A program made the translations under genes and the position numbers. From Ignavibacteriales bacterium (GTDB lineage: Bacteria > Bacteroidota > Ignavibacteria > Ignavibacteriales > Ignavibacteriaceae), in the NCBI GenBank assembly GCA_015709675.1, contig CP054182.1, forward strand, positions 372,001 through 436,000: a DNA stretch of 64,000 bases, read 5' to 3'. This document shows, in pieces, positions 1 to 64,000 of this stretch (its first letter is position 1; each line of letters opens with the position of its first letter). Below the pieces are notes generated by a model. The model had not been told where the DNA came from and did not search any database. It saw only the letters and a list, made by a program, of their open reading frames with translations.

Positions 1-997
1 TCTCATCAATGCCCGGCTGAAGCCGTTCTTCAAGCCCGAGACCGCCATTGTCTAAATAGATTTGTAGATTCCGCGGGGGATCAGGGTCGGTATATACCGG
101 CTGGACGTAGTCTATATTGTAAATCTTAAACGCGGGAGAAAGAGCCGCCACCATTAAATAAACATCATCATACTCCCACGCCAGGCGGAAAGAGATCAGC
201 CCCCCGCCTGAGCTCCCGGCAACCGCGGTGTTTTCCCTGCCAGGAAGCGTGCGGTAGTTTTCATCTATAAATTTCTTCAGCACTCTTGAGCAGAATTCCA
301 TATATGCATCAGTCGTATCCCCCCGTGTATATTCAGGATAACGGTTGCGGGTGTTGTTAATTGCCACGATGATAATTTTTTTCATCTCACCCGCACGGAT
401 AAGACTGTCAGCAATATCATCTGCCCGCCAGTCAAAACCCATGGTGGAAGTTGCCGGATCAAATACATTCTGTCCGTCATGCATATATAAGACCGGATAT
501 CGCTCATCTTCCTCATCATAACCGGGCGGCAGCCATACATGCACATCACGGGGGAGCAGTTTCGGATACTCCATATTCTTATGGGTAATAACTTTCCCCA
601 CTACGCTGCCATAATTCGTTCTTGGCATATCTGCATCACTTTTCCAGAAGGGAACAAATATTTCCAGCGTAGTATCCTTCGTCATCCGGAGTGCAAAGTT
701 TTGCGGAACGGTACCCTGCTCATAAATTGCTTCCCTAGCCCAGGATCCTCCAGTTATTTTAAATTCAACTGTCTCCCCTGCGTTAAACCGTATATCTCTT
801 ACCCAGTGCAGAGCGCCGATTGGTTCAAGCTCCACGGCGGAAGGATTCCACCCTCCGGTGCTCTGCGTGCTGCCTGATATATATACTTTTCCCCCTTCCG
901 GTAGCATTGCGGCTTTAACTGAAACCCGCAATGTTACCTCCTGCGCCTGCAGAAGCAGGGGAAGAACTATTAAAAGACTTACAAAAAACCTTTTCAT
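1..997 (-). CDS. Secreted esterase of the enterochelin-esterase/EsteraseD type (3' end cut by the window)
   Basis: Reading from the ATG at 997, the frame stays open to the window edge. The product starts with a short signal peptide (MKRFFVSLLIVLPLLLQAQ). A beta-sandwich segment of about 100 residues follows, of the kind that precedes many putative esterases (starch-binding or E-set-like). The catalytic part then shows YPVLYMHDGQN, which provides the oxyanion-hole region, and the nucleophile elbow AVAGSSGGG. This is the alpha/beta-hydrolase 'putative esterase' family, which cleaves ester bonds of carbohydrate or siderophore conjugates; the substrate cannot be read from the sequence. The downstream His of the triad lies outside the window. 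The next gene on the same strand ends 5 bp upstream of this start, so the two may be co-transcribed. Confidence 0.8.
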   Translation of the reverse strand, partial: MKRFFVSLLIVLPLLLQAQEVTLRVSVKAAMLPEGGKVYISGSTQSTGGWNPSAVELEPIGALHWVRDIRFNAGETVEFKITGGSWAREAIYEQGTVPQNFALRMTKDTTLEIFVPFWKSDADMPRTNYGSVVGKVITHKNMEYPKLLPRDVHVWLPPGYDEEDERYPVLYMHDGQNVFDPATSTMGFDWRADDIADSLIRAGEMKKIIIVAINNTRNRYPEYTRGDTTDAYMEFCSRVLKKFIDENYRTLPGRENTAVAGSSGGGLISFRLAWEYDDVYLMVAALSPAFKIYNIDYVQPVYTDPDPPRNLQIYLDNGGLGLEERLQPGIDE

Positions 998-1001
998 GCC
1001 A

Positions 1002-2348
1002 TCACCTGAGAAGAATCATTTTTTTCGTTTCATTTATTCCTGTCCCCTGAATCCGGTAAAAATACTGTCCTGAAGGAACCGGCTCAGCCGCCTCATTTTC
1101 CCCGTCCCATTGCCTCTTGTGGGTACCCGGCTCAAAATATCCTTCCGCAACCGTTCTGATAATCTCTCCCAGATTGTTATATATCCTCAGGGTAATATAG
1201 GAACCCTTATCCAGACGGAATTCAATCATCGTAAGAGGATTAAAGGGATTTGGATAGTTATTTGACAGTTCATACCCCGGCACCTCTCCGGCTGTTTCAT
1301 TCTGTATCGAGGTAAAGGGAGCTGTATATTTATATATTGAATCGCCAAAGGCGTAGGCAAGATGACTGTTAATAATTCTGAAACGGTTAACCCTTCTGCC
1401 AAGCGTAAGCGGTGACCAGGTCTCGCCTCCGTTGGTGGTCTGCCACATCGGATTGGCACTGTTGCCCCCGGCCCAGCCCAGCGAGCCGTTAATAAAACCC
1501 ATCCCCTGAACAAAGTAATAGCTGTTGCTGAAAAGTTTTTCCTCCCAGGTGAATCCCGCGTCGGTGGTCTTCAGAAAATAGATGGGAGAAAGTGAATTCC
1601 TCTGCAGTGATATATATCCTGTATCAGGTGTCGGGAACTGTATCTTCCAGCACCACTCCCCCTGCCGCGAGGTGGTAATCTGCGGAGACCAGGTATTGCC
1701 TCCGTCACTGGTATAAAGCACAATGCCGCTTGAGTTTGCGTGGGTAATATTCGTCAGTCCCACTATCCATCCGGTCAGCGGAGTGGTGAAGTATATATCA
1801 ATAAGCCCCGGAGCAATGCTGCTTAGTTCTTTGGCCGTCCAGGTCTGGCCGCGGTTGGTGGTTTTGTAAAACCAGCCCGGCCCGCGCACTCTGCCAACTC
1901 CCACGATAACCGAATCATTCACCACCTGCATTCCGCAGAAGCCCCTCTTGATAACCGAACTGCTCAGCTGCGGTTCCGGAACCCAGGTTGTCCCTCCGTT
2001 ACTGGTTTTATAGAGGATGTTGGTATCGGTTGAAGCGGGATTGTTCACCTCCCCGATTCCGAGAGCGCCTGCATAACCATGCAGTGAATCAAAAAAGCCG
2101 ACCGAACGCCAGTGAGTGGAACTTCCCTTGTCCAATACCTTCACCCAAGCAGCACCCCCGTTTGTGGTGCGGTGTATCTGTCCCGCGCCGTTTACCGCCC
2201 AGCCCAGATGTTCATTCAGGAAAAATCCGTCATTATTCCGCGATGAGGGGCTCGGCAGAAACGAGGTATTCTCCCAGGTACCTGGTGCCTGCGAAAAAAG
2301 TGTGCTTATGAGGAAAAATGAAAGGAGAAAAACTCTTAAAAGGGACAT
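1002..2348 (-). CDS. T9SS-exported BNR/YCF48-like repeat protein
   Basis: This is a secreted beta-propeller-like protein of about 448 residues. The chosen start (2348) gives a clean signal peptide (MSLLRVFLLSFFLISTLFSQA) and has a GGCGGAG stretch just upstream. An in-frame ATG at 2384 adds 12 residues but has no ribosome site. The body contains at least five repeats with a TT(N/D)GG.TW core (RTTNGGAAW, KTSNGGTTW, YTSDGGNTW, KTTDAGFTW, QTTNGGETW). Such repeats are typical of BNR/photosystem-II-stability-factor-like propellers. The C-terminus carries the type A T9SS sorting domain (NNYPNPFNP, then a G.Y.YRI strand and a basic end). It is probably surface-attached or released. The ligand is unknown. 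Confidence 0.85.
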   Translation of the reverse strand: MSLLRVFLLSFFLISTLFSQAPGTWENTSFLPSPSSRNNDGFFLNEHLGWAVNGAGQIHRTTNGGAAWVKVLDKGSSTHWRSVGFFDSLHGYAGALGIGEVNNPASTDTNILYKTSNGGTTWVPEPQLSSSVIKRGFCGMQVVNDSVIVGVGRVRGPGWFYKTTNRGQTWTAKELSSIAPGLIDIYFTTPLTGWIVGLTNITHANSSGIVLYTSDGGNTWSPQITTSRQGEWCWKIQFPTPDTGYISLQRNSLSPIYFLKTTDAGFTWEEKLFSNSYYFVQGMGFINGSLGWAGGNSANPMWQTTNGGETWSPLTLGRRVNRFRIINSHLAYAFGDSIYKYTAPFTSIQNETAGEVPGYELSNNYPNPFNPLTMIEFRLDKGSYITLRIYNNLGEIIRTVAEGYFEPGTHKRQWDGENEAAEPVPSGQYFYRIQGTGINETKKMILLR

Positions 2349-2500
2349 TACGCTCCGCCGGGAATATGTAGAAGATTTATTCATGGCGAAATTTAAGGAA
2401 GAAATGAGAGTAATGAATAATGAAAAATGAAGAATTAAGGATGGTTCAGCAATACTTCAGGGAGAGGAGAATACATCCTGCTGCGTAAAATCCTCACGCA

Positions 2501-2530
2501 CCGCAGGCCGGAATGAAATCCGGACTGCGG
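2501..2530. terminator. Strong intergenic hairpin between two T9SS genes
   Basis: An inverted repeat with arms CCGCAGGCCGGA and TCCGGACTGCGG encloses the loop ATGAAA. It has one internal G-A mismatch. It lies between the end of the Kelch gene at 2630 and the start of the BNR-like gene. No T-run follows on either strand, so it may be an mRNA-stabilising or processing hairpin rather than a classical terminator. Confidence 0.45.
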
Positions 2531-2629
2531 GGCATAAGGTATCTTTCAGGATTTTCTGCTCAGATGTTCTCTGCAATTCGCTTCATCCGCGGTCCTGATC
2601 ACACCCCGCAGAAGATGTGCGCAATATTT

Positions 2630-4222
2630 TTACTTCAGTAGCGTTAACTTCTGCTGCGCTGAAAACTCACCCGCCGTGAGCCTGCAAATATATATACCGC
2701 TTGGCAGTTCTGAGCCGTTAAACTGAACTTGGTGCCATCCCGCTTCAGTTAAACCTGAGACAATAACCGATACCTGCTTTCCGGTTATGTCATACACCGC
2801 AAGCCGGATATCGCTCTTATGGGGGAGTGAAAATTCTATCGTGGTACCCGGGTTAAAGGGATTCGGGTAATTCCGGTTGAGACGGAATTCCGTTACGCCG
2901 CTGAACTCTGCCTCAGCAACTTCTGAGTAACTGAACGAGCCGTCATAGTCTGTCTGTTTCAGCCGGTAAAAGGATACTCCTCTGAGAGGGGCTCTGTCCG
3001 TATAAGTATAATGAGTCTGGCCGGCAGTTGTTCCGGCTCCCTCAAGTTCACCGAGGAAATTCCAGACCATTCCGTCTGCTGATCGCTGGATGATAAATGC
3101 TCTGTTGTTGGTTTCCGTCGCGGTAGTCCAGTTCAGAAGAGCCGCGCCATTCTCTATCCTCACCGAAAACGAAGTCAGCTCAACAGGAATCTCCCCTCCA
3201 CCTATTCCCTCCCAGCAGTGAACCTGAAATGCCGTGCCGCTTGACCCGTCATTCCCGCCGCCGAAAAAGAGCTTCCGGTGCCCGGGTATATACGTCCCAA
3301 CGGGAAGTCCGCGTACTGCCGGCAGATCGCTGTCTATTGACCAGGTATTTGCCGCGGGATCATAAACATATACTTTGGTGAGAATCGAATATCCGCTGAA
3401 TCCGCCGCCGCCGCCGACCACATAAACAAAGGAGTCACTTGCAGCAACCGACCATTTGGTAAAATTGACCGGCTCAGGGAACGGAGCTATAGTTGACCAG
3501 GTATTGGAAGTAATATCATACTTGTAACACAGCGTGAAATCCCCTCCGGTCTCTCCCAGTCCGCCGATTCTGTATATATAATTACCGAGGGCCGCCATTC
3601 CTGCATAGCGCCGTCCTATGGGTGGCGCGGCCATCTGCTCCCAGCTGTCCGTGTCAATGTTGTAGCGGTGAAAATACCCCACGGGAGGAGATGACGTATT
3701 GGCGGAGCTTGCATATATATAATTGCCGCCGTCCCAGACGATTGAACCCTCCGGACCGCGCACCTGCGATGGTCCGGCCGTGAGTGTTGCCCAGGTTCCG
3801 GTGCCGTTGGCATCAGGAGTAAACACTTCAAATGTTGCATTGGTAGCTGTGCCTGATCCCCCCATCTTATAGAGCTTTCCGCGTGCCACGGTTGAAGAAA
3901 TGTTAAATCCTGAGGCTGTTGCGGGGGTGCATGTTATCCAGGTCTTGGTCGGTACGTGGTAAGCAAGCGCAAGCGATGTTGCGTTCTGCGAACAGAATAT
4001 ATACACATAATCGTTTATGGCACCGTAGGCAGAACGTCCGAAGAAAGACGGCGCATCGGTTGTCTGCTCCCAGGTATAGGCATCCGAGGGGACGGGGTCT
4101 TCATCAAAACGGAAACCGTCCGGAGATCCGTGCTCTTCTTCATAAAAGAGACCAAGCTGCTGAGGTGAAAGAAAAGAAGCTGAGAAAATGAGAAAGCAAA
4201 ACAGTAACCAGGTAGAACGCAT
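2630..4222 (-). CDS. T9SS-exported Kelch-repeat protein
   Basis: This secreted protein has 530 residues. The signal peptide is MRSTWLLFCFLIFSASF, and GAGG lies about 7 bases upstream of the start. Residues of roughly 50 to 340 form Kelch blades (AYGAINDYVYIFCSQ, MAALGNYIYRIGGLGE, AASDSFVYVVGGGGG). These predict a beta-propeller that binds protein or glycan. A region starting at VELTSFSV follows, the usual all-beta spacer seen before the sorting domain in this group. The T9SS type A domain begins at NYPNPFNPGTTI. It belongs to a run of envelope proteins on the minus strand. The partner is unknown. Confidence 0.88.
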   Translation of the reverse strand: MRSTWLLFCFLIFSASFLSPQQLGLFYEEEHGSPDGFRFDEDPVPSDAYTWEQTTDAPSFFGRSAYGAINDYVYIFCSQNATSLALAYHVPTKTWITCTPATASGFNISSTVARGKLYKMGGSGTATNATFEVFTPDANGTGTWATLTAGPSQVRGPEGSIVWDGGNYIYASSANTSSPPVGYFHRYNIDTDSWEQMAAPPIGRRYAGMAALGNYIYRIGGLGETGGDFTLCYKYDITSNTWSTIAPFPEPVNFTKWSVAASDSFVYVVGGGGGFSGYSILTKVYVYDPAANTWSIDSDLPAVRGLPVGTYIPGHRKLFFGGGNDGSSGTAFQVHCWEGIGGGEIPVELTSFSVRIENGAALLNWTTATETNNRAFIIQRSADGMVWNFLGELEGAGTTAGQTHYTYTDRAPLRGVSFYRLKQTDYDGSFSYSEVAEAEFSGVTEFRLNRNYPNPFNPGTTIEFSLPHKSDIRLAVYDITGKQVSVIVSGLTEAGWHQVQFNGSELPSGIYICRLTAGEFSAQQKLTLLK

Positions 4223-4319
4223 GGCAACCTCTTGTCATTTTTTGTCGGATATGTATCTCAAGTTTAAACATTCCCGGCCGGATATGCAAGAACTTCAGAC
4301 CCCGGAAAGTCGGGTTGTA

Positions 4320-5387
4320 TTATTCCAGTATTACCGAGATAATCTTTTCCGCGCTGTCCTCACGGGTTCCGCTGTTGCGGTTAGTCAGGATGATTACGCT
4401 CAGCTTCTTTTCCGGTATGCGGTAGAGTACGTTTCTGAAGCCGATGGTGCTTCCCGTGTGCCAGACAGTCTCCATTCCTTTCCAGGTTTTAAGATGCCAG
4501 CCATAGCCGTAATCAACCGGAGTGCTGTCATTCAGCATGGTTCTTGTGGTTGCAAGCATCCAGGATTTTTTCGAGAGAAGTTTTCCGCCGTTCAGCACTT
4601 TGCACCAGGAAATCAGATCGTCAATGTTCGAGTATATACCGCCGTCCCCGAGCACCGAGGAGGTTACCGACTGATCGGTTCTGCGGGCGGTATCAAGCCG
4701 GATACTGTAACCGTAAGCCCGGTTAGGCACTTTATTATAACCGTTCACATAAGCAAGCGTGTTCTTCATGCCAAGGGGGGTGAATATATATTTCTTCAGA
4801 TAATCAGGATATTTCATGCAGGAATATTTCTCCACCGCCAGAGCCAGCAGCGCGTATGCCGTGTTGCTGTACTGATACTTTTCTCCCGGCAGAAAATACA
4901 CTGAGTCAATCCCCTTCATCAGCGTAAGCACGTCAGCATCCTGAACCGGTATGGTAACCGAGTCGGGTATCAGCTCTTCATAATCCACCAGCCCGGAAGT
5001 ATGGTTCAGCAGGTGATGCACCGTAATCCCCTTACCATAGTCGGGAAATCCGGGGAAGATTTCCGTCAGCGTGGTTCTGTAACCAAGCTTTTTCTTCTCT
5101 ATCAGCCGGATAACTGCCGCCGCTGTAAACTGCTTGGAAACCGAGGCCAGCCGGTAATTGGTTTTAGAACCCGCTTTTTTCTTCGCTTCAAGGTCAGCCA
5201 TACCGTATGATTTTTTATATACCACGGTATTTCCTATCATTACGGCCAGTGACGCCGAGGGAACGGTATCTCCCGTATAAGCAGTCATGAGAGAATCAAT
5301 GCGGAGTTTTTGAGTTTTGGTCAGTTTTTGGGCGTAGGAGGCATTCATGGTAACAATGAGCAGGAAAATTGAAAATAGACGGATCAT
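4320..5387 (-). CDS. Secreted serine hydrolase, class C beta-lactamase/penicillin-binding-protein-like
   Basis: This 355-residue protein has an N-terminal signal peptide (MIRLFSIFLLIVTMNASYAQ). It shows the three active-site motifs of the family: SVSK (SxxK nucleophile and general base), YSN (YxN) and HTGS (the KTG-like box). The length fits single-domain AmpC/EstB-like enzymes. Members act as D-Ala-D-Ala peptidases, esterases or peptidases in the periplasm, and true beta-lactamase activity cannot be inferred from the motifs alone. The gene has its own upstream gap and reads toward the Kelch gene with 97 bp between them. Confidence 0.88.
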   Translation of the reverse strand: MIRLFSIFLLIVTMNASYAQKLTKTQKLRIDSLMTAYTGDTVPSASLAVMIGNTVVYKKSYGMADLEAKKKAGSKTNYRLASVSKQFTAAAVIRLIEKKKLGYRTTLTEIFPGFPDYGKGITVHHLLNHTSGLVDYEELIPDSVTIPVQDADVLTLMKGIDSVYFLPGEKYQYSNTAYALLALAVEKYSCMKYPDYLKKYIFTPLGMKNTLAYVNGYNKVPNRAYGYSIRLDTARRTDQSVTSSVLGDGGIYSNIDDLISWCKVLNGGKLLSKKSWMLATTRTMLNDSTPVDYGYGWHLKTWKGMETVWHTGSTIGFRNVLYRIPEKKLSVIILTNRNSGTREDSAEKIISVILE

Positions 5388-5675
5388 GATTCAGATATTT
5401 TCAGTAATTCAGTTATGGTTTTCATGCAGAAACTGCATTCAATTTGTGTAATTCCGGAGAGCGGCCCCGGCACTTCCGCAAACAACGGATTCTTCACACC
5501 GGACAAAACTACTCAGGCAAAATAACGCCTCAAATTTATCTCTTTTTTCTTTATTTTAGGCACTTGTATCCGTTAATTATACACTCCGGAATCTGACCGG
5601 ATCACCCGGCAGCGGCAGTAAAAAGAGGCAGTACGGATACGGTAGACTATCATTATTCACTATTTTCAGCAGATT

Positions 5676-7214
5676 ATGGATAACAGGCCAGCACCATCAG
5701 TTATTGTCATTTTCGGCGCTTCAGGCGATCTTACCAAGAGGAAGCTGATCCCGGCCCTCTACGATCTCTTTTGCAAGAATGCCATGCCCCTCCGTTTTGC
5801 GGTTTTGGGTGCAGCCCGTTCAGCTATCAGCGATGAAGCATTCCGGGCTAAAATGGCGGAAGATATCCGCACCTACTCTGAAAATAAAGAGCACCTGAGT
5901 GATGAGGTGATAGAAAGATTTGTCAGGAATCTTTACTACACCTCACTCGAAACTGAAAATCCGGATGACTACGTCCGGCTTAAAATCCGCCTCGAACAGC
6001 TTGATGCTGAACTGAACACCGGCGGTAACTATATATACTATCTGGCCTCCCCCCCGAAGCTCTACGAAACTGTTGCACAGGCGCTGCATAATCAGGGACT
6101 TCATATCAACAGCGGTGATACCGTTACCAAGAAACTGATTATCGAAAAACCTTTCGGCTACGATCTCGCATCCGCTCTTGCGCTTAATCAGAAACTGCAT
6201 ACCCTCTTTGAGGAAAATCAGCTTTACCGCATTGATCACTATCTTGGCAAAGAGACCGTGCAGAATGTGCTGGTCCTCCGTTTCGCCAACGGCATCTTTG
6301 AACCTCTCTGGAACCGCAACTATATTGACTATGTCGAAATAACCGCGGCTGAATCCATTGGCGTTGAAAACCGCGGCGGATATTATGACACTGCCGGCAC
6401 TCTCCGCGATATGGTGCAGAATCATCTGATGCAGATTGCAGGACTGGTGGCTATGGAGCCCCCCGCTTCGTTTGACTCAACATCTGTCCGTAATGAAACC
6501 ATTAAAGTGTTCCAGTCCCTTATCCCCATTCCCTCAGACCGGGTTGAGGAGTTCACCGTGCGCGGCCAGTATATATCATCAAAGGTAAAAGGACAGCAGG
6601 TTAAGGGTTACCGCGAAGAAAAAGATGTGCATCCGGACTCCCGCACGGAAACCTACGCCGGACTGAAGTTCTTTATTGATAACTGGCGCTGGGCTGGTGT
6701 TCCATTCTATATGCGCGCCGGAAAACGCCTTCCTACCCGTGTTACTGAAGTGGTTATCCATTTTAAGAAATCACCGCAGCACCTGTTCCACCGTGACAAC
6801 AAGGAGCAGCCGAGCAATCTTCTTATCATCCGCGTTCAGCCGGATGAGGGCATTCTCATGAAATTCGGCATGAAAACTCCCGGTGCAGGGTTCAAAACCC
6901 AGCAGGTTAATATGGACTTCCATTATTCAGAACTCGGCAATATCAGTATATCCTCTGCTTATGAACGCCTGCTGCTTGACTGCATGACCGGCGACTCAAC
7001 TCTTTACGCACGTGGTGATGCTGTGGAAGCATGCTGGCGCTTTGTTGACCCTATTCTCTCAGCGTGGAAGCATAATCCAGAGATTAAACTTTACGGCTAC
7101 CCCGCGGGTACCTGGGGGCCTGCCGAAGCAACCGGTCTTTTCGGACAGCCGGGTATGGACTGGCGCTATCCATGTAAAAATCTTTCCGATGACGGAAACT
7201 ATTGTGAACTCTAA
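5676..7214 (+). CDS. zwf: Glucose-6-phosphate 1-dehydrogenase
   Basis: This enzyme oxidises glucose 6-phosphate to 6-phosphogluconolactone with NAD(P)+, the first step of the oxidative pentose phosphate pathway. The 512-residue length is standard. The Rossmann motif GASGDLTKRKL is at residues 14-24, EKPFG at 157-161 and the active-site signature RIDHYLGKE at 185-193. The gene is followed after 25 bp by pgl, which takes the product, and then by murQ. No gnd gene is visible nearby. The 288 bp upstream separate it from the divergent hydrolase and hold no promoter box that I can assign with confidence. Confidence 0.97.
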   Translation: MDNRPAPSVIVIFGASGDLTKRKLIPALYDLFCKNAMPLRFAVLGAARSAISDEAFRAKMAEDIRTYSENKEHLSDEVIERFVRNLYYTSLETENPDDYVRLKIRLEQLDAELNTGGNYIYYLASPPKLYETVAQALHNQGLHINSGDTVTKKLIIEKPFGYDLASALALNQKLHTLFEENQLYRIDHYLGKETVQNVLVLRFANGIFEPLWNRNYIDYVEITAAESIGVENRGGYYDTAGTLRDMVQNHLMQIAGLVAMEPPASFDSTSVRNETIKVFQSLIPIPSDRVEEFTVRGQYISSKVKGQQVKGYREEKDVHPDSRTETYAGLKFFIDNWRWAGVPFYMRAGKRLPTRVTEVVIHFKKSPQHLFHRDNKEQPSNLLIIRVQPDEGILMKFGMKTPGAGFKTQQVNMDFHYSELGNISISSAYERLLLDCMTGDSTLYARGDAVEACWRFVDPILSAWKHNPEIKLYGYPAGTWGPAEATGLFGQPGMDWRYPCKNLSDDGNYCEL

Positions 7215-7239
7215 AGCAGATAAATATATATAAAATATT

Positions 7240-7974
7240 ATGGCCGGACAGATCGTTAAAGTATTTGATGCCGTGGATTCCCTCATGGGCACGTTTACCG
7301 AGGAGCTTTTTTACTTTTCAGCCAAATGGCCTGATAAAGCCAATATTGCTCTTTCCGGAGGCTCTACCCCGAAAGCACTTTTTGAAGAACTTGCCAAACC
7401 TGCAAATCTTGATAAAATTCACTGGGCGGTTTTTAACTTTTTCTGGGGGGATGAGCGGATGGTTTCATATGATAATCCTGAAAGCAATTATGGTACGGCT
7501 AACAGGATTTTCCTATCAAAAATCCGCGATACCCGGCAGGGTATATATCCCGTTCCGGCAGCCGCCACTCCGAAAGAAGCAGCGCTCCTCTATGAAGTGA
7601 AAATCCGCGAAATAGTTAAACCTGTGCAGAACGGCATCCCGGTATTTGACTGGATTATTCTCGGCATTGGTACAGACGGACATACCGCCTCAATTTTCCC
7701 CGGCGCAAAATGGAGCGAAGATGAATACCCCCTTACTTTTGTGGCCAAACATCCCGTTACCGGCCAGAAGAGGGTCAGTTTCACCTATAAACTGATTAAT
7801 CAGGCACATCGGGTGACCTTCCTTGTAACGGGAAAAGAAAAAGCCGAGGTAATTGAGCAGATTCTCCACAATAAACCTGAAGCGGAAAACTACCCCGCGG
7901 CCATGATCAGACCGGAAAACGGAATTGTAGAATGGTATCTTGACTCTGAAGCAGCAAGCCTCCTGAAACTGTAA
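7240..7974 (+). CDS. pgl: 6-phosphogluconolactonase, DevB/SOL type
   Basis: This enzyme hydrolyses 6-phosphogluconolactone to 6-phosphogluconate. The 244 residues match the DevB/SOL family. The phosphate-binding loop ALSGGSTPK lies near residues 37-45 and the conserved GIGTDGHTASIFPG at 142-155. The start lies 25 bp after zwf in an AT-rich gap (TAAATATATATAAAATATT), so the two are almost certainly one operon catalysing consecutive reactions. A possible terminator follows the stop codon. Confidence 0.95.
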   Translation: MAGQIVKVFDAVDSLMGTFTEELFYFSAKWPDKANIALSGGSTPKALFEELAKPANLDKIHWAVFNFFWGDERMVSYDNPESNYGTANRIFLSKIRDTRQGIYPVPAAATPKEAALLYEVKIREIVKPVQNGIPVFDWIILGIGTDGHTASIFPGAKWSEDEYPLTFVAKHPVTGQKRVSFTYKLINQAHRVTFLVTGKEKAEVIEQILHNKPEAENYPAAMIRPENGIVEWYLDSEAASLLKL

Positions 7975-7997
7975 CATATACGCCGCTTTCTTCAATT

Positions 7998-8024
7998 CCG
8001 GAGAAAGCCACGGGATCTTTCCGG
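7998..8024 (+). terminator. Probable terminator after zwf-pgl
   Basis: CCGGAGAAAG and CTTTCCGG form an imperfect stem (one bulged base), followed by CGCTGC and a T-rich stretch (TTTTCTTTTA). The position 23 bp after the pgl stop fits an intrinsic terminator. Confidence 0.45.
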
Positions 8025-8081
8025 CGCTGCTTTTCTTTTACCGCCAGGTATTCCCCTTTCCTTAAAAACCCGCAACTTCCC

Positions 8082-8089
8082 TATATTTG
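8082..8089 (+). promoter_or_regulatory. Bacteroidota-type -7 box (TATATTTG) upstream of murQ
   Basis: TATATTTG matches the TAnnTTTG element recognised by the primary sigma factor of Bacteroidota. It lies 28 bp before the murQ ATG, leaving a short leader. The -33 element is not clear, so murQ transcription separate from zwf-pgl is an inference. Confidence 0.45.
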
Positions 8090-8117
8090 CAGTGCATCTT
8101 TATTAATACTCTGAATC

Positions 8118-9059
8118 ATGGATACCGGAAAACATAATAAATCCCTCTTTCACGAAATAGCATCACTCACCACCGAACAGCAGAATGAGCGTTCAAAAAA
8201 TATTGATTATGCCTCTACCGCTGAAATCATCAGGATAATCAATGAGGAAGACAAACTTGTCCCCCTCGCGGTGGAAAAAGAGCTTCCGTATATAGAAAAA
8301 GCGGTTGAAGCAATAGTTCACGCGTTAAAAAACGGCGGACGGCTCCTCTACTTCGGTGCCGGTACCAGCGGACGCCTTGGAGTGGTTGATGCTTCCGAAT
8401 GTCCCCCCACCTTCGGCACCCCATTCGGCATGATTGAAGGATATATAGCCGGCGGACGTGAAGCCATGTTCCGCGCACAGGAAGGAGCAGAAGATAAAGA
8501 AGAAAACGGCGCACACGATGTGATGGCTGCTAAGGTAACCAGCAAAGATGTTGTCTGCGGAATTGCGGCAAGCCGGCGCACTCCATACGTAGTAGGTGCA
8601 GTAAAAAAAGCAAAAGAACTTGGCGCGGTTACCCTTTACGTAACCACCAATCCCCGTGAGAATTTTGATATTAAAGAAGTTGATATACCCATCTGCCCTT
8701 TTGTTGGTCCGGAAGTAATTATGGGATCCACCCGTATGAAAAGCGGAACGGCACAGAAATTAGTTTTAAATATGCTTACCACCGCCTCAATGGTACGTCT
8801 TGGCAAGGTGTATGAGAATATGATGATTGACCTGCAGATGACCAACAAAAAGCTGGTTGAGCGTTCAAGAAGAATCGTTATGAACATAACCGGCGTCACC
8901 TACGAAGAAGCGGCTGATTATCTGGCAAAAGCAAATAATCATGTAAAGTCCGCGCTCGTAATGATCAAGCGCGGGGTCAGTTACGAGAAAGCACAGGAAC
9001 TCCTCGCCAAAACCGACGGCTTCGTCCGCAAAGCGATAGATTTAATTGATAATGGATAA
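8118..9059 (+). CDS. murQ: N-acetylmuramic acid 6-phosphate etherase
   Basis: MurQ removes the lactyl ether from MurNAc-6-phosphate to give GlcNAc-6-phosphate in peptidoglycan recycling. The 313-residue length is close to the usual 300. The SIS-domain sugar phosphate loop GAGTSGRLG is at residues 80-88, followed by DASECPPTFG with a conserved acidic residue. A C-terminal helical segment (YLAKANNHVKSALVMI) is typical of the family. No MurNAc kinase or PTS gene is next to it. It follows pgl but has its own promoter-like box. Confidence 0.95.
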   Translation: MDTGKHNKSLFHEIASLTTEQQNERSKNIDYASTAEIIRIINEEDKLVPLAVEKELPYIEKAVEAIVHALKNGGRLLYFGAGTSGRLGVVDASECPPTFGTPFGMIEGYIAGGREAMFRAQEGAEDKEENGAHDVMAAKVTSKDVVCGIAASRRTPYVVGAVKKAKELGAVTLYVTTNPRENFDIKEVDIPICPFVGPEVIMGSTRMKSGTAQKLVLNMLTTASMVRLGKVYENMMIDLQMTNKKLVERSRRIVMNITGVTYEEAADYLAKANNHVKSALVMIKRGVSYEKAQELLAKTDGFVRKAIDLIDNG

Positions 9060-9101
9060 GGGATAATTGATAATAGTGAATCGTGAATGGAAAAGTAAAA
9101 C

Positions 9102-9545
9102 CAACCCCGTAAGGGGTGATATATTAATAACAAGACTCACGTAAACTCAACACCAAACCCCGCAGGGGTGTCATATTAATAACAAGACTCAGGTAAACTC
9201 AACACCAACCCCGTAGGGGTGATATATTAATAACATGACTCACACCATCTGAACTCTAAACCCCGTAGGGGTGACATATTAATAACAAGACTTCCACCAT
9301 CTCAATTCTGAACCCCATAGGGGTGACATATTTACAACATCGCACAGATACTTCTTTGACTTCAACCCCGTAGGGGTGTCATATTAATAACAAGACTCAC
9401 ACCATCTCAACTCTAAACCCTGCAGGGGTGACATATTAATAACACTTAGCCACCACCCATCAACACCAGCCCCGTCAGGGGCGATATATTAATAACATGC
9501 CCTGCAACAAACATCTCCCCAGCTCCGTTGGAGCGACATATGACC
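9102..9545. repeat. REP-like palindromic array (8 units plus one divergent)
   Basis: Units start near 9104, 9157, 9207, 9258, 9311, 9364, 9416 and 9469, so the period is about 50-53 bp. Each has a palindrome of the form CCCCGTAGGGG followed by TGA(C/T)ATATTAATAACA. The segments between palindromes are themselves related (for example GACTCACACCATCTCAACTC), so they are not independent spacers. A divergent ninth unit at about 9518 has the palindrome CTCCGTTGGAG. The array lies directly downstream of the RAYT gene, and inverted copies occur on that gene's other side. This is the classic REP/RAYT arrangement. Confidence 0.9.
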
Positions 9546-9582
9546 TGCCATACCCCAGAGCCGTACACAACTACGTTTTCTG

Positions 9583-10074
9583 CTAATTTTCTTTTGAACC
9601 ATTACCAGAAGACGTTCCATAATCTTCAAAGATATACTTTAAATCATATTCAATCTTATACGCTTCAAGCAGCTGCAGATATTCCTCCCTGAAAGTTTTC
9701 CTCTTGTGATGCTCCTCCTGTTTTTTGATATAATCCACCACCCTGTCAATCTGCGATTGCGACACCGAAAATGCTCCAAAACCGGATTGCCACTCAAACT
9801 TTCCCGCAACGAATCGCCTTTCGTTTATCCATTTTGACGAATTCGCTTTTATATCACGCATCAAATCTGAAAGAGTACAGTCGGGCTTTAATCCGATTAA
9901 CAAATGCAAGTGGTCAGGCATTCCGTTGATTATCATTAACTTCTGATTCTTATTGCTGATTATTCCTGTAATGTATTTGTATAACTCATCCCTCCAGCTT
10001 ATAGAAATCAGATTAGACCTCCCTTTCACAACAACCACACAATGTGCATATAATTGGGTATAGGTGTTAGGCAT
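9583..10074 (-). CDS. REP-associated tyrosine transposase (RAYT; IS200-like Y1 HUH nuclease)
   Basis: The protein belongs to the Transposase_17/IS200-like family of single-strand DNA nucleases. It has the HUH-type motif MPDHLHLLIG and a candidate catalytic tyrosine in QIDRVVDYIKKQEEHH, and lies in the usual 150-180-residue range. I chose the ATG at 10074 because AAAGGAGGAG lies 3-4 bases upstream; an ATG at 10101 would add nine residues. Palindromic units flank the gene on both sides in opposite orientation. In other bacteria RAYTs cut and mobilise REP palindromes, so this gene is the likely source of the array. Confidence 0.9.
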   Translation of the reverse strand: MPNTYTQLYAHCVVVVKGRSNLISISWRDELYKYITGIISNKNQKLMIINGMPDHLHLLIGLKPDCTLSDLMRDIKANSSKWINERRFVAGKFEWQSGFGAFSVSQSQIDRVVDYIKKQEEHHKRKTFREEYLQLLEAYKIEYDLKYIFEDYGTSSGNGSKEN

Positions 10075-10096
10075 TTTCTCCTCCTTTGCTTTTAAT

Positions 10097-10164
10097 GTCA
10101 CCCTTACAGGGTTTTATAAATTTACTTTTCGGTCTGTTATTAATATACCGCCCCTACGGGGTTT
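10097..10164. repeat. Two REP-like units in inverted orientation upstream of the RAYT gene
   Basis: GTCACCCTTACAGGG (10097 onward) and GTTATTAATATACCGCCCC plus TACGGGG (10136-10164) are reverse complements of the units at 9.1-9.5 kb. The RAYT gene is therefore bracketed by opposite-facing copies. Confidence 0.85.
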
Positions 10165-10490
10165 TGATTATTAGGATAAACAAAAGTAAGAGATTACAAT
10201 AAAAAAGTGAAATTCATTACATAATATTTAATGTGCTCAAAGCAGGCGTGCAGGTGAATTGCTCCCCATGATTCCAATAATTTCTCCGCTTTATTTACTA
10301 TTCCCCGCAAACACCAGGTAAATCCCGTCAATCATGCATAATTTTCTGCGTTAATCTGCAGGAAAATGCTTCCTGCGAATTATACAGAATTCATCACACT
10401 CCGATCCGTGCTGCTATAGCATCCGCATCATCGGCGTACCATTGTGCAGACACATGTCATCTTTGTGCGAACTACAGCACTTGCCGCCTT
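10165..10490. other. Intergenic stretch without recognised feature
   Basis: These 326 bp lie between the REP units and the end of the SDR gene. I see no convincing coding frame, RNA gene or hairpin; the part next to the REP units is AT-rich. Confidence 0.5.
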
Positions 10491-11318
10491 CTATCTAACC
10501 AATCCGCTTGCCATAAGCTTTCCGGTAAGATATCTGAACATCGTCACCGGTACTATTCTCCTCATAACACTAACCATACGCGCCTGTGCTCCTGAGGGAT
10601 ATCGCAGCTTCCAGGAATTATCCGTGGCGGCTTTATATATAGTTTTTGCCACCACCTCCGGACCTGGCGCCATCTTGTCTGCTTTCTTCATAAACACTTC
10701 AACCCGCTTATCATAATCACCATACCCGCCAATATCCTGATTGTTGAAAGATACCATTGACCGGCCGTGAAACTCAGTCTTTATTGCACCCGGCTCAACC
10801 AGCTTTAATCTGATATTTAACTGACGCAGCTCAAACTGCAGTCCTTCGGTGAATCCCTCCACCGCCCATTTTGAACTGTTGTAAACACTATACATCGGAA
10901 AAGTAACCAGTCCTGCGATTGAAGAAACATTAACTATCATCCCGCTTCGCTTTTCCCTGAAGTGCGGAAGCATCTCTCGTGTCATCTGCATCAGACCAAA
11001 CACGTTCGTATTAAACTGATTATATATATCCTCCGGAGCTGACTTTTCAAAAATTCCAGTAGCTCCGTAACCGGCGTTATTAACCAGAACATCCACGGAA
11101 CCAAATACACGAAGAACCTCAGCAGTACAGCTCTTTATGGACAGATTATCGGTTACATCCAGCCGGAAAGTTTTTATCAGTGCATGTTTCTGCAGTTCGG
11201 TTTCTTTTTCCGGTGAACGCATGGTTGCGGCAACATTCCATCCCCGCTCCGCAAAATAAATTGCCGCTGCTTTTCCGATTCCGGATGATGCTCCTGTTAT
11301 GAGTACTGTCTTGTTCAT
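10491..11318 (-). CDS. Short-chain dehydrogenase/reductase
   Basis: This is a classical SDR of 275 residues. It has the NAD(P)-binding TGASSGIGK near the N-terminus, the NNAG motif, and the catalytic Ser plus YNSSK (YxxxK). The substrate is unknown. I prefer the start at 11318 (MNKTVLITGASSG), which is the usual N-terminus of the family. An upstream ATG at 11351 would add 11 residues and run into the enolase terminator hairpin, which makes it unlikely. The gene sits downstream of eno but is separated from it by that terminator. Confidence 0.9.
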   Translation of the reverse strand: MNKTVLITGASSGIGKAAAIYFAERGWNVAATMRSPEKETELQKHALIKTFRLDVTDNLSIKSCTAEVLRVFGSVDVLVNNAGYGATGIFEKSAPEDIYNQFNTNVFGLMQMTREMLPHFREKRSGMIVNVSSIAGLVTFPMYSVYNSSKWAVEGFTEGLQFELRQLNIRLKLVEPGAIKTEFHGRSMVSFNNQDIGGYGDYDKRVEVFMKKADKMAPGPEVVAKTIYKAATDNSWKLRYPSGAQARMVSVMRRIVPVTMFRYLTGKLMASGLVR

Positions 11319-11342
11319 GTTTTTTATGTATTGTTGTTCAGG

Positions 11343-11384
11343 AAAAAACAAAGCCGCTGAAATTTCTATAACTCCAGCGGCTTT
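11343..11384 (-). terminator. Intrinsic terminator of eno
   Basis: On the minus strand the arms AAAGCCGCTG and CAGCGGCTTT form a 10 bp stem. A GTTTTTT run follows. It lies 73 bp past the enolase stop and just before the SDR start. Confidence 0.85.
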
Positions 11385-11456
11385 AAGATAATTTATAATT
11401 ATCAGGAGGTTGAATAATTAAGAACTAATTATCCATTCTCCATTATCAACTATTAA

Positions 11457-12767
<1,311 letters not shown>

Positions 12768-12895
12768 TTAATTCTGATAAGATCAGCAACAAATTTACGA
12801 AAAAAGGGGGAGAGTTGCCGGAGTCAGTTTTAGGAATACCTTTACTGTATCAACCGGGATTAAAGCCATTTACCGTTGCGTCCGGCTGATAACAC

Positions 12896-14242
12896 CTAAC
12901 CACCGGAGACCATTCGGGCGACATAGGTTTTCAGCCGCGGAAGCAGGTAAAATGGTAAATTCAGCAATTTGTACCTTTTGCCAGACTGGGTTACCGGCTC
13001 CTCCGTCGAAAGCTCCCCTGAGTAAACTCTGACTGCAAACGGGTGCGGACACATATCCAAAAACAGATGCAGTGATCTCAGACGGCCTGATTTGCCCGAT
13101 TTTACCTCTACGGGAATTATCAGATCATCATGCTGATATATATAATCTATTTCGGCGGAAGACTGCGATTTTTCCCGCATCCAGAATGCGGGCTGATGAA
13201 ACCGGGAACTGCTTGCCGCGATCAGTTCCTGCCCGGTCAGATGTTCGGCAACCCGCCCCGCATACACTTCTTCAAGATTTTTCTGCAGAGCGAACTCTTT
13301 CTGGATACCGGCAAAATAGTTCAGCAGACCTGTATCAAGCACCTGCAGTTTTGGCGCCCTCCCTTTGTTTTCAGCAATCGGAGGCATTACTGAACTGGAA
13401 GGATGCAGTAGGCGGATCAGCATTGCTTTTTCAAGTATTTGCAGGGCTTCTTTCACTTCGCGTGATTTGTATTGCGACTTTCCAAAACCCTCATAAGTTA
13501 TCCGCTTACCCGCTTCTAAAAATGCAGATGTGATAACATGTCTGAGCAGTGCTGCCTGATTCTGATGAGATGCATATTTACCGGCATCATCAAGATATGA
13601 ACTTAGAAGCGATTCATAGACACGTGATACAGTGTAAATATCACCTGTACGGGCATACTCACTGACTGCTTCGGGCATTCCCCCGACGAGTGCATAAGCG
13701 GAATACTCAGTCAGCATTCTTGTTGCAAGCCCCGCGGGGAAAGGATATATATCCAGTGCCTCAACAAGACCAGTCTGGCCTCTTGCCAGCAGAAACTCCT
13801 CGAATGTGAACGGATGCAGATATTCATACTCAACCCTGCCCACCGGAAAACTCTCGTTAAAATTCAGCAGGGACTCCAGCACCGAACCTGCAGCAATTAC
13901 ATGAAGCTGAGGCATCTCCTCATAAAAATAGCGCAGCAGATTTATTGCAACTGCTGAGTTCTGTATTTCATCAATAAACAGAAGCGTGGAGGGTGCATTC
14001 AACGGTTTTGATTTCGCCAGAAAAATACCCCTTACTACCTGCTCAAATGGAGTATTTTCCGGGAAAAGGTTTCTATCCTCCGGGCGCTCAAGATTGAGAT
14101 AGAGATAGTGGTCAAACTCCTCCGCGAACATATTGACCAGAGTTGTCTTACCCACCTGCCGGGCACCCCTCAGAATGAGCGGTTTCCTGCCAAGGCGGTC
14201 CTTCCACCCCAAAAGCGCTCTAAGCTTCGTTCTTTTGACCAT
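12896..14242 (-). CDS. AAA-family ATPase with C-terminal DUF4143 domain
   Basis: The N-terminal AAA_14 ATPase has Walker A GARQVGKTT and Walker B LLFIDEIQNS. The C-terminal DUF4143 part carries AEIDYIY and VEVKSGKSG, matching the E/D-ExK layout of a PD-(D/E)xK nuclease fold. These proteins are common, often laterally moved, and their role is not established. I chose the ATG at 14242 (MVKRTKLRALLGW). A longer frame from 14299 would translate two upstream DNA repeats as LLFYK copies, which suggests those bases are regulatory rather than coding. Confidence 0.85.
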   Translation of the reverse strand: MVKRTKLRALLGWKDRLGRKPLILRGARQVGKTTLVNMFAEEFDHYLYLNLERPEDRNLFPENTPFEQVVRGIFLAKSKPLNAPSTLLFIDEIQNSAVAINLLRYFYEEMPQLHVIAAGSVLESLLNFNESFPVGRVEYEYLHPFTFEEFLLARGQTGLVEALDIYPFPAGLATRMLTEYSAYALVGGMPEAVSEYARTGDIYTVSRVYESLLSSYLDDAGKYASHQNQAALLRHVITSAFLEAGKRITYEGFGKSQYKSREVKEALQILEKAMLIRLLHPSSSVMPPIAENKGRAPKLQVLDTGLLNYFAGIQKEFALQKNLEEVYAGRVAEHLTGQELIAASSSRFHQPAFWMREKSQSSAEIDYIYQHDDLIIPVEVKSGKSGRLRSLHLFLDMCPHPFAVRVYSGELSTEEPVTQSGKRYKLLNLPFYLLPRLKTYVARMVSGG

Positions 14243-14251
14243 TTTTAACCA

Positions 14252-14370
14252 TTTGTAAAATAACAAGGGTAATTTAGGGTGATTTTTGTAAAATAACAAG
14301 GGTAATTTTGTCCATATTTGTAAAATAACAAGGGTAATCAGGACCCGATTTTGTAAAATTACAAGGGATA
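14252..14370. repeat. Four helically phased direct repeats upstream of the DUF4143 ATPase
   Basis: TTTGTAAAATAACAAGGGTA occurs at 14252, 14285, 14317 and 14350 (the last with ATTACAAGGGATA). Start-to-start spacing is 33, 32 and 33 bp, about three helical turns, so all copies would face the same side of the DNA. The nearest copy is 10 bp from the preferred start codon. This resembles an array of operator sites or iterons. Confidence 0.8.
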
Positions 14371-14554
14371 CTTGGGGAATTATGAATTATGAGGTATGAA
14401 TTATGAATTTACCAGGGAAGGGGGTGGGTCAATTTCAGCGGGAATTTGCACCTCCCCTATCAATCCGAATGAACTGTAAAACGTTAAGTTTACCCAAAAG
14501 TTTGACTTGGATTTTACTTGGAGATTTCCCATTTTGGGAACATATTTTTATCTT

Positions 14555-14872
14555 ATGAGAATAATTTCGAAAAATACTCTACAGTCCTATTGGGAGGTGC
14601 ACGCTAATACAGAGCAGCCTCTCAAAAGCTGGTACGATGAAGTTAAGGACTGTTTATGGAATACTCCCGGTGATATTCATGATTTATTTCCAAAAGCTTC
14701 AATAATTGATAATAAGAGAGTCGTTTTTGATATCAAAGGAAACAGCTACAGATTAGTTGTTGATATCGAATATAAATTTAAAACCGTTTTCGTCATTTGG
14801 ATTGGCACCCATGCCGAATACAGCAAAGTAAACATCAAGGAATTACGCTATGTTAAAACCCATAAAAACTAG
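14555..14872 (+). CDS. HigB-type mRNA interferase toxin
   Basis: This 105-residue basic protein has the RelE-like HigB pattern (MRIISKNTLQSYW, then LKSWYDEV, KRVVFDIKGNSYRLVV and FVIWIGTHAEYSK). HigB toxins cut mRNA on the ribosome. I use the ATG at 14555; an upstream in-frame ATG at 14507 adds residues unlike the family. The antitoxin gene overlaps the 3' end by 23 bp, the toxin-first order typical of higBA. Confidence 0.9.
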   Translation: MRIISKNTLQSYWEVHANTEQPLKSWYDEVKDCLWNTPGDIHDLFPKASIIDNKRVVFDIKGNSYRLVVDIEYKFKTVFVIWIGTHAEYSKVNIKELRYVKTHKN

Positions 14873-15209
14873 TGAAGAATACGAAAATGCACTTGCAAGA
14901 GTGTATGAGCTGATACAGCTTGATCTGAAAGAAGACAGTGATGAGTTTATTGAATATCAGACTCTTGTACTTTTTATTGAAGCATATGAGGAAGAGCGTT
15001 ATAAATTTGCGCCTCCACATCCCATTGAAGCTATTAAGTTCCGAATGGATCAGATGAACGTTTCACCAAAACAGCTTGAGCTTATTTTGGGATCCCGCAG
15101 CCGTGTCTCTGAAATATTAAATGGGAAAAGAAAACTAAGTCTCTCAATGATTCGTCGTCTTAATAAAAAACTCCATATTCCGGCTGGAGTGTTGATAAAC
15201 GAATATTAA
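14850..15209 (+). CDS. HigA-type antitoxin with XRE helix-turn-helix
   Basis: The 119-residue antitoxin has an acidic, helical N-terminal half that should bind the toxin. A C-terminal XRE-type helix-turn-helix follows (IKFRMDQMNVSPKQLELILG, then SRSRVSEILNGKRKLS). It overlaps the toxin gene and is probably translationally coupled to it. By analogy with HigA it should neutralise the toxin and repress the operon. The operator would be in the gap before 14555. Confidence 0.9.
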   Translation: MLKPIKTSEEYENALARVYELIQLDLKEDSDEFIEYQTLVLFIEAYEEERYKFAPPHPIEAIKFRMDQMNVSPKQLELILGSRSRVSEILNGKRKLSLSMIRRLNKKLHIPAGVLINEY

Positions 15210-15249
15210 TTGATATTGGAAAACTGAAAGAGGATAATTACCATCAACT

Positions 15250-15556
15250 GAATCCGGAGGATTCGCATATCACAGCACGACCAATCCCGCACAGCAATAT
15301 ACAACTCCGCTGGAGTCGGATGAGAGACTAAACGGTATACAATTTTCTACCAATCTTCAATTCCGCTGGAATTGTTTTGAATCCGGAGGATTCATAAATT
15401 GGTAGAAATCAAATAAGCCCGAACCCCACCCCGAATCCGGAGGATTCGCAGATCATAACAAACCCAAACCAGTAGCAATATACGACTCCGCTGGAGCCGG
15501 AGAGGGGGGGTAAGCAGTTCATATATTTCTACCAGTCTCCAATTCCGCTGGAATTA
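15250..15556. repeat. Second palindrome array (GAATCCGGAGGATTC / CTCCGCTGGAG units)
   Basis: Two palindrome types alternate. GAATCCGGAGGATTC-like units lie at about 15250, 15380 and 15433. CTCCGCTGGAG or AATTCCGCTGGAATT units lie at about 15304, 15358, 15484 and 15541. One pair is enclosed by a longer inverted repeat (TTTCTACCAAT at 15344 and ATTGGTAGAAA at 15398), a BIME-like composite. The array fills the gap between the higBA-like pair and the convergent DinB-like gene. No transposase is adjacent. Confidence 0.85.
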
Positions 15557-15558
15557 AA

Positions 15559-16059
15559 TCACTCCACAGCCCTGAGCATCTGTTTCCTGTGCCGCTCTGA
15601 GTGATGGATGATAAATTGTGCCCACTCATACCGCGTCATTTCGCCGAACAGACCATGCTTAAATGATGTTATCAGCTCGCTCATGTCTTTTGTCTTTATA
15701 TACTCAGCCAGCATATTTCGGTTGGACGAAAATCTTTTGAGCAGCTCTTCTTTTGATTTTTCAGAAGCCGAAGGAATAATTGGTCCAAACGCGCTCAGCT
15801 TCTTTTCAGCATCACCAAACTTTTCCGCCATATCACTCACCTTTTCATCCGGTCTGCGCTCCGCGGCAACACCGTTTCCCCTGAAGAGCCGGTTGATAAG
15901 CAGCTCCGTCAGAACGATGTGTTCAGCACACTCCCCCGCCGACCACTTTTCCGGCGCGGGTTTGATGTTCAGCTTCTCATCCGGCACTGCGCTGATCGCA
16001 GCAATTATCTTTTCAGTTGAGTCCTGCAGCTCCGCAAGCAGTTCTTCCGTTGATTTCAT
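15559..16059 (-). CDS. DinB-family (DinB_2) putative metal-dependent protein
   Basis: This 166-residue helical protein has the conserved DinB layout. His in GECAEHIVLTE and a pair of His in FIIHHSERHRKQM are the expected metal ligands of the four-helix bundle. Family members include thiol transferases (BstA, YfiT) and many proteins of unknown role. I prefer the ATG at 16059 (MKSTEELLAEL); an upstream start at 16086 would add MYIIQENGN. The C-terminal HHSERHRKQM segment is the most diagnostic part. Confidence 0.85.
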   Translation of the reverse strand: MKSTEELLAELQDSTEKIIAAISAVPDEKLNIKPAPEKWSAGECAEHIVLTELLINRLFRGNGVAAERRPDEKVSDMAEKFGDAEKKLSAFGPIIPSASEKSKEELLKRFSSNRNMLAEYIKTKDMSELITSFKHGLFGEMTRYEWAQFIIHHSERHRKQMLRAVE

Positions 16060-16170
16060 GTTACCATTTTCCTGAATTATATACACAAAAAAAGTTTATC
16101 CTGAGGCGCATCGCCTGTTTCTGTATGCAACCTTTCATCACTGTGCAGCGGCCGTTGAACACAACCGGAA

Positions 16171-16200
16171 TTGCAGTAAATTAAAATTTCTTTATATTTG
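16171..16200 (+). promoter_or_regulatory. Bacteroidota-type promoter for the ABC-F gene
   Basis: ATTG at 16170-16173, 19 bases, then TATATTTG at 16193-16200 fit the TTTG / TAnnTTTG promoter of Bacteroidota, although the -33 part is ATTG. Transcription would start about 7 bases later and give a leader of roughly 165 nt. Confidence 0.55.
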
Positions 16201-16230
16201 CGGTACATTGTTTCACTAATTTCCGCACAA

Positions 16231-16306
16231 ATGATCGGTAAAATTTAACATATTTTTTGGGAATTCCGGCTCGCAAGCCGGAGTGCGTCCATTTGTTAAA
16301 TTTTAC
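16231..16306 (+). promoter_or_regulatory. Nested inverted repeat and five-codon ORF in the ABC-F leader
   Basis: GTAAAATTTAACA (16238-16250) and TGTTAAATTTTAC (16294-16306) are perfect 13 bp inverted repeats. Between them lies a second hairpin (TTCCGGCT / AGCCGGAG around CGCA). A tiny ORF, ATG ATC GGT AAA ATT TAA (MIGKI), starts at 16231 and runs through most of the left arm. A ribosome on it would block the outer stem. The layout resembles attenuation leaders of some ABC-F genes, but a MITE-like origin is also possible. Confidence 0.5.
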
Positions 16307-16371
16307 TCAGCTCAGCCACTTCTCTAACCGTACCGGATTTCCCTGTTTTCAACTAATCAGAAAGGAAATCT

Positions 16372-17967
16372 ATGCTCCAGATAAACAATATAACATTTTC
16401 ATATCCCGGTGAAAAACCTCTGCTGCAAAATGTAACGTTTTCAGCAGGGCCGGGACTCACCTGCATTACCGGCAAAAACGGCTCCGGCAAATCCACCCTC
16501 TTCGGGCTGATTACAGGCCGGCTTCAGCCGCAGTCCGGCAGCATATACTGCACTGAAGAACCCTGGCTTTTGCCGCAATCTATTAGTATGTACCAATCAA
16601 AGACAATCGGACAGATAACCGGTCTGAATTATCACCCTGAAGTTGAGGATGGGTATTATTCAGACAAAGCAGAACCGGAAGACTTTATTCGTGAATTTGA
16701 TAACGTAAGCTATCAGCCGCAATATGAGAAAATCTTAAAGAACGCAAATATCAGACCGCGTCATCACAGCGAACAGTGCACAACACTGAGCAATGGAGAA
16801 GTCATGCGGCTGCTCATTGCCAGTATTGCGGCACAGGGAACCAAAATTCTGCTGCTGGATGAGCCCACCAATCATCTTGACAAGTCCGCCAAAAAGCAGC
16901 TTCTGGATACGATATATAAGACGCGCAAGACTTTTCTCGTAATTACGCACGACCGGTTTCTGCTTGACGCGGCAAAACAGATCATTGAGATAGAAGACGG
17001 CTCATGCACTGTTTACACCGGCAATTATGATCTTTATAAGTCGGTTAAACACCATCAGCAGGAAGCACTCATCCGTGAATTCGAAAATACCGGCTCAGAA
17101 CTGAGGAAACTGGTAAAAAATTCAGCGGAAGCGCTCGAACGCCAGGCCAAAGGGAATAAAAAAGGGAAACATGCAGCGCAAAAAAGCAGCGTTCCTCGCA
17201 TCATGCGGAACAAGATGAAACAGAGCGGTGAAGAGACCCTTGCTTCCTTACATAAAAAATTTGAGGAAAAAATTTCCGCCAGGCAGGAAAAACTTCATCA
17301 GCTGAAAGAACAGATAAGCGCTCCCGTATATATCAAGCCGGATATCGGCACGGCTTCATCAGGCACAGCTTCGGTAATCGCATCTGCCACAGAGGTCAAT
17401 TTTTCTTACGCCGGCACTCCTCTCTGGAAGAAACCGGTAACCTTTGTGCTTCGCAAACACGAGCGGCTTCACCTGCAGGGCTCCAACGGCTCCGGAAAAA
17501 CCACGCTGATACGATTATTCCTCGGAGAACTGACCCCGTTAGAAGGAGAGATACATTTTTCGGCTAAAAGGGTATTCTATCTTGATCAGACCACCAGTAT
17601 GATTAACGATGAAGAAACTCTGCTGGATAATCTAAAGCGCGCATCAGAATTTAAGCGGGCTGAACATGAACTGCGCATCATTGCCGGAAGGATGAAATTT
17701 TACGGGGAACTGGTTTTCCGGCAGGCAGAGACATTAAGCGGAGGAGAGAAAATGCGCCTGGCGCTTGCAATGCTCATCTCCTCAGCACAGCAGCCCGACC
17801 TGCTTATTCTTGATGAGCCGATGAATAATCTTGATCTTGCAACACAGGAAATCCTTGCAGATGTTGTCAGACAATATCAGGGTGCAGTGCTTTGCATTAC
17901 CCATGATACATTCTTTCCCGAAGCTGCCGGACTTAAAGAAACTCTCGATCTGGACAAACATATCTAA
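16372..17967 (+). CDS. ABC-F family ATP-binding protein
   Basis: This soluble protein has two ABC ATPase domains in one chain (531 residues) and no membrane segments, which is the ABC-F architecture. Domain 1 has Walker A GKNGSGKST, signature LSNGE and Walker B LLLDEPTNHLD. Domain 2 has GSNGSGKTT, LSGGEKMRLA and LLILDEPMNNLD. A basic linker (around QAKGNKKGKHAAQKS) separates them and could contact rRNA. ABC-F proteins bind the ribosomal E site; some protect against antibiotics and others tune translation. The leader with a short ORF and hairpins suggests translation-responsive control. The start has GAAAGGA 6 bases upstream. Confidence 0.9.
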   Translation: MLQINNITFSYPGEKPLLQNVTFSAGPGLTCITGKNGSGKSTLFGLITGRLQPQSGSIYCTEEPWLLPQSISMYQSKTIGQITGLNYHPEVEDGYYSDKAEPEDFIREFDNVSYQPQYEKILKNANIRPRHHSEQCTTLSNGEVMRLLIASIAAQGTKILLLDEPTNHLDKSAKKQLLDTIYKTRKTFLVITHDRFLLDAAKQIIEIEDGSCTVYTGNYDLYKSVKHHQQEALIREFENTGSELRKLVKNSAEALERQAKGNKKGKHAAQKSSVPRIMRNKMKQSGEETLASLHKKFEEKISARQEKLHQLKEQISAPVYIKPDIGTASSGTASVIASATEVNFSYAGTPLWKKPVTFVLRKHERLHLQGSNGSGKTTLIRLFLGELTPLEGEIHFSAKRVFYLDQTTSMINDEETLLDNLKRASEFKRAEHELRIIAGRMKFYGELVFRQAETLSGGEKMRLALAMLISSAQQPDLLILDEPMNNLDLATQEILADVVRQYQGAVLCITHDTFFPEAAGLKETLDLDKHI

Positions 17968-18032
17968 TGTACAATTTACAATGAACAAAGGTTTTCTGCG
18001 CGTATCTGCGCAATCTGCGGGAAACTCTTTTG

Positions 18033-19103
18033 TCAGTCCGGAAGTCTGGAAAAATGTTTTTTCAGAAATTCAGCGAACCGCATGAACCCCAGGTCAGTAA
18101 GATGAACGCCGTCAACCGTTCCCTCGGCAAGCTGCGCACTGATTTCATCGAGAGAGATATAGTATAATCCTTTAACTCCTTCTGCTTTTAGTTTTTCATA
18201 CCCGGCACGCAGAGCTTTATTCTTTTCAAGGATAATCTGGTAGCTGCCCCCATCAAGTACCGTGTTGGCAAAAAGAAAACTTTCGATAAACACTACAGGA
18301 GTTTCCGGCCTCCTGCTTCGTATATATGTAATAAAAGGGCGGACATTGCTGAGCACTTCTTCCAGCTTCATATTCGGAATGTTATCCAGCACATAAAACC
18401 GCGCGTCAGTTTCAGCCATGAACTCAGCAATGGGGAGCTCCATGCGTCCGTTCCCGCTGAAGCCGAGATTAATGATTTCAGTTCCCATCATCCGTGAAAG
18501 GATATTTGTGTGCGCCATCCCGGGCCGCGAGGCACATCCTCCCTGCGCAATGCTTGTCCCGTAATAGACAATGGGTTTCTCACGGCTCTTCTCAGGAGCA
18601 TTAAAGGTGCTTGAAGAGTCAACGCCAATCTGCAAATCGGTTACGCCGTCATACAACGGAAGATAAAGCAGATACTCCCTCGTTTCCGGCTTCATCCCCC
18701 CGATCAGCTTTGACTCTGAGTATTTCCCCTGCGGGCGGGACGTATTGATATATATCCATTCACTGTTCAGCTTAGCATAAAGGTCAATCCCCTTAATACC
18801 GGTCTCAGCCATGTGATTCATTTTTAGATCGTTCAGCACAGTCCACTTCAGCCGGATCGAAGTTGTGTTTGAATTAAACCGTACAGTAACACCCGCGGTG
18901 TTTTTTGATAAATCCCACACCGGTTTACGCACCTTGTCCTTCCATTTCACCGGCATCCGGTCATAAGGAGTTTCCCTCAGAGAGTCAGGTGAACCAAGCC
19001 CTTCAATGGTAAAACTGCCGTAGCTGTACCACGCAACCGCCGGTTGAGTTTCCTGCGAATAATTAAAAGAACAAAGTATCAGAAGAAAGAGTAAAGTTTT
19101 CAT
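18033..19103 (-). CDS. Secreted SGNH/GDSL hydrolase
   Basis: This 356-residue protein has a signal peptide (MKTLLFLLILCSFNYSQ) and an N-terminal beta-rich domain of about 150 residues. The SGNH hydrolase domain begins at YYGTSIAQGG, whose Ser is the nucleophile. Later blocks are NLGFSGNG (Gly and Asn of the oxyanion hole) and DGVHLTDLG (catalytic Asp and His). The architecture matches secreted carbohydrate esterases of the 'SGNH_hydro type 3' group, so an acyl or acetyl ester of a polysaccharide is a plausible substrate. Confidence 0.9.
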   Translation of the reverse strand: MKTLLFLLILCSFNYSQETQPAVAWYSYGSFTIEGLGSPDSLRETPYDRMPVKWKDKVRKPVWDLSKNTAGVTVRFNSNTTSIRLKWTVLNDLKMNHMAETGIKGIDLYAKLNSEWIYINTSRPQGKYSESKLIGGMKPETREYLLYLPLYDGVTDLQIGVDSSSTFNAPEKSREKPIVYYGTSIAQGGCASRPGMAHTNILSRMMGTEIINLGFSGNGRMELPIAEFMAETDARFYVLDNIPNMKLEEVLSNVRPFITYIRSRRPETPVVFIESFLFANTVLDGGSYQIILEKNKALRAGYEKLKAEGVKGLYYISLDEISAQLAEGTVDGVHLTDLGFMRFAEFLKKHFSRLPD

Positions 19104-19268
19104 GGGCTTAAAATATGAATTTCTCTTTTTGTGAGGAAGGTTTAAAACGCAAAGTAAACGAAGTGAACTGAGGAGTCCTGCAAAGTTTTGCCTTGTACAA
19201 AGTCCTTCTTGTCCTTAGAGTCCTTTATGTCGTTTGGGAATTCTTAACAAGCAACCCCCAGTATCCAT

Positions 19269-19302
19269 AAAAAAAGGGTGCCTGTTTTACCAGGCACCCT
19301 TT
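19269..19302 (-). terminator. Intrinsic terminator downstream of the carboxypeptidase-regulatory-like T9SS gene
   Basis: AAAGGGTGCCTG and CAGGCACCCTTT make a perfect 12 bp stem with a six-base loop. On the minus strand a run of T residues follows, extending the stem's last three. It is 73 bp beyond the stop of the gene at 19375-21270. Confidence 0.9.
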
Positions 19303-19374
19303 AAGGAAAGGAATCAGTTCATCGTGTGTGTCAGGAGGGATGATTCCTTTGTTCTTTTCTTGTGTTCTTGTTTC

Positions 19375-21270
19375 TTACTTCAACAAGGTCATCTTTTTTG
19401 TGATAGAGAGACCTGCAGCTTCAATCTTATAGATGTATACTCCGTTTGCAAATGCGCCTGCATTGAAGGATACCTCATGTGAGCCGGCAGTGCGGAACTC
19501 ATTATTAACCAGAACTGCAATTTCCTGTCCGATTACGTTATATACTCTCAGAGTAACAGCTGATGCCTCGGGCAGTGAGAATCTGATAATGGTTGAAGGG
19601 TTGAACGGGTTCGGATAGTTCTGCATCAGTTCGAATTTATCCGGCTGAATGGTGTTACCCTTAACAGTAGTTACTCCGTCAGGGGTGAGTGATATATTCA
19701 GCTCCACATCGCCGTTATCGGTATCAACATCCACGCCCGATATAATTGCGTCTTCAAAGCTGACGGTATTAGCTGTGAACATATAATATCCGCTGTTAAG
19801 ACCTTCGTGCATGTAGCTGCCTGCAGGGTCTGATACGCTTGCGCTTACTATATTGCCTTCAGCATCGGTAACATAGGTGAGAACACCTTCAACAACTGAA
19901 CCGGTGAGCTCAAAGGTGTTTCCGAAAATTGCCGCATGGTTTCCGCCAGGATATGGCAGACGTGCCCAGAGGTTAAAATTGATATTCTCAACAACACCGG
20001 ATTCGCCGACTACTATTGAGTCTGCCAGGCGCCAGTCCATGGTATGTGTGCCGTCATAATTGAAGTAGGTTGCTTTATAGCCCATTGCGGCTGCAAGTGC
20101 TATATATTCACCCGGCTCAAGATTTGAGAATGAATATGCACCGGTAAGAGAATCGGTTGCGGTCCATACTTTTCTTCTGGTATGATTAACCGGTGATGGG
20201 GAAGTTACATTTCTCTTAATCAGATATACATAACCTTTCAGACCAGTGGTTCCGAGTGAATCGGTAACAGTGCCTGATACTCCGTTTGCATAAACCGGCT
20301 TGGGATCAAGAGTGAAGTTGATTCCGGTTACGCTTGCGGTAACTGCAATCAGATCAGCTTCCTGAAGAGTTGCTTTTCCGTCATAGTATTCGGATTTCAG
20401 GGTATTGTCAAACGGTCTTGCAAAAAGCGCAAGGGTATCACCAAGACGCACATTCAGAGAGAAGTTACCAAGTGAATCAGTTACTCTTCTGTACTGTCCG
20501 AATCCCGGATGAGGGCCCGGTGTTACATTCTTCTTAAATGCCACAATTTCAGCTTTTTTGCCGACAAGTCCTGCTGCATCAAAAACAGTTCCTGATACGG
20601 TATAAACAACCGGCGGAACAATTGCGGCAAGAGCTGCTGTGTTAAGAGTGAGCGAATCGTTTTCAGCTACTGTTACAACAGTTGCCGCAGACGAAGAAGA
20701 GGCATTGTCATAATACTCACCGATAAAGGTGTGCGCGCTGAAGAAGATTTTATAATCACCGGTCTTCAGTTTTGCTGAATAGAATCCGTTGCTGTCTGTC
20801 CGGACACTCAGCATCTGGGCTCCGGCAGCATTTGAAACGGGGAGGAACTTAACATAACCGCCGGCAACCGGAAGCTGGCTTGCATCACTGACAACGAAGC
20901 CGTTCAGCTTTCCGTATGTATATACCGGCGCGGTTCTGGTGAACTCAACAATGTTTGAGGGGTCGCTCACATTGCCAAAATTAACAGCTTTTACGTAATA
21001 GCTGTAGGTAACTCCCATTGCAAGGTGAAAATCTACAAAATCTTTTCTGTGAACAAAAGCGATTTTTCTGAACTGCTTGGTGGTATCAGCAGCAGGAGCA
21101 TCTTTCTTATAAACATAATACTTAACGTTTGTCTGGGTGTCTTCCCAGGTAAGCTTTACCGTTCTGTTATCCGGACTGCCTGTTGCAGTCAGGTTGGTTG
21201 GCGGGGCGAGCTGCGCGAAAGCGAATGTGCTGATCAGCGCCGCCAGGAAAAGTGACTTTACGAACTTCAT
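19375..21270 (-). CDS. T9SS-exported protein with fibronectin-like and carboxypeptidase-regulatory-like domains
   Basis: This 631-residue secreted protein has signal peptide MKFVKSLFLAALISTFAFAQ. A fibronectin type III-like domain follows (PTNLTATGSPDNRTVKLTW to about residue 110). Several carboxypeptidase-regulatory-like beta domains come next (GKLNGFVVSDASQLPVAGGY, then YTVSGTVFDAAG, GVSGTVTDSLG and a further block), each with the G.V.D..G..L.G pattern. The C-terminal T9SS domain starts at NYPNPFNPSTII. No catalytic domain is visible. It is probably an adhesive or structural surface protein. A strong terminator ends the transcript. Confidence 0.88.
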   Translation of the reverse strand: MKFVKSLFLAALISTFAFAQLAPPTNLTATGSPDNRTVKLTWEDTQTNVKYYVYKKDAPAADTTKQFRKIAFVHRKDFVDFHLAMGVTYSYYVKAVNFGNVSDPSNIVEFTRTAPVYTYGKLNGFVVSDASQLPVAGGYVKFLPVSNAAGAQMLSVRTDSNGFYSAKLKTGDYKIFFSAHTFIGEYYDNASSSSAATVVTVAENDSLTLNTAALAAIVPPVVYTVSGTVFDAAGLVGKKAEIVAFKKNVTPGPHPGFGQYRRVTDSLGNFSLNVRLGDTLALFARPFDNTLKSEYYDGKATLQEADLIAVTASVTGINFTLDPKPVYANGVSGTVTDSLGTTGLKGYVYLIKRNVTSPSPVNHTRRKVWTATDSLTGAYSFSNLEPGEYIALAAAMGYKATYFNYDGTHTMDWRLADSIVVGESGVVENINFNLWARLPYPGGNHAAIFGNTFELTGSVVEGVLTYVTDAEGNIVSASVSDPAGSYMHEGLNSGYYMFTANTVSFEDAIISGVDVDTDNGDVELNISLTPDGVTTVKGNTIQPDKFELMQNYPNPFNPSTIIRFSLPEASAVTLRVYNVIGQEIAVLVNNEFRTAGSHEVSFNAGAFANGVYIYKIEAAGLSITKKMTLLK

Positions 21271-21413
21271 GGTTACTCCATTATGGTTTTAATTGTTTGC
21301 TGTTATTATTCAAAAGTCATACCAGCCGGAAAAACCCTTAAATTCGGCGGTTTTGCGGGCTTGCTATTTATTCAGGGGTGCAAAATTTTCGCGGTATTCC
21401 GGTTTTTTCATAC

Positions 21414-22241
21414 CTAAAATAAGGAATATCTGAACCACACAGTCGGAATAATCCGCTCATCCGGAGCGTTACTCACGGTAAGAAGCCCAATCCCGCCGGT
21501 AAAATCTGAATTTCTTATCAGAAGATCCCCCTGTGCATAGAGCCAGATGGCGGCAAACCCGGCGATAAGCATGTTCCTGATTTTATACGACCGGTTATAA
21601 GCACTGTAACCGGACTCTATCTCTGCTGGTTCAATAGCACTCAGATACGCGGTCTCCTTGTCAGAAACATCAATCTGATAATAAATAGCTGCGCCCATGG
21701 TCAGAAGCGCTGCCGAACCGAGGATAATGCCATGAGCAGACTCCCCGAGCGAATAGTGCCCCCACCCCGGCAGCAGCAGCGATTTATATACCGCCGCATT
21801 GTAACGGCTGTACTGCTGAAGCAATGAAGTGATTCCCGCCTCTGATATATCCTTCTTTGTAACGGTATTCTCCGGCTGAACGGGAATGAACGCGAGATAT
21901 TCTTCCCTCACGGCAGTAAACAGCGCCAGTATCTTGGGTGATACCCGGTTTTCATCAAGCTGAAGCGTACGGTCTCCGGCGAGCATATCTATAAAACATT
22001 TTCTTGCCTGCTGTTCTTCAGAAAGTGAATAATGAGAGACTGCCTTCAGAAGAAGGATATCATTCTTGTCGGTCAGGGTAATCTGCGGATAACTCTTAAG
22101 AAGCGAATCACTCAGGGCTATTACCTGAGCATACTCAAAATCCTCAAACGCGTTTTTAATCTGCTGAATCAGCTTTTGCTCCTGCGGAAAGAGGAGTGAA
22201 AAACAAACGGCGAAAAGCAGAATGGTTTGCCTGAATATCAT
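21414..22241 (-). CDS. DUF5683-like membrane-associated protein with N-terminal helical repeats
   Basis: The 275-residue product has a signal peptide (MIFRQTILLFAVCFSLLFPQ). A TPR-like helical region follows (roughly 25-110, with LKAVSHYSLSEEQQARK). A segment LLPGWGHYSLGESAHG precedes a hydrophobic stretch, as in DUF5683 proteins, and a second hydrophobic segment comes later (MLIAGFAAIWLYAQG). The function is unknown. Its ATG overlaps the stop of the preceding Kelch gene (ATGA), so it is translated with the operon that includes the kinase and sigma-54 activator. Confidence 0.75.
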   Translation of the reverse strand: MIFRQTILLFAVCFSLLFPQEQKLIQQIKNAFEDFEYAQVIALSDSLLKSYPQITLTDKNDILLLKAVSHYSLSEEQQARKCFIDMLAGDRTLQLDENRVSPKILALFTAVREEYLAFIPVQPENTVTKKDISEAGITSLLQQYSRYNAAVYKSLLLPGWGHYSLGESAHGIILGSAALLTMGAAIYYQIDVSDKETAYLSAIEPAEIESGYSAYNRSYKIRNMLIAGFAAIWLYAQGDLLIRNSDFTGGIGLLTVSNAPDERIIPTVWFRYSLF

Positions 22242-23545
22242 TTAAGAAGAATCATCTTCCTTGTCTGGCGGAAGAGTTCTCCCCCCTCGGCAGGCAGAGC
22301 CCGAAGTTCATAGTAATATATACCACTGGGCAGTCCTGAGGCAGTCCACTGCAAATGATGTTCCCCGGCTTCGCGGCTTCCCTCATCAATCACCGTGACC
22401 GCGGAACCGAGCGCGTCATAGATTGTTACTGAAACCATACTCCGCGCTGGCAGGGTGTAGCTGAACGATGTGGCCGGATTAAACGGATTCGGATAGTTCT
22501 GACCCAATGAATAGAGGGCTGGAAGCGTTTTCCCGTCTTCCTCCGCGTCTGTTATCAGGCGGAAGCGCTCAACCGCGCGGACTGCCTGATTAAACTCATT
22601 TCTTCCTCCGAAGACGTAGATATATCCCCCCGCGGAAACGGTCATGAAGTTCTTCCGCCGGAAATTCAGCGGCGCGGTGTACTGATTTACAATCGAGGTT
22701 GAATCGCTCAGCCGGATTTTTTCCACCGTGTTAAGAGCCGGAGAGCCTTCATTAAAACCGCCGAGTATCATATATTCCCCGGGCACCGGGGCAATTGCAG
22801 CGCATCCGCTTGCGCGGGGGACCAGCATATTCGGATATACTCTCCCCAGCTGCCGGCCTGGTATGTAATAGCGGTATATTTCAGAAAGCACCGTGTTAAA
22901 TGTTCCTCCGAATATATAGATATAATCATCCCGCAATGCAGCCATCTGCCCGGAGCGCATCAGATTGCCTGAGAACATCGAGGTAAAGTTAAATGTAACG
23001 TCTTTCTTATTCAGATTATATTCCATGATATAGGGATTCGGTGTTCCAGGAGGGCCGATGCTTCCGATCTGCTCTCCGCCGATCAGATACATCATAGAAT
23101 CCCGGATAATGCCCGTCATGGCAATCCGGTTAAACTTTTTATTGGTGTCTATGGCTGTAACGGTATTGTTCAGCGTATTGTATTTTTCCAGAATACCCCC
23201 CGCCTGATGTCCCCCTCCGCCAAGTTCACCGCCAAGTATATATATATCCGTTCCGGATGCCGCGGCAAAAAGATAAATTCTCCTCTTCTTCATTCTGGCG
23301 ACACCGGTCAGTTTTCCGGTGAGCGGATTAAACTTTTGTATCCAGTCAACAGAACTCTGAACGGAATCTGAATATCCGCCGATTACATAAATCTGACCGT
23401 TCACCTCAACCGCTGCCGCACCCGAAAGTCCGCGGGTAAGTGAAGTCACCACCTCCCACTGCTCCTGTGCCCTGAGGGAGGAACCAAGCAGGATAACCGC
23501 CAAAGCGGTTATCAGAAGTTGAGGTAAAATGACTTTATGTTTCAT
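22238..23545 (-). CDS. T9SS-exported Kelch-repeat protein in a signalling operon
   Basis: This 435-residue protein has a signal peptide (MKHKVILPQLLITALAVILLG). About six Kelch blades follow (QIYVIGGYSDS, DIYILGGELGG, MMYLIGGEQIG, YIYIFGGTFN, YMILGGFNEG, YIYVFGGRNE). The T9SS domain starts at NYPNPFNPATSF. It overlaps the next gene by 4 bp and is 45 bp from the Ser/Thr kinase gene upstream. This suggests that the exported propeller is an output or partner of the kinase pathway (an inference from position only). Confidence 0.88.
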   Translation of the reverse strand: MKHKVILPQLLITALAVILLGSSLRAQEQWEVVTSLTRGLSGAAAVEVNGQIYVIGGYSDSVQSSVDWIQKFNPLTGKLTGVARMKKRRIYLFAAASGTDIYILGGELGGGGHQAGGILEKYNTLNNTVTAIDTNKKFNRIAMTGIIRDSMMYLIGGEQIGSIGPPGTPNPYIMEYNLNKKDVTFNFTSMFSGNLMRSGQMAALRDDYIYIFGGTFNTVLSEIYRYYIPGRQLGRVYPNMLVPRASGCAAIAPVPGEYMILGGFNEGSPALNTVEKIRLSDSTSIVNQYTAPLNFRRKNFMTVSAGGYIYVFGGRNEFNQAVRAVERFRLITDAEEDGKTLPALYSLGQNYPNPFNPATSFSYTLPARSMVSVTIYDALGSAVTVIDEGSREAGEHHLQWTASGLPSGIYYYELRALPAEGGELFRQTRKMILLK

Positions 23546-23590
23546 GTCTCAGACCGTGCAAGTTGTATGCCAAACAGAAAGATGCTCATT

Positions 23591-25171
23591 TTAGTTGGTA
23601 TTCTTAAAATTATGCTTCAGAGTAAAAGTTTCACCCTGCAAAATTTTCACGGTGAACTCAGATTCTCCGTATTCCCGGTTCTTAATAACCACCTTATACT
23701 CGCCGGGGGGCAATTTTACCGGTGACTTCAGCGGAGTCTCCCCCTTCATAACCCCGTTAACATACACCTCACCCCAGGGATGCACTCTGCAGTCAAGATA
23801 GCCCATGAGCGATTCCAGGTTTACCTTCAGCCGGTTTACCTCCCCCTCACGAATGTTTACCTCGCCGCGGTAGACTGGATAACCGGGATTAGTGAGCATA
23901 ATGTAATGCCGCCCGGTCTCAAGGATAATATTCTCTTTCAGAGGAGTGGTTTCAAAACGTACCGAATCTATATATACCACCGCCCAGGGAAGCACTTCAA
24001 CGGCAAGTTCGCCATAGGTCTGTTCGGATTCCTTCTTATCTTCGGCCGGAATCATAGGCGGGGTCTGAGAAGGAATAAGTACAGACTCACTCTCCTGCTT
24101 CGGTTCATCACCGGTCTTCTGCTCCTCCTGTGCCGCATTCTTCTGTTCACCGGAATCCGGCCGTGTATCATTGCCCGTAATCTGCTGCTCTTCCGGAGGA
24201 GCATTCATAAATGTTTCACTCCCTGTCAGATTACCGCCGCTTCCTCCGGGCAGAAGGATCGAGATAATATATATTGCCGCCGCAAACAGGAGCGCGGCGG
24301 AAGTATAGAGATATGCTTTAGATGACCGGCCCGCGTTTGTTCCGTTAAAATTTGATATATCGCCCGGCAGTGCTGCTGCAAGTGCAAACACCCCCTCCTC
24401 ACGCTTCTCAGCATTCTTTTTTAATACTGCCCGGACAATCACCCGTATTTCTTCTGGAAGCGTCTCAAATTCATTTTCAAACTGAGATTCATCATAATTC
24501 ATGATGTTGTTCAGCGTTTCATTAATATCACTCCCCACAAAAGGGTTTCTGCCGGTGAAGAGTTCAAAGACCACGATTCCGGCAGAGAACAAATCACTCC
24601 GCAGCGTAAGCGTCTGCCCCTGAATCTGTTCGGGGGACATATATCCGGGTGTTCCCACCACGGAATACTGCGAAGTAACAAAATTTTCTGCCCCGCCTGT
24701 TGCCAGACCAAAATCACCGAGTTTCAGATGATGGTTTTCAGCAACCAGGATATTCTCCGGCTTCAGATCACGGTGAATAATGCCGAGTGAATGAGCGTAT
24801 TGCAGTGAGGCGAAGAACTGTTTCACCAGAAGAATTTTAACTTCTTCTGTGAGCACACCCTGCTGCATCAGCTGACGCAGATTCCGGCTTTTGAAATATT
24901 CAAAGCTGATATATAACAAACTGCCGTCAGAGCCGGAGTCAAGAGCAGTTATAACACCCGGATGCTTCATGGAGGAAAGCAGGCTTGACTCCCTCTTAAA
25001 GCGCGTAATTATGGTCGGATCAGGAAGCGCATCAGTCCGGAGCGTTTTAAGGATGACCGTCTCACCGCTTTTCATATCCTCAGCTATATATACCGCGCTC
25101 AGGTCATCCTTTTTCAGGACTTCCAGATGCCGGTAGTGCGCCGTCTGCAGTGATCCGTTCTGTTTTGCCAT
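23591..25171 (-). CDS. Membrane Ser/Thr protein kinase with C-terminal PEGA domains
   Basis: The 526-residue protein has a Hanks-type kinase domain (about 15-270). Visible features are the VAL-like lysine in ILKTLR, HRDLKPENIL, GDFGLATGG and GTPGYMSPEQ; catalytic residues look intact. A single membrane helix follows near 287-310 (AYLYTSAALLFAAAIYIISI). Next comes an acidic, Glu/Gln/Pro-rich linker, then two PEGA repeats (ELAVEVLPWAVVYIDS and LDCRVHPWGEVYVNG) that would lie outside the cytoplasm and may sense the envelope. It sits 3 bp after the sigma-54 activator gene, so the two are coupled. Confidence 0.93.
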   Translation of the reverse strand: MAKQNGSLQTAHYRHLEVLKKDDLSAVYIAEDMKSGETVILKTLRTDALPDPTIITRFKRESSLLSSMKHPGVITALDSGSDGSLLYISFEYFKSRNLRQLMQQGVLTEEVKILLVKQFFASLQYAHSLGIIHRDLKPENILVAENHHLKLGDFGLATGGAENFVTSQYSVVGTPGYMSPEQIQGQTLTLRSDLFSAGIVVFELFTGRNPFVGSDINETLNNIMNYDESQFENEFETLPEEIRVIVRAVLKKNAEKREEGVFALAAALPGDISNFNGTNAGRSSKAYLYTSAALLFAAAIYIISILLPGGSGGNLTGSETFMNAPPEEQQITGNDTRPDSGEQKNAAQEEQKTGDEPKQESESVLIPSQTPPMIPAEDKKESEQTYGELAVEVLPWAVVYIDSVRFETTPLKENIILETGRHYIMLTNPGYPVYRGEVNIREGEVNRLKVNLESLMGYLDCRVHPWGEVYVNGVMKGETPLKSPVKLPPGEYKVVIKNREYGESEFTVKILQGETFTLKHNFKNTN

Positions 25172-25174
25172 TGC

Positions 25175-26659
25175 TTACTTTATATCCAGCTCTTTCAGTT
25201 TGAGCTGCACCCAGCGTACCGATACCCCGAGAGATTCGGCCGTCTGCGTACGGTTGCCGTTATGTTCCTCAAGCCGCTTAAGCAGCAGGCGTTTTTCAAA
25301 CTCTTCCAGTGTTCCGCTGAAACTAAGGGTATCCTGCTGTTCTTCAATAATAATATGCTCTTCTTCTATCCTGTCCCCGTCACAAAGAATAATGGCACGC
25401 TGAATAACATTAAGAAGCTGGCGAATGTTGCCCGGCCAGTGATATTTTTCCAGTTTCAGCAGAGCAAATCTTCCCGGCTTAAGATCGGGCCTGCCAAGCT
25501 TTTCTATAAAATGCTGTGCAAGAAGCGGTATATCTTCCTTCCTCTCGCGCAGCGGAGGAATACGGATGGGGAAAACATTCAGCCGGTAAAATAAATCCTC
25601 ACGGAACGTTCCCTCTTTTACCATCTGCTGAAGGTCTTTATTGGTTGCGGTTATAATACGAACGTTTATTTTTCTGGGCTGCGTATCACCAAGACGGATA
25701 ATCTCCCGGTTCTCAAGCACACGCAGCAGTTTTGCCTGAAGCGCCGGTGATATATCAGCTATTTCATCTAGGAAAAACGTGCCGTTATCAGCAGCTTCAA
25801 GAAGTCCTTTTTTGTCTCCCGCCGCTCCGGTGAATGCGCCCTTTTTATATCCGAAAAGTTCGCTTTCAAGAAGTGAATCAGGAATTGAGCCGCAAAACTG
25901 TGCCAGAAAGGGATTTTCTCTTCTGCTGCTCAGCCGGTGAATAGCATTTGCTGCAAGATCTTTACCCGTTCCGCTTTCTCCTAAAAGCAGCACGGTAGCG
26001 TCTGATGCCGCAACACGGTTGATCAGTTTAAATAAATCCTTCATTGCCTTGCTTGAGCCGATCATATCCGGCACTTCAATATATTCTTCAACGCGCTGCT
26101 TCAGAAGCAGATTATCCTCAGCAAGCACACGCAGTCTGACCGCGCGGTCCAGGGCAAGGGAGACAAGATTAGCAATAAAATTCAGGAAGAGCAGATTTGA
26201 ATCCGTAAACTCACGCCGGTCTGACTGGCTGTCTGCCACGATCACTCCCCATACTTCATCGTTCTTAATCAGCGGCACACCGATTACCGACCTGATCTTC
26301 TTTATAAGCACGCTTGCAAACTGAGAAAGTCCCTCTTCGTTCTGCACATCATGGTAAAGGACCGGCTGCTTTCTTACTGTCACCTGACGGAATATACCCG
26401 CTGAAAAATCTTCCAGCCGGTTTACCACTTCCCTGTTCATATTCCGGGATGCAATAAGCTGAAAACTTTCATCCGCCCGCTCATATTTTGCAAATACCAC
26501 ACGCTCTGCGTTCACCACATGCAGCACCCAGTCCAGCATATCATGGATGATATCCTCTTCATACACCTCACGGTTCAGAAGCTGGCTGATGGATTGCAGC
26601 GCTTCAAACTGTTCGCGCGTCAGGTTCTTTATATATCCGAATTTATCTATAATATTCAT
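25175..26659 (-). CDS. Sigma-54-dependent transcriptional activator with N-terminal GAF domain
   Basis: The 494-residue regulator has a GAF sensory domain (about 20-175). An AAA+ central domain follows with Walker A GESGTGKD (227-234), the sigma-54 contact loop GAFTGA (274-279) and Walker B GTFFLDEIAD. A Fis-type helix-turn-helix lies at the C-terminus (NRTQTAESLGVSVRWVQLKL). There is no receiver domain, so the input is a small molecule through GAF or phosphorylation by the adjacent kinase. The start codon overlaps the stop of the upstream lipoprotein gene (TAATG), which points to translational coupling. Confidence 0.95.
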   Translation of the reverse strand: MNIIDKFGYIKNLTREQFEALQSISQLLNREVYEEDIIHDMLDWVLHVVNAERVVFAKYERADESFQLIASRNMNREVVNRLEDFSAGIFRQVTVRKQPVLYHDVQNEEGLSQFASVLIKKIRSVIGVPLIKNDEVWGVIVADSQSDRREFTDSNLLFLNFIANLVSLALDRAVRLRVLAEDNLLLKQRVEEYIEVPDMIGSSKAMKDLFKLINRVAASDATVLLLGESGTGKDLAANAIHRLSSRRENPFLAQFCGSIPDSLLESELFGYKKGAFTGAAGDKKGLLEAADNGTFFLDEIADISPALQAKLLRVLENREIIRLGDTQPRKINVRIITATNKDLQQMVKEGTFREDLFYRLNVFPIRIPPLRERKEDIPLLAQHFIEKLGRPDLKPGRFALLKLEKYHWPGNIRQLLNVIQRAIILCDGDRIEEEHIIIEEQQDTLSFSGTLEEFEKRLLLKRLEEHNGNRTQTAESLGVSVRWVQLKLKELDIK

Positions 26660-27669
26660 TATGGCCGTATGGTGAAGCCCGCCGGTTTGGAGCGGGATTT
26701 GTTTTTATATTCATCAATGCACCAGATTACCCAGAAGAACCGGTCGTTGTTCGGCGTCACCGTCAGCGGAGTATCTACCTGCATAAAAATCTCATCGGAA
26801 GAAACGTTTTCTTTCCGCCACTGCAGGACCGGTTCCGTTTCGTCAGTATATATTTCAAGGGTATAGGTGAATGAGAAGCCGGGAGTAAACCTGTTCCAGT
26901 TTAGCAGCGGAGTTGTGGTGGAAAGTGTATCTGAGTTCTTCGGAGTAATCACTTCCACTTCATCACGGATTACCCGCAGGACCGTTGAGCTCCCTACCTG
27001 AAAACTCTTACCCGACTCAGTTACAGCCACTACCCTGAACGGCTTCCCGATAACATCGTTAAACTCTGTCAGCTCAAGCTCATAGTCATAAAACCTTCCC
27101 TCAAAATAGGATGCAGTCTGTTTGGTAAGGGAGACATTCACCAAGAGCGGATCACAGATAATCTTCACTGAATCAATATCATCATCGGCATCAGTTACCG
27201 TCACTTCAAAGTAAAGGAGGAATTCCGTGTTGCTGTATTTGTTTCTTACCGTGCTGTATATATTCAGCCCGCCGAGTACCGGAAGAGCATTCAGCCGGGG
27301 GCTCAGGGTTACGGATTTCTCTCCCCCCCAGTCAACATAAACAGAATCAGGCGTATAGCCCTCCAGAGTAAAAACCAGCCATCCGGGAGTCCGTTTTTCA
27401 CATTGCAGGGCAAATGTTCCGTCTGAAGCTGAACGGGTTGAAAGATTTTCATCAGCCCAGAAAACCGTGACTCCGCCTAATGGTCTGGGGCTTCTTTCGG
27501 CGGAAAGCACTGTCCCCTTGAGCTGGTAAATCCGGTTAGACGGATTCCCCGGATCAAGGGGGTTCGACCGCGGTGCATCGCAGGATGACCAGGCAAACGA
27601 AACCAGGAGGAGGAGCAGAAATCCCGCCCTGAACCCGGATTTTTGATGAATTCCGTTAAAAAAGACCAT
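26659..27669 (-). CDS. Lipoprotein with carboxypeptidase-regulatory-like domain, first gene of the kinase operon
   Basis: From the ATG at 27669 the product has 336 residues and a lipoprotein signal (GFLLLLLVSFAWSSC). The mature start CDAPRSNPLDPGNPS is a common surface-lipoprotein opening in this group. A beta domain with GGVTVFWADENLSTRSASDG resembles a carboxypeptidase regulatory domain; another beta-rich region follows. An upstream ATG at 27753 would put 28 extra residues before the signal, so I reject it. The function is unknown. As the first gene of a run ending at 21414, it may be the envelope sensor or anchor of the pathway. Confidence 0.8.
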   Translation of the reverse strand: MVFFNGIHQKSGFRAGFLLLLLVSFAWSSCDAPRSNPLDPGNPSNRIYQLKGTVLSAERSPRPLGGVTVFWADENLSTRSASDGTFALQCEKRTPGWLVFTLEGYTPDSVYVDWGGEKSVTLSPRLNALPVLGGLNIYSTVRNKYSNTEFLLYFEVTVTDADDDIDSVKIICDPLLVNVSLTKQTASYFEGRFYDYELELTEFNDVIGKPFRVVAVTESGKSFQVGSSTVLRVIRDEVEVITPKNSDTLSTTTPLLNWNRFTPGFSFTYTLEIYTDETEPVLQWRKENVSSDEIFMQVDTPLTVTPNNDRFFWVIWCIDEYKNKSRSKPAGFTIRP

Positions 27670-27782
27670 TCTTAAAAATAAAAAGAAAACAGCTAAGAGC
27701 ACGTCAGATTTATGACACACCAGATGCGTAATATGGTTTGATCTCAGCTCCAACCAATACCTACCTAACCTCCTCCCTGCTT

Positions 27783-27937
27783 CCGGTTCATGAACCAGTC
27801 TCCAAACTGGTCTCCTAGACGATTCTCAAACCAGTCCCCGAACCGATCCCCAAACTGGCCCCCGATCCAATCTCCAGACCGGTCAACGAGCTTATCTCAA
27901 TCTGGTCTCCGAGCCGGTCTCCGAGCTGGTCCCCGAG
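27783..27937. repeat. 12-bp minisatellite, about 13 degenerate copies
   Basis: Consecutive 12-mers follow a CYRGTCYCCRAR pattern: CCAGTCTCCAAA, CCAGTCCCCGAA, CCGATCCCCAAA, CTGGCCCCCGAT, CCGGTCTCCGAG, CTGGTCCCCGAG and others. One unit (27891-27901) has lost a base. The array fills the gap between the divergent lipoprotein operon and the DA1-like gene and must include or border their promoters. Confidence 0.85.
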
Positions 27938-28003
27938 CGTAGCCGAGGGGGAGTCGAGGGGGGGCACTTCCTATCCTCACTTTTTCTCCCTATTTTTCTT
28001 CCC

Positions 28004-29089
28004 ATGGTGACAAAGAATTATCATACATCCTTCATACAGATTCTCCTTCTGATCCTGCTTCTGGCGGCAATAAATCTTTCCGCCCAGACAACCTGCACCT
28101 ATTGCAAAAAGAGCATTGAAGGCAATTACATAACCGTTGAAGGAAAGAACTTTCATCCGGAGCATTTTCTCTGCTCTTCCTGCTCTCAGATCATTACCGG
28201 TTCTTATGCTCAGGAGAAAGGAAAATTCTATCACCCTGACTGCCTTACCGAAAAGAATGCCCCATTCTGTGACCTCTGTAAAAAAATTCTCAAAAGCTCC
28301 TATGTTTCTTATGACGGCAAAAAGTACCACGAGGAGTGTTACCGAAACAGCATCGAAAAGAAATGCGCCGTCTGCAAAGAGGGGCTGACCGGTTATATAA
28401 CGGCTGATATATACGGGAACGAATTTCACTCCGCTCACGAAAAAGAATACCCGAAGTGCGATGCCTGCACCCGGCTGACAGCGCCGGAAATCACCGGCGG
28501 CGGAGTCCGCTACAACGACGGCAGAGCAGTATGCAAACTCTGCCACCCGAACGCGGTGTTTGCCGACGCTATGTTTAATTCACTTTACAAGAAAGTCCTG
28601 GCCGGACTCAGCTCCTCCGGGTTCAGCATAAATACGGAAAATGTCAGCGTAAAAGGAGTTGATAAAAATACACTTAAAAGCAAGGCTGCCAAATCATTCA
28701 CTGAAAGTCTGCGCGGTTTTTGTGATACCCAGATCAGGAGCGAATACCGCAATGATAAACTTGTGAAAGAAACCGCCTCCTTTACCGTCTATGTGCTGAA
28801 CGGGCTGCCCCCGATATATACGGAATCCATCATCGCGCACGAACTGATGCATGTCTGGTTTCATCAGAATGGCCTCAGCGGTCTTGATGCGCTCACCACC
28901 GAAGGAAGCTGCAATTATCTCTCCTGGACGTGGCTGAGCCGCAGTCCCGACCCCGCCGCCCCGATGGTTATAAAAATGCTCGAAGCCGACACTGACCCGG
29001 TTTACGGCGAAGGCTTCCGCCGTATAAAACAAAATTTCGCCGGAAAGCCGCTTAAGGAACTGTTTGTGTATTTGAGGGGGAGGAAGTAA
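28004..29089 (+). CDS. Secreted LIM-domain metallopeptidase, DA1-like
   Basis: This 361-residue protein starts with a signal peptide (ends near SAQ, residue 28). Zinc-binding LIM modules follow: CTYCKKS..., HFLCSSC..., FYHPDC (about 31-80), then CDLCKK...YHEEC (89-112), CAVCKEG and CDACTR with CKLC (121-180). The C-terminal half has a zinc peptidase motif AHELMHVWF (HExxH near 279-283) and a downstream TEGSCNYLSWTWL with the likely third ligand Glu. This matches plant DA1 peptidases (LIM plus HEMMH peptidase, EEG..Q downstream). Unlike plant DA1, it lacks ubiquitin-interacting motifs and is exported. The substrate is unknown. No operon partner is evident. Confidence 0.88.
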   Translation: MVTKNYHTSFIQILLLILLLAAINLSAQTTCTYCKKSIEGNYITVEGKNFHPEHFLCSSCSQIITGSYAQEKGKFYHPDCLTEKNAPFCDLCKKILKSSYVSYDGKKYHEECYRNSIEKKCAVCKEGLTGYITADIYGNEFHSAHEKEYPKCDACTRLTAPEITGGGVRYNDGRAVCKLCHPNAVFADAMFNSLYKKVLAGLSSSGFSINTENVSVKGVDKNTLKSKAAKSFTESLRGFCDTQIRSEYRNDKLVKETASFTVYVLNGLPPIYTESIIAHELMHVWFHQNGLSGLDALTTEGSCNYLSWTWLSRSPDPAAPMVIKMLEADTDPVYGEGFRRIKQNFAGKPLKELFVYLRGRK

Positions 29090-29199
29090 AATATGTTGCA
29101 ACTATGCTTAAAAACAGCAAATCATATGTTGCAACAAAAGGATATGGTTTTCAACTCTTTCACTTCTCTATTTAGTTAAAAATACATTAATTTTACGTT

Positions 29200-29664
29200 A
29201 TGAAACAAAGAATTTACATAGACACATCTGTTTTTGGGGGATATTTTGACGCAGAGTTTTCTGAGTTCAGTGTGCCTCTTTTCGAAAGAATCAAGAGGGA
29301 CGAGTTCGTCGTACTCTATTCAGAGGTCACACAGAATGAGATTGAAAATGCTCCACGAAATATTAAAGAACTTGTAAAAAGTTTACATGCGGCTAACACG
29401 GATTTTTTAAATATTACCGATGAGGCAATCAATCTTGCGAATATGTATATTAAGGAAAAAGTTGTTGGGCAAACAAGTTTTGCAGACTGTCTGCATATTG
29501 CATTAGCGACTATAAATTATGCTGATTTATTAATCAGTTGGAATTTTAAACACATTGTTAATATTTTTCGTATTAGGGGCTACAACTCCGTTAATATAAA
29601 AAATGGATACAGACAATTGGAAATTCGTTCACCGAGAGAGTTAATTAATTATGAAGAAGATTAA
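29200..29664 (+). CDS. PIN-domain toxin (VapC-like)
   Basis: The 154-residue protein has the PIN layout. It opens with YIDTSVFGGYF (first Asp), has SEVTQNEIENA (Glu) in the middle, and SFADCLHIALAT (Asp) near residue 105, together forming the magnesium site of an RNase. It is more AT-rich than its neighbours and uses more AAA/ATT codons, which suggests recent acquisition. It overlaps by 14 bp a small downstream gene that is the likely antitoxin. It lies between the DA1-like gene and a broken copy of that gene's 3' end. Confidence 0.88.
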   Translation: MKQRIYIDTSVFGGYFDAEFSEFSVPLFERIKRDEFVVLYSEVTQNEIENAPRNIKELVKSLHAANTDFLNITDEAINLANMYIKEKVVGQTSFADCLHIALATINYADLLISWNFKHIVNIFRIRGYNSVNIKNGYRQLEIRSPRELINYEED

Positions 29665-29803
29665 AAAAGAATTTGATGCCGTAAAATTCATGAGGGAGCA
29701 GAGAGACAAAATGAGTGCCGAGCTTTCAAAGATGACGAACAAAGAAATTTTAGAATACTTTAAATCCCGCAGAAAGAAAAACTCAGTACGACCTTCTGCG
29801 TAA
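29651..29803 (+). CDS. Small antitoxin-like protein paired with the PIN toxin
   Basis: This 50-residue ORF starts with ATG inside the last codons of the PIN gene. The product is highly charged and helical (MKKIKKEFDAVKFMREQRDK, then MSAELSKMTNKEILEYFKSR). Short, basic-acidic helical proteins of this kind typically act as antitoxins of PIN toxins. The overlap gives the toxin-first, coupled arrangement. It was recognised by context and composition only; no DNA-binding motif is visible. Confidence 0.8.
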   Translation: MKKIKKEFDAVKFMREQRDKMSAELSKMTNKEILEYFKSRRKKNSVRPSA

Positions 29804-29980
29804 TATAATTATTGAGAATAATTTTCATTTAAAACTAAAACTTTGTCACCAGGCAATCAACTTGTCCCCGAAAGTTAAAGGAGCCCAGCTCTCCGCTGGG
29901 TCTGGAGGATTTAAGGAATGGCTGGCACAAGGGGTCTGATTCGGCGAATTGAAAAAGAATCTCAGACCTTTCCTGCTACG

Positions 29981-30109
29981 CAAATAGTCATAAGAATGCC
30001 CGAAGCTGACAACCAATTTGTAAATGGAGACGGCTTCTTCCATATAAAACAAAACTTCTCCGGAAAGCCGCTTAAGGAGCTGTTTGGATATCTGAGGGGG
30101 AGAAAATAG
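29981..30109 (+). pseudogene. Broken duplicate of the 3' end of the DA1-like gene
   Basis: The last 43 codons read VIRMPEADNQFVNGDGF and then HIKQNFSGKPLKELFGYL. The intact gene has VIKMLEADTDPVYGEGF and RIKQNFAGKPLKELFVYL, and both end in RGRK. At DNA level the final 70 bp are about 85% identical without gaps. Upstream of 29981 the similarity fades and no peptidase motif is seen, so this is a remnant, not a gene. The PIN toxin-antitoxin pair lies exactly between the intact gene and this copy. Confidence 0.85.
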
Positions 30110-30195
30110 CTGTGATGCATATCGTGAACGGTTTATAAACCTGTTTCTGAATTTCTTATATTTTATTGATATATCTGACTTAATCAGCAAAGCCC

Positions 30196-30555
30196 ATGCA
30201 AAAAATACTCATCATCATTAACGATGCCCCTTACGGTACAGAAAAAGCTTACAACGCCCTGCGGATGGCAATGACTCTGCAGAAAGATCACGGTAACTCC
30301 GTTGAAGTGAAAATCTTCCTGCTTGCCGATGCGGTTTTTTGCGGACTTCCAAACCAGAACACGCCAACCGGTTACTATAATATCGAGCGGATGCTGAAAT
30401 CTGTTTTGCAAAAAGGGGGTGAGGTAAAAAGCTGCGGCGGATGTTCGGAGGCACGCGGTATTGACAAACTCCCTTTTATCGAAGGAATAAAACTCAGCAA
30501 TATGAAAGAGTTTGCACAGTGGACCGTTGAGTGCGATAAGGTTCTTACATTTTAA
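30196..30555 (+). CDS. DsrE-family protein
   Basis: This 119-residue single-domain DsrE/DsrF-like (YchN-like) protein opens with KILIIINDAPYGTEKAYNALR. It has a conserved LLADAVFCGLPNQ and a Cys pair in SCGGCSEARG, followed by IKLSNMKEFAQWTVECDKVL. Relatives of DsrE carry sulfur on a conserved Cys; here CGGC and a C-terminal Cys are candidates. The sulfur role is an inference. It lies 28 bp before the acetyltransferase gene and may be co-transcribed. Confidence 0.85.
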   Translation: MQKILIIINDAPYGTEKAYNALRMAMTLQKDHGNSVEVKIFLLADAVFCGLPNQNTPTGYYNIERMLKSVLQKGGEVKSCGGCSEARGIDKLPFIEGIKLSNMKEFAQWTVECDKVLTF

Positions 30556-30583
30556 TTACATGCCACTTTGATATATTAATACT

Positions 30584-31126
30584 ATGCAGTTTGATATTCA
30601 GCCAATCCTCGAAAATAAAAAAGTAATCCTCTATCCGCTTGCCGAATGGGATTTTGATGATCTTTATAAAGCAGCATCAGACCCCGGAGTGTGGGAGCAG
30701 CATCCTAACCCTAACCGCTGGAAGCTGGAGGAGTTCCGCACCTATTTTGAAGGTGCTATACAGAGCAAAGGGGCGTTCAAAATTGTAGATAAGCAGACAG
30801 GTGCAATCATCGGCAGCACGCGCTTTTATGATTACAACGAGCAGGAAAACAGCATCCTGATCGGATATACATTCCTTGCTTCTGAATACTGGGGAAAGGG
30901 CTTTAACCACGCGGTTAAATCCCTGATGCTGGACTATATTTTTCAGTTTGTAACAAAAGTATATTTCCACATCGGAGCAAAAAATATCCGCTCCCAGATC
31001 GCTATATCACGCATCGGTGCGGTAAAATGCGGTGAACTTGATGTGAACTATTACGGAGAGGAATCGCGGCTTAATTTTGTTTACGAAATCAGCCGGGAGA
31101 AATGGAATAAACTTAAGACGAACTAA
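30584..31126 (+). CDS. GNAT-family N-acetyltransferase (RimJ/RimL-like)
   Basis: This 180-residue protein has the GNAT_3 pattern. LYPLAEWDFDDLYKAASDP forms the N-terminal part, and IIGSTRFYDYNEQENSILIG the central strands. LASEYWGKGFNHAVKSLML contains the acetyl-CoA loop (WGKGFNHAVK in place of QGKGxG/A). Then come VYFHIGAKNIRSQIAISRIG and a C-terminal strand. Members acetylate protein N-termini or antibiotics. The substrate is unknown. Confidence 0.88.
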   Translation: MQFDIQPILENKKVILYPLAEWDFDDLYKAASDPGVWEQHPNPNRWKLEEFRTYFEGAIQSKGAFKIVDKQTGAIIGSTRFYDYNEQENSILIGYTFLASEYWGKGFNHAVKSLMLDYIFQFVTKVYFHIGAKNIRSQIAISRIGAVKCGELDVNYYGEESRLNFVYEISREKWNKLKTN

Positions 31127-31203
31127 ACTACACCCCGATACTTTTAAACTACTGCGGCAACATCTGTCATGTTGCATCACCTTATATATACCTGATTAGA
31201 ACC

Positions 31204-31240
31204 AGGAGTTCCGCTTCAGTTACATGAAGCGGCTTCTCCT
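31204..31240. terminator. Bidirectional terminator-like hairpin between convergent genes
   Basis: AGGAG-TT-CCGCTTC and GAAGCGG-CTT-CTCCT form a long stem with a small internal loop and the loop AGTTACAT. It lies between the acetyltransferase (+) and the small gene at 31266 (-), which converge. The A/T tracts on either side are weak. Confidence 0.6.
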
Positions 31241-31265
31241 GAAAAATTCATCCCCCCGCAGAAAT

Positions 31266-31511
31266 TTATTTGGGCAGGCCGGCTTCTATCTTCCTGGCAA
31301 GTTCTTCTTCACTAATTCCCTTAATAGTCAGTTTATTGGTTTTCAGGGTAATCAGAGCTGAATCAGTCGCGGTAATAAGACAGTATGCCAGACGGTTCCG
31401 GTCATTAGCTACGGGGAGGTATTCGCTCATGGATTCAATAAGGGTATAAATCTGCTTTTCTTTTGATGCCGGATTTGCCGGCTGAACTTCAGGGGGTGTT
31501 AACGTTGCCAT
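31266..31511 (-). CDS. Small hypothetical protein
   Basis: The 81-residue product starts at the ATG at 31511 (MATLTPPEVQPANPASKEKQ), which is more natural than an upstream ATG at 31544. The sequence is a mixed helix-strand domain (IYTLIESMSEYLPVANDRNR, then ITLKTNKLTIKGISEEELAR). I do not recognise the family. No signal peptide or membrane segment is present. It is convergent with the acetyltransferase and upstream of tex on the other side of a 270 bp gap. Confidence 0.6.
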   Translation of the reverse strand: MATLTPPEVQPANPASKEKQIYTLIESMSEYLPVANDRNRLAYCLITATDSALITLKTNKLTIKGISEEELARKIEAGLPK

Positions 31512-31778
31512 GTAATTCCTTAATAGTGTACCCCAAAAATACATATTCCCCCACTCTTTGCGAAATACTTACAGCCTCAATTGTGTATCGAAATTTTCTA
31601 ATCCTATCCCTGCTCACGAGCGCTGCCAGGCATTCGCACAATCTGCGGTTCTTAATCCCCTTTGCGTCTCAGCGGCTTTGCGCGAAAAGTATTGCTCTCT
31701 CAGCCGGAGACAGAAAATGCTTTATGTACAGCAGTGATCAATACGGCCAATTCATAATTCATACTTCATATTTGATTT

Positions 31779-33968
31779 TCAGCTGCTCTTCATGCTGAGC
31801 GAAATTCTCTTCCGGGGGATATCAAGTGAAATAATCCGCACATCAATAACATCGCCCACATTAAGCAGGTCAAGCGGATTTTTTACAAACCGGTCAGCAA
31901 TCTGCGAAACGTGAAGCAGCCCGTCCTGTTTAACCCCGATATCCACAAACGCGCCAAAATCAACCACATTGCGAACCGTTCCCTTCAGCTTCATTCCTTC
32001 TTTCAGGTCCTCCATTTTAAGTACGTCACTGCGCAGGATTGGCTTTGGCATATCTTCACGCGGATCACGTCCCGGTCGTTTGAGGTTGTCAATAATATCT
32101 TTTAATGTCGGTTCGCCCAGCCCCACTTCTTTTGCTGCTTTCGAAAATCCTTTTTTACTGATGAAGAAATCCAGCAGCGGTCCGGCTTCTTTCAGTTTTT
32201 CTTTTCCGATGTTAAACATTTTCAGCAAAGAGTCTGTTGCATCGTATGCTTCCGGATGGATAAATGTATTATCAAAAGGATTTTCGCCGTTTGGAATACG
32301 CAGGAATCCGGCTGACTGCTCAAATACTTTCTCGCCGAGCCCGGTTACTTCAAGCAGCTCTTTCCGGTTCTTAAAGCTCCCCTTTTTCTCACGGTATTTT
32401 ACAATGTTCTCCGCAATTCTTTTATTCAGCCCTGAAACATACGTCAGCAGCGAGGCTGATGCAGTGTTTACATCCACGCCGACAAAGTTCACGCAGCTCT
32501 CAACCACATCATCAAGTTTCTTTGAAAGATATTTCTGGTTGACATCATGCTGATATAAACCCACTCCAATTGACTTCGGATCAATCTTCACCAGTTCCGC
32601 GAGCGGATCATGCACACGGCGCGCAATGGATATATTGCCCCGCTGGCTTGCTTCAAGATCGGGGAACTCCTTCTTCGCCGTCTCCGATGCTGAATAGACC
32701 GATGCACCAGCTTCGTTCACAATCAGATAATGGCACTCAAGCTCATTCTTTTTAATGATTTCCGAAACAAGAAATTCCGTTTCGCGGCTTGCCGTTCCGT
32801 TGCCTATTGCGATAAGATCAACACGGTATTTTTTTACAAAGTGGATGATTATCGCTTCTGACTCGGCTGTTTTATTCTTCGGTTCATGCGGATAGATGGT
32901 TGCCCCCTCTATATACTTACCGGTTTTGTCAATTACGGCAACCTTGCATCCCGACACATACCCCGGATCAATTCCCATGATTGTTTTATCTGAAAAGGGG
33001 GGCTGCAGTAATAACTGGCGCAGATTACTCGCGAATATCTCAATTGCGTGGAGGTCTGCTGCTTCGGTCATCACGTTCCTTACTTCACGCTCAACCGAGG
33101 GGAAGATAAGACGGTCATAAGCATCCGCAATTGTTTCAATCAGTATATCCATAAAGAAGGATTCGGAGTAACTAAGGAACGCTCTTTTGATGAGTGCATG
33201 TGCCGAGGCTTCTTCGGCTGAAAGACTGATCTTCAGGAATCCCTCCTGCTCACCCCGGTTCATGGCAAGTATCTGATAGGGTTTCAGCTTGGCTATCTCT
33301 GCTTTAAAGTCATAGTATATAAGATATACTTCCTTTTTCTCTTTTTCCTTCAGCTTCAGATTCTGCGTCTCAAGCTCTTCTTCCCGTGCTTTAACGGAAA
33401 CCACTGAGGATTGTTCTGAAAGATATTCTCTTACAACCTTTCTCACATCCGCGCTGTCGCTGATCATTTCCGCGATGATATCCTTAGCTCCAAGCAGTGC
33501 CTCCCGTCCGCTCTTTACACCCAGCTCCTCATTGATGAACTCAGCGCATTTGGCTTCAAAGTCACCGCTGAACTCCGGATTATCCAGAATAAACAGTGCC
33601 AGCGGCTCAAGTCCCTTTGCCTTTGCAATGGTACCGCGTGTTTTTCTTTTGGGCTTGTAGGGAAGGTAGAGGTCTTCAAGCTCCTGCAATTTGATGCACG
33701 CTTCTATTTTCAGGCGGAGCTCTTCGGTAAGTTTCCCCTGCTCTTCAATGCTCTTCAGGATGGTTGCCCTCCGCTCTTCCAGCATTTTGAAGTATTGCAA
33801 CTTTTCTTCTATTTCGCGGAGTATATCTTCCTCCAGCCCGTCCGTCCGCTCTTTACGATAACGGGCGATAAAAGGGATGGTTGCTCCTTCCTCGAGCATA
33901 GTGATTACTTCCTGAGTCTGGCTGAGCTTAAGCCCAAGCTGCGTGGCAATGACCGATGGTATCTGCAT
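31779..33968 (-). CDS. tex: RNA-binding transcription accessory protein Tex
   Basis: The 729-residue protein matches Tex from end to end. The N-terminal helical domain includes IPFIARYRKERTDGLEED. A YqgF-like RNase H-fold centre contains DKTIMGIDPGYVSGCKVAV. A helix-hairpin-helix region has the TASASLLTYVSGLN and IAENIVKYREKKGSFKNR blocks. A C-terminal S1 RNA-binding domain includes LKGTVRNVVDFGAFVDIGVK. Tex binds nucleic acid and RNA polymerase and is widely conserved. The gene is monocistronic. Confidence 0.96.
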   Translation of the reverse strand: MQIPSVIATQLGLKLSQTQEVITMLEEGATIPFIARYRKERTDGLEEDILREIEEKLQYFKMLEERRATILKSIEEQGKLTEELRLKIEACIKLQELEDLYLPYKPKRKTRGTIAKAKGLEPLALFILDNPEFSGDFEAKCAEFINEELGVKSGREALLGAKDIIAEMISDSADVRKVVREYLSEQSSVVSVKAREEELETQNLKLKEKEKKEVYLIYYDFKAEIAKLKPYQILAMNRGEQEGFLKISLSAEEASAHALIKRAFLSYSESFFMDILIETIADAYDRLIFPSVEREVRNVMTEAADLHAIEIFASNLRQLLLQPPFSDKTIMGIDPGYVSGCKVAVIDKTGKYIEGATIYPHEPKNKTAESEAIIIHFVKKYRVDLIAIGNGTASRETEFLVSEIIKKNELECHYLIVNEAGASVYSASETAKKEFPDLEASQRGNISIARRVHDPLAELVKIDPKSIGVGLYQHDVNQKYLSKKLDDVVESCVNFVGVDVNTASASLLTYVSGLNKRIAENIVKYREKKGSFKNRKELLEVTGLGEKVFEQSAGFLRIPNGENPFDNTFIHPEAYDATDSLLKMFNIGKEKLKEAGPLLDFFISKKGFSKAAKEVGLGEPTLKDIIDNLKRPGRDPREDMPKPILRSDVLKMEDLKEGMKLKGTVRNVVDFGAFVDIGVKQDGLLHVSQIADRFVKNPLDLLNVGDVIDVRIISLDIPRKRISLSMKSS

Positions 33969-34192
33969 AATCCTGTAAATTTTTTAAACCGGTGCACAAA
34001 AAACGGAGAAAGGAGTTGTTTTGCAACTTGAAAAAGCGGGAATTTTTTATTATTGTGATCTGTCTTGAAATCTGTGAAGGATAGCCGGAATGACGCTGGG
34101 AGGGAACTTCACGCAAAATCATCGGTCAGGACGTCCCGATTTTCTGCACGTGAGCGTAGTGGAGATTTTTTGCGGACAGGGTAGAGTTTAAA

Positions 34193-34226
34193 ATGGAAAA
34201 GCCGCAGTGTTGTGTTGCCCTGCGGC
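34193..34226 (-). terminator. Terminator of the small membrane protein gene
   Basis: On the minus strand GCCGCAG and CTGCGGC (34201-34207 and 34220-34226 on the plus strand) form a 7 bp stem with a 12-base loop, followed by TTTTCCATTTT. It lies 22 bp past the stop of the gene at 34249. Confidence 0.7.
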
Positions 34227-34248
34227 CTGCCTCTGACCGGAAAAATTC

Positions 34249-34443
34249 TTATATCCGGGGAATTACTCTCGAAGCTAGAAAAACAACAATCGTTGCTCCC
34301 GCAAAAAAGAATCCAGTCCAGAAAAAAAACATTTTCCACCGTTCGCCTCTGATTGCTTTTTTCTCTGTTGTTCTTGCAGGATCATACTCCAGAACGTACG
34401 CTCCGTTCCGGTATTCCCAGGTTGTTTTACGAGAATCTTCCAT
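34249..34443 (-). CDS. Small single-pass membrane protein
   Basis: The 64-residue protein has a charged N-terminal half (MEDSRKTTWEYRNGAYVLEY) and one C-terminal membrane helix (MFFFWTGFFFAGATIVVFLA) ending in SRVIPRI. The gene is supported by AGGAG 7 bases upstream of the ATG and by a terminator hairpin behind the stop. The family is not recognised. Confidence 0.75.
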   Translation of the reverse strand: MEDSRKTTWEYRNGAYVLEYDPARTTEKKAIRGERWKMFFFWTGFFFAGATIVVFLASRVIPRI

Positions 34444-34694
34444 GTGAACTCCTGATATTATTATATATACGAAAAGACTGCTGATACTGTCCCGGGACTC
34501 TGTTTACGGCTTCTCCCGCGTCCGAATCATGCGGAAACGTTAAAAACCATTGAGATAAGTTACTTCCCCCTGCTTACTTTTCAAATCATGACACTACTCA
34601 CTTTTGGAAAAAATTTAGATGCCGGTAAGGCAAGTGAAGTTATTGCGGGGTGAAAATAAAAAAAGTAAAACTCCCCCGGAACCCATCTTTTTCC

Positions 34695-34730
34695 CCGGCG
34701 GATACCGGCCCCGCCGGAAAATACGGGGCC
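34695..34730. terminator. Competing GC-rich hairpins after the GLUG T9SS gene
   Basis: CCGGCGG (34695-34701) pairs with CCGCCGG (34711-34717), or GGCCCCG (34707-34713) pairs with CGGGGCC (34724-34730). The two stems overlap and exclude each other. They lie 18 bp beyond the stop of the T9SS gene. No T-run follows, so terminator function is uncertain. Confidence 0.4.
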
Positions 34731-34747
34731 TTGACATTCTTTTCGCG

Positions 34748-36472
34748 CTATTTAAGCAGGATTACCCTCAGAACCCGCATCTCCCCGCCTCCTTGCAGCC
34801 GTATGATATATATTCCTGAGGCGCGCTCAGCCCCGTTCCAGTATATATCATGCCTCCCCGGCTCCGCGGCTCTATCAAAGAGTCTGTCAGTCAGCGAACC
34901 GGTAACATCATAAACCGAGAGAGTAACACGCTCTCCGGCAAGATGATGCGGAAGAGCAAAACTTATTCTCGTCCCGGCATTAAACGGATTCGGATAATTC
35001 TGATACAGCGTAAGTTCCTGAGGTATCGTCAGAACAGAGACTTCGACAATTCCCGAATGTTCGAACTGTCCGTCTGTATCAATCTGCTTCAGGCGGTAGT
35101 AATAATAGCCATCCGCGGGGGAATTGTCTGTGTATATATAAGACTTCTCTGAATTGGAATTACCATGCCCCGGCACAAAACCAATCACCCGTAGAGACGA
35201 TGCACTTGTCCCGATGCGATCGGGATGCATCGTCTCCACATCAACCGGTCTCTCAAAGGGCCCAAACCGTTCTATATCAAATCCGTAATTGTTCACCTCC
35301 GTGGCTGTTTTCCATTGCAGGGTAACTGTTCTCTCGTCTGCTCTTGCTGTGAACGAGATCAGTTCAACCGGCAGCGGTGTGCCTCCGCTGTTCTGCCACG
35401 CCAGATAAGGGTACCCGTCATTAAAATTGTCATCACGATACCAGATATTCATATCCCAGCCGGCATCAAGGAAAGTTGAGTTAATTTTCATTTCTGCGGT
35501 GGATTTGCCAAATGCTCCAAAATTATCATTTGAATTCCCTACAATTCCATCCGTATCATTATTCCAAAAAACATTAGTCATAGTGATCGGAGTAACTCTC
35601 GAGCCAACAACTCCTCCTCTGTAATTTGATGCACTTAGAGAACCCGTAGAATAGGACTTTACAATTTGAGAACCGGAATACATATATCCTGTTATTCCGC
35701 CGGCATAGTATCTCGCAGATATATTACCCCTGTTATAACTGTCTGAAACTTTTCCCGATCCCATATAACCTACTATTCCTCCTGAATAATCAAGAGTATT
35801 GCTTATGTTGCCTTGATTCGAACACTCGCTTATTGTGGCTGAACTATTTTGCTGATATCCGGCAATCCCGCCGGTAAATCCCTGAACTGCATTGTTTGTT
35901 ATCGTCGCTTCGGAAACCGACTTTTTGATTGTGCCAGATTGGTTAACACCAGCAATTCCCCCGACATAATTAGTACCGGTGATCTGACCTGTTATCCGGC
36001 AATTCTCGATTATTCCATTGTTGTGTCCGGTTATAGCTCCAGTATACTGTACTCCTGTAATGGTAATATTCAGAAGAGAAAGATTACTTACCTTTCCTGT
36101 ACTTTGTATTTTTCCAAAAAGAGCATGATTGCCGTCAGTTGTTCTGTTTATATACAGTTGTTTAATGAAACGGTTGTTGCCGTCATATACACCTGTAAAA
36201 AATGGATCTGCCCCCCCAATTGGCAGCCACCCTTTATTGCCATCCCATGTATTTATTGCCGGAGAGGCATCAGCAAAGTCAATGTCAGCAGTTTGAAGGA
36301 AGTATTTGTTCCAGGAGGATGAGTTTTGAGAGATCCAGAGCAAATTCTGCCAGGTGGCTATCAGATAGGGTGAAGCTTCTGTTCCCGATCCCTCGGGGAG
36401 AGTACCTGTTGGCGTCTGAGCACCCAGTTTCAGACTGATTATACAAAAAAGTAAAAGTACTGCCTGTTTCAT
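34748..36472 (-). CDS. T9SS-exported GLUG-repeat surface protein
   Basis: This 574-residue secreted protein starts at the ATG at 36472, with AAAGGAG upstream and a signal peptide (MKQAVLLLFCIISLKLGAQ). An ATG at 36529 would add 19 unlikely residues. The core holds repeated GLUG-type motifs (YTGAITGHNNGIIENC, YVGGIAGVNQSGTIKKS, YSGGIVGYMGSGKVSDS, YAGGITGYMYSGSQIVKS). These predict a parallel beta-helix typical of adhesins. A VELISFTARADERTVTLQW spacer domain follows, then the T9SS sorting domain at NYPNPFNAGTRI. It is probably an adhesive surface protein. Confidence 0.9.
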   Translation of the reverse strand: MKQAVLLLFCIISLKLGAQTPTGTLPEGSGTEASPYLIATWQNLLWISQNSSSWNKYFLQTADIDFADASPAINTWDGNKGWLPIGGADPFFTGVYDGNNRFIKQLYINRTTDGNHALFGKIQSTGKVSNLSLLNITITGVQYTGAITGHNNGIIENCRITGQITGTNYVGGIAGVNQSGTIKKSVSEATITNNAVQGFTGGIAGYQQNSSATISECSNQGNISNTLDYSGGIVGYMGSGKVSDSYNRGNISARYYAGGITGYMYSGSQIVKSYSTGSLSASNYRGGVVGSRVTPITMTNVFWNNDTDGIVGNSNDNFGAFGKSTAEMKINSTFLDAGWDMNIWYRDDNFNDGYPYLAWQNSGGTPLPVELISFTARADERTVTLQWKTATEVNNYGFDIERFGPFERPVDVETMHPDRIGTSASSLRVIGFVPGHGNSNSEKSYIYTDNSPADGYYYYRLKQIDTDGQFEHSGIVEVSVLTIPQELTLYQNYPNPFNAGTRISFALPHHLAGERVTLSVYDVTGSLTDRLFDRAAEPGRHDIYWNGAERASGIYIIRLQGGGEMRVLRVILLK

Positions 36473-36945
36473 TGTTTTTCTCCTTTCCGCGCTTTTAACC
36501 AACAGGCAAAAAGTATAGCCGTAAAGCACGGATTAATGGCTGAATTCCGGCCTGACCAGCCGGCTGCATACCCCCGGAGAGCATTCCTCTCGATAATCAT
36601 GTGCCAATTTTATGCCAGTTTTACCGCCTTTTCTCTTTATTGGCCGTGGTGAACAATCTGAATTCTCCTCTGCCTTTTTCTGCTGAAATCTCCCGTTTTA
36701 TTCTGCAAAATGTCTGATCTCTTTTTTTTCCATCAGATGTCCGGGGGTAAAACGTTGCATCCGTTGAAATTTTCAACAATCACTTTCTTTCCAATTTTCA
36801 GGGAATCAGGGGGTTTTCTTTATTCAGAGAAAGACCAGGCCGGTTAATCTTTGTTTATCTTGCGCTAATCGAGATTTTTCAGGCACGCTTTTTGGTTTAA
36901 AGGAGAAGAGTTACTTTATTTAGATTTAGAACAGGATTACTGATA
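36473..36945. other. Divergent intergenic region (GLUG protein / ferredoxin)
   Basis: These 473 bp separate two divergent genes and should hold both promoters. The ferredoxin side contains TTTAAAGGAGAAGAG about 30 bp before its start, too far to be the ribosome site. I find no clear TAnnTTTG box, RNA gene or further coding frame. Confidence 0.5.
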
Positions 36946-37158
36946 ATGAAAATAACCGATGAATGCATAAGCTGTTCAGCATGCATTGATGAATGTCCCC
37001 AGAGCGCAATTTATAACGCCGGCATGGAAGCAGAATACAACGGAGCAATGATATCACCGGAAAGTGAAGAACATCCATGGATTGTACAGGGTATGTGCGA
37101 TGATTGTAAAACCTGTACTGAAGTCTGCCCGGTTGATTGTATCGTTCCGACAGAATAA
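36946..37158 (+). CDS. Ferredoxin, 2[4Fe-4S]
   Basis: This 70-residue electron carrier has two cluster-binding motifs: CISCSACIDECP (residues 8-19) and CDDCKTCTEVCPVDC (about 51-65). A 27-residue insertion between them (MEAEYNGAMI and following) is longer than in clostridial ferredoxins, as in Chlorobi-type ferredoxins. A strong terminator with a TTCG loop follows at once, so the gene is monocistronic. The redox partner is not in the window. Confidence 0.95.
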   Translation: MKITDECISCSACIDECPQSAIYNAGMEAEYNGAMISPESEEHPWIVQGMCDDCKTCTEVCPVDCIVPTE

Positions 37159-37208
37159 GTTCCCCCCTCTCTTATGAGCATTACGCTCCTAGTGAATAAT
37201 GAATAGCA

Positions 37209-37240
37209 AAACCGCCCCTCTTCGGAGGGGCGGTTTCGTT
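37209..37240 (+). terminator. Strong terminator with UUCG tetraloop
   Basis: AAACCGCCCCTC and GAGGGGCGGTTT form a perfect 12 bp stem closed by TTCG, followed by CGTTTT. It lies 50 bp after the ferredoxin stop and 5 bp before the end of the convergent miaA gene, so it can serve both. Confidence 0.92.
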
Positions 37241-38161
37241 TTAAAGTGTTTTCTGAGGCGGAGTATCATCAAAAAGATTTACCCGCAGCAGTTCCTCCTC
37301 AGTTACCCAGTGTATCGTTACTCCTTCCCGCTCCATCTTCCGGTACCATTTAAGCTGCTTGCGGGCGAATTCATATATTGCAGCCTCCAGCTTCTGACGC
37401 ATATCATTCAGGTTCAGCTCCCCTTTCAGATACATACTGATATACTTATACTCCAGCCCGAAATAGTGCAGCCGTTCATGGCTCAGCCCCCGTGCCAGCA
37501 GCCGTTCCGTTTCTGCAATCATTCCCTCTTCGAGCCGCTGTTTAAGCCGCAGACCAATCCTCTGGCGCAGCACAGGCAGGGGATGGGTAATGCCAAAGAC
37601 CATTATCCTCATGGGAGGAAGAGTATATATATCACCGGATGAGGAAGCAATCCTCAGCGCCCTTATCATCCGCTCCCGTTCAAGCAGATCAGTGGTGTTA
37701 TGAAGCTCAGGCCGGAGCCGCAGAAGCCGCCCGCGGAGCTCCTCACCGGAAAGAGCATCAAGACCGTCATCCCCGCGGCTGCTTTCACGGAGTTCATAGT
37801 TGCGCAGCACTGAGTCTATATACATCGCGCTCCCGCCGCAGAGGATGGGGAGCTTTCCCCGCGATATGATATCACTCCATGCGGCCATGAAATCTTTTCT
37901 GAACCGGAAGAGGTCATAATCCTCTTCCGGTTCGTATATATCAATCAGATGAAAAGGGACTGCTCCCTCTTCCGTCCGGTACTCACTCAGATCCTTGCCG
38001 GTGCCGATATCCATTCCCCGGTAAACCTGACGGCTGTCCGCGGAGATGATTTCACCGTTATGCTTCAGGGCAAAACGAACCGCTGCCCGCGTCTTCCCCG
38101 AAGCAGTGGAGCCAAGAATTATCACCAGGGAACCTGCCGGAGCAGGTGCTTCAGGCATCAT
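37241..38161 (-). CDS. miaA: tRNA dimethylallyltransferase
   Basis: MiaA adds a dimethylallyl group to A37 of tRNAs that read U-starting codons. The 306-residue protein has P-loop GSTASGKT near residue 17, ISADSRQVYRGMDIGTGK (the substrate-binding D/S and R blocks), YEPEEDYDLFRFRKDF and GGSAMYIDSVL. These match the family along its whole length. The start is one of two adjacent Met codons. It follows arsM on the same strand with a 35 bp gap, which may be incidental. Confidence 0.96.
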   Translation of the reverse strand: MMPEAPAPAGSLVIILGSTASGKTRAAVRFALKHNGEIISADSRQVYRGMDIGTGKDLSEYRTEEGAVPFHLIDIYEPEEDYDLFRFRKDFMAAWSDIISRGKLPILCGGSAMYIDSVLRNYELRESSRGDDGLDALSGEELRGRLLRLRPELHNTTDLLERERMIRALRIASSSGDIYTLPPMRIMVFGITHPLPVLRQRIGLRLKQRLEEGMIAETERLLARGLSHERLHYFGLEYKYISMYLKGELNLNDMRQKLEAAIYEFARKQLKWYRKMEREGVTIHWVTEEELLRVNLFDDTPPQKTL

Positions 38162-38196
38162 GTCTGCACCGTATGTATCCGTTTCAGGCGCACCGG

Positions 38197-39099
38197 TTAT
38201 TTCTTATATGCATTAACAGTAATGCTGAAGATACCGGTATCATTGCTCCGGAACTGTTGTATCTGCTCATCATTCAGATACTGCTTCAGTACTTCATCCG
38301 GCAGTGTAATTACTTTGGTCTTTTTGATAATGGTGCCTGTGAAGCCCGCTTTTTCAATCTCAGCCAGATAGTCTTCCTGCTGCATTGCTCCCGCAACACA
38401 TCCGGCATACATCTCCGCGCTTTTCTTCAGTTCAGGGGGCAAAGTTCCTTTAAGCACAATATCAGAGACACAGAAGTGAGCGCCCGGTTTCAGAATCCGA
38501 TATATCTCCGCAAAAGCGCGGGCTTTATCAGGCACCAGATTCAGCACGCAATTACTGATGACCACGTCAGCGGTATCAGACTGAACCGGCATATTTTCAA
38601 TCTCGCCAAGCCGGAATTCAACGTTTGTATATCCGAGCTTCTGATTGTTCTGCCTTGCCTTTGAAATCATTTCAGGAGTCATATCAATACCGATTACATG
38701 ACCGGTCTCACCAACTATGGCGCGTGCAACAAACACATCATTGCCCGCACCGGCTCCAAGATCAACCACCGTATCGCCGGCTTTCATTTCTGCATAGTCA
38801 ACCGGAATTCCGCAGCCGAGCCCTAAATCTGCCTCGGCAACATATCCTTCCTTATTGGTGTACTCATCTGCCATTACGGTATATCCGACTATTTTGTTGC
38901 TGTCTTCAGGGCCGCAGCAGCCGCATCCCGACTGAGCATTCACTGCTATGGCAGCATATTTTTCGCGCACCATGTCTTTAATGTCAGATGCATTTTCTTT
39001 AACGGTTTCAACCTCAGGAGCGCAACATCCGCCTCCTTTGACTTCAAAAACGGGGAAGTCATTTTTTCCCGTTGTTTTTTCTTTTTCGACAGTATTCAT
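38197..39099 (-). CDS. arsM: Arsenite S-adenosylmethionine methyltransferase
   Basis: ArsM methylates As(III) with SAM to volatile or less retained forms. The 300-residue protein has the SAM motif VVDLGAGAGNDVFVA and IGIDMTPEMI. The metal-binding cysteines appear as GGGCCAPE, SGCGCCGPED, LGCGIP, ISNCVLNL and YAGCVAGAM; the last three correspond to the conserved ArsM cysteines. I chose the ATG at 39099; a longer frame to 39204 lacks family similarity. It lies 53 bp after arsR, so the regulator and enzyme form one operon. Confidence 0.93.
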   Translation of the reverse strand: MNTVEKEKTTGKNDFPVFEVKGGGCCAPEVETVKENASDIKDMVREKYAAIAVNAQSGCGCCGPEDSNKIVGYTVMADEYTNKEGYVAEADLGLGCGIPVDYAEMKAGDTVVDLGAGAGNDVFVARAIVGETGHVIGIDMTPEMISKARQNNQKLGYTNVEFRLGEIENMPVQSDTADVVISNCVLNLVPDKARAFAEIYRILKPGAHFCVSDIVLKGTLPPELKKSAEMYAGCVAGAMQQEDYLAEIEKAGFTGTIIKKTKVITLPDEVLKQYLNDEQIQQFRSNDTGIFSITVNAYKK

Positions 39100-39152
39100 T
39101 ACTATTCCTTCTATATGTATTAGTTTTTGTTTTACGTATTTCGTGAAATTAA

Positions 39153-39494
39153 TTATCTGCAGCAGATAACATTTCTGTCCACCCGGCAGGCAGTTTCCTG
39201 CCATTTTATCGAATCCCCTTTATCAGCCAGCCAGAAGTCCAGCTCGTTTAAAAACCTTGGTATCCGTTCGTCCGCCGGAGCCGGGTTCAACCCATAATTC
39301 ACCCATTTGCCATCTTTTTTTTCAATAAGAAAACCGGCTTCTTTCAAAACTTTGCAATGATTAGACACAGTCGAAGCCGCCAGCCCGAGCGCCTCGGTCA
39401 GTTCGCAAACACAGAGCACTCTGGTTTGCAGCATTTTGAGGATTCTGAGCCGGTTTGGGTCACAAAGCGCCTTAAAAAATCTGATGTTTTCCAT
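39153..39494 (-). CDS. arsR: ArsR-family arsenic-responsive repressor
   Basis: This 113-residue winged-helix repressor opens with LCDPNRLRILKMLQ. The metal-sensing LCVCELTEALG in helix alpha-3 matches the CVC pair of As(III) sensors. The recognition helix is STVSNHCKVLKEAGFL, and the C-terminus adds further Cys residues (TACRVDRNVICCR). It should repress itself and arsM and release DNA on binding arsenite. Confidence 0.93.
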   Translation of the reverse strand: MENIRFFKALCDPNRLRILKMLQTRVLCVCELTEALGLAASTVSNHCKVLKEAGFLIEKKDGKWVNYGLNPAPADERIPRFLNELDFWLADKGDSIKWQETACRVDRNVICCR

Positions 39495-39789
39495 AATTCA
39501 TTTCGTTGTTCATCGAAATATAGGGAATTTGACTGACGGGGCAAGAGAAAAATTGATTTTTGGGATGAACGGTAAAAAAGAGGGGTGCTTGGTTCGTGGT
39601 GCTTGGTTCGTGGTGCTTTGTTCTTGGTTCTTGGTGCGTGGTTTAAAACTCTGCGTAACTTCGCGAAACCTTTGCTTACTTTGCGTTGAAAATCCCCTTA
39701 GCGGCTTTACGCGAAGTTATGGAATTGGAACACGATTAAAGGATGGGCAGGATAAACAGGATTAAAAGCCCCCGGCGAGCCGATATAAA

Positions 39790-40230
39790 TTTCTGCGTTC
39801 ATCTGCGGGATCTGCGGGAAACATTTCTTTGCGGTTTTGCGCAAACTTACCAGATTTTAACAGATACCTGCACAATTTCTGAACAATTCACAATTCACAA
39901 TTCATACCTCATACTTCATAATTCACAATGGATGCTTCGCAACGCTGATTTCTGCGGATCGGAAATTTTCTGCGTTCATCTGCGTGATCTGCGGGAAACA
40001 TTTCTTTGCAGTTTTGTGCAAACTTACCAGGTTTTAATAAATACCTGCGCTATTTCTGAACAATTCATAATTCATACCTCATACTTCATAATTCACAATG
40101 GATGCTTCGCAACACGGAATTCTGCGGATCGGAAATTTTCTGCGTTCATCTGCGTGATCTGCGGGAAACATTTCTTTGCGGTTTTGCGCAAACTTACCAG
40201 ATTTTAATAGATACCTGCACTATTTCTTAA
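39790..40230. repeat. Three tandem copies of a ~172-bp non-coding unit
   Basis: Copies start near 39790, 39968 and 40139 with TTCTGCGTTCATCTGCG, continue through ATCTGCGGGAAACATTTC and CAAACTTACCAG, then an AATTCA-rich stretch, and in copies 1 and 2 end with ATGGATGCTTCGCAAC. Copies differ at several sites, so the array is not recent. Copy 3 runs into the heptamer repeat. The flanking 39495-39790 is degenerate TTTGCG-rich sequence with no gene. Confidence 0.85.
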
Positions 40231-40335
40231 CAATTCATACTTCATAATTCATACTTCATAATTCATACTTCATAATTCATACTTCATAATTCATACTTCA
40301 TAATTCATACTTCATAATTCATACTTCATAATTCT
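40226..40335. repeat. Heptamer microsatellite (AATTCAT / ACTTCAT)
   Basis: About fifteen seven-base units alternate between AATTCAT and ACTTCAT without interruption. The array ends at the stop codon of the lipoprotein gene at 40334. It resembles the short tandem heptamer repeats described in cyanobacteria. Confidence 0.9.
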
Positions 40336-40861
40336 ATTGACTTATTTTTAATTTTTGATCAGCATCAAGCCCGCCCGGGAATCGCGCCAGCACGTTTATC
40401 CCCTGCCAGTAACTATCATCCGGCTTTTCCTGCTTATATACATCATGCCACAGCTCGCCGTACGTTGCGGAAATCCCGACAATCTGCCACAGCGGAAACG
40501 TAGCAATCAGACCAAACCCGTGTGAGATAGTTGAGGCACTCCCCAGAATCCACCACCAGGCATAGGGACGTTTTTTCATAAGTTCTAACACCGCCAGATC
40601 AATCATGGATTTCGGGTACTGGTTTACCGTTTTATTCAGCAGATATACATTTACACTGTCCTGAAACAAAAACTCTCCCCCCTGCATGCTCATTGCCTGC
40701 GGATGGGGCGGTTTAAGCCGGATGGACAGCCACCCCCCTTTGCCGCTTTTTACAAATTCCTCTGGTGATTCAGCAAGCTTTCCCGCAGGAGCATATACTG
40801 TGTAACAGCCGCTCAGAAACGCCATAAAGGCGATGAATATATATAACTTACTGTGCCGCAT
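40334..40861 (-). CDS. Hypothetical lipoprotein
   Basis: This 175-residue protein has a lipobox (IAFMAFLSGCYTVYAP). A hydrophobic stretch in the middle (YAWWWILGSASTISHGFGLI, then ATFPLWQIVGI) may insert in the membrane. The family is not recognised. Its start overlaps the end of the preceding larger lipoprotein gene by 14 bp, which implies translational coupling and a shared role. Confidence 0.8.
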   Translation of the reverse strand: MRHSKLYIFIAFMAFLSGCYTVYAPAGKLAESPEEFVKSGKGGWLSIRLKPPHPQAMSMQGGEFLFQDSVNVYLLNKTVNQYPKSMIDLAVLELMKKRPYAWWWILGSASTISHGFGLIATFPLWQIVGISATYGELWHDVYKQEKPDDSYWQGINVLARFPGGLDADQKLKISQ

Positions 40862-42401
40862 ATTTACTCCTCCTGAATGTTTCTTCCATATCCGCTTCCA
40901 TTGCTTTATAAAGCGGAGCCAGATCCTTAAAGTACTGCTCCGGCCTCATGATAAGCTGCATCACCTTCGCGGCATTCTCTTCCTGAATCCACTCGCTTCT
41001 GATCCACTCCAGATAATACCCCTTTGCCGCCAGAAAATAATCATAATCCGTAAAATCTTCCGGCAGACGGAAGTAGAGTGATATATATTCCCCGGGCAGT
41101 GTTACGGTGTAACTTCCGGGGTTATTAAAGCTGTCTGTTATATCAAGCTCCTTACGGTCATTCTTCACCAACTGCGGACTGATGACTACCGGCTCTGCCT
41201 CTCCGGTTATATCCGCGAGTTTAAGCTGGTCAAGTTTCCAGAAACCCTTTGTCATCCGCACCTTAATCCGTATCTCATCACCTGATGCCGCGGCAGGAAG
41301 CGGTAGTATTTTTACCTCCTGCGCTATCGGGCCGGTTTCATCAAGCATGCCGGCTGGAATCCAGTTTCCGTTTCCATCCTCCGCGAAAAACTCCATCTCC
41401 CCTATCATGCTGCCGAGCTGCTTAAACACCGGGTCACTGCTCCGCGTCATGCCGTCAAGCCGTGTGAGCCAGCTTCCCGTTTCATTACCCATGTATGCAA
41501 GTGTCTGATACAAAAGAAATGTGGTAAGCAGACTCTGCCTGTGGGTTACCACCAGTCCGGGTGATTTCATCCCGTTCCGCTGAAAAGTAAAGATTAGTTC
41601 CTCCTTTACGGCAAGATCTGCTGAATCAGTCAGGCTTATATATTCCTGCTGATCGTGATAGCGGAATAAATCCGTGCACTCCTCACCGTGAATCATCCCG
41701 CTCAGGAGTGACTCCCCCTCCGTTTTGAGAAACCTGCCGTCCGGAGTACTGTATATATGTTTTCCTTCTTTCGGAACGGCAAGTATCCGTGCATATTTAA
41801 CCGCGTGGGTCTCAAGCGATTCGTTCTTCATAACCAGACGTATATCCCGCGTTTTTGGCCGGATACCCCTGAATGCATCTATATCTTCCCGTTCAAGCGA
41901 GGGGAGAATACTCTGCGAAAACGATTCGGCAATCAGATGCTCAGTCCCTCCCTCGTCATAATAAAATGTGGGGCATGACCCAAAACACGCTTTTGGATTA
42001 CTCCAGCAATAAATGGTCGCGGCTACTGATATACCTGTCATAAACATCAGGGAGGTATAAGGACCGTCATCCATTATCTGATTGGTTTCAATCAGGAGAA
42101 TGCTGTCCGTATAAGCTGCAAGTTTTCCTTTGGCGGTCACCTGCCTGTTTAAATCAAGCCGCCGGCCGTAGCCATAATAGAAGTCTTTTTTTTCGGTAAG
42201 GGTATAAAGGGTGTCATAGACAAAAAGATCACCGTTTTTGTAGTGAATCTTAAAAATCATCTGCGGGGTTTGTACAAAACGGGCGTAGCGGGAGTCGGGG
42301 GGCGTGGTTTTCCGTACAACCTGTGGCGCAGTGCAGGCCTGCACTGCAAATGCAATTACCAGAACCGCCGGTAACAGCAGAAAGGTTTTTTTGTATAACA
42401 T
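40848..42401 (-). CDS. Large hypothetical lipoprotein
   Basis: The 517-residue product starts at the ATG at 42401, giving a lipoprotein signal with lipobox Cys (LLPAVLVIAFAVQACTAP). An ATG at 42452 would add 17 residues. The sequence is mostly mixed alpha/beta without a recognisable domain. A segment ILPLPAAASGDEIRIKVRMT looks like a beta-sandwich. With the overlapping downstream lipoprotein it forms a two-gene envelope unit of unknown function. Confidence 0.8.
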   Translation of the reverse strand: MLYKKTFLLLPAVLVIAFAVQACTAPQVVRKTTPPDSRYARFVQTPQMIFKIHYKNGDLFVYDTLYTLTEKKDFYYGYGRRLDLNRQVTAKGKLAAYTDSILLIETNQIMDDGPYTSLMFMTGISVAATIYCWSNPKACFGSCPTFYYDEGGTEHLIAESFSQSILPSLEREDIDAFRGIRPKTRDIRLVMKNESLETHAVKYARILAVPKEGKHIYSTPDGRFLKTEGESLLSGMIHGEECTDLFRYHDQQEYISLTDSADLAVKEELIFTFQRNGMKSPGLVVTHRQSLLTTFLLYQTLAYMGNETGSWLTRLDGMTRSSDPVFKQLGSMIGEMEFFAEDGNGNWIPAGMLDETGPIAQEVKILPLPAAASGDEIRIKVRMTKGFWKLDQLKLADITGEAEPVVISPQLVKNDRKELDITDSFNNPGSYTVTLPGEYISLYFRLPEDFTDYDYFLAAKGYYLEWIRSEWIQEENAAKVMQLIMRPEQYFKDLAPLYKAMEADMEETFRRSKYAAQ

Positions 42402-42538
42402 AGTTGTTCTCTCATTTTTTTCTTTGCGCCGCAGCGCGATTAATCCGCCCAATACAGTATGCAGATTTTTACCCGTCGGAAAACTCTGCCTTACTTTGCG
42501 TGAATTTAGCTGCCTTTGTGATTATCTTCCCCCCTCCC

Positions 42539-43171
42539 CTAATAATCCGCATAAAGTCCGCCGCTTTCTTTAAGCCATCTGGCTATGTCATTGGTCACTC
42601 TATCGATATCATTATCTGAAACATCCGCCGTATATACCGGAAGTATTGACCTGCCAACCAGCCGGTCAATCTGTTCCTGTTCACGGTAAAAGTAGCCAAG
42701 GTCATTATACTGCTCAGGGTTCCCCGATACTTTCAGCCGCCGCTCTCTTGCCGCTTCAAATGACTCATTACTCCGGCGCAGATGAATCAGCCGGAAGCCG
42801 ATTGCACCAAGCCGCTCCTCAAGCCAGCGGAAATCATATGTTTTGCCGTAGGTTCGCTGCTGGTATGCCTGTGTGGATATATGAAAGCGGTCAATAATCC
42901 AGGAGTAATAACGCTGCAGTTCAAAAAGCCGCATCCAGGTCTGATAGGTTTCAAGGGCGAGCGATTCTTCCTGCGGTTCAAAATTGATGAGCCCCCTGCC
43001 CCAGGGAAAGTTGGTAAATGCGCACCACTCCCCCGAAATCACCGGGGAGTGATAACGGTATTTGCGCGGTCCCACCACCTCCGGATGTTCGTTCAGCGCG
43101 AAGGCTATTTCGGTCTTAAAAGTAAGACGCGTCCCCTCAAGAATAATTTTTGGACAAAGCTTTTTGTTCAA
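42539..43171 (-). CDS. Deoxynucleotide/thymidylate-kinase-like P-loop protein with degenerate Walker A
   Basis: The 210-residue protein has the layout of small P-loop nucleotide kinases. It starts IILEGTRLTFKTEIA, contains IIDRFHISTQAYQQR (the DRx block of dNK/Tmk relatives), and has an Arg-rich lid-like LIHLRRSNESFEAARERR. In the P-loop the expected GxxxxGK[ST] reads GTRLTFKT, so the second Gly is Phe. It may have lost catalysis or bind differently. The family call is by motif order only. It is isolated between lipoprotein and kinase genes. Confidence 0.55.
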   Translation of the reverse strand: MNKKLCPKIILEGTRLTFKTEIAFALNEHPEVVGPRKYRYHSPVISGEWCAFTNFPWGRGLINFEPQEESLALETYQTWMRLFELQRYYSWIIDRFHISTQAYQQRTYGKTYDFRWLEERLGAIGFRLIHLRRSNESFEAARERRLKVSGNPEQYNDLGYFYREQEQIDRLVGRSILPVYTADVSDNDIDRVTNDIARWLKESGGLYADY

Positions 43172-43204
43172 TTAGTAATCAGTGATTAGTAATTAGTAAT
43201 CAAT

Positions 43205-43300
43205 GTATAATTCACAATTCACAATTCACAATTCACAATTCACAATTCATAATTCATACTTCATACTTCATAATTCATACTTCATACTTCATAATTCTTC
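43205..43300. repeat. Heptamer microsatellite (AATTCAC / AATTCAT / ACTTCAT)
   Basis: Units of seven bases run from about 43209 to 43297: AATTCAC repeated about six times, then AATTCAT and ACTTCAT alternating. The array overlaps the last codons of the hybrid kinase gene (stop at 43282-43284), so expansion would change its C-terminus. Confidence 0.85.
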
Positions 43301-46125
43301 AGCTGTTTCTCAATTTCCGTTACAAATGCCGCTTTGTCATACGGCTTTGATATATATCCGGCAAAGCCCTCGGTTATGAACCGCGCTCTGTCCCCCTGCA
43401 TGGCATATCCGGTAACGGCAATGATGGGCACATCCTTATTGCCGGGGAGATCGTGAATAGCCCGTGCGGTTTCTATGCCGTCCGGACCGTCTCCCAGATT
43501 GATATTCATCAGAATAAGCGTGTAGCGCTTCTGCGCCGCCATTGCCAGTGCCGTTGCTCCGTCTCTTGCCCGGTCAACATGGCAGAGCGGTTCAGTATAT
43601 TTGGATGCAACCTGCAGATTTGCCTCATCATCTTCAACCAGCAAAGCGCTGCACCGGGTGAGCGGAACAGGAGACCGCTGCTCTGCGTTTTTTTCAGGAT
43701 TAGTAAGATGATCTTCCCATCCGGCCTTCATAAAGCTGAGGACAAATTCACTTCCTTTATCCGGTTCACTCTTCACGGTAAGCTCGCCCCCCATCAACCG
43801 CGCAAGTTTCCGGGATATAGTCAGCCCAAGTCCGCTCCCTTCATACGACCTTCCTATCCCCTCACTTGCCTGCCGGAATTCCTGAAAGATCAGCTCCATA
43901 TGCTCCGGGGCAATTCCAATACCGGTATCCTTTACGGCAACTGCCGGATGACCCCCGCGCTCCTCTACCGTTACGGTTATCTTGCCCGATTTGGTGAATT
44001 TAACCGCATTATCCATAATATGATCCAGCGCGGCGCCGAAAAGCTGCGGGTCTGTATATGCCATAATCTCAGGCGCATTAATCACAAATTCAAACTCCAG
44101 CCGTTTGGCAGCTGCCTGCTGTATATACGGATAAAGCGAGGACTCCGCAAGTTCGGCCAGTTTCCTCGGCTGAAGATCGGGATGGATTTTGCCCGATTCA
44201 ATCTGACTGTATGTGAGAATGCTGTTCAGCGTTTTCATCAGCCGCTTTCCTGATGAATAGATGCTCTTAACCATTCCCAGACGTTTCCCTTCGGGGAACT
44301 CCTCCATCAGGAGTTCTGAAAATCCCATTATACCGTTTACCGGAGTTCTGAACTCATGGCTCATATTGGCAAGCAGGGTGGATTTCAGCCGGTCGGACTC
44401 CACTGCTTTTTCTTTGGCTGCTTTAAGCTCTTCTTCATATTCTTTCCGCTGTATGGCTCCCCCGATGCTCCCGGCAATAGTGCGCAGTATCGCTTCTTCC
44501 CCCTTTGACCAGATGCGTTCTTCCTGGCAGTCATCAAAACCGATGAACCCTCTGTAGGTGCCTTCCACAAAGACCGGCACCAGCAGCACCGAGACGATAT
44601 CCTGCGGTTCAAGGATTTCCTTAAGCTGCCGGGTTCCTTCCCTGGTTAAAACGGAAAAAACTCCTCCGCCTGAAAGAGTGGTATATATCTCATCAGGATA
44701 CGGGGAGTTTTGCAGCATCTGATTGTTGATTTCCGTGCTTACCAGACCGTTTGTCCATTCAAAGGTCTGCTTCATAAGCGGTGTGCCGTCTTTTGCGTAA
44801 ATGTTGTCGAAGATATATACCCGGTCAACCGTTGAGGCCTCCCCGAGCGCGCGCAGGGCTCCGTTGATCGCATCGTTAAAGTCTCCGGTTGTCAGCAGGA
44901 TATTTGCTGCTTCAGCCGCGCCCCCCAGCAGCCGTGTCTGCTTCTGAAGATCATCCGATGCTTTTTTCCGGCTGGTCATATCCTCGATCATCACCAGCAC
45001 AAACGATGATTTGCTGCTCCGGTCGCTTATGATAGCGGTGGTGAGTTTACCCCAGACGGTTTTTCCGTCTTTGCGTATATACCGCTTTTCGGTATACGAA
45101 GGTCCTTCTGTGGCGGAGTCAAGCGTGCCCATGGAAAACATCAGCATGCCGGATTTCATATCCTCCGGATGTGAAAGCTCCTGCAGCGTCATCATTCTCA
45201 GTTCCGCTTCAGTATATCCCATCATCCTCATAAATGCATCGTTGCTCTCAAGAATTGCTCCCCCCATGTCAGTCAGCACAATTGCCATGCCCGCTTCTTC
45301 AAAAATCGTGCGGAAACGTATTTCGCTTTCGGTTAATGCTTTTTCCGTCCGTTTATGGTTTTCTATTTCTTTTTTCAGGTCTTCGGTTTTTTCACTGGCA
45401 ATTTTTTCCAGCCCCTGATTAAGCACGAATAACTGGCTGTTGGCCTGTTCAAGTTTTCCGACCATGGTATCAAAAGAATCAGAAAGCAGTTCAAACTCAT
45501 CTCCGGAGCGGATGGCGGATCTGTGAGAAAGGTCTCCTGCGGCAATCAGCCGTGTTGAGTCAGCCAGACGGTTGAGCGGACGCGTAACCATCGTGCTGAT
45601 AAAGATAACAGCGGCAAGCCCGAGGCAGAATATGACAAGACTAACTAAAGCTATGGTAATTCTGGTGCGGGCTACCTCACCGCGGAGTGAGTTAAGCGAG
45701 AACCCGACATAAATATATCCGATGGTTTTCCGGCTGAAGGTTACTGTTTTGGCATAGCGTATATAGTCCCCTTCAGCAAGTGGTCCGCTTTTTAGTTTCG
45801 TGTACCCTGCCTTATTCGCTTCAGGAAGATTATATTCCCCGATTACCCGTCCTTCAGCATCATGTATCACTGCGTAGGTCAGGTCTCTGAGCCGGCCCAC
45901 GTTTTTCGTTTCCTGGGCAATAAGTTGATTGTCTTCATATACCAGCGCGGGATAGAGCATACTCCCCATCACCTCAGCAATTGCCTCTGCCCGGTTTTCA
46001 AGAGCCTTGATTTGTTCTGCTTCTTTGCTGGCAGGGAAATAGATAAAGATAAAAAGGGATATCAGACCGATCAGACTGGTGTAGGCAATAACCAGTTTTT
46101 GCCTGATGGAAACGCGTATTTTCAT
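43282..46125 (-). CDS. Hybrid sensor histidine kinase with receiver lacking the phospho-Asp
   Basis: This 947-residue membrane kinase has two membrane helices (near 10-30 and 160-185) around a periplasmic sensor. Then come a HAMP domain (MVTRPLNRLADS), coiled coil, PAS (RFRTIFEEAGMAIVLTD), GAF, HisKA with His in NMSHEFRTPVNG, and HATPase_c (HIMDNAVKFT, VKDTGIGIAP, GSGLGLTISRK). The C-terminal receiver keeps VEDD and KPYDK, but the phosphorylation site reads LILMNINLG. The usual Asp is Asn (AAT codon, 43504-43506). The receiver is probably not phosphorylated. I use the start at 46125 (MKIRVSIRQKL) rather than 46158. Confidence 0.93.
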   Translation of the reverse strand: MKIRVSIRQKLVIAYTSLIGLISLFIFIYFPASKEAEQIKALENRAEAIAEVMGSMLYPALVYEDNQLIAQETKNVGRLRDLTYAVIHDAEGRVIGEYNLPEANKAGYTKLKSGPLAEGDYIRYAKTVTFSRKTIGYIYVGFSLNSLRGEVARTRITIALVSLVIFCLGLAAVIFISTMVTRPLNRLADSTRLIAAGDLSHRSAIRSGDEFELLSDSFDTMVGKLEQANSQLFVLNQGLEKIASEKTEDLKKEIENHKRTEKALTESEIRFRTIFEEAGMAIVLTDMGGAILESNDAFMRMMGYTEAELRMMTLQELSHPEDMKSGMLMFSMGTLDSATEGPSYTEKRYIRKDGKTVWGKLTTAIISDRSSKSSFVLVMIEDMTSRKKASDDLQKQTRLLGGAAEAANILLTTGDFNDAINGALRALGEASTVDRVYIFDNIYAKDGTPLMKQTFEWTNGLVSTEINNQMLQNSPYPDEIYTTLSGGGVFSVLTREGTRQLKEILEPQDIVSVLLVPVFVEGTYRGFIGFDDCQEERIWSKGEEAILRTIAGSIGGAIQRKEYEEELKAAKEKAVESDRLKSTLLANMSHEFRTPVNGIMGFSELLMEEFPEGKRLGMVKSIYSSGKRLMKTLNSILTYSQIESGKIHPDLQPRKLAELAESSLYPYIQQAAAKRLEFEFVINAPEIMAYTDPQLFGAALDHIMDNAVKFTKSGKITVTVEERGGHPAVAVKDTGIGIAPEHMELIFQEFRQASEGIGRSYEGSGLGLTISRKLARLMGGELTVKSEPDKGSEFVLSFMKAGWEDHLTNPEKNAEQRSPVPLTRCSALLVEDDEANLQVASKYTEPLCHVDRARDGATALAMAAQKRYTLILMNINLGDGPDGIETARAIHDLPGNKDVPIIAVTGYAMQGDRARFITEGFAGYISKPYDKAAFVTEIEKQLKNYEV

Positions 46126-46566
46126 TGGGACAGAAAAATCCCTCCTCCCTCCGGGCAATTTCTCTTTTCGGCAGTAAAAAACATTTCGGTTCCTCGTTCC
46201 CTTATAATAAGTTAAATAGGTTCCGCCACCGGTTATGGCTTTATAAAAAGTAGTTTATCAATTTACGTTTTTTTCCTTAAACAAGCGGTGCCCGAGTACG
46301 GACTTTGACCCGCTATTCCGGTTTTAGCCGGTATGATGTTGCTCCGTTTTCCGGGTAAATCCGGGGTTTTCAGGGGGTTATTTTTGTGTTTATACTGCCA
46401 TTTATCATTTTTTTGGCCGTAAAAGCATGCTTCAATTCTTATATTTTGATTTTTTGATAAAATTTTTAATATATTTCAATGGTTCATGCGCGGCTTTTGG
46501 GGGGTAACTCTTTAAGTAATACCTGTCAGACCTTACTTAAAAAATCACTCATCCAGGAGGTGTAAA
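46126..46566. promoter_or_regulatory. Divergent leader region of the hybrid kinase and the four-gene operon
   Basis: These 441 bp hold the promoters for both directions. The right half is AT-rich (TTTTTGATAAAATTTTTAATATATTTC). A small CCGGTTTTAGCCGG hairpin lies at 46318-46331. AGGAGGTG 5 bases before the ATG at 46567 is the best ribosome site in the window and suggests high expression of the secreted protein. No coding frame or RNA gene is seen. Confidence 0.6.
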
Positions 46567-47067
46567 ATGTTCTCTCTTAAACAAGTTGTTCTTGTTCTTT
46601 TTATTATCGCGGCCATGGGCTCGTCCGGTTCGCTTTATGCTCAGAACGGGAACCTGCCCGGACAGATTATCTCGGCAGAACAGGCTGACAGAATGTTCGG
46701 TCCGGTTATCCATTCCCACACATTTAACAAGAAAATGCTGATGAATATCACTAAAAACATCAGTGATGTTCTTCTCTTCAACCTGATTGACGGACAGCTT
46801 GTAATTCTTGACGGCCAGCGCAATCCTATTCATCCCCGCAATTTCCAGGTTTCTCCCGATCAGGAGTTCCATATGTATGACGTGCGGAAAATTAATGAGC
46901 TGATGAATCTGACAAACGCAAAAACCATTACCATTGAGATTCGTGAACGCGGCGTTCTGACCCTCACCACCAGTGACGGCAACTACGGAAACAATAGATC
47001 GGGAATCGAAAGCAACGCATGGACGCTTGAATTTGCTCAATTGTGTCCCCCATGGTGTCTTGACTAA
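46567..47067 (+). CDS. Small secreted protein heading a two-component operon
   Basis: The 166-residue product has a signal peptide (MFSLKQVVLVLFIIAAMGSS, cleavage near YAQ). The mature part is about 140 residues, mixed alpha/beta, and ends in QLCPPWCLD with two Cys near the end. The family is not recognised. The strong AGGAGGTG ribosome site suggests abundant expression. It lies 23 bp before a membrane protein gene and in the same run as a histidine kinase and a receiver, so it may be a ligand, sensor accessory or target of that system (an inference from position). Confidence 0.8.
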   Translation: MFSLKQVVLVLFIIAAMGSSGSLYAQNGNLPGQIISAEQADRMFGPVIHSHTFNKKMLMNITKNISDVLLFNLIDGQLVILDGQRNPIHPRNFQVSPDQEFHMYDVRKINELMNLTNAKTITIEIRERGVLTLTTSDGNYGNNRSGIESNAWTLEFAQLCPPWCLD

Positions 47068-47090
47068 GACTTACCGGTAAATATCCATCC

Positions 47091-47672
47091 ATGCCGTATC
47101 TCTATGCTCTTGTAGTTTTTATATCAGCAACTATTTGGCTTCTTCCGCCCGTCAGGCAGTACAAAACAAAGTTTTTTTACTTTTTTCTATTGCTTGGCCT
47201 GGCAGATGCTTTACCTTGGATGGTAATACGGGTTTTTTATTTTAAGATTCTTTCTTACTACCTCGTAGTTTCCTGTTTACTTTTGTTTTCATTGTTTGAT
47301 AAAGAAACACTGAAACAAAAATTTCTTCTTGTGATCTTACTGTTTATAACGGTAATAGTCATTGCCTACGGATTTACTAACCCCGGATATCACAGATTGT
47401 TGTTTTTTGTGCTCCATGGGTTAATACTTCTGAGAATAACTCACTTGATGGGGCTTGAACTGCTTAGAACACGGTCTCTTAATTTGTTTTTTGTGGTTCT
47501 GGTCTTTTATGAACTTCTGACACTTGCCAAGTTCTTCGAGATTTTGGTTAAAGTAGCTGATCTTTCAGTGCTCACCAACTTCTATATTGTTACAGGAGTA
47601 CAAATTGCGATAGGAATCTTTTTCACCATATTCAGGGAAGACAACAGGAGACTCAGTGTTAAGCTTGAGTAA
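47091..47672 (+). CDS. Polytopic membrane protein
   Basis: This 193-residue protein has about six membrane helices (starting at YLYALVVFISATIWLL, FFYFFLLLGLADAL, ILSYYLVVSCLLLFSLF, LLVILLFITVIVIAYG, LLFFVLHGLILL and a last pair near the C-terminus). The family is not recognised. It overlaps the downstream kinase gene by 17 bp. It may be a sensor or transport subunit that works with the kinase, which itself has only one N-terminal helix. Confidence 0.8.
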   Translation: MPYLYALVVFISATIWLLPPVRQYKTKFFYFFLLLGLADALPWMVIRVFYFKILSYYLVVSCLLLFSLFDKETLKQKFLLVILLFITVIVIAYGFTNPGYHRLLFFVLHGLILLRITHLMGLELLRTRSLNLFFVVLVFYELLTLAKFFEILVKVADLSVLTNFYIVTGVQIAIGIFFTIFREDNRRLSVKLE

Positions 47673-48843
47673 CCCCATCATAGTTTCCCTGCTTATCCTG
47701 CTTGGTCTGATCAGTGTAATCTATATTTTTTACCGGTATATACTGATTCCAATGCAGAAGGAACATCTGCAGGAGCAGCAGTCCCTGCGGCTTCAGCAGG
47801 CGGAGCTGATGGCAATGTTCGCGCAGTCAGATCCCGATCCGGTATTCCGCTTCGAGATTGACGGCAGCGTTCAGCTTTCCAACACTCCCGGCAGCGAACT
47901 TCTTAAAGGAGCTTCGCTGATGAATATGAAAATATGGGAGATCATCCCCGAAACCAGAGCCGTTAACCTTGCCGAATGCATCCGCAACGGAACCAGCCTT
48001 GAACTTCACTCACAAATCGGAAACCGCTATTTCAAATTCATCCTCTGCGGCATTCCCAAATTTGAAATCGGACAGATATACGGAAGCGATATTACCGCAC
48101 TCAAAAAAACCGAAGATCAGCTTAAGGAAGCTCTGGTTAAAGCTGAAGAATCAGAAAAGCTTAAATCTCACTTCCTTGCTCAGATGAGCCACGAAATCCG
48201 CACTCCGCTTAATGCAATTCTCGGGCTCACCAGCATCATTCATGACGAGCTGAAGGATTCGCTTTCCCCCGATCTGAAGCGGATGTTCACTTCTATTGAC
48301 AACAGCGGAAGGCGACTGTACCGCACTATAGACCTGAACCTGAATATGGCCCTGGTGATGACTGGCGGATACAAATGTTCATTCCAGCGGATGGATATCA
48401 TCCCCATCATCAATCAGCTTACCATGGAGTTCCGCCATTACGCCCGCGAGAAGAACCTCGATTTTACTTTTGATGAATCACTCGGCGGCTCCCTTATATA
48501 TGCTGATGCATATTCTTTTACCACCATCATGCAGAACCTTCTTGATAATGCCATTAAATATACTCGGCATGGTTCGGTATCGGTTATTGCCGCGTCCGCG
48601 GAAAACAGCATGGTATCGGTCACCGTAAAGGATACCGGCATCGGCATGTCTGAAGAATATATGGAAAAACTCTTCCGCCCCTTTACCCAGGAGATTATGG
48701 GTTACAGCCGTCCCTATGAAGGAAACGGCCTGGGGCTTGCTCTTACCAAACGGCTACTTGAATTAAATAAGGGTGACATCAGAGTGCGCAGTACAAAAGG
48801 ACATGGCACTGAAGTCACTATATTTTTTCCACAATATCACTGA
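47656..48843 (+). CDS. Membrane-anchored PAS histidine kinase
   Basis: The 395-residue kinase has one N-terminal membrane helix (IIVSLLILLGLISVIYIFY) and a short coiled coil. A PAS-like domain follows (about 50-150), then HisKA with His in AQMSHEIRTPLNA, and HATPase_c (IMQNLLDNAIKYT, VKDTGIGMSE, GNGLGLALTKRL). It starts with GTG (47656), supported by GGAG 6 bases upstream, inside the 3' end of the membrane protein gene. Its cognate partner is the receiver gene 11 bp downstream. Confidence 0.93.
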   Translation: MLSLSNPIIVSLLILLGLISVIYIFYRYILIPMQKEHLQEQQSLRLQQAELMAMFAQSDPDPVFRFEIDGSVQLSNTPGSELLKGASLMNMKIWEIIPETRAVNLAECIRNGTSLELHSQIGNRYFKFILCGIPKFEIGQIYGSDITALKKTEDQLKEALVKAEESEKLKSHFLAQMSHEIRTPLNAILGLTSIIHDELKDSLSPDLKRMFTSIDNSGRRLYRTIDLNLNMALVMTGGYKCSFQRMDIIPIINQLTMEFRHYAREKNLDFTFDESLGGSLIYADAYSFTTIMQNLLDNAIKYTRHGSVSVIAASAENSMVSVTVKDTGIGMSEEYMEKLFRPFTQEIMGYSRPYEGNGLGLALTKRLLELNKGDIRVRSTKGHGTEVTIFFPQYH

Positions 48844-48854
48844 CCCGGGAACTC

Positions 48855-49253
48855 ATGAACTCTACTCTGCCAAAAATTCTTATTCTTGAAGATGATCCTG
48901 AAAACCAGAGATTCATTTATTATCTGTTATATAAAAAGTATTATCCGGTTATCTGCTCATATTATGATGAAGCGGTTCAACGGCTGGATGAATATGATTA
49001 TAACGCGATGATTATTGATATCGGGCTTCAGGGAGAAAAAGACGGCCTCGATTTTATCCGGCTTGTCCGTGCTCAGCCCCGTAATTCCTCCGTGCCGGTT
49101 ATCTGCTGCACTGCGTTTGCCGGCAGTAAAGACAGAATAACCGCGATAAGCGCGGGCGCTGATGTCTTTTTACCAAAACCGGTGCCTAACCCGGTAATGC
49201 TTGAAACGCTTGAACGCGTTATTTCGCTTTCACCGCAGCCGGTTAAAAGTTAA
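48855..49253 (+). CDS. Single-domain response regulator
   Basis: The 132-residue protein consists only of a receiver domain. It has acidic residues in ILEDDPENQ, phospho-acceptor Asp in MIIDIGLQG, Thr/Ser in CCTAFAG, and Lys in FLPKPV. There is no output domain, so it acts through protein-protein contact, as CheY or Spo0F do. It is the last gene of the operon and is followed by a strong terminator. Confidence 0.94.
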   Translation: MNSTLPKILILEDDPENQRFIYYLLYKKYYPVICSYYDEAVQRLDEYDYNAMIIDIGLQGEKDGLDFIRLVRAQPRNSSVPVICCTAFAGSKDRITAISAGADVFLPKPVPNPVMLETLERVISLSPQPVKS

Positions 49254-49266
49254 ATAATTGTTATAT

Positions 49267-49290
49267 CATCGCCCGGCTCTCCGGGCGATG
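49267..49290 (+). terminator. Intrinsic terminator of the four-gene operon
   Basis: CATCGCCCGG and CCGGGCGATG form a perfect 10 bp stem with a CTCT loop, followed by TAATTTTA. It is 14 bp past the receiver stop. Confidence 0.9.
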
Positions 49291-49359
49291 TAATTTTAAA
49301 GGAAGGGAAATCTTTTTTGTATATATTACAGTATAAAATTAATCTAAGTCTGCAGAATC

Positions 49360-50298
49360 ATGAATAAAACCGGCGTGCAAGGCCTCCATCACATCACCGC
49401 TCTAGCCGGTGAACCGCTCCGCAATTACCGGTTCTATACGAAAATCCTCGGGTTCCGGTTGGTAAAAAAGACCGTCAACTTTGACGATCCTCATACCTAT
49501 CATTTTTATTTTGGAAATAAATCCGCGGCTCCCGGCTCTATCCTTACGTTCTTCCCCTATCCCGGTATACGAAAAGGAACACGGGGAACCGAAATGATTA
49601 CGGAAGTCAGTTTTTCCGTTCCGCGGGAGTCTTTCCCCTTCTGGGAAAAACGCTTCCGGGAGCGGGGTGTTATATATAACAATCCCGCTGAAAAATTCGG
49701 CGATATATATCTGACCTTCATTGATCCGGACGGGCTGAAGATTGAACTGACCGCGCCGCAGTATGCCGACTCCCGTGAACCGTGGAGCACCTGTGAGGTT
49801 CCCGCTGAAAATGCCCTGCGCGGAATTCATGGAGCCACGCTCACCCTTAATTCCGTTAAAAAAACCGCGGATATTCTTACCGGCATCTTCGGATATACAC
49901 CCGCCGGACAGGAGACAAACCGCTACCGCTTTCTGTCTGATTCCTCAGCAGGCGCTCCGGTTATTGATCTGGTTGAGCTTCCTCAGGGTATGCCCGGCGT
50001 GGTTGCCGGCGGCACGGTGCATCATATCGCTTTCAGAGTTCCTGATGAGGCTGCTCAGATGCGGCTGCGTGAAAAGATTGTAAGTGCCGGATTTCAGATA
50101 ACAGAACAGATTGACCGCAGTTACTTTAAATCCCTCTATTTCCGTGAACCCGGCGGAGTGCTCTTCGAAATTGCAACCGATACTCCGGGCTTTTACAGCG
50201 ACGAGGATGAGGCATCACTTGGCACCGGACTTAAACTTCCTCCTCAGCACGAACGCCTGCGTGAAGAAATAGAATCCATCCTGCCTCCGCTTGGATAG
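49360..50298 (+). CDS. mhqO: Ring-cleaving dioxygenase of the MhqO/MhqA type (glyoxalase superfamily)
   Basis: This 312-residue protein consists of two vicinal-oxygen-chelate domains. The metal ligands appear as LHHITALAG (His) and LKIELTAPQ (Glu) in the first half, and VHHIAFRVP and LFEIATDTPG in the second. B. subtilis MhqA, MhqE and MhqO, and similar proteins, cleave hydroquinone-type rings. The downstream mhqD-like hydrolase is a usual partner. No MhqR-like regulator is next to it. Confidence 0.88.
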   Translation: MNKTGVQGLHHITALAGEPLRNYRFYTKILGFRLVKKTVNFDDPHTYHFYFGNKSAAPGSILTFFPYPGIRKGTRGTEMITEVSFSVPRESFPFWEKRFRERGVIYNNPAEKFGDIYLTFIDPDGLKIELTAPQYADSREPWSTCEVPAENALRGIHGATLTLNSVKKTADILTGIFGYTPAGQETNRYRFLSDSSAGAPVIDLVELPQGMPGVVAGGTVHHIAFRVPDEAAQMRLREKIVSAGFQITEQIDRSYFKSLYFREPGGVLFEIATDTPGFYSDEDEASLGTGLKLPPQHERLREEIESILPPLG

Positions 50299-50302
50299 GA
50301 AA

Positions 50303-50941
50303 ATGACGAATCCCGGATATATATATAAATTTATCCCTTCACCCAGGGAGGATGCTCATACCATACTCCTGCTTCATGGCACCGGAGGCAATGAAGATGA
50401 TCTGCTTATCCTGGCAGGTGAGTTTGGCAGCAGTTTCAGCTACCTCAGTCTTCGCGGCAACGTCCCTGAAAACGGCATGCCCCGGTTCTTTGCCCGCCTT
50501 GCAATGGGTATCTTTGATGAAGATGACCTCCGGCTCAGAACCGGACAGATGTGTTCCTTTGTTGCATCACTCGGCAGTAAAGAATCTTTCAACCCTGATA
50601 AAATAATTGCCGTTGGTTATTCCAACGGGGCTAATATAGCTGGTGCGGCGCTGATGCAGCAGCCCGGATTTCTGAAAGGGGCTGTGCTCTTCCGTCCGAT
50701 GCAGCCATTCAAAAGAGATATACCGGAATTCAGTGCGGAGAAAAAATTCCCCGTTCTGATGACTTCCGGCAGTATGGATCCTACGGTAACGGTGAGTGAA
50801 GCTCAAAACTACGCGCGGCTGCTTGAAACAAACGGATACGATGTCACTCATGAGATAGTTAATACGGGGCATAATCTTACGAGCGATGATGTGATGCTGG
50901 CAAAGAAATTTCTGAGTACGTATTTTAAAACGCAAAGTTAA
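50303..50941 (+). CDS. mhqD: Alpha/beta hydrolase of the MhqD/carboxylesterase type
   Basis: This 212-residue hydrolase has the phospholipase/carboxylesterase pattern. LHGTGGNEDD forms the oxyanion region, VGYSNGANIA the nucleophile elbow, SMDPTV the Asp and NTGHNLT the His. The start at 50303 (MTNPGYIYKF) follows the mhqO stop by 4 bp; an upstream alternative at 50291 overlaps it. It should act on ring-cleavage products or protect from quinones. The stop codon lies within a terminator-like inverted repeat. Confidence 0.88.
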   Translation: MTNPGYIYKFIPSPREDAHTILLLHGTGGNEDDLLILAGEFGSSFSYLSLRGNVPENGMPRFFARLAMGIFDEDDLRLRTGQMCSFVASLGSKESFNPDKIIAVGYSNGANIAGAALMQQPGFLKGAVLFRPMQPFKRDIPEFSAEKKFPVLMTSGSMDPTVTVSEAQNYARLLETNGYDVTHEIVNTGHNLTSDDVMLAKKFLSTYFKTQS

Positions 50942-50984
50942 AGAAGTCAGCGCACAGTAAACTTTACCGACTTTGCGTTTAAAA
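50923..50984. terminator. Convergent terminator hairpin that contains both stop codons
   Basis: TTTTAAAACGCAAAGT (50923-50938) pairs with ACTTTGCGTTTAAAA (50970-50984). The stop of mhqD (50939-50941) touches the left arm, and the stop of the convergent membrane gene (50979-50981) lies within the right arm. The arms contain the same ACTTTGCGTT word scattered through other intergenic regions of this window. Confidence 0.65.
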
Positions 50985-51404
50985 ATTGGCAGCCAATAAA
51001 ACCAGGACTATAACAACCAGCCCCGCAGCAGCAGCATACCACTCAGCATTACACTCATACTCCGTAACCCGCACCGTATCAACCCGGAAAATCTCCCGCT
51101 CCCGTACCAGAATCTCAAAATGCACCGCTACCGAATCTGCCGCCTCTTCAAGTGAAACCACCGCGGTATAACTTTCTGTAACAAGCGTGACCGGCGCGGA
51201 TTGCTCTTCCCTCCTTTTCGCGACTCTGTGACGGTACTTTTTTTCGGCAATTGTAGTATCCGCGGTTCCCTGTATATATACCGTATCAGCCGGAGCAGTA
51301 TCTCTCACCTGTATTTTGCTGCGGGAGCCTCTTCCCTCAATGAACCACCAGATGACAGCCGCGGCAAGGATAAGCAGCAGCAAATCAATCAGAATTTTTT
51401 TCAC
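50979..51404 (-). CDS. Small membrane protein of a phage-like module (spanin- or Rz-like)
   Basis: The 141-residue product starts with GTG at 51404, supported by AAAGGAG 9 bases upstream. It has an N-terminal helix (KILIDLLLLILAAAVIWWFI), a basic middle region, and a C-terminal hydrophobic tail (WYAAAAGLVVIVLVLLAANF). The gene overlaps the end of the upstream holin-like gene by 20 bp. Position next to a holin-like gene and a capsid gene suggests a lysis-type role, but no family is recognised. Confidence 0.7.
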   Translation of the reverse strand: MKKILIDLLLLILAAAVIWWFIEGRGSRSKIQVRDTAPADTVYIQGTADTTIAEKKYRHRVAKRREEQSAPVTLVTESYTAVVSLEEAADSVAVHFEILVREREIFRVDTVRVTEYECNAEWYAAAAGLVVIVLVLLAANF

Positions 51405-51633
51405 TGCCGGGGGCTCCTTTCTTTGCGTAGTGCACCAGCACATTACTCCCGAAAAAGAGACCGCAGATGATGCCGTAAGCCGAGGCAAGCTGAAACACAA
51501 ATGAAGGAAGCACTGAGGCCTCCATCTCAACACGGCAGACCGTCAGAATGGTCAGCGCGGAGAAACTGAAAAGCGCGAGCAGGAATCCGGTAAATTTTCT
51601 TGAACCTGGTTTTATCACAATTATTCCTTTCAT
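51385..51633 (-). CDS. Holin-like small membrane protein
   Basis: This 82-residue protein has two membrane helices (FTGFLLALFSFSALTILTV and VFQLASAYGIICGLFFGSNV) and a charged C-terminal tail, the typical size and shape of a phage holin. I take the start at 51633 (MKGIIVIKPGS); an ATG at 51681 would add 16 residues. It lies between the capsid gene (92 bp upstream) and the overlapping membrane gene. The holin role is an inference from size, topology and context. Confidence 0.65.
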   Translation of the reverse strand: MKGIIVIKPGSRKFTGFLLALFSFSALTILTVCRVEMEASVLPSFVFQLASAYGIICGLFFGSNVLVHYAKKGAPGSEKNSD

Positions 51634-51725
51634 AATGTTATATATACTTCCCCGCCCGGCCGGAGAGGAGAAAACCGGCATGGGCAGGGAAAGCAGGATG
51701 AGGTATCAGGAGAGGAGATAAGGTA

Positions 51726-52649
51726 TCAGGAGATGATAATACCTTCGAGCCGGGCTGCCGCCTTGCTGTTTGCAAGAGCAAGAGCGGTATCGAACTCAAC
51801 GCTGTGGATATAGTGTACCCCCTGCCTGCCGAGGTCTTTTACTTCAACCCCGACATTGCTCGGCAGGGTGAGATTATTCCTCTCCCCAAACCGCATAGCA
51901 TATATACTGGTGCAGGTAGTGGAAGATCCGACCGTTTCGTTATGAGGCAGGATTTTGTTTCCGCTCCGGTCAAAGCCGGCGGGGAGAACCGGTATCCCGT
52001 TAAAGCGGCTGAGCGGCTTGCCAAAATCATCCGAATCAATGGTCACCATATCAGCGGCAATGGAGCCGAGACGGCTGAGCGTTTTGGCATCCATCAGAAT
52101 CAGCTCGGCACCGCCGTCAACGCGGGAGATAAGATCATCCAGCAGTTCCAAAAACGTCTGCTGCTTTTTCTTCGCGGCATCGGTATTCCCCAGATCAACC
52201 GAAAGGCCGTTTGCATCAGCAGTGATTTTCTGAGAGCCGGTCACCAGCACTTTCAGTCCGTCGAAAGCATTCCCGTCCGAGGCAGAGCTTCCGTTGACGA
52301 AGAAGTTCTGGAACTGCTTGCCCAGATTCGCGGCAAAGTTAAGCAGCTCGGAAGCACGGATGCTTGCAACATCAATGCCTCTTCTCTCATGCGCGGCATC
52401 AACCATCACCTTATCCCCCAGAATTTTGAGCGCGGGGGTTATATACTGCGGCGTGACCGTATTATCGGGATAGTCGTTATCAAGCGCACGGAAGCGGCCG
52501 CCGGTTGCTGTGGCAGTGCGGCGCAGATAGTCAGCATTGCCTGACATCCGGTAGAATTCAGCAAAACCAAGCAGCGTGCCGTAGAGTGACATCTGCCGGA
52601 TGACCTGCTGGGTCAGCGGATCGGATGAAGAGATTTCTCGTAATTTCAA
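51726..52649 (-). CDS. Phage major capsid protein
   Basis: The 307-residue protein reads as a phage major capsid protein of the HK97-fold type. An N-terminal arm (SSSDPLTQQVIRQMSLYG) precedes a scaffold-like core with FQNFFVNGSSASDGNAFDGL, a helical spine (FLELLDDLISRVDGGAELIL) and a C-terminal beta part (GIPVLPAGF to VHYIHSVEF). The start is TTG at 52647-52649, with AAAGGA 9 bases upstream. It follows the protease/scaffold gene after 47 bp. No portal, terminase or tail gene is visible on either side. Confidence 0.8.
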   Translation of the reverse strand: MKLREISSSDPLTQQVIRQMSLYGTLLGFAEFYRMSGNADYLRRTATATGGRFRALDNDYPDNTVTPQYITPALKILGDKVMVDAAHERRGIDVASIRASELLNFAANLGKQFQNFFVNGSSASDGNAFDGLKVLVTGSQKITADANGLSVDLGNTDAAKKKQQTFLELLDDLISRVDGGAELILMDAKTLSRLGSIAADMVTIDSDDFGKPLSRFNGIPVLPAGFDRSGNKILPHNETVGSSTTCTSIYAMRFGERNNLTLPSNVGVEVKDLGRQGVHYIHSVEFDTALALANSKAAARLEGIIIS

Positions 52650-52696
52650 ATATTGGGTCCTTTCTTATTTCGTTTATATATATTTAATACTCAGTA

Positions 52697-53500
52697 TCAG
52701 CGCGGGGAGAGAGTTCTTTTGCGGATTTCATCGGCCATAATATCCGAAGCCGCGCGGGGCTGTTCAGGTTTTACCGCTATTTCTCCGAAGGTAACCTGTT
52801 TCGGCAGAGCAGAGACGAACTCCATCAGTTTTGGCACACCCTCCTTTTCAAAGAGCATTACGCCAATCTGCTGCAGTTCCTCTTTCTGGGCTGGAGTGAT
52901 AACGCCTTCATCAATCTTTGCATCCAGAAAGGTATTCAGTGCGGAGAAGGTATATTCCTCTTTTATCCTGCCAAGCTCTTCTTCCAGCTTTGTTTTTGAT
53001 GCGGTTTCGTTCTTAAGCATCTGCTCAAGCTTATCATTCAGAGCGCGGAGCTCTTCAAGCTGTTTGCGGAACTCATCGGCTGCATTGTGCTCCTGATACT
53101 CATATATATGAGCATCGGCGGGAGCATCACTGAACTGCGGATCAGCCAGCCCCTTAACGGCAGGAGAGGCGGCTCCCAGAAACCCGACATGACGGAGAGA
53201 GCCGTCGGGATTCAGGGCAACGGAGCGTTTTTTGAAGAATCCGTTTTTAACCGCCTCGGTAAAGAGAGGAAGGAGCCTGGAGGGGAGGGCGAGAAGACGG
53301 TCGCCGCTGCGTTTGAGGGCCTGGATCCATCCGTAAGCCGGAGCGTCATCCTTCGGATGGCCTATGACAATGGGAGCTTCATGCTGAGCGGGATTGTAGG
53401 AGGAGACAATCTTGTCCAGATCAGCTTCAGTCCACTCTTTGGTTCTTCCGGCGAAGTCTGTGTGTTTACCCGTCCGGAAGATTTCAAACCATTTGTGCAT
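52697..53500 (-). CDS. Phage prohead protease/scaffold-like protein
   Basis: This 267-residue protein resembles Mu GpI-type capsid protease/scaffold proteins. The N-terminal domain has FEIFRTGKHTDFAGRT, VSSYNPAQHEAPIVIGHP and FFKKRSVALNPDGSLRHV. A long coiled coil (about residues 135-180, DEFRKQLEELRALNDKLEQM) serves as scaffold, and a basic C-terminus ends in RKRTLSPR. I use the ATG at 53500 (MHKWFEIF); an ATG at 53518 adds six residues. Protease plus scaffold in one chain directly before the capsid gene is the normal phage order. Confidence 0.8.
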   Translation of the reverse strand: MHKWFEIFRTGKHTDFAGRTKEWTEADLDKIVSSYNPAQHEAPIVIGHPKDDAPAYGWIQALKRSGDRLLALPSRLLPLFTEAVKNGFFKKRSVALNPDGSLRHVGFLGAASPAVKGLADPQFSDAPADAHIYEYQEHNAADEFRKQLEELRALNDKLEQMLKNETASKTKLEEELGRIKEEYTFSALNTFLDAKIDEGVITPAQKEELQQIGVMLFEKEGVPKLMEFVSALPKQVTFGEIAVKPEQPRAASDIMADEIRKRTLSPR

Positions 53501-53721
53501 TAGTACGTTGCCTTTCATAATTATTATAAATACGGTGGCAAAAGTAATTGCGTGACAGAGCGGAGTCAGGTGAAGGAAGCAGTTGACTTTGTTAATTGAT
53601 AGTTGAGAATTGAGAATTGAGAATTTTAAATGAAAAAATGAAGAATGAAGAATTGAACTTGTGTGGGCGGGTGAAACTTTGCGGGGTTTTGCGTTGAACT
53701 TTGTTTGCTTTGCGTTTACTG

Positions 53722-53843
53722 GTCGCCTTCAAACTCACCCCCAAACCCCCTCTCTTCTGACAAACTATGTTTAAACTGCATATATGTTTCTTCGGATTGC
53801 GGGTATTGTGTTTGTAAAAATCTGTATTGAAAAGAGGGGGCTT
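53722..53843. repeat. MITE-like element, copy 1
   Basis: The ~122-bp element begins GTCGCCTTCAAACTCAC, has CCCCCTCTCTTCTGACAAAC, a central TGCATATATGTTT and ends AAAAGAGGGGGCTT. The C-rich left part and G-rich right end are inverted relative to each other (CCCCCTCT / AGAGGGGG). No coding capacity. Copies 2 and 3 lie at 54397 and 58409 in the same orientation. Confidence 0.85.
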
Positions 53844-53879
53844 AAGAATTTATTGATTGTGATTGGGTTTTAACAAACT

Positions 53880-54345
53880 TCACAAAAATGGCACTTTGAT
53901 ATGTCGCACCTGCGGCGCTTCGAAAATTTGATTGAAGACACCCCTATTGATATATCGCATCTCTGATGCTAAATTATTATTGTCCCGTTCGGGGCAGAAT
54001 ATTAACAGGAAAATATCTAAAACAAAAAATACCGAACCCGCGGAGCGGGTGACCAGTTAATAGCAATTGTAAATATCACAACACCCCCGAACCCGCGGAG
54101 CGGGTGACCTGTTAATAGCAATTGTAAATATCATAACACGCCCGAACCCGCGGAGCGGGTGACCGGTTAATAGGGCTGGGAAAAATACCAGGATTCCTAA
54201 ACCGCGTTAGCGGTGAAATATTATAAAACCGAACAAATCTCCCCGTACCTCTCAGGAGCCGCGTAGCGGCGACCCATTAATAGAATCCAAATACATACCA
54301 CACCCCTGAACCCGCGTAGCGGGTGACCCATTAATAATAATGTAA
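53880..54345. repeat. Third palindrome array (GAACCCGCGGAGCGGGTGACC units)
   Basis: Five clear units lie from about 54030 to 54335. Each has a CCCGCGGAGCGGG, CCGCGTTAGCGG, GCCGCGTAGCGGC or CCCGCGTAGCGGG palindrome, followed by TGAC(C/A)...TTAATA and a spacer such as GCAATTGTAAATATCA. Looser units (TCGCACCTGCGGCG, TGTCCCGTTCGGGGCAG) lie at 53905-53985. The tail TTAATA matches the array at 9.1 kb, although the palindromes differ. Confidence 0.85.
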
Positions 54346-54396
54346 CAAGTCAGCACACCCGCTTAAATGTAAAACCCCGCACCGACGCACAAAAAA

Positions 54397-54506
54397 ACTC
54401 ACCCCCAACCCCCTCTCTTCTGACAAACTAAGTTTAAGCTGCATATATGTTTGTGCGGGTTGCTGGTAGTGTGTTTAGAAAAATCTGTATTGAAAAGAGG
54501 GGGCTT
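54397..54506. repeat. MITE-like element, copy 2
   Basis: The 110-bp copy lacks the GTCGCCTTC start but is otherwise co-linear with copy 1. It has CCCCAACCCCCTCTCTTC, GTTTAAGCTGCATATATG and the ending GAAAAGAGGGGGCTTA. It separates the palindrome array from the DUF4411 gene side. Confidence 0.85.
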
Positions 54507-54554
54507 AAAATGAAGGGGTTTAGTCTCTTTGCGGCTTTGCACGAGATCCTTTGG

Positions 54555-54690
54555 GCGGAAGAAAATCACGAAGTGATGATATTATTATAGCAGAAAATAT
54601 ATACCCCGGCACCCCAAACCACGAAGTGGTGACATTATAGTTTACGGGAAACGGCGCGGGAGCCCAGTGATATATTAAACTCGGGATGAT
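54555..54690. repeat. Short palindrome units beside the DUF4411 gene
   Basis: ATCACGAAGTGATGATATTATTAT, ACCACGAAGTGGTGACATTA and GAGCCCAGTGATATATTAAAC follow the same palindrome plus TGA(C/T)ATATTA layout. They lie 3' of the DUF4411 gene. Confidence 0.7.
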
Positions 54691-54724
54691 TCTCAACGGT
54701 ATAACCCCAACACCACCCTTAATG

Positions 54725-55225
54725 CTAGAACGTCTCTTTAAGATTTCTGAACATTTGGAGCGTGTTGACATAATTGACACCAAAGGCAATGCAAGCATCA
54801 GGGACTTTTATACTAACTTTGGATTCCGGGCGGCTTACTTCCTGCGTAACTAACACTCTGTTTTCTTTTTCGGCAAGGCAATATGCAACAAGAAATGCAT
54901 CCGCTCTGTCAGCATGACAAAAATCCTCTATAGCTTTTTGGACAACATAATCTTTCTTAAAATTTGCCCAACGGAAAACCTGAGCATATTCATTCATTAC
55001 CCCTGATGTATCACGGAAGAAATTTCCCGGAAGATTATTTTCGCACCAGTGGGCAAGCAAATCCTTATTGTTATAAATTTCATCCCCGACTTTATCAATA
55101 CTTATAATTTTATCTTCTTTGGCTAATGCACTTATTTTATTCCAAAACCCCGGTACTACATCCATCGGGTAATATACGCGATGTGCTTCTATTAAAAAGT
55201 TTGCATCCACTACATAGACCGGCAT
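54725..55225 (-). CDS. DUF4411 PIN-like protein (toxin-like partner of ImmA/IrrE)
   Basis: This 166-residue protein starts MPVYVVDANFLIEAHR, the PIN-like first Asp. It has IEDFCHADRADAFLVAYCLA with further acidic residues, and RVLVTQEVSR. DUF4411 proteins are PIN-related and usually sit next to XRE-ImmA/IrrE peptidase genes, as here (5 bp gap). The pair behaves like a toxin-antitoxin or stress module in genomic surveys; no activity can be proven from sequence. Confidence 0.85.
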   Translation of the reverse strand: MPVYVVDANFLIEAHRVYYPMDVVPGFWNKISALAKEDKIISIDKVGDEIYNNKDLLAHWCENNLPGNFFRDTSGVMNEYAQVFRWANFKKDYVVQKAIEDFCHADRADAFLVAYCLAEKENRVLVTQEVSRPESKVSIKVPDACIAFGVNYVNTLQMFRNLKETF

Positions 55226-55230
55226 CGGAT

Positions 55231-56358
55231 CTACTTCAACCCCGACATAAAATTAGCGAATGTATCCCCGTGCAGCCCGGTTAAATGACAGGCATCGCGG
55301 TAAAGGAGCTGTCCCGATTTTAGTGCATGATTAACATGACCGGCAAAGGTAAGACTTATTCGTTTGTTTGATGTGTTATAAAAATTTCCGCCGGAACCCT
55401 GCTTCTCTTTTTTTATAAATTCTTTCTGAGAATAGTCATCCCAAAAGGCAAAGAATTCCTTCTTTGTCATCTTACCGGTATCAAGCGCACGGCGTGCTAT
55501 AACTATTTCACTAACCTTAAAATGTCTCGCGCATCCTGTTATGCCGGTGCTTTCATTCCAGATGTTATTGAAAGCATCTTCAGGGACCAGAAATTCCGCG
55601 GCTATTTTATCGCAAAAAATTTCAACCGGATCGTCAGATGGCTGCAGTTTTCTAAAATCAAATCCCGCGCTATGCCCGGTCCAGATATGTGCCAGTTCAT
55701 GTGCCATGGTAAATATCTGAGCGGATTTCCAGTCAGCATTATTGATGAACATAAAGGGGGCAAAATTATCCGTAAGCACAAAGCCCCGGCATTCATCAAC
55801 CGGAACAGGGCGATGTGTGTTATTCTCAACCACCCCGTTAATAACTGTTATAATGCCAATATTTTCAATGCACTGGTCTAAATGCACCAACGCCTCCTGC
55901 CAGGTTGAGAAATCAGAAGCCCAGTTTTCTTTCAGCCCGAGTGCAGAGCGAATATCCGAGGCAATAGTTTTAATATCCTGCCCTAATTTATATTTCCCAA
56001 CAAATGGCAGAGGGTCAAATCCGTTTTCATTCAGATAATTTTTAAGCCATTCCTGCCTCTGCTGTAAAATCAGTATGGTATCATAAACATTAATATTAAT
56101 CCTGTCAGAGGGACTGCTCCCCGTGCGGTAATATGGTATCGGAATTTTTTCGTCAGGGGGTGCGGGGAGAAAAAAATAACCAAACGGCAGATAAACCTTT
56201 TTGGAAAAATCCTGAAGCTGCTTAACTGTGGGTTGCCTTTTTCCCTCAAGCCAAAGCTGAATGCTGGAGTTTTTTGCCAAAAACTCAGGCAAATTCAATC
56301 CGGCCCGGTTAATAGACCAGAGAATGATATCCGGGTTTACTGCTATTCTGTTAGTCAT
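55231..56358 (-). CDS. XRE-like/ImmA-IrrE family zinc metallopeptidase
   Basis: This 375-residue protein has an N-terminal helix-turn-helix-like region (residues ~10-60; NPDIILWSINRAGLNLPEFL). A zinc peptidase domain carries MAHELAHIWTGH (HExxH at 220-224) and downstream CDKIAAEFLVPEDAF with a likely Glu ligand. ImmA cleaves phage repressors and IrrE controls stress genes. Here the start lies 176 bp from the divergent KAP gene, and the DUF4411 gene follows with a 5 bp gap, so the two are one unit. Confidence 0.9.
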   Translation of the reverse strand: MTNRIAVNPDIILWSINRAGLNLPEFLAKNSSIQLWLEGKRQPTVKQLQDFSKKVYLPFGYFFLPAPPDEKIPIPYYRTGSSPSDRININVYDTILILQQRQEWLKNYLNENGFDPLPFVGKYKLGQDIKTIASDIRSALGLKENWASDFSTWQEALVHLDQCIENIGIITVINGVVENNTHRPVPVDECRGFVLTDNFAPFMFINNADWKSAQIFTMAHELAHIWTGHSAGFDFRKLQPSDDPVEIFCDKIAAEFLVPEDAFNNIWNESTGITGCARHFKVSEIVIARRALDTGKMTKKEFFAFWDDYSQKEFIKKEKQGSGGNFYNTSNKRISLTFAGHVNHALKSGQLLYRDACHLTGLHGDTFANFMSGLK

Positions 56359-56534
56359 TGTGCAAAGTTACAAAAAATAATGGGGATCAGGGAAGGAGAA
56401 AATCTATTCCCCTGTGCCATTCTTTTTCCCAAATCCGAATGCCGATTATGACCATTGTTGTATTGGTCTAATTTAAATGTAATTTTCGTTATTTTTCATG
56501 AACATATTTCTTTAATCACAGAAAGGGAAGCAGG

Positions 56535-57920
56535 ATGACCTTGGTCCACGATATTCTTATAACCAAAGAGAACCCATTCGAAAATGATGTCTTGAATTTT
56601 CGTGATCATATTCACCAATTTTGTTCTCAGTTTATTTTTAGAAAAATTCCGCTCTCTGCTGTTGTAGGCATCACGGGAGAATGGGGAACAGGAAAATCTA
56701 CCTACTTAAAAATGCTGCAAATGCATGCTGAGGGAAAAAACAAAGATGTAATATACTTTAACGCCTGGAAGTATGAATTTTACGAAGATCCGCTCATAGC
56801 CATCTATTTTGAAATGGAGTCAAAATTTAAAGAAGTTTTAACTCTTAAAAAATACAAGAAAGTATTAAATGATTTCAAGTTATATGGAACACAATTTATA
56901 AAATCAGTTTTAATTAATTCTATTAGCTATGTCAGCGAGGGAATTATAAATCTGCAGGATACAAAGGATAATGTTAAAAAAATTAAAGAAAAACAGGCTA
57001 CTTTGCTTGAGAAGAGGATTGAGGACTTAAAAGGGGCAAAAGAACTTGTTGATCGTTTTTCAGATTCAATCGCTACGCTTGCTAAAATAATTAACGAAAA
57101 TACAGACTCCCCACTGATAATTATTATTGATGAACTGGACCGCTGTCTGCCTCCCCACGCACTAAAACTGCTTGAAAGAATAAAACATATACTAAGTGTA
57201 CCCGGGGTAGTTTTCATTATTGCATACGATAAGAACCAACTCAGCCACTCCTTGAAAACGTTATATGGAAACGATTTCAATATCGAAGGTTATCTAATAC
57301 GCATAATTGATCATGAAGTTGCTATTCCAAGCTTGTTTTCCGCGGAATATTTTAACAAGTGTGCTGATAAAGTTGTTCTTTCAAACAATATATACATTGA
57401 CAAATTTGATGAATCTTATAAAGGTCTTAATCCCTTTGCGGTTACTAATATTTTGATGAAATTATCTCTTAGGGATCAGCAATATATTATGCACAATATC
57501 TACTCACTTAACAATAAGAATAAAAATATTACAAAAATAAGCTATCTGTTGGTTTACTTCTACTTTCTTGGAGGATTAAAATTAAAAAATCCTTCCGTCT
57601 TTAAATTATTTGAGAGCGGTACAATTACAAAAGCTGAGTTTTATCGAAAAGTTCTGCCTGCGTTAAACCCCTTAGAAAGAGATGAAGTGATTATCGGAGG
57701 AGCAGAAATTTTAATGGCAATTGTTTTAACAATAATAAGCTTGATAGAAGGGGAGCAGAATCCAAATAATTTAACCTCACTTAACTTAAACGGGGTAAAC
57801 CTTGAATTTAACGTTCATCTTGTTGCTGACGTTAAGACTAGGATGACAACACAAAGGATTACCAATCTTAAAAATATCCCCAAACTATATTCCGAGTATC
57901 CAACCTTTAGTTTGGATTAA
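56535..57920 (+). CDS. KAP-family P-loop NTPase
   Basis: This 461-residue protein matches the KAP family. It has Walker A TGEWGTGKST (47-56), the family block YFNAWKYEFYEDPLIAIYF, and Walker B LIIIIDELDRCLPPHAL (about 194-210). An insertion between A and B includes a hydrophobic helix (FIKSVLINSISYVSEGII). KAP NTPases occur in phage-exclusion proteins and membrane complexes. The coding region is clearly AT-rich compared with its surroundings, a sign of transfer. It is divergent from the ImmA/DUF4411 unit. Confidence 0.9.
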   Translation: MTLVHDILITKENPFENDVLNFRDHIHQFCSQFIFRKIPLSAVVGITGEWGTGKSTYLKMLQMHAEGKNKDVIYFNAWKYEFYEDPLIAIYFEMESKFKEVLTLKKYKKVLNDFKLYGTQFIKSVLINSISYVSEGIINLQDTKDNVKKIKEKQATLLEKRIEDLKGAKELVDRFSDSIATLAKIINENTDSPLIIIIDELDRCLPPHALKLLERIKHILSVPGVVFIIAYDKNQLSHSLKTLYGNDFNIEGYLIRIIDHEVAIPSLFSAEYFNKCADKVVLSNNIYIDKFDESYKGLNPFAVTNILMKLSLRDQQYIMHNIYSLNNKNKNITKISYLLVYFYFLGGLKLKNPSVFKLFESGTITKAEFYRKVLPALNPLERDEVIIGGAEILMAIVLTIISLIEGEQNPNNLTSLNLNGVNLEFNVHLVADVKTRMTTQRITNLKNIPKLYSEYPTFSLD

Positions 57921-58408
57921 ATGCTTTATTGTTTTAATCATTCCTCACCCCGCCAGTGCTTTTCTGAGCACTTGCTGCAGAAGTATTTGGTTTTCCTGAT
58001 TTTTTAATTTACCGAGCTTATGATATTCCTTTGTTTATCCCATCCGCTTTTTTCAAGAGCGGGGGTTATAAACTTGGTGCAAATATCTCTTTCGGAAAAT
58101 TCTTTTTTATCCATTGTCCGCTGCAATAGTGTTCAGCAGCATTTGAAGTTTTTTCCTTTCAAATGTATCTGAGGTTTTCTTTGAGGGGTCTTGTCTCCGG
58201 GAATGTTTCCCCCAAGGAATATTGATTATTTAAACTTACTAAAAAAATATGAATTCTGAAGTATGAATGGCTGAACTATACCGACCCCGGCGGTCTGGCG
58301 CGAAGCGGTTGCTGCAACTGCCGGAGACTATGGCGACCCGTCGCGGCGGGTTGGAGCACCGGGTGACGTTAAATCTCTTTTTTGGCTGTGTAGTTGCATA
58401 GCTTGTTT
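57921..58408. other. Gene-poor region with decayed frames
   Basis: Apart from the restriction gene remnant, this part has a short minus-strand coiled-coil-like frame ending near 57945 (NQILLQQVLRKALAG). A GC-rich patch of CGCGGCGGG-type palindromes lies at about 58280-58370. Nothing else is convincing. Confidence 0.5.
58004..58114 (-). pseudogene. N-terminal remnant of a type I restriction subunit R gene
   Basis: On the minus strand an ATG at 58114 opens 36 codons: MDKKEFSERDICTKFITPAL, then EKSGWDKQRNII. This is the conserved start of HsdR-type restriction subunits (S.xDICxKFI.PAL..AGWD). It ends in a stop (TAA at 58004-58006). Only about 4% of a normal HsdR length remains, so this is a relic. 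No hsdM or hsdS gene is seen. Confidence 0.65.
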
Positions 58409-58530
58409 GTCGCCTTCAAACTCACCTCCAACCCCCTCTCTTCTGACAAACTATGTTTAAACTGCATATATGTTTCTGCGGGCTGCGGGTAGTGTGTTTA
58501 TAAAAATCTGTATTGAAAAGAGGGGGCTTT
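58409..58530. repeat. MITE-like element, copy 3
   Basis: The copy runs from GTCGCCTTCAAACTCAC to AAAAGAGGGGGCTTT, is full length (122 bp), and is the closest match to copy 1. It marks the right edge of the accessory island. From 58531 to 58884 the sequence holds no recognised gene, only GC-rich hairpin-prone stretches (CCGGGATCG, CACCCGGGACACGGGAGC) and AATTCA-type words. Confidence 0.85.
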
Positions 58531-58884
58531 CTTAATTTGGCATTTGCGTCTTTTTAAACTCTGAGCTTTACTGGAGATTTTAAAGCTTTCCCCCTTCCAG
58601 CATGCGGGACTCCGGGATCGTCCCTTCCTGCACCCGGGACACGGGAGCCAGAAGGTCTGCAACGACAACAAGGACTGCATTAACCGGGAATAAACCCTTT
58701 GTGGCTAAGCATCTCTGCGCGGGATTTGGGGCTCTCACGGTCTTACAGGAATGACCGGAAATTCAGCAGCCCCCTTAAATTCATAATTCATACTTCACCA
58801 TTCACAATTTTCTTTTATTCTTCCCGTTTTATGCTGTAAGTTAGAAGGATATGTTCTTTTAAAACCAGACGAAAGATTACGCTT

Positions 58885-60864
58885 ATGGAGCACACATCAA
58901 CCGGTAAAGGACTGCCGGAAAATGCTTACAGTGAACTGAAACCAGGTGAAAGTTATCAGCCGATTATGCCGGCGGGTTCAAATCCCCCCGAGGTCGGACC
59001 CTACTCAATCGGAACCGGTCTTGTTATGGCCGTACTTTTCTCCGCCGCGGCTGCTTATCTCGGGCTTAAAATCGGGCAGGTGTTTGAAGCCGCTATCCCC
59101 ATCGCTATTATGGCTGTCGGGCTTTCCGCTCTGATGAAACGGAAAAACGCGCTCGGCGAAAATGTGATTATCCAGTCGGTCGGAGCTACCTCCGGACTGG
59201 TTGTAGCCGGCGCCATCTTTACCATCCCCGCGCTGTATATACTCGGACTGGATATCCCCTATTACCAGATCTTCCTTGCCTCGCTGCTCGGCGGATTCCT
59301 TGGCATCCTCTTCCTCATCCCTTTCCGTAAATATTTTGTGCAGGAAATGCATGGCAAGTTCCCCTTCCCTGAAGCAACCGCAACCACCGAGGTTCTGGTA
59401 GCCGGTGAAAAAGGGGGAAGCAGCGCCAAGGTGCTGGTGATGAGCGGCCTGATAGGCGGTATATATGATTTTGTTATTGCATCGTTCGGCTGGTGGGGAG
59501 AAGTGTTCACCACCCGGGTTTTTGCTTTCGGGCAGGAACTTGCTGATAAGATGCGCATTGTGTTTAAGATTAATGTCGGCGCAGCAGTTCTGGGTCTCGG
59601 ATATATCGTGGGACTGAAATACTCAGCCATCATCGTGGCCGGTTCGGCGCTCTCCTGGTATGTTCTGATTCCCGTGGTCTCGTATATAGGTGAACAGATG
59701 AGCACACCGCTTGGGGCTAATGTTACCAAGCTGATTTCGGAAATGAGCGCGGAAGAAATTTTCCGCAACTATGTCCGTCATATCGGTATCGGCGGTATTG
59801 CCATGGCAGGTGTTATCGGCATTATCCGTTCATCAAAAATTATCAAGAGCGCGTTTGCTCTTGCCATTAAGGAGATCGGCGGAGGCAAGGCGGCGAACGG
59901 AAATAAAATCCGTACGGAGCGCGATTTAAGCATGGCAACGGTTGTTTCCTTAATCGTGCTTGTGCTTATTCTTACCTTCCTTTTCTTCTTCGGAGGAATC
60001 GGGCTTTCACTTACCCATTCCTTCCTTGGACTGCTGATTGTCGGCGTTATTGCATTCCTCTTTACTACTGTTGCAGCTAACGCTATTGCCATAGTTGGAA
60101 CCAACCCCGTATCGGGCATGACCCTGATGACGCTCATCCTTTCTTCCATTGTACTGGTTTCAGCCGGACTTACCGGTCAGACCGGAATGGCTGCCGCGCT
60201 GATTATCGGCGGTGTTGTCTGCACATCACTAAGTATGGCGGGCGGATTTATTACCGACTTAAAAATCGGTTACTGGCTTGGGTCTTCTCCTTACAAGCAG
60301 CAGAGCTGGAAGTTCCTCGGAACTCTAATTTCAGCCGCTACCGTTGGATATGTTGTTCTTATTCTGAATGATACCTACGGATTCTCAGGCGAAGGCGCTC
60401 TTGCCGCACCTCAGGCAAACGCTATGGCAGCAGTCATACAGCCGCTGATGGATAATCAGCCCGCGCCGTGGATGCTCTATCTTGCCGGAGCAATGATGTC
60501 ACTGATTCTTGTTTCGCTCGGCGTTCCCGCGCTTGCATTCGCCCTTGGCATGTATATACCGCTTGAACTGAACACTCCGCTGCTGGTCGGCGGTCTTATT
60601 GCCCACTTTGTTTCAACAAGAAGCAAGGATGATAAAATTAACAACGCACGCCGCGAACGCGGTACGCTGATCGCATCCGGATTCATTGCCGGCGGCGCTC
60701 TGATGGGTGTGGTCTCCGCATTCCTCCGCTACTTAGGATATAACTGGGTGAATGCCGAGTGGTTTGAAAGCCACGCGGCTGAACTGGTTGCCATCATGAT
60801 GCTCGGCCTGCTGGCTTCGTATATGATATGGGATTCACTCCGCGGCAAACCTGAAAATGATTAA
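58885..60864 (+). CDS. OPT-family oligopeptide transporter
   Basis: The 659-residue protein has about 14-16 membrane helices. It opens with an extramembrane segment that includes the conserved PGESYQPIMPAGSNPPEV. AAAAYLGLKIGQVFEAAIPI and SVGATSGLVVAGAIFTIPAL match the OPT family (bacterial type, 600-700 residues). A conserved GKFPFPEATATTEVL loop follows. OPT proteins take up oligopeptides or metal chelates. It lies 22 bp before pepT, so import and tripeptide cleavage are probably co-expressed. Confidence 0.94.
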   Translation: MEHTSTGKGLPENAYSELKPGESYQPIMPAGSNPPEVGPYSIGTGLVMAVLFSAAAAYLGLKIGQVFEAAIPIAIMAVGLSALMKRKNALGENVIIQSVGATSGLVVAGAIFTIPALYILGLDIPYYQIFLASLLGGFLGILFLIPFRKYFVQEMHGKFPFPEATATTEVLVAGEKGGSSAKVLVMSGLIGGIYDFVIASFGWWGEVFTTRVFAFGQELADKMRIVFKINVGAAVLGLGYIVGLKYSAIIVAGSALSWYVLIPVVSYIGEQMSTPLGANVTKLISEMSAEEIFRNYVRHIGIGGIAMAGVIGIIRSSKIIKSAFALAIKEIGGGKAANGNKIRTERDLSMATVVSLIVLVLILTFLFFFGGIGLSLTHSFLGLLIVGVIAFLFTTVAANAIAIVGTNPVSGMTLMTLILSSIVLVSAGLTGQTGMAAALIIGGVVCTSLSMAGGFITDLKIGYWLGSSPYKQQSWKFLGTLISAATVGYVVLILNDTYGFSGEGALAAPQANAMAAVIQPLMDNQPAPWMLYLAGAMMSLILVSLGVPALAFALGMYIPLELNTPLLVGGLIAHFVSTRSKDDKINNARRERGTLIASGFIAGGALMGVVSAFLRYLGYNWVNAEWFESHAAELVAIMMLGLLASYMIWDSLRGKPEND

Positions 60865-60886
60865 ACTCTAAATAAGGATATATATA

Positions 60887-62134
60887 ATGTTCGATCAAAA
60901 TTATAAATTTACCTGTGTTGACCGGTTTCTGAAATATGTAACCATTGACACACAGTCAGATGAAAATTCAACTTCTTTCCCTTCAACAGAAAAGCAGAAA
61001 GATCTCTCACGCCTTCTGGTGGAAGAACTGCTCGCTCTCGGTGTAAAGGATGCCGCAATGGATGAGTGGGGTTATGTAACCGGAACGGTTCCGGGCAACA
61101 CCACGAAGAACGTTCCTGTTGTGGGTTTTATCTCGCATGTTGATACTTCTCCGGCAGTATCGGGTGCAAATGTAAAACCGATGATCCACAAGAATTATCA
61201 GGGGGGTGATATACCGCTCCCGATGGACGGGCAGGTTATCCGCGCTGCTGATAATGAAGACCTTGCAACCATGATCGGATTCGACATCATCACCTCCGAC
61301 GGTTCAACGCTTCTCGGAGCAGATAACAAAGCCGGCGTGGCTGAAATCATGGATGCTGTGCAGTATCTGATGTCTCATCCGGAAGTAAAACATGGTGATA
61401 TAAAGATATGTTTTACCCCTGATGAAGAAATCGGCAAAGGCACATTCAAGTTCGATGTAAAGAAGTTCGGAGCGCAGTATGCATATACGGTTGACGGCCA
61501 GACCCGCGGCGAAGTTGAATCAGAGACGTTTTCCGCTGATATGGTTACCCTCAAGTTTATCGGGCGCAATATTCATCCCGGTTATGCAAAAGGGAAGATG
61601 ATCAATTCGATCAAGATTGCATCGCGCTTTATTGAATCGCTCCCAAAAGACCGTCTCTCCCCTGAGACAACTGAAGGGCGCGAAGGATATGTTCACTGCA
61701 TTACCTTTGAAGGAACCGAAGAAGAAACCACGCTCCGCATTATCATCCGTGACTTCATTGATGAAAAGCTGAAAGAGTATGAAGACTTCCTGAAAGACCT
61801 CGCTGAAAAAACCATTGCGCAGTTCCCCGGCTCGCGTATGGATTTCAAAGTGCATGAGCAGTACCGCAACATGCGATATATACTCAAGGATCATCCGCAG
61901 GTAACCGACTACGCTGTTGAAGCAATGAAGGCACTCAACATTGAGCCCCGGATGATGCCTATCCGCGGCGGTACGGACGGTTCACGCCTTTCATTCATGG
62001 GGCTCCCCACGCCGAACATCTTCGCGGGTGAACACAGTTTCCACTCCAAGACCGAATGGGTCGCCATTCAGGATATGGAAATGGCGGTGCGTGTTATCGT
62101 GAAGATCGCGGAGATATGGGAGCAGAAGTCGTAA
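60887..62134 (+). CDS. pepT: Peptidase T (tripeptide aminopeptidase)
   Basis: PepT removes the N-terminal residue from tripeptides. The 415-residue length is normal for this M20 metallopeptidase. The zinc ligands appear in GFISHVDTSP (His, Asp), LGADNKAGVA (Asp), CFTPDEEIGKG (catalytic Glu plus ligand Glu), YTVDGQTRGE (Asp) and GEHSFHSKTEW (His). GATATATATA precedes the ATG. It pairs with the OPT transporter gene 22 bp upstream; together they would import and digest small peptides. Confidence 0.96.
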   Translation: MFDQNYKFTCVDRFLKYVTIDTQSDENSTSFPSTEKQKDLSRLLVEELLALGVKDAAMDEWGYVTGTVPGNTTKNVPVVGFISHVDTSPAVSGANVKPMIHKNYQGGDIPLPMDGQVIRAADNEDLATMIGFDIITSDGSTLLGADNKAGVAEIMDAVQYLMSHPEVKHGDIKICFTPDEEIGKGTFKFDVKKFGAQYAYTVDGQTRGEVESETFSADMVTLKFIGRNIHPGYAKGKMINSIKIASRFIESLPKDRLSPETTEGREGYVHCITFEGTEEETTLRIIIRDFIDEKLKEYEDFLKDLAEKTIAQFPGSRMDFKVHEQYRNMRYILKDHPQVTDYAVEAMKALNIEPRMMPIRGGTDGSRLSFMGLPTPNIFAGEHSFHSKTEWVAIQDMEMAVRVIVKIAEIWEQKS

Positions 62135-62163
62135 GACGAAATCCCCCATAGTTGTTCTTTAAT

Positions 62164-62199
62164 ACAGCAGACCCTGTTCAGATGAGCGGGGTTTGTTGT
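62164..62199 (+). terminator. Terminator hairpin of the OPT-pepT unit
   Basis: ACAGCAGACCCTG (62164-62176) pairs along 13 positions with CGGGGTTTGTTGT (62187-62199) when G-U pairs are allowed. It lies 29 bp past the pepT stop. A TA-rich stretch follows instead of a clean T-run. Confidence 0.65.
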
Positions 62200-62313
62200 A
62201 TATATATGTTTGAATGAGGGAAGAGGCTGATTATCATCAGTCTGTACTGATGACTTTTTTCTTCTCTGCGGACTTTGCGTTAACTTTAAATACTTTGCGT
62301 TAAGAACTTGTGT

Positions 62314-62522
62314 CGGGGAGTTGAACACGATTTAAGGATTGGCAGGATAAACAGGATTTCGCCCCGCATAATTGTACATTGATTTCCGATCCGTTTTAAT
62401 CCGCGCTGCTTGCATCCGTAAAATCGGCGGCCCATCGGGGAGTCGAACACGATTTAAGGATTGTGAGGATAAACAGGATTTCGCCCCGCATAGGTGTACA
62501 TTGTTCATTGTACATTGATTTC
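62314..62522. repeat. Duplicated ~70-85 bp intergenic element
   Basis: Two copies share CGGGGAGT(T/C)GAACACGA, TTTAAGGATTG(G/T), AGGATAAACAGGATTTCGCC and CCGCATA, and end in TGTACATTGATTT. Copy A is 62314-62384 and copy B 62436-62522. A shorter relative lies at 39728-39762. Copy B overlaps the 3' end of the DUF433 remnant. Confidence 0.75.
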
Positions 62523-62735
62523 TGAGGCAAATTTTAAAACGGCCTTTATATCCTCAGGCTCAAGTTCATCAAATTCCCGAAGAATTTTTTGTTCGTCATA
62601 TCCTTCGGCGAGCATTGATAAAATTGTTGATACCGGCATCCGTAAATTCCTGATGCAGGGCACCCCATTCATAATCTGGGGGTTTTTAGTAATGCGCTCC
62701 CATAATTCCAGAACTGATACTTTTTCTTTGAAAAT
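62505..62735 (-). pseudogene. DUF433-family antitoxin-like gene without a normal start
   Basis: On the minus strand an open frame reads ELWERITKNPQIMNGVPCIR, then NLRMPVSTILSMLAEGYDEQ, then KILREFDELEPEDIKAVLKF. This is the DUF433 pattern (P.I..G.PCIRG.R.PV..IL..L..G....I......L...DI...L.FA). No ATG, GTG or TTG lies between the upstream stop (62739-62741) and the conserved part; the first in-frame ATG falls inside it (MNGVPC). So it is either 5'-decayed or uses a rare start. No PIN/DUF5615 partner remains. Confidence 0.65.
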
Positions 62736-62960
62736 TAATCAGTCACAAAATACGAAGAAAAATAAAGTTTATCCCGGATATCCCTGCTCCTTCTTTCCCG
62801 GCCGGGGCAGGCGGTCACATACGTATTTTCTTGTCAGATTACCGTTTTTTCATTATTATTTTTCCTTAAATGCAGTTTTCTTTGTCCCTTGCCTCTCCTG
62901 CATTAACAGATTCTGAAATTCGTGTCGTTCATCAAAAATCATATAATAAGGAATCTCCCC

Positions 62961-64000
62961 ATGACAAAACGGCTTCTATTTCTTTTCGCATTCCTGTTTC
63001 CGGTATTGGCGACCGCACAGGATAACTCAGTTGAGCTGAGGGATGCTGCCGATGCTTTGGTCAGCAGCCACAACTCACTGCAGGCGGCTTATAATGCCAT
63101 TCCCTCCCCCATGACCCAGGGATACCGGATTGTTATTCAGCAGACCTACACAGGTGCTAATGAAACCTATCCTATCTCCTTCACACAGAAGGATGGCGCA
63201 AGCGCATCACAGAAGATTCAGGTGTATCCAGCCGCCGGAGTTACCATGGTAACCGTTGGCGGAACACCAACCAACGCCCCATCCTGGCAGCTTGACGGTG
63301 CGGATTATGTGGTTATTAACGGAAACGCAGGCAACGGCCCGGCCGGTTCAGCTATCAATATGACCATACAGAACCTTGCCACAACAGGCGCAAACTCCTC
63401 AGCACTCCGTTACCTTAACGGCGCAACCAATAACCATGTAATGAACTGCAAATTTGCCGGATACACTCAGCTGAGCGCGGGACCAAGAACCGTTGAGTTT
63501 CAGCTCTCGGCAAACAATCCGGAAGGCAACTCGGATAATCTGTTTGAATATAATGAAGTGTTCGGCGGACGTTCAGGCATCGGTATTGCAGGAACCGCTG
63601 CTAACCCGAATAAAAATATTGTCATCCGCAACAACAAGATTTATGATTTTGGCTTTGCTGGCATTTGGGTTCTTTCAGGCACAAACAGCTTTGAATTTAC
63701 CAGAAACGAAATCTACCAGACCCAGTTCTACAATGCCGCTCATTCCGGTATGAATATTGCCATTATTCTCGGAACCAATAAAGTTGCATATAATAAAATC
63801 TATAATCTTGCGAACACTTCTACCTCCACTCTACGCGGTATTACCGTTTCTTCCACATCAAACGGAGGAACGCTTCAGATATATAACAATATGATATCTC
63901 TCGCGCTGGATAACGGCACAAAAACTTCAGTTTATGGAGTGCAGCTCGGAGGCGCAGGTGATTATACAGCGGAATTATTTTATAACACCATTTATATAGG
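62961..64000 (+). CDS. Secreted right-handed beta-helix protein (3' end cut by the window)
   Basis: The ATG at 62961 has AAGGA 9 bases upstream and opens a signal peptide (MTKRLLFLFAFLFPVLATAQ). The frame stays open to the window edge, about 346 codons. After a Pro/Thr-rich start come repeated beta-helix turns with N-N-K-I-Y type ladders (NIVIRNNKIYDFGFAGIWVL, TRNEIYQTQFYNAA, VAYNKIYNLAN, IYNNMISLALDNG). Such proteins in this group usually end in a T9SS domain, which would lie outside the window. The role is probably surface adhesion or polysaccharide binding. Confidence 0.85.
   Translation, partial: MTKRLLFLFAFLFPVLATAQDNSVELRDAADALVSSHNSLQAAYNAIPSPMTQGYRIVIQQTYTGANETYPISFTQKDGASASQKIQVYPAAGVTMVTVGGTPTNAPSWQLDGADYVVINGNAGNGPAGSAINMTIQNLATTGANSSALRYLNGATNNHVMNCKFAGYTQLSAGPRTVEFQLSANNPEGNSDNLFEYNEVFGGRSGIGIAGTAANPNKNIVIRNNKIYDFGFAGIWVLSGTNSFEFTRNEIYQTQFYNAAHSGMNIAIILGTNKVAYNKIYNLANTSTSTLRGITVSSTSNGGTLQIYNNMISLALDNGTKTSVYGVQLGGAGDYTAELFYNTIYI

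Follow-up and report, generated by a model that had tools for sequence, protein, structure and literature searches.

Intact phage-head genes at two chromosomal sites, with a capsid of a tailless clade, in an Ignavibacteriales bacterium

Results

A four-gene head and lysis module

The window, a stretch of 64,000 nucleotides analysed here (positions 372,001 to 436,000 of contig CP054182.1), carries four genes with intact open frames on the minus strand between 50979 and 53500. The gene at 52697–53500 (267 aa from an ATG) encodes a fusion of a head maturation protease with a scaffold-like C-terminal part. It matches phrog_976 (E = 5e-54) and, below the threshold, the Pfam family Mu-like_Pro (E = 0.0065), and its GHP and LRH-GFLG blocks recur in six relatives; an in-frame ATG upstream, at 53518, would extend it to 273 aa. 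The gene at 51726–52649 (307 aa, TTG start) encodes the major capsid protein (phrog_212, major head protein, E = 2.6e-40). Its predicted structure (pLDDT 89.1) has the HK97 fold and in Foldseek matches encapsulins, GTA capsids and HK97 capsids. The capsid retains 61 of the 65 columns invariant in 14 relatives, the four lost being more than in 13 of those 14, and reaches 61% identity to capsids adjoining neck or tail genes.

The other two genes encode small membrane proteins. The holin-like gene (51385–51618) gives 77 aa from a GTG after AAAGGA; its listed reading frame extends to 51681, with an ATG at 51633 as the alternative start. It has no significant Pfam or PHROG match. A profile built from it and its counterparts in G402b and G458 matches four more tailless loci of the capsid clade (G442, G441b, G402a and G403), and its product is 35% and 32% identical to those of the genes in the same position in L053 and L059; a holin function is predicted. 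The second membrane gene (50979–51404; 141 aa, GTG start) overlaps the holin-like gene by 20 bases, is hydrophobic at both ends and likewise has no significant Pfam or PHROG family match. Similarly built genes come after the holin in relatives, and by position and build a spanin-like function is predicted.

One flank of the module holds a glyoxalase and an esterase gene, mhqO-like and mhqD-like in the naming of an earlier note on this DNA. The other consists of about 1.2 kb of intergenic dispersed repeats (53519–54724), of which dozens of partial copies occur elsewhere in the genome. The earlier note had described the four genes as a compact unit with GTG and TTG starts and clear Shine-Dalgarno sites, lying between mhq genes and repeats and bearing the TATATA word of the host. 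This description agrees with ours: read by eye, the starts are ATG (protease), TTG (capsid), GTG or ATG (holin-like gene) and GTG (second membrane gene), each preceded by an AAAGG-like Shine-Dalgarno sequence, and TATATA occurs nine times in the module against 0.27 expected (122 times in the window against 14.25).

Several relatives carry a divergent terminase-portal arm at the position of the repeats. A tblastn search of 53519–54724 with 27 query proteins revealed no portal or terminase remnant (best E 0.09), and no portal, terminase or tail genes lie near the module. Pfam matches for nine proteins near the module and for the four proteins of the partner locus described below include no integrase, PICI-type regulator or transposase, and no cargo enzyme gene was recognised among the scanned neighbours of the capsid. 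DNA comparison of the module loci gave no common element ends; prophage ends were located, but not to the base.

A portal and large terminase elsewhere on the contig

The statement of the earlier note that the module lacks portal, terminase and tail holds locally, but for portal and terminase it does not extend to the genome. One portal of the Mu type (PF06074), adjoining one large terminase (TerL) of this type, lies at 4.167–4.170 Mb of the same contig, about 465–470 kb from the module across the contig ends, and both frames are open. This partner locus comprises a 209-aa gene, the portal, a small membrane protein and TerL. Among 80 genomes of the family, the 209-aa gene occurs only in the two from this genus; it has no Pfam or PHROG family match. 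The portal is 354 aa long, compared with 466–481 aa in the prophages of G237, G497 and G458. TerL matches both terminase domains and has WEKSRR-GAT and DEFA blocks common to four relatives; no ATG, GTG or TTG precedes its conserved N-terminus. In G001, where frames were read directly, that of TerL is also open. No small terminase was recognised at either locus. The amidase-type endolysin of relatives is absent here; its profile, built from genes of G402 and G403, matches just these two of 14 genomes. The set of capsid, protease, portal and TerL occurs in the genome without forming a single element: the first two lie in the window, the other two some 470 kb away.

Neck and tail genes

Head-tail connector profiles recovered both neck1 and neck2 in all six prophage stretches, where MuF was matched in five and gpG in four. 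The same profiles gave one weak neck1 match (G441a), one gpG match (G476) and nothing more in 26 other stretches, and neither the window nor the partner locus matched neck1, neck2, MuF or gpG. The tail-tube profile matched none of the 11 genomes with tailless units but all three with prophages (two of which are in the profile), and the tape measure family PF20155 was found in 0 of 8 and 1 of 1, respectively. In this genome there is no tail match: neither tail tube nor tape measure was found by the search, which is blind to a very different tail. We also scanned 70 non-core proteins of 12 tailless loci, having dropped open reading frames that matched core head proteins at 1e-5, were at least 600 aa long or fell outside the chosen intervals; no tail family was among the matches listed (25 of 26 families in the second list).

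The tailless capsid clade

In the first capsid tree, eight tailless capsids including that of the window form a group (90/92) apart from the Mu-like prophages. The same tailless group is recovered (86/80) in a second tree with 15 viral rows, which omits six distant rows of the first and assigns G280 to no group. The sole viral row inside the tailless group, L183, carries an integrase-like gene but matches neither tail tube nor tape measure; the other 14 viral rows show matches to neck or tail. Two clade members, G441a and L183, have a neck-like gene, and once the more distant G280 locus is counted, the tailless label requires two changes on the capsid tree. The protease tree leaves the tailless group unresolved (17% of bootstrap trees), and the tailless portals are not one clade. 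The viral relatives were reached by an alignment query of capsids, which returned 95 (80 kept, 35 scanned with profiles); a single-capsid query returned no viral-contig relative and one genome-contig relative, L047.

Some relatives retain genes of mobility, namely an integrase and a repressor-like gene in L053 and the integrase-like gene of L183, and integrase and/or regulator genes are present in a second tailless lineage (L133, L135 and L136). Mu-like prophages of the family and order have capsids 56–59% identical to that of the window. Decay is visible in two relatives. In a prophage of the same family (G433) the portal, protease and tail tube are in pieces and the capsid is 92% identical to that of G237, and G441 has a capsid remnant of 26 codons.

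Selection and synteny

The partner locus lies in the same chromosomal context (the infB-nusA-rimP side) in G000 and G001, two species of the genus and its only members among the genomes compared, which argues for vertical descent. Between them, dN/dS is 0.09 for the portal, 0.06 for TerL and 0.13 for both the small membrane gene and the 209-aa gene, all four values falling within the range of seven host genes (0.02–0.24) and showing purifying selection. These are plain Nei-Gojobori counts, in which dS above about 2 is saturated. The dS of the portal (1.53) and TerL (1.84) exceeds that of the seven host genes (0.26–1.11), and therefore exchange by recombination is possible. For the window genes, selection has to be judged from divergent comparisons because the genomes compared include no close relative of the window locus. 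Against G442, pN/pS is 0.30 for the capsid and 0.49 for the protease with synonymous sites near saturation, which suggests that these genes too are under purifying selection. No complete prophage with decaying module genes was found at the window site in relatives, as far as the site could be followed; in G001 it falls between contig ends. Vertically kept head genes under purifying selection, as in GTAs, are thus found for the partner locus only.

Two species of another genus, G441 and G442, share the host genes that flank TerL, and in both it is separated from portal and capsid. A further separation, of the G441 portal from its type-1 capsid, was considered and rejected: the ends of contigs C83 and C31 hold two parts of one small gene, which indicates that these contigs abut.

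Discussion

Phage-head genes without a tail are commonly taken as wreckage. Here they are intact and split over the genome, and the capsid belongs to a tailless clade. We propose that the module represents one half, for shell and lysis, of a tailless Mu-type set of head genes that was split, lost its mobility and was retained, a reading that in our judgement has an even chance of being right. Its ancestors would be capsid-forming satellites that lacked a tail and were related to Mu-like phages. In the present host the set would have lost integrase and regulators, come to lie at two sites and been retained by selection. Its other half would be the partner locus, and the two loci would work together: the protease would mature a head built of the capsid protein, TerL would fill it with DNA via the portal, and the holin and its membrane partner would release it by lysis. 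Because no neck or tail genes were found, the particle might be a tailless, GTA-like carrier of DNA or might rely on the tail of a Mu-like helper. On this reading, tailless DNA-packaging particles are probably made. More doubtful, although possible, is that such a particle belongs to the host and works like a GTA that lacks a tail. Its genes for head, motor and lysis would then come from a lineage of tailless satellites, be divided between chromosomal sites and have passed down vertically in two genera of the same family. The earlier note had left the choice between a decayed prophage and a domesticated shell, either encapsulin- or GTA-like. Its GTA-like option fits better than decay, because the genes are intact, the capsid groups with those of tailless units and purifying selection acts on the partner locus in two species.

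The main rival, to our mind rather unlikely, is that we are looking at a drifting remnant of a tailless satellite or Mu-like prophage, broken perhaps at the dispersed repeats, with open frames that are mere leftovers. The repeats do lie at the module edge, no integrase, regulator, small terminase, neck or tail was recognised, four invariant capsid columns are gone and the TerL start is non-canonical; the capsid remnant in G441 also means that loss does occur. However, frames are open at both loci, whereas in the decaying prophage of G433 portal, protease and tail tube are in pieces. The partner-locus dN/dS of 0.06–0.13 likewise speaks against drift, though the dS of portal and TerL is higher than in host genes.

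We consider it improbable that the set is still a mobile satellite, with its own head and a tail borrowed from a Mu-like helper as in capsid-forming phage-inducible chromosomal islands (cf-PICIs), the window holding half of it. Integrase, integrase-like and repressor-like genes in members of the capsid clade (L053 and L183) would suit this idea, as would Mu-like prophages with 56–59% identical capsids in the family and order. Yet the set occupies two distant sites without an integrase, its partner locus sits in the same chromosomal surroundings in two species and neither locus has a head-tail connector match. We give an equally slim chance to an anti-phage device, in which a portal, capsid or protease kept by the host would poison or misdirect the heads of infecting Mu-like phages. 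The homology of all three to those of the family's Mu-like prophages is in keeping with this, and interference could do without tail genes, but the retained TerL domains and blocks and the holin with its membrane partner would be needless for interference alone. Finally, an encapsulin-like compartment with its own protease and pore is very improbable: the shell protein does have the HK97 fold, and the best Foldseek matches of its model are encapsulins, several labelled Family 2 (best E 1.6e-12, TM about 0.6), but its sequence is that of a phage major head protein, with up to 61% identity to capsids encoded next to neck or tail genes, it adjoins a maturation protease/scaffold and a holin-like gene rather than a recognisable cargo enzyme among the neighbours scanned, and portal and TerL are kept elsewhere in the genome.

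Returning to a retained, split head gene set, the tailless capsid clade, the sets split differently in two genera and the low dN/dS together indicate long retention. Within the same order, a second and larger group of tailless head units provides natural replicates, and the usefulness of a portal-capsid-motor set without a tail becomes testable. If particles form, they would link capsid-forming satellites with gene transfer agents and mark a route from satellite to host organ.

Among the matches listed in our literature search there is no account of such a split tailless head gene set. The capsids of cf-PICIs form clades separate from those of phages (PMC10690885, PMC11389934, PMC13230959). 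The window capsid resembles them in this, and no tail genes were found here; unlike those elements as so described, the present set is divided between two sites on the chromosome and lacks an integrase, a regulator and a head-tail connector, its portal and protease are Mu-like, its capsid belongs to phrog_212 and lysis-type genes are attached. The Mulch and Flayer satellites of Streptomyces phages, described in PMC10690885, also have their own head and packaging genes, but they differ in hosts and in having a head-to-tail adapter, one of them with its own tail-fibre module; we compare them by this description. The Mu-like prophages of G237, G433, G497, G458 and G440 share with our set the order of protease then capsid and a homologous portal, TerL and small membrane gene beside the terminase, and the holin-like gene of the G458 prophage is homologous to that of the window. 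In contrast to our set, these prophages carry neck and tail genes, together with MuF, gpG, GemA and transposase genes in stretches that reach far enough.

GTAs of the RcGTA type consist of phage-derived genes at more than one chromosomal locus that descend vertically under purifying selection. To our knowledge, the known GTAs have tails; no tail was found here. What the present system has in common with GTAs such as RcGTA is the distribution of phage-derived genes over more than one locus and the combination of protease, capsid, portal and terminase with lysis-type functions.

Module and its surroundings

The four head- and lysis-type genes that the earlier note had placed at 50979-53518 of the window are all real. 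They lie on the reverse strand in the transcription order protease/scaffold (52697-53500; PHROG match 5e-54), major capsid protein (51726-52649; TTG start; PHROG match 2.6e-40), holin-like protein (51385 to about 51618) and second membrane protein (50979-51404; GTG start), the last sharing 20 bases with the holin gene; for the latter two there was no significant PHROG match. In Pfam, the capsid matched GP7 and the protease Mu-like_Pro, both below threshold. The predicted capsid structure has the HK97 fold (pLDDT 89.1). A Foldseek search with this model returned encapsulins first, several labelled Family 2, and its top 50 also include the capsid of a native gene transfer agent (GTA) particle and HK97 heads. 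The TATATA word, which had been taken as host-like, is indeed enriched in the module (9 vs 0.27 expected) as in the window (122 vs 14.25 expected), where over positions 1-64000 it is ~8.5x above the prediction of a first-order model; inside the module it occurs both within genes and between them.

The module is flanked by glyoxalase and esterase genes on one side and on the other by about 1.2 kb of repeats, which recur across the genome as dozens of partial copies; some copies of the dispersed intergenic repeats at 53600-54640 also occur in the congeneric genome. Further on lie a DUF4411 and IrrE/ImmA-like gene pair (54725-56358), possibly a toxin-antitoxin or defence unit, and a KAP-family NTPase gene (56535-57920).

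Portal and terminase at a distant locus

The module had been described as lacking portal and terminase. This holds locally but not genome-wide, as both are encoded elsewhere on the single 4.21 Mb contig of the genome, in which the window capsid is the sole capsid relative. The only Mu-type portal (4,167,714-4,168,775) and the only large terminase (TerL) of its type (4,169,055-4,170,398) are accompanied by a 209-aa gene that belongs to no known family, and by a small membrane gene, a homologue of which adjoins the terminase in prophages. Should the contig be circular, 465-470 kb would separate this partner locus from the module; otherwise the distance is 3.7 Mb. The TerL matches both terminase domains and has the conserved blocks common to four relatives. 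In both species of the genus, no ATG, GTG or TTG stands ahead of its conserved N-terminus (G000:C1:4168992-4169059, which is L090 10493-10560; L124 about 4256-4300 in the second genome, G001), and an ATA follows a Shine-Dalgarno-like AGGAGG or AGGGGG.

Descent, constraint and decay

G001 (88% complete) has the four partner-locus genes in unchanged order and again to the same side of infB-nusA-rimP, but the intervening genes differ; the locus is apparently of vertical descent. Between the two genomes, dN/dS is 0.09 for the portal and 0.06 for TerL, at dS 1.53 and 1.84, respectively; the small membrane gene and the 209-aa gene both give 0.13, at dS 0.66 and 2.33 (the latter saturated). All four ratios lie within the dN/dS range of seven host genes (0.02-0.24, at dS 0.26-1.11); therefore, the phage-type genes of the partner locus are under constraint like that of host genes. 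Weak codon bias or exchange may explain why three of these genes exceed the host genes in dS.

The main rival to a retained gene set is a drifting remnant. For the window genes there is no congeneric pair, the G001 contigs ending either side of the site. Compared with G442, from another genus, pN/pS is 0.30 for the capsid and 0.49 for the protease, with synonymous sites near saturation. The window capsid retains 61 of the 65 columns invariant in 14 relatives, more such losses than in 13 of the 14. Decay does occur in this family: in the G433 prophage portal, protease and tail tube are in pieces, and the capsid is still 92% identical to that of G237.

Splitting takes a different form in the two genera compared. 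In G441 and G442, both of the other genus, TerL lies between the same host genes, away from the portal and capsid genes, whereas in the window's genome portal and TerL are together and the capsid apart. The portal adjoins the capsid in G442 and apparently also in G441, where the ends of two contigs meet within one small gene. The two TerL pieces in G442 each come from a contig end and cover overlapping parts of the profile; they may represent one copy or two.

Capsid relatives and tailless units

Capsid matches were found in 18 of 395 genomes of the phylum and 18 of 164 of the order (the window's own included). Those near the window capsid in sequence have two kinds of surroundings: Mu-like prophages with neck and tail genes (G237, G433, G497, G458 and G440), with MuF, GemA and transposase genes where the stretch reaches far enough, and short units carrying eight capsids (the window, G442, G441 twice, G402 twice, G403 and G444). 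Neck, MuF and tail genes were unrecognised in all eight short units, one weak neck match in the G441 C60 unit excepted. The G442 unit comprises a spanin-like gene, holin, capsid, protease and portal; that of G403 an amidase, membrane gene, holin, capsid and protease, then a small membrane gene, small terminase gene (TerS), TerL and portal; and that of G444, between host genes, portal, TerL, TerS, protease and capsid. The G402 C193, G403, G441 C31 and G442 units come to <=0.6 kb from a contig end, so parts missing from these four may lie beyond it.

A 26-codon remnant of the capsid C-terminus, 77% identical, lies at G441:C38:121107-121184 (L046). G067 and G492 carry short units of a third kind (L027 3041-12357, L061 8681-13624), apparently without a tail, with capsids 66% alike and small regulator-like genes. 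G280 (L025 18090-19755 and G280:C1:121452-122435) belongs to another family of the class; there, a capsid accompanied by genes that by eye look holin-like and amidase-like is ~96 kb from a Mu-type portal, with host genes around both.

Profiles for neck1 and neck2 were built from five prophages and those for MuF and gpG from four each. The prophage stretches were matched in 6/6 (neck1 and neck2), 5/6 (MuF) and 4/6 (gpG) cases; in 26 other stretches the same profiles gave one weak neck1 match, in the G441 C60 unit (1.3e-5), and a single match to gpG. The latter is in G476, a genome not classed as tailless. A tail-tube profile containing G237 and G497 but not G433 matched 0/11 genomes with tailless units vs 3/3 with prophages, and the tape-measure family PF20155 0/8 vs 1/1. 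When 70 non-core proteins of 12 tailless loci were compared with PHROG, the families listed, 25 of 26 in the second list, included one head-tail adaptor and no tail family. An unfamiliar tail type elsewhere in the genome would escape these searches.

Capsid trees unite the eight tailless capsids (support 90/92, and 86/80 in a second tree with 15 viral rows). The first tree needs two changes of the tailless label because the more distant G280 locus is counted in; for the second, G280 was assigned to no group. The protease tree gave no resolution, and in the portal tree tailless-locus portals are spread over several clades. The viral contig L183 falls within the window's capsid clade, although not selected for that. 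It encodes portal, TerL, TerS, protease, capsid, one neck-like and one integrase-like gene, and the 17 kb examined gave no tail-tube or tape-measure match, whereas neck or tail genes were matched in each of the remaining 14 viral rows. Its TIR-like (2294-2761) and ArdC-like (14857-15738) genes, named by eye, are possible cargo.

A second tailless lineage

A portal search found matches in 42 of the 164 genomes of the order and, among 20 stretches, a second lineage without recognised tail genes (G405, G426, G447, G431, G470, G125, G382, G462 and G463), with portal-TerL / protease-capsid units on L125, L128, L129, L131, L135, L136 and L138-L141, several of which stop at contig ends. G460 and G476, from the same set, may be tailed. 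The capsid differs from the window's (phrog_1005, tested for L128 only, the rest assigned by similarity or eye). This capsid type also occurs outside tailless units, a G515 prophage with neck, MuF and tail-tube matches having one that is 57% identical. Portals are 359-420 aa long, against 466-512 aa in four prophages of the same tree and 420 in G142; the G441 C60 portal also falls with this lineage. Pooled, the units contain integrase, CI-like repressor, excisionase-like, replication-initiation and helicase-loader genes, which is the build of phage satellites making their own heads. One unit has a C5 DNA methylase gene. In two genera (L131 2179-10517, L128 1-9999) a unit adjoins, in the same orientation, a gene judged by eye to be pfkA-like, through either vertical descent or a common insertion site.

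Comparison with known systems

The nearest known kinds for the window set are capsid-forming PICIs (cf-PICIs) and GTAs. We know of no GTA without a tail, whereas no tail was found for the window set. According to one report, cf-PICIs encode capsid, protease, portal, head-tail connectors and terminases, and all that they require of the helper is its tail (PMC10690885); three cf-PICI capsid clades are described in another (PMC11389934). By comparison, the window set is split over two loci, lacks integrase, regulator and connector, and has a partner locus apparently of vertical descent. In PMC13230959, a capsid group of its own is an argument for a satellite and against a cryptic phage, and the same argument is used for the window set. 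Because the set departs from both cf-PICIs and GTAs, we read it as derived from a tailless satellite lineage, split and retained, and regard this reading as roughly an even call.
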